A stretch of DNA of 7,179 nucleotides from Chloroflexota bacterium. Lineage in GTDB: Bacteria > Chloroflexota > Limnocylindria > QHBO01. The notes under the pieces are model-generated. The model saw only the letters and a list, made by a program, of their open reading frames with translations. It did not search any database and was not told where the DNA came from. Location: NCBI GenBank assembly GCA_019348395.1, contig JAHWJN010000066.1:1-7179 (forward strand), written 5' to 3'. Positions 1 to 7,179 of the stretch are shown here, in pieces. How positions within the stretch are numbered: the stretch's first letter is position 1; each line of letters starts with the position of its first letter. A program made the translations under genes and the position numbers.

Positions 1-11
1 GGTGCAGGTCC

Positions 12-518
12 ATGAACCCCGCTCCTTGTGCCGGGCGGGACCCGAGCCCAGACGGACCCGACCGTGGGTGTGGGACGCAGGGCCAGGGGAGTGAGGCTGA
101 ACTGACGGCGAAACCACGCACGCGAAGCTCGACGCGAACGCCGCCAGGGCCGTCGGACAGCCACGCGGCGATCGACGGCTGGATCGCGAGCGCCATGCCC
201 GATCTGCAGCCCATCGTCCGCTGCGTGGACGAATCGATCCGCGAAACCATTCCCGGGCTTCGGTACGCCGTCAAGTGGAAGAAGGCGTACTACGGGCTGC
301 CGGAACGAGGATGGATCATCGAGGTGGTCGCCTACGACGCCTCGGTGAACGTCGTGTTCCTCGGCGGCGCGGATTTCGATCCTCCGCCGCCGCTCGGGGA
401 CACAGATCGGAGCCGATACGTCAAGGTGACGACCGTGGAGGAGGCGCAGCGACGAGAGGTGCGGGAGTGGATCGAGCAGGCCAGGCACGCGCCGGGGTGG
501 GAGTGGGACGGCCCGTGA
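12..518 (+). CDS. DUF1801-domain protein
   Basis: A 168-residue reading frame whose C-terminal two thirds resembles the DUF1801 (YdhG-like) family: small cytoplasmic proteins of unsettled function. Seen in the sequence: the stretch from about residue 50 (DGWIASAMPDLQPIV) through IRETIPGLRYAVKWKKAYYG, a GWIIEVVAYD strand pair, VNVVFLGGADFDPPPPLG and a closing helix REVREWIEQA. The KW-K-AYYG segment followed by a hydrophobic beta region is the typical family pattern. The start is uncertain. The ATG at 12 has only a weak AGG upstream, and residues 1-30 look like non-conserved Pro/Gly-rich translation. In-frame alternatives are CTG at 102, preceded by GGGGAG and GAGG, and ATG at 195, which would cut into the domain. 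The gene stands alone and converges on the minus-strand gene at 582-857. The family call is by recognition of the pattern; no specific reaction can be assigned. Confidence 0.72.
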   Translation: MNPAPCAGRDPSPDGPDRGCGTQGQGSEAELTAKPRTRSSTRTPPGPSDSHAAIDGWIASAMPDLQPIVRCVDESIRETIPGLRYAVKWKKAYYGLPERGWIIEVVAYDASVNVVFLGGADFDPPPPLGDTDRSRYVKVTTVEEAQRREVREWIEQARHAPGWEWDGP

Positions 519-557
519 GCCGACGTCGGCCCCGCGTCCGTGCGAGCCGGTCGCACG

Positions 558-582
558 GCCCCTTCTCCGATTCCGGAGGGGC
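558..582. terminator. Candidate bidirectional terminator hairpin
   Basis: GCCCCTTC (558-565) pairs with GGAGGGGC (575-582) as an 8-bp stem with one G-U pair and a 9-base loop. An alternative register forms an inner CTCCG/CGGAG stem. It lies between the stop of the DUF1801 gene and the stop of the convergent gene at 582, where a shared terminator would be expected. Neither side has a T-run, so intrinsic termination is not proven; GC-rich genomes often lack the U-tract. Confidence 0.4.
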
Positions 583-857
583 TACTCGGCCCCGATCAGT
601 GACGCGGCGTCGTGGCGAGGCACTCGCTCCGGGCGCTCCGTAGCGCGCCGAGACAGCGAGACGGCGTCGCTCTCGGCGAGTCGCCGCTGGACGTTGATCC
701 AGTACGCGTCCCGCTCGGCTGGGACGCGGATGGAACGCCGGTCGAATGGCCGGTGCCGGCGAAGCCATGCCACGACGCTCGGCGTGCGACGCCTGGCGCG
801 CAGGGCGGAGATCTCGAGCTCGATCTGGGTCATCACCCGGAGTGTGACCGCGGTCAT
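582..857 (-). CDS. Small Arg-rich hypothetical protein
   Basis: A 91-residue minus-strand frame that I do not recognise. In its favour: codons end overwhelmingly in G or C, as in the neighbouring genes, and the residues look like a soluble helical protein (MTQIELEISALRAR, then RRTPSVVAWLRRHRP, DAYWINVQRRLAES). It also fills an otherwise empty space and ends at the convergent hairpin. It is rich in Arg, with a basic helix at about residues 20-45 and a mixed-charge C-terminus. The ATG at 857 has GGAG 11 bases upstream, a long spacing. A second in-frame ATG at 833 has no clear ribosome binding site. A 12-bp palindrome overlaps the first start codon. Frames on the opposite strand in this stretch look less protein-like. 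Function unknown; it could still be a chance frame in GC-rich DNA. Confidence 0.45.
   Translation of the reverse strand: MTAVTLRVMTQIELEISALRARRRTPSVVAWLRRHRPFDRRSIRVPAERDAYWINVQRRLAESDAVSLSRRATERPERVPRHDAASLIGAE
845..856. repeat. 12-bp palindrome TGACCGCGGTCA, possible operator
   Basis: A perfect 12-bp palindrome overlaps the ATG (855-857, minus strand) of the small hypothetical gene. Two related words follow: TGACCGCGCGGTAC at 886-899 and GCGGTGACCGC at 909-919. Such clustered inverted words can be regulator binding sites, but GC-rich DNA makes chance palindromes common. No regulator gene is adjacent. Confidence 0.25.
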
Positions 858-926
858 GCTGCTTGGAACTCCCCCGCATGGCCCATGACCGCGCGGTACC
901 TCTGCCCGCGGTGACCGCCATCGCCG

Positions 927-932
927 TACGAT
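927..932 (+). promoter_or_regulatory. Possible -10 box for tRNA-Leu
   Basis: TACGAT matches the bacterial -10 consensus at four positions, including the conserved TA and final T. It lies so that transcription would begin around 939, just ahead of the mature tRNA 5' end at 943. No convincing -35 box is visible. Confidence 0.3.
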
Positions 933-942
933 GGTGGCCGGT

Positions 943-1026
943 GCCGGAGTGGCGGAACGGCAGACGCAGCCGGCTTAAACCCGGCGGCCGCAAGGCGTGG
1001 GGGTTCGACTCCCTCCTCCGGCACCA
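943..1026 (+). tRNA. tRNA-Leu (anticodon UAA)
   Basis: A complete class II tRNA can be folded by hand. The acceptor stem is GCCGGAG (943-949) with CTCCGGC (1016-1022), the discriminator is A1023 and the CCA end is encoded (1024-1026). The D stem is GCG (952-954) with CGC (965-967). The anticodon stem GCCGG/CCGGC encloses the loop CTTAAAC, so the anticodon is TAA (976-978), reading UUA and by wobble UUG. A long variable arm has GCC/GGC pairing with a GCAA loop (987-996). The T arm is GGGGG (999-1003) with CCCTC (1011-1015) around TTCGACT. The long variable arm plus UAA identifies leucine. It stands alone and converges with the minus-strand gene ending at 1034. The UUA codon is very rare in GC-rich genes, so the tRNA probably also serves UUG. 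Confidence 0.97.
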
Positions 1027-1033
1027 GTACCCC

Positions 1034-1204
1034 TCACCGGTCGCCGCGGATCGGCTCCATGGCGTCCTCGTCGGGCGGGTCCTCGCCGGGCTGAGCAACG
1101 CGTGGGTCGCCGTAGTCGGATGCGTCCGCCGCCGTCGGGTGGTCAAGCGGATGGTCGTCCTCGGGCCGTTTGCCCGCGCGTCGATCGAGATCGTCGTCGG
1201 TCAT
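1034..1204 (-). CDS. Small acidic hypothetical protein
   Basis: A 56-residue minus-strand frame starting MTDDDLDRRAGKRPEDD, rich in Asp, Pro and Arg, with no hydrophobic core or membrane segment. It looks intrinsically disordered. The ATG at 1204 is preceded by a GAGGGTG-type ribosome binding site, which favours it over the in-frame ATG at 1228. It begins 29 bases after the stop of the CpaE/TadZ-like gene on the same strand, so the two are probably co-transcribed. It ends 7 bases from the 3' end of the convergent tRNA-Leu. I do not recognise a family. The short length and low-complexity composition leave open a chance frame, but the ribosome binding site and operon position support a real small gene. 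Confidence 0.45.
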   Translation of the reverse strand: MTDDDLDRRAGKRPEDDHPLDHPTAADASDYGDPRVAQPGEDPPDEDAMEPIRGDR

Positions 1205-1233
1205 GGCCCGCACCCTCGCAGGCGGCATGCCGA

Positions 1234-2511
1234 TCAGCTGCGGCGGAAGAGCCTGCGCCGGCCGGATTTACGGCTCGCCGTGGACGGTGCCGCCTCGATT
1301 CCGACCGTCGCCTGTGCGAGCCGGCGCAGGGCCGCCGATGCCGTCGATGCCGGGCGGCCGATGACGATCGGCACGCCCTCGTTCACCGCTCGCATCATTT
1401 CCACCTCGAGGTAGGGCACCTCCGCGGCCGGTTTGGCGCGGAGAAGGTTCTCGACATCGCGTGCCTTGAGCAGCTCGGTGGGCAGCACGTGGTTGATGAC
1501 GAGCAGGGAGCGGGCCTGGAGCGGAGTCGTCTCGGCCAGGAACGCATTCAGCAGGCTCATCGAACGGAGCGCGGCGATCTCGGGGAAGAGAACGAAGACG
1601 TGCACGTCCGACTGCTCGAGGAGCCATAGCGAGCGCGGGTCGAGCCGGCTCCCGAGGTCGACCACGATGTGGTCGAACAGCGGCCGCATGATCTCGACGA
1701 TGCGCTCGAGGTGCTCCACCGTGACGCGGAAGTCCGCCTCCGGACGGGGCGGGGCGGCGAGGACGGACAGCCCGGAAGCGTGCGTGGTCAGGTACGCCCT
1801 CGCCAGCTCCGTGTCGGCGAGGGCCTGCTCGTCGGATGCGAGGCCGGCGAGGTCGTAGCGTGGGCTGAGGTTCAGGTGTGTCGCCACCTGGCCGAACTGG
1901 AGATCGAGATCCATGAGCAGGACACGGGGACCGGGCGCCTGACCATGGCCGTCCGGAGTACCGCCCGTTCGGTGGGCGGTGCCGCCCGGTCCGGACGCGG
2001 CACCGGCCGAACCGGCACCGGCGAGCAGGAGCGCCGTGTTGACTGCCAGCGTCGTCGTGCCCACGCCGCCCTTGGGGCTGAAGAAGCAGACGGTTTCCCC
2101 GTGGCCCGCCCGGGCGGTCATCTCCGGTCGGACCTTGCCGGAGCGGATGAGGAGCGCCATCGCCTTCGCCTCGAGCTCGCTGCGTGCGAACGTGCCCGGG
2201 ATCACGTCATCGGCGCCGGCCTCGAGGAAGGCGATCCGCGCCTCGACGTCGTGCGCCGGCGCCACGATGAGGATCGGCGTGATCCGCCCGCCCTCGCCGG
2301 ACGTACGCAGTGAGGCGATCGCTCCCGAGGCCGCCAGGCCCTCGGCCACGATCAGGTCGATCGGGCGGCTTCGCATGGCCGCGACGGCGTCGGCCGGCGT
2401 GGTGACCGATGTGGTTGCGTAGCCCGCTTCGGAAAGTGCGGACTCCAGCTCCGTCCGCAGGTCAGGGCTGCGCGCGCAGATCAGGATCGGATTGGACGGC
2501 ATCGGCCTCAT
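1234..2511 (-). CDS. CpaE/TadZ-like pseudo-receiver + MinD-type ATPase
   Basis: A 425-residue protein with the two-part layout of CpaE/TadZ, which localise Flp/Tad pilus assembly at the inner face of the membrane. Residues 8-120 resemble a receiver domain, but the phospho-acceptor position appears to be Glu57 (DLIVAEG) and the usual late Lys is missing (GADDVIPGTF), so it is probably not phosphorylated. Residues 138-400 form a MinD/ParA-type domain. The deviant P-loop KGGVGTTT (147-154) keeps the signature Lys but has Thr where MinD has its second Lys, as in CpaE. DLDLQFG (201-207) and VVDLG (283-287) follow. A Gly/Ala/Pro-rich insertion (about 165-196) separates the P-loop helix from the next strand. 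The tail is basic (RKSGRRRLFRRS). The longest start is 2511; ATG 2502 has GAGG three bases upstream. No pilus genes are in view, so the pilus role is inferred from the family. Confidence 0.82.
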   Translation of the reverse strand: MRPMPSNPILICARSPDLRTELESALSEAGYATTSVTTPADAVAAMRSRPIDLIVAEGLAASGAIASLRTSGEGGRITPILIVAPAHDVEARIAFLEAGADDVIPGTFARSELEAKAMALLIRSGKVRPEMTARAGHGETVCFFSPKGGVGTTTLAVNTALLLAGAGSAGAASGPGGTAHRTGGTPDGHGQAPGPRVLLMDLDLQFGQVATHLNLSPRYDLAGLASDEQALADTELARAYLTTHASGLSVLAAPPRPEADFRVTVEHLERIVEIMRPLFDHIVVDLGSRLDPRSLWLLEQSDVHVFVLFPEIAALRSMSLLNAFLAETTPLQARSLLVINHVLPTELLKARDVENLLRAKPAAEVPYLEVEMMRAVNEGVPIVIGRPASTASAALRRLAQATVGIEAAPSTASRKSGRRRLFRRS

Positions 2512-2535
2512 CGAACGACGGGGTTGGTGGGCCGG

Positions 2536-2541
2536 AGTATA
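2536..2541 (-). promoter_or_regulatory. -10 box (TATACT) for the CpaE/TadZ-like gene
   Basis: On the minus strand the hexamer reads TATACT. Transcription would begin near 2529, giving a leader of about 18-27 bases to either candidate start codon. The -35 region (CCACCA at a 17-base spacing) is poor. The box lies back to back with the plus-strand TATACT at 2582. Confidence 0.42.
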
Positions 2542-2581
2542 CGGTCCATCGGCGCGGGTGGTGGCCGAGGCCCTCCGCGGC

Positions 2582-2587
2582 TATACT
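2582..2587 (+). promoter_or_regulatory. -10 box (TATACT) for rpsF-ssb-rpsR
   Basis: TATACT stands out in GC-rich DNA about 120 bases ahead of the rpsF start codon. It would give an mRNA 5' end near 2594, at the base of the leader hairpin. No clear -35 hexamer is present at 16-18 bases. It is the nearest good -10 box to the ribosomal protein operon. Confidence 0.48.
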
Positions 2588-2594
2588 GGGCGCG

Positions 2595-2614
2595 GCGCCC
2601 CCCGAGTGGGGCGC
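2595..2614 (+). promoter_or_regulatory. rpsF leader hairpin, candidate S6:S18 site
   Basis: GCGCCCC (2595-2601) pairs perfectly with GGGGCGC (2608-2614) around the loop CCGAGT, right where the rpsF transcript should begin. The known S6:S18 autoregulatory leader in bacterial rpsF operons depends on an exposed CCG that mimics the S18 site in 16S rRNA. The exposed CCG here makes that a reasonable candidate. A second hairpin lies downstream at 2653-2668. The match is by eye and rests on one trinucleotide, so it could equally be a simple 5' stabilising hairpin. Confidence 0.33.
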
Positions 2615-2652
2615 GGTCCGTGTGTTCTGACGGATCCCTTTCTGCTGCGCGG

Positions 2653-2668
2653 CCGGTCCATCGACCGG
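2653..2668 (+). promoter_or_regulatory. Second rpsF leader hairpin
   Basis: CCGGTC (2653-2658) pairs perfectly with GACCGG (2663-2668) around a 4-base loop CATC. It sits in the leader 22 bases before the AGGAGG ribosome binding site (2691-2696) of rpsF. It may belong to an autoregulatory leader structure together with the hairpin at 2595; no alternative pairing with the ribosome binding site is evident. Confidence 0.3.
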
Positions 2669-2707
2669 AACGCGTCGCACACCCAGAGAGAGGAGGACGC
2701 GCGCCAT

Positions 2708-3214
2708 ATGCGCCGTTACGAGCTCATGCTGCTGCTCCGTCCGGACCTGGAGGACGACAAGCTCCAGGCTTCGGTGGAGAAGGTCACCCGCGCCATCGTC
2801 AATGCCGGCGGGGCGCTCAGCAAGGTTTCCCCGTGGGGCAAGCGCCGGCTCGCCTATGACATCGGCCGTCACCGCGAGGCCAGCTATTTCCTCATCCACT
2901 TCGACATCGAGCCGTCACAGATCCGCGAGATCGAGCGCGGAATGCTCATCACCGAGGAGATCATGCGTCACCTCGTGACCGTGCTCGAGGATCGCGGCCC
3001 CGCCGAGGAGCTGCCGCCGGCCGCCGCTCCGCGAGCAGCGGCGAGCGATGACGGTGGCGGTGAGATCGATGCGGAGGACGACACCTCCGACGACACGAGC
3101 GATGACACCTCCGACGACACGAGCGAGGATACGAGCCACGACGAGGCCGTTGGCGAACCCGATGCCGGAACCCCCGACGAGCCGGCCGCCGACGAGGAGC
3201 GCACGGAGGGCTGA
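2708..3214 (+). CDS. rpsF: 30S ribosomal protein S6 with acidic C-terminal tail
   Basis: S6 binds the central domain of 16S rRNA as a heterodimer with S18, whose gene lies two genes downstream. Residues 1-96 are a standard S6 fold: MRRYELMLLLRPDL at the start, KVSPWGKRRLAYDIGRHREA in the middle (WGKRRLAY is characteristic) and a final helix and strand ITEEIMRHLVTVLE. The protein is 168 residues, against about 95-135 for most S6. The extra roughly 70 residues form an Ala/Pro linker and a very acidic tail with five DDTS-type tetrapeptides (124-143). ATG 2708 is chosen because AGGAGG (2691-2696) precedes it and the S6 fold begins exactly there; frames extending upstream run through the leader. 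The gap to ssb is 25 bases, so they are co-transcribed. Acidic tails occur in other S6 proteins (E. coli S6 is glutamylated at its C-terminus), but this tail's role is unknown. Confidence 0.97.
   Translation: MRRYELMLLLRPDLEDDKLQASVEKVTRAIVNAGGALSKVSPWGKRRLAYDIGRHREASYFLIHFDIEPSQIREIERGMLITEEIMRHLVTVLEDRGPAEELPPAAAPRAAASDDGGGEIDAEDDTSDDTSDDTSDDTSEDTSHDEAVGEPDAGTPDEPAADEERTEG
3077..3136 (+). repeat. In-frame 12-bp tandem repeat (DDTS units) in rpsF
   Basis: Five consecutive 12-base units encode DDTS, DDTS, DDTS, DDTS and EDTS. At a larger scale, 3077-3100 and 3101-3124 are 24-base copies that differ at a single position (GAC/GAT). The near identity at DNA level, including alternating Thr/Ser codon choice (ACC TCC, then ACG AGC), points to recent tandem duplication and possible length variation between strains. 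Confidence 0.9.
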
Positions 3215-3239
3215 GCCCTTCGGCGAGAGAGGAGCCGCC

Positions 3240-3713
3240 ATGACGCTCAACAAGATGATGATCATCGGCAATCTCGGCGCCGATCCCGAGCTGCGCTACA
3301 CGCCCAGCGGGAAGGCCGTCACGGAGCTGCGAATCGCCGTCAACGACAACCGCAAGGGACCCGATGGCGAGTGGATCGAGGAGACGCTCTGGTTCCGCGT
3401 CAGCGTGTGGGAGCAGGCCGCCGAGCGTCTTGCCGAGCAGCTGCGCAAGGGCAACAAGGTCTACGCCGAGGGCCAGCTCCGCGTCCGTGAGTACGAGAGC
3501 CGCGATGGCGAGAAGCGCCAGTCGCTGGAGCTCGGCTTCGCCCGAGTCGTCAACCTCGAGCGCCGGAACCGCGACGAAGAGGGCGGCGCCTCGGGGGGCG
3601 GCGGAAGAGGGTCCTATGGCGACGCTCCGCCCCAGGTGAAGCCACGCGGCGCCGAACAGCGCGGCGGCTCGTCGTCGGGCGACGAGATGGACGTCGACGA
3701 CATCCCCTTCTGA
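3240..3713 (+). CDS. ssb: Single-stranded DNA-binding protein
   Basis: SSB coats single-stranded DNA in replication, recombination and repair and recruits partner proteins. The 157-residue product has the OB-fold at about residues 1-107: [20 protein letters not shown] at the N-terminus, [23 protein letters not shown] with its DNA-stacking aromatics, and [16 protein letters not shown] Gly/Ser-rich flexible linker follows (113-148). The last residues DVDDIPF are the conserved acidic tip that docks SSB partners. ATG 3240 is chosen because of GAGAGAGGAG (3225-3234) five bases upstream and because the fold starts there; a longer frame from 3048 overlaps rpsF and is a shadow. Its place between rpsF and rpsR is the standard bacterial order, with 25-base gaps on both sides. 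It is typical in length and residues. Confidence 0.98.
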
Positions 3714-3738
3714 TCACGAATCTGCGAGGAACGCACCC

Positions 3739-4008
3739 ATGGCCAGTCCACGATCCCGCCGCGAGACGGCGGACTACTACCGCGACCGACGTCGTCGCAA
3801 GGTTTGCAACTTCTGCGTCGACAAGGCGGAGAGCATCGACTACAAAGAGGTCAACCGCCTCCGCCGTTACCTGAGCGAACGCGCCAAGATCGAGCCGCGT
3901 CGCAAGACCGGGACGTGCGCCCGGCACCAGCGCATGCTGACGACCGCCCTCAAGCGGGCACGACACGTCGCGCTGCTGCCGTACGCCCCGCAGCACCTTC
4001 GTCCCTGA
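3739..4008 (+). CDS. rpsR: 30S ribosomal protein S18
   Basis: S18 binds the 30S platform with S6. The 89-residue protein shows the family core: [28 protein letters not shown] followed by [16 protein letters not shown]. It keeps a four-ligand metal site, C23 and C26 (CNFC) with C60 and H63 (CARH). This makes it a zinc-type (C+) S18, unlike the E. coli form, which lacks most of these residues. The start has GAGGA (3725-3729) nine bases upstream. It begins 25 bases after ssb, completing rpsF-ssb-rpsR. In many bacteria rplI (L9) comes next, but here a strong hairpin and then a TauE-type gene follow. C+ S18 is often paired elsewhere in a genome with a zinc-free copy used in zinc starvation; this window cannot show that. 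Confidence 0.98.
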
Positions 4009-4019
4009 TCTGATCGGAC

Positions 4020-4053
4020 CGATGACGGCCAGCCGCCCGGCCGGTCGTCATCG
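4020..4053 (+). terminator. Terminator-like hairpin after rpsR
   Basis: CGATGACGGCC (4020-4030) pairs with GGTCGTCATCG (4043-4053), and GCC (4032-4034) with GGC (4039-4041), around the loop GCCC. Only one mismatch (A4031/C4042) and one G-U pair occur, giving about 14 pairs. It sits 11 bases past the rpsR stop and ends 14 bases before the next ATG. There is no T-run, so it may be a U-tract-free terminator or an mRNA 3'-end stabiliser that limits read-through into the transporter genes. Confidence 0.62.
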
Positions 4054-4067
4054 CCTCTGACAATCCA

Positions 4068-4877
4068 ATGCCCACCGAGCTGCTGCTGATCCTCAGCGGA
4101 CTCGTCGCCGGCACATTCGGCGCGATGCTGGGGCTGGGTGGTGGGCTCCTCATCGTCCCGATCCTGACCCTCGGCTTCGGAGCTCCGATCACCACGGCGG
4201 TCGGGACGAGCCTGGTGTGCGTGATCGCCACCTCGACCGGCGCCGCCGCGCTCAACGTGCGCGCCGGCCGCGCCGACGTCCGGCTCGGGATCACGCTGGG
4301 CGCGGCAACCGTGGTCGGTGCGGCGAGCGGCGGCATCCTTGCCGGCATCCTGCCGGAGCGGACGCTGGCCGGGCTCTTCGCGGCCCTGCTGGCGTACACC
4401 TCTTATACGATGCTCCGTGGCCTGCGCGGCGCCTCCGTGGAGCGACACCCCGGATCCGAGCCGGATCCGACGGCGCCCGACGGTCCCGGCGCACCCCTAT
4501 ACCGCACCCACCGGCTGCCGCTGGCCTGGGCCGGCTCGCTTGTCGCGGGTCACGCCTCGGGCCTGCTCGGCGTCGGTGGTGGCATCGTCAGCGTCCCGTT
4601 GATTCGAATGCTGATGGGGGCGCCGATGCGCGTCGCGGTGGCGACCTCGAACTTCATGATCGGCATCACCGCCGCTGCGGGGGCCGCAGCCTACCTGTTC
4701 CGCGGGGAGATCGATCCGCGCCAGGCCGCACCGGTGGTGATCGGCGTGACCATGGGGGCTGCCCTGGGAGCCGGAATCGCCGCGCGGATTCGGCCGGCGT
4801 GGCTCTCCGGGATCTTCGTGGTGGTCGTCGCCTACGTCGCGGTCCGCATGGTCCTGCGCGCGGCGGGCCTCGAATGA
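4068..4877 (+). CDS. TauE/SafE-family anion (sulfite) exporter
   Basis: A polytopic inner-membrane protein of 269 residues, the usual length of the TauE/SafE family, whose known members move sulfite, sulfoacetate or related organosulfur anions. It is an internal duplication. The first half opens with TFGAMLGLGGGLLIVPIL (about 16-33). The second repeats the motif as SGLLGVGGGIVSVPLI (164-179). These paired LGxGGG re-entrant segments are the family hallmark. Hydrophobic segments lie at about 5-32, 40-62, 75-95, 99-115, 152-178, 187-210, 221-240 and 246-264. A polar, Pro-rich loop (about 122-148) joins the halves. No Shine-Dalgarno sequence is evident before ATG 4068. The stop overlaps the next start (ATGA), so the two are translationally coupled. 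The substrate cannot be read from the sequence; no sulfur-metabolism gene is nearby. Confidence 0.92.
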   Translation: MPTELLLILSGLVAGTFGAMLGLGGGLLIVPILTLGFGAPITTAVGTSLVCVIATSTGAAALNVRAGRADVRLGITLGAATVVGAASGGILAGILPERTLAGLFAALLAYTSYTMLRGLRGASVERHPGSEPDPTAPDGPGAPLYRTHRLPLAWAGSLVAGHASGLLGVGGGIVSVPLIRMLMGAPMRVAVATSNFMIGITAAAGAAAYLFRGEIDPRQAAPVVIGVTMGAALGAGIAARIRPAWLSGIFVVVVAYVAVRMVLRAAGLE

Positions 4878-5224
4878 GCGAGGGAGGCCCGAGCCGCCGC
4901 CTCGGCACCCGGATCGCGATGATCCTCCGCACCGGGACGCTCCTTGCCGTGGCCATGGTGAGCGCGGGATTCGTCCTCTCGCTCGCCGCCGGCGGGGAGG
5001 GTCCCGGCGCCCGACCGATCGGCGACCTCCTGGCGGTGGGCGGGGCGGATGCGCTCACCACCGCCGGCCTCCTGGCGCTCACCATGCTGCCGCTCGCGGT
5101 GCTCGTCGTCGCGGCGGTCACCTTCGCGGCGGAGCGGGAGCGGCGCTACCTGTTGTCCAGCCTCGCGACGCTTGCCCTGCTCGTTGCCGGGCTGGTCGCA
5201 ACGGCGCTGCTGACGGCGAGTTGA
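4874..5224 (+). CDS. DUF1634 membrane protein
   Basis: A 116-residue protein with three predicted membrane segments: about 15-39 (MILRTGTLLAVAMVSAGFVL), 61-86 and 92-115. A short polar loop after the first contains GEGPGARPIGDLLAVG. Size, three-helix layout and position directly after a TauE/SafE gene match DUF1634, a family of unknown function usually found as this neighbour. The start ATG 4874 overlaps the TauE stop by four bases (ATGA), the classic coupling arrangement. Longer frames read upstream through TauE are shadows. The likely role is as an accessory subunit or partner of the exporter, inferred from linkage only. Its TGA stop lies inside the TTGACG that may be the -35 box of the downstream riboswitch promoter. 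Confidence 0.85.
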   Translation: MSEGGPSRRLGTRIAMILRTGTLLAVAMVSAGFVLSLAAGGEGPGARPIGDLLAVGGADALTTAGLLALTMLPLAVLVVAAVTFAAERERRYLLSSLATLALLVAGLVATALLTAS

Positions 5225-5250
5225 CGTGGTGGCGCGGCAGCGGCGACACT
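5221..5250 (+). promoter_or_regulatory. Candidate promoter of the riboswitch-terC transcript
   Basis: TTGACG (5221-5226, five of six to the -35 consensus) is followed after 18 bases by GACACT (5245-5250, a weak -10). Transcription would begin around 5257, immediately before the P1 helix of the riboswitch at 5259. That placement is what makes the otherwise weak -10 credible. The -35 box overlaps the stop codon of the DUF1634 gene. Confidence 0.42.
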
Positions 5251-5258
5251 CCCCGGGC

Positions 5259-5362
5259 CCGAGGGGGAGTACCCCACCGAGGTGTCATCGTCAGGACGGC
5301 GGCCGCATGAGCCGCCCGGTGGCATCGGCCGATGCACACGCTGGGTCGGGAGAGACCTTCGG
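5259..5362 (+). promoter_or_regulatory. yybP-ykoY manganese riboswitch
   Basis: This 161-base gap carries the two hallmark blocks of the yybP-ykoY family (Mn2+-sensing): GGGGAGTA at 5264-5271 and GAGACCTTCG at 5352-5361. P1 forms between CCGAGGG (5259-5265) and CCTTCGG (5356-5362), seven pairs with one G-U. Inside, CCACCG (5274-5279) pairs with CGGTGG (5317-5322), and a coaxial hairpin GGCGGC/GCCGCC (5298-5303 with 5311-5316) follows. A further CCGA/TCGG pairing (5329-5332 with 5346-5349) can close the second arm next to the GAGACC block. The next gene is TerC, one of the classic targets of this riboswitch (for example E. coli alx). The sequence blocks, the P1 pairing and the gene context agree; the exact inner fold is less sure. 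Confidence 0.9.
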
Positions 5363-5390
5363 CACGTCGCTGTGGAGATTCCTGCGTGCC
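5361..5390 (+). promoter_or_regulatory. Start-codon sequestering hairpin (expression platform)
   Basis: GGCACG (5361-5366) pairs perfectly with CGTGCC (5385-5390), which contains the GTG start (5386-5388) of terC; the GGAG ribosome binding site (5374-5377) is in the 18-base loop. G5361 and G5362 are also the last two bases of riboswitch P1, so P1 and this hairpin compete. When Mn2+ holds P1, the start should be freed, predicting translation on with manganese. Confidence 0.68.
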
Positions 5391-6333
5391 TGACTACGTC
5401 TCGTGGATCATCTTCGTCGTCGCCGTCGGCGGCCTGCTCTCGCTCGACCTGTTCGTCTTCCACCGCGAGGCCAAGCCGGTGCGCATGCGCGAGGCGGCCA
5501 TCTGGGTCGGTGTGTGGGTCAGCCTCGGGCTCGCCTTCGGCGGCTGGATCTTCCTGACCCGGGGCGCGACGAGTGGCGCGGAGTATCTGGCCGGCTATCT
5601 CATCGAGTACTCGCTCTCGATGGACAACGTCTTCGTCTTCGCCGTCCTGTTCGCCTATTTCGGCGTCCCGCCGCAGTACCAGCATCGGCTCCTGTTCTGG
5701 GGCGTGATGGGCGCCATCGTGTTTCGGGCCATCTTCATCGTGGCCGGGACGGCGCTGCTGAGCACCTTCCACTTCGTGATCTACCTCTTCGGCGCGCTGC
5801 TGCTGTTCACCGCGTGGCGGATGGTGACCGTCGGCACCGACAACGTCGATCCCGGCGCGAACCCGGTGCTCCGCCTCATGCGGCGTGCCATCCCGGTCAC
5901 CGACGACTTCGAGGGACAGAAGTTCTTCACCCGCCGGGACGGCAAGCTGTGGGCGACGCCGCTGTTCGCGGCGCTGGTCGTGGTGGAGACGAGCGACATC
6001 ATGTTCGCGATCGACAGCGTGCCGGCCATCCTCGCCATCACCCAGGACACCTTCATCGTCTTCACCTCGAACGCGTTCGCGATCATGGGCCTCCGGTCCC
6101 TCTACTTTCTGCTCGCCGGCCTCATCGATCGATTCGAGTACCTGAAGTACGGGCTCGCCGCGCTGCTCGCCTTCGCGGGGCTGAAGATGATCCTGAGCGA
6201 TGTGATCCACCTCGATGTGTGGCTCTCGCTCGGCATCATCGTCGCGATCCTCGCCACCTCGGTCGCGATTTCGCTCCTCGCGACGCGGCACCGCGACGTC
6301 CCCGAACGCACGCCGCCACCGATGAACGACTGA
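5386..6333 (+). CDS. TerC-family membrane protein, likely Mn2+ exporter
   Basis: A 315-residue integral membrane protein of the TerC/Alx family. Characterised members (Alx of E. coli, MeeF/MeeY of Bacillus) export manganese; older links are to tellurite resistance. Family motifs: LSMDNVFVF (77-85) and ETSDIMFAIDSVPAI (201-215), both with membrane-embedded acidic residues suited to metal binding, plus FTSNAFAIMGLRSLYFLL (226-243). About eight to nine hydrophobic segments occur: near 6-25, 37-57, 70-92, 102-122, 128-146, 190-215, 222-246, 254-272 and 278-300. A cytoplasmic-looking loop at 148-188 is charged. GTG 5386 is chosen because GGAG (5374-5377) lies eight bases upstream and the family starts with this first helix; an ATG at 5332 would lie inside the riboswitch. 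Regulation is expected from the riboswitch and its start-codon hairpin. The length is normal and the motifs are intact. Confidence 0.94.
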   Translation: MPDYVSWIIFVVAVGGLLSLDLFVFHREAKPVRMREAAIWVGVWVSLGLAFGGWIFLTRGATSGAEYLAGYLIEYSLSMDNVFVFAVLFAYFGVPPQYQHRLLFWGVMGAIVFRAIFIVAGTALLSTFHFVIYLFGALLLFTAWRMVTVGTDNVDPGANPVLRLMRRAIPVTDDFEGQKFFTRRDGKLWATPLFAALVVVETSDIMFAIDSVPAILAITQDTFIVFTSNAFAIMGLRSLYFLLAGLIDRFEYLKYGLAALLAFAGLKMILSDVIHLDVWLSLGIIVAILATSVAISLLATRHRDVPERTPPPMND

Positions 6334-6354
6334 TCCACCGAGTCCGTGGGGCCC

Positions 6355-6371
6355 CTCCGGGCGGGCCGGAG
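6355..6371 (+). terminator. Terminator-like hairpin after terC
   Basis: CTCCGG (6355-6360) and CCGGAG (6366-6371) form a perfect 6-bp stem around GCGGG, 21 bases after the terC stop. A short CCAC/GTGG pairing (6335-6338 with 6346-6349) precedes it. No T-run follows. It separates terC from the independently promoted ilvE. Confidence 0.45.
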
Positions 6372-6386
6372 CTGACCCCGCGCGGG

Positions 6387-6392
6387 TATACT
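6387..6392 (+). promoter_or_regulatory. -10 box (TATACT) for ilvE
   Basis: TATACT, identical to the two -10 boxes at the rpsF/CpaE divergent region, lies 72 bases before the ilvE start. The first transcribed base would be near 6399. No -35 hexamer is visible at normal spacing. Confidence 0.48.
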
Positions 6393-6404
6393 TCTTGCGC
6401 TCGG

Positions 6405-6434
6405 CGGCGCCCGGGGGGCGACGGCGAGGCGCCG
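6405..6434 (+). promoter_or_regulatory. ilvE leader hairpin
   Basis: CGGCGCC (6405-6411) pairs perfectly with GGCGCCG (6428-6434) around a 16-base G-rich loop, in the predicted 5' leader of ilvE and 17 bases before its ribosome binding site. It contains no T-run, and I see no leader peptide rich in Leu/Val/Ile codons, so classical attenuation is not supported. Confidence 0.3.
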
Positions 6435-6464
6435 GCGCGCAGACCGCAAGCAAGGAGACCATAC

Positions 6465-7179
6465 GTGCTGAAGCAGGAGAGTCGACCGGCCGCGGGATCG
6501 GTGGAGACCACCACCGAGCTGTGGGCGTTCTTCCGGGGCGAGTTCGTGCCGCTCCGTGACGCAAACATCAACGTCATGACGCACGGATTCAACTACGGCA
6601 CCGCGGTCTTCGAGGGTATCCGCGCCTACTGGAACACCGACGAGGAGCAGCTGTTCGCGCTCGAGCTCGTTCCGCACTACGAGCGGATTCGGGCATCCGC
6701 CGCCCTCCTCATGATGGAGGTCCCCCAGTCCGCCGAGGAGCTCGCCGAGATCACCGTCGAGCTCCTTCGTCGTGATGGGCTGCGCGAGGACGTCTACATC
6801 CGACCGATCGTCTACAAGAGCTCCGAGACGATCGGCGTGCGACTCCACAACCTCGACGCCGACGTCACCATCTTCGGCATCCCGTTCGGGCAGTACATCG
6901 ACACCGAGGGCGGCATCCGGGCCATGGTCAGCAGCTGGCGCCGGACGGACGACAACGCGATCCCGGCCCGGGGCAAGATCACCGGCGCGTACGTCAACGG
7001 CGCGCTCGCCAAGAGCGAGGCGCAGCTCAACGGCTTCGACGAGGCGATCGTGCTCACCGCCGACGGCCACGTCAGCGAGGGCAGTGCCGAGAACCTGTTC
7101 ATCGTCAAGGACGGCGTGCTGCTGACGCCTCCGGTGACCGACAACATCCTCGAGGGCATCACGCGCCGACGCTTGATGG
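6465..7179 (+). CDS. ilvE: Branched-chain amino acid aminotransferase (5' part)
   Basis: A class IV, PLP-dependent aminotransferase that makes the last step of leucine, isoleucine and valine synthesis and the first step of their breakdown, with 2-oxoglutarate/glutamate as partner. 238 codons are present; the gene runs off the window, and the family is usually about 300-310 residues. Seen: an N-terminal WAFFRGEFVPLRDANINV, then THGFNYGTAVFEGIRAY (39-55), typical of IlvE; IRPIVYKSS (112-120); the PLP lysine K171 in RGKITGAYVN; and SEGSAENLFIVKDGVLLTPP (204-223), whose E205 should contact the pyridine nitrogen. GTG 6465 is chosen because AAGGAG (6452-6457) lies seven bases upstream and the family start fits; an internal ATG at 6576 would remove conserved sequence. 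It is separated from terC by a hairpin and has its own -10 box, so it is probably a separate transcript. Confidence 0.96.
   Translation, partial: MLKQESRPAAGSVETTTELWAFFRGEFVPLRDANINVMTHGFNYGTAVFEGIRAYWNTDEEQLFALELVPHYERIRASAALLMMEVPQSAEELAEITVELLRRDGLREDVYIRPIVYKSSETIGVRLHNLDADVTIFGIPFGQYIDTEGGIRAMVSSWRRTDDNAIPARGKITGAYVNGALAKSEAQLNGFDEAIVLTADGHVSEGSAENLFIVKDGVLLTPPVTDNILEGITRRRLM

Follow-up and report, generated by a model that had tools for sequence, protein, structure and literature searches.

The terC locus and its leader

The window analysed here is a stretch of 7,179 nucleotides from a Chloroflexota bacterium (assembly GCA_019348395.1, contig JAHWJN010000066.1), and all positions are counted from its first letter. 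It carries a tRNA-Leu (TAA) gene at 943-1026 and, directly 5' of the terC leader, a TauE/SafE exporter gene (4068-4874) that overlaps a DUF1634 gene (4868-5221). The assignment of the gene downstream of the leader to TerC, made in a preliminary description from the sequence alone, agrees with the Pfam match listed in Table 1, and the TerC proteins of three leader-bearing Chloroflexota contigs (L006, L008 and L009) are 77-85% identical to the one encoded here.

Putative promoter elements lie in front of the leader, from which the RNA would begin near 5257, at the base of helix P1. As a strict sigma-70 consensus scan does not detect this promoter in the window, it is counted as inferred. Directly 5' of the aptamer, TTGAC, a spacer of 17-18 bases and [GC]ACACT are found in six of the seven leaders L086-L092 (L086 and L088-L092), and the promoter-like elements of L087 are TTGACA and CACACA, 16 bases apart. 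An upstream ACTCCCC/GGGGAGT hairpin that might sequester L1 was considered and, on reading, rejected: the stretch forms part of the region of the predicted -10 element, and L087 does not retain it.

Table 1. Coordinates of the terC gene, its predicted promoter, the aptamer and the expression platform in the window
Feature	Position	Strand	Remarks
terC, predicted Mn2+ exporter (TerC family)	5386..6333	+	GTG start 5386; PF03741, E 2.1e-54
Predicted -35, TTGACG	5221..5226	+	overlaps stop codon of upstream DUF1634 gene
Predicted -10, GACACT	5245..5250	+	18-base spacer
P1 (switch helix) 5' strand, CCGAGGG	5259..5265	+	alignment A2, pair counts
L1 signature, GGGGAGTA	5264..5271	+	identical in 30/30 rows of A2; first two Gs also pair in P1
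P1.2 5' strand, CCC	5273..5275	+	98.9% of cells paired; both-side changes in all three pairs
P3.1 5' strand, GGTGTCATCG	5281..5290	+	10 bp helix; both-side changes in 8/10 pairs
L3 bulge, TCAGGAC, 7 bases	5291..5297	+	CA at these positions in 30/30 rows of A2, E. coli alx included
P3.2 5' strand, GGCGGC	5298..5303	+	pair counts
P3.2 3' strand, GCCGCC	5311..5316	+	pair counts
P3.1 3' strand, CGGTGGCATC	5317..5326	+	pair counts
P4 5' strand, GGCC	5327..5330	+	pair counts
P4 3' strand, GGTC	5344..5347	+	pair counts
P1.2 3' strand, GGG	5348..5350	+	pair counts
L1 3' side, AGAGA	5351..5355	+	
P1 3' strand, CCTTCGG	5356..5362	+	common to aptamer and expression platform; alignment, pair counts
Anti-start hairpin 5' arm, GGCACGT	5361..5367	+	
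Shine-Dalgarno, GGAG	5374..5377	+	also pairs weakly with P1 strand
Anti-start hairpin 3' arm, GCGTGCC	5384..5390	+	contains GTG start 5386-5388

Structure of the aptamer

The helices P1, P1.2, P3.1, P3.2 and P4, together with the invariant letters of L1 and L3, are established by comparison of the aligned sequences. P1 (CCGAGGG/CCUUCGG, 7 pairs) is adjoined by the L1 signature GGGGAGUA, which stands opposite an AGAGACC-type 3' side (window 5264-5271 and 5351-5357) and is present in all 30 aligned sequences. Measured on the 30-row alignment, which was fitted to a related structure so that pair and covariation measures lean towards that structure, 22 of the 30 pairs of the aptamer helices changed on both sides compared with 13.4 in shuffles, 93.6% of cells were paired compared with 76.2% in shuffles and 30-51% in slid controls, and the covariation score was 0.483 compared with 0.173, a value reached by none of 500 shuffles. 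This covariation, and the recovery of the E. coli alx leader described below, uphold the proposal that a yybP-ykoY-type aptamer lies directly ahead of terC.

The 7-base L3 bulge is found also in E. coli alx (UCAUUAC) and mntP (ACAUACU). A5293 of L3 is the likely Mn2+-contacting adenosine and would be the counterpart of A48/A41 of the crystal structures (PMC6754395). The aptamers of X. oryzae and L. lactis (PMC6754395, PMC11087558) share with the window a P1.1 switch helix, L1-L3 docking and a conserved adenosine; according to these papers, Mn2+ stabilises P1.1 and the conserved adenosine is needed. They differ from the window in their junction, which is four-way there and three-way here.

The window and the 29 other aligned leaders, alx included, have 3-7 bases between P1.2 and P3.1, which leaves no room for a P2 helix. 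P2, which we take to be the fourth helix of the X. oryzae and L. lactis junction, is not defining for all yybP-ykoY members, because alx also does without it. The P2-less architecture with its three-way junction was therefore rejected as a novelty, E. coli alx having the same layout. A P2-like hairpin was seen by eye in 5 of the 23 phylum loci read (L157 and L161-L164).

The aptamer resembles that of E. coli alx: neither has P2, both place P1.2 next to L1 GGGGAGUA, and both have a long P3.1, a 7-base L3 with CA and a TerC-family gene downstream. E. coli mntP follows the same L1 and L3 logic as the window but has a P2 hairpin (by eye) and a gene of a different family behind it. The RNA of the window is thus a divergent member of a known Mn2+ switch family, not a new kind of switch.

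Covariance-model searches and distribution

The preliminary description had looked to the Rfam model RF00080 for confirmation, and this was not obtained: RF00080 gave no match in the window at E 1, and none on the leader alone even at E 10. Nor did it match in the window's own genome (59% complete) or across seven further loci. In 177 genomes of the class no match exceeded the cut-off, while 24 sub-cut-off matches (E up to 1) were found in 22 genomes. Among 20 further class loci a single leader was matched, that of L103, at the place found also by the model R1 described below and sub-threshold at 20.1 bits (E 0.19 among the class loci, 9e-4 when the stretch was searched alone). On E. coli mntP the model scored 41.6 bits, just below its cut-off of 45, and on the E. 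coli alx leader (L113:6372-6502) it gave no match at E 1. The alx leader is reported to be Mn-sensing (PMC9603457). Since this positive control was also missed, the silence of RF00080 was rejected as evidence for or against the aptamer. The model seems blind to the alx-type branch, and as RF00080 overlooks this branch of Mn2+ riboswitches, alx included, their numbers have likely been under-counted, at least in Chloroflexota. RF00080-type motifs are counted in a Chloroflexi paper (PMC3766115). Among the literature matches listed, no title or abstract describes this Chloroflexota branch.

Two models were built from the sequences themselves, both without P2, which biases what they find. R1 was made from six terC leaders (the window, L008, L006, L009, L050 and L011), with alx excluded. 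It finds the E. coli alx leader, absent from its training, at E 1.1e-5, and mntP weakly at E 0.07. In the class it identifies 27 places in 23 of the 177 genomes, 4 of the 27 being training members. R2 is a refined model of 30 sequences, alx among them, in which a P3.1 of 10 pairs replaces the 7-pair P3.1 of R1; it matches mntP weakly (25.9 bits, E 8e-4). R2 identifies 32 places in 27 of the 177 class genomes. In a sample of 400 genomes from the phylum it identifies 41 places, which belong to 37 genomes, 29 of them outside the class and 8 within it. Because no more than 10 to 22 first-look candidates were scored in each genome, these scans may have missed some places.

The motif is visible by eye 5' of terC in relatives of the window. 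In the window's family, a TerC match is found in 5 of 22 genomes, three of which carry the leader (G000, G012 and G015), and the other two (G003, G020) lack the aptamer. The L1 signature together with a GACC-type pattern occurs in 6 of 80 TerC loci (L006, L008-L011 and L050). Since some genomes and loci with TerC have no leader, terC and the aptamer do not always go together. One genome of another family, f2, carries the leader together with a terC whose protein is about 80% identical to that of the window (L087/L009, G100:C163), a case of transfer or of mis-binning.

Genes behind the leaders

Gene context was read for 57 leaders, 31 from the class, 23 from the phylum, L050 and two in L011, with near-duplicates kept. 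Proteins from the window, from four loci and from E. coli alx served as tblastn references, and a match was accepted within 1.4 kb. A transporter-family match lies behind 47 of the 57 leaders; TerC accounts for 24 of them, the short TerC-like protein of L154 for 5, GDT1 for 9, P-type ATPase for 5 and Na/Ca exchanger for 4. Forty-two of the matches start no farther than about 150 bases from the aptamer, and the five more distant ones belong to L110, L138, L140, L159 and L163, that of L140 being weak. Pfam assigned ten chosen genes to TerC (3), Na_Ca_ex (3), GDT1 (2) and P-type cation ATPase (2); the Na_Ca_ex gene of L142 had been overlooked by tblastn. No transporter-family match was found by these searches for nine of the 57 leaders (L105, L147, L148, L151, L157, L160, L161, L164 and the second of L011).

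In this poorly studied phylum the same RNA precedes genes of four transporter families. GDT1 presumably corresponds to the TMEM165/MneA family, and yrbG, on the same kind of assumption, to the Na/Ca exchangers. According to PMC13274385, TerC and the TMEM165-family protein MneA of Vibrio parahaemolyticus are Mn2+ exporters downstream of yybP-ykoY, and yrbG is under a yybP-ykoY switch in V. vulnificus. Judged from the sequence matches, the aptamer in the relatives sits before families that include Mn2+ exporters.

That most downstream genes belong to such families (PMC13274385 for TerC and MneA), and that L1 and the CA of L3 are invariant in all 30 aligned sequences, both argue against a drift of the aptamer to another signal, either another metal or the pH to which the alx leader was first described as responding (PMC3874183). 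That early description of alx and the position of the aptamer beyond the reach of RF00080 would favour such a drift, which is nevertheless judged very improbable.

Three loci show individual features. L011, a Thermoleophilia contig, has a second aptamer of the same type (3071-3166) just 3' of terC and ahead of another gene. In L105 the aptamer precedes an open frame that by eye resembles a zinc-ribbon protein, not a transporter family. The terC frame behind the aptamer of L101 seems to have an in-frame stop near its start, either a sequencing error or a sign of a decayed gene.

Expression platform of the window

Several particulars of the preliminary description are borne out by the coordinates. 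The hairpin GGCACG (5361-5366)/CGTGCC (5385-5390), extended by one U5367-G5384 pair, encloses the GTG start codon. G5361 and G5362 belong to both P1 and the hairpin, an overlap of two base pairs. P1 ends at 5362, with 23 bases between it and the GTG, and a scan of 5150-5420 turned up nothing that resembles a terminator with a T-run. The Shine-Dalgarno (SD) sequence can pair with the P1 strand as well, in a helix of 5 bp including G-U pairs between CUUCG 5357-5361 and UGGAG 5373-5377. This complementarity is among the six weakest of the 54 leaders compared below, and the P1 arm of the window pairs with its own downstream sequence no better than with that of other leaders.

The folding energy of the hairpin is ordinary: its -11.5 kcal/mol is equalled or bettered by 21% of 2000 shuffles and by 58% of the 40-base segments sampled from this DNA at steps of 5 bases. 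As it does no better than shuffles, folding energy was rejected as evidence. A stem of six Watson-Crick pairs that touches both the P1 strand and the SD or start codon is uncommon, occurring in 0.7% of 3000 shuffles; with seven pairs and G-U allowed, the same placed stem occurs in 9%.

Whether P1 and the hairpin exclude each other depends on how the RNA is folded. The inner 5 bp of P1 can coexist with the hairpin at -54.8 kcal/mol, compared with -55.1 for full P1. One OFF fold adds a pairing between GAGAC 5352-5356 and GUCUC 5398-5402, the latter in terC codons, and reaches -59.5 compared with -55.1; this pairing would make the P1 and hairpin states exclusive. A longer fold into the gene drops this pairing, and the OFF-ON difference shrinks to -1.7 kcal/mol. 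When less of the gene is folded and the 5' strand of P1 is kept unpaired, the difference turns from -4.4 to +4.4 kcal/mol. The sign of the OFF-ON difference in the window therefore depends on the coding length folded and on the constraint.

Folding with and without P1, which the preliminary description had proposed as a check, agrees with it for the start codon. With the aptamer body forced (longer fold), the accessibility of the start is 0.31 when P1 is forced and 0.03 when it is unforced, and every constrained fold shows such a drop at the start when P1 is left free. The SD behaves the other way, with 0.14 when P1 is forced and 0.58 when it is not, opposite to what an SD switch would give, and the energy sign is inconsistent. 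The start-codon hairpin as a control element is plausible but unproven. A degenerate platform with terC expressed constitutively is the least probable of the alternatives considered: the window ranks among the weakest of the 54 leaders in pairing of the P1 strand with downstream sequence and its folding robustly favours neither state, but the letters and helices of the aptamer are intact and the loss of start accessibility without forced P1 recurs across the constrained folds.

The three nearest leaders, L089, L087 and L086, with TerC proteins respectively 85%, 80% and 76-77% identical to that of the window, keep the aptamer but by eye lack the GGCACG/CGTGCC pairing. Conservation of this pairing in close relatives, on which the preliminary description had staked its hairpin, is thus not found. 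By eye, the three offer instead CGGCC/GGCCG, CGGCCU/AGGCCG and CGG.UCC/GGA..CCG, with the SD involved. In folds, the start of L089 is buried without P1 (0.01 compared with 0.66), L087 changes little (start 0.71 compared with 0.78, SD 0.20 compared with 0.11), and L086 retains P1 (0.98) and shows no change at all. The replacement hairpins are a reading and not a result, with which folding agrees only in part.

The absence of the pairing from these three leaders, together with the ordinary energy of the hairpin, would fit an incidental hairpin beside a real aptamer, with control relying on the weaker helix between 5357-5361 and 5373-5377, as in most relatives. Across the leaders the P1 strand commonly pairs with the SD region (31 of 54 by the simple rule given below). 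This alternative is considered unlikely, in view of the rarity of a six-Watson-Crick stem so placed and of the mere 5 bp, G-U pairs included, that the window offers between P1 and SD.

Expression platforms of the relatives

The relation between P1 and the sequence behind it was examined in 54 leaders: 28 from the class (the near-duplicates L097, L098 and L104 having been dropped), 23 phylum loci, L050 and two in L011. L010 (Rubrobacter, terminator type), E. coli, the class hit G090:C3 and phylum hits without a fetched locus were left out of this set. All comparisons with permuted downstream sequences ignore shared ancestry; the 54 leaders have 17 distinct 7-base arms, and 27 leaders share one of them. 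With this proviso, the duplex between the 3' strand of P1 and the downstream sequence of the same leader has a mean energy of -18.1 kcal/mol compared with -14.3 (sd 0.34) for permuted partners, and none of 10000 permutations is as low; for the two strands of P1 themselves the same test gives -10.2 compared with -8.7, again with 0 of 10000. In 44 of the 54 leaders the P1 3' strand can form 8 or more consecutive pairs, G-U included, with the downstream sequence, compared with 26.8 (sd 2.5, maximum 35) after permutation and 9.1 with shuffled downstream sequence. With the limit lowered to 6 bp, true and permuted partners are not told apart (48 of the 54 leaders compared with 45.5 permuted). By a simple rule, a helix of at least 6 bp covers the SD with the start codon behind it in 31 of the 54, L153 and L161 being doubtful. 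At the level of sequence, then, the P1 3' strand is complementary to its own downstream region beyond permuted partners, most often to the SD region.

All three strands (P1 5' strand, P1 3' strand and downstream strand) change together: CUGAGG/CCUUCAGCU/AGCUGGAGG in L144, GUAGAGG/CCUCUACUCG/CGAGUGGAGG in L155, GGAGG/CCUCCUGAUCA/UGAUCAGGAGG in L050 and UAGAGG/CCUCUAUGCGG/CCGCAUGGAGG in L159. Chloroflexota leaders such as L093, L094, L142 and L144 have the same aptamer as the window, stand before TerC or Na/Ca-exchanger genes and likewise use a P1 strand common to aptamer and platform. In these leaders 10-13 bp form between the P1 3' strand and the SD region, with a T-rich stretch behind this helix in L142 and L144, whereas the hairpin of the window starts at the last two bases of P1 and buries the GTG. 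The window had been put forward as a clean minimal example, which it is not, given the two-pair overlap and the lack of its hairpin pairing in the nearest leaders; cleaner examples are relatives such as L093 and L094, whose P1 3' strand itself forms 10-12 bp with the SD region.

Folding of P1-forced and P1-free leaders without holding the aptamer body proved uninformative in such GC-rich RNA and was replaced by folds with the body forced. In the longer of these, with the body held and P1 unforced, 22 of 27 leaders show a drop in the accessibility of the SD or start (two of 29 having been set aside for want of an identified SD and start, and alx left out); L086, L087, L091, L103 and L110 do not show the switch. 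P1 is disfavoured without ligand in 25 of these 27. The shorter body-held fold gives a less accessible SD or start without P1 in 25 of 28, alx included. Mutual exclusion of P1 and sequestration of the ribosome-binding site, supported across the relatives by the complementarity of the P1 strand and by the 22 of 27, is marginal in the folds of the window with its two-pair overlap and is not seen in those of L086 and L087.

By a loose rule, 9 of the 44 leaders with such an 8-bp helix carry T-rich sequence behind it (L101, L142-L144, L147, L151, L153, L155 and L163), so that termination and SD burial are indistinguishable in some leaders. By eye, the P1 3' strand of L153, L164 and L010 (Rubrobacter) seems to be part of an intrinsic terminator that ends in a T-run, and the type of platform appears to change between lineages. 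The L. lactis leader also controls an intrinsic terminator (PMC6754395 and PMC11087558), which the window does not have.

Such lability, with the terminator-like L153 and L164 and the nine T-rich leaders, would speak for a switch that acts mainly through premature transcription termination, Rho-dependent in the window, with effects on translation secondary. The action of mntP against Rho points the same way: PMC11647493 describes mntP as a Mn2+ on-switch that acts both on translation initiation and against Rho, with a leader of 229 bases. The absence of an intrinsic terminator from the window, and the covering of SD and start in the 31 of 54 leaders (simple rule, L153 and L161 doubtful), point instead to initiation, and a mechanism chiefly of termination is regarded as rather improbable.

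Regulatory model

For the window, an alx-type Mn2+ aptamer ahead of terC that acts as a translational on-switch, P1 closure freeing the start from the hairpin, is considered the probable reading. Mn2+ binding would hold P1 closed in the leader 5259-5390, an aptamer of the alx subtype; P1 closure would release the terC start from the competing hairpin, and translation of the probable Mn2+ exporter would likely be switched on. That Mn2+ is the ligand, that control acts on translation and that the switch turns terC on are inferences. The on-switch proposed in the preliminary description thus stands as the most likely logic, qualified by the two shared pairs and the near-equal energy of the coexisting fold. 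The least certain step is whether closure of P1 suffices to open the hairpin.

The platform of the window can be set beside that of E. coli alx, whose P1 3' strand can pair over 9 bp with the bases that immediately follow. The alx leader, which controls translation (PMC3874183), is much longer, with the start about 80 bases behind P1 compared with 23 bases here, and its anti-P1 hairpin falls short of the SD. In the lineage of the window the competing helix seems to have slid downstream: the P1 strand would pair with the SD only weakly (5 bp), and its last two bases would instead begin a hairpin of 6-7 bp that buries the GTG.

A wider reading takes the Chloroflexota leaders as a branch invisible to RF00080, in which the P1 3' strand serves both as one half of the aptamer and as an anti-SD strand, kept in these two roles by covariation across three strands, and in which the helix of the window has slid from the SD to the start codon, a platform caught while being rebuilt. 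This is offered tentatively, its probability being put a little short of even. The 54 leaders provide a direct way to test the trade of a strand between aptamer and ribosome-binding site.

A further form of platform occurs in L103, L111, L138, L139 and L140, four of them before GDT1-type genes. These leaders have a strong anti-P1 hairpin of the CCUUCGAC/GUCGAAGG type, which lies tens of bases 5' of the start and resembles alx, not the SD-burying form.
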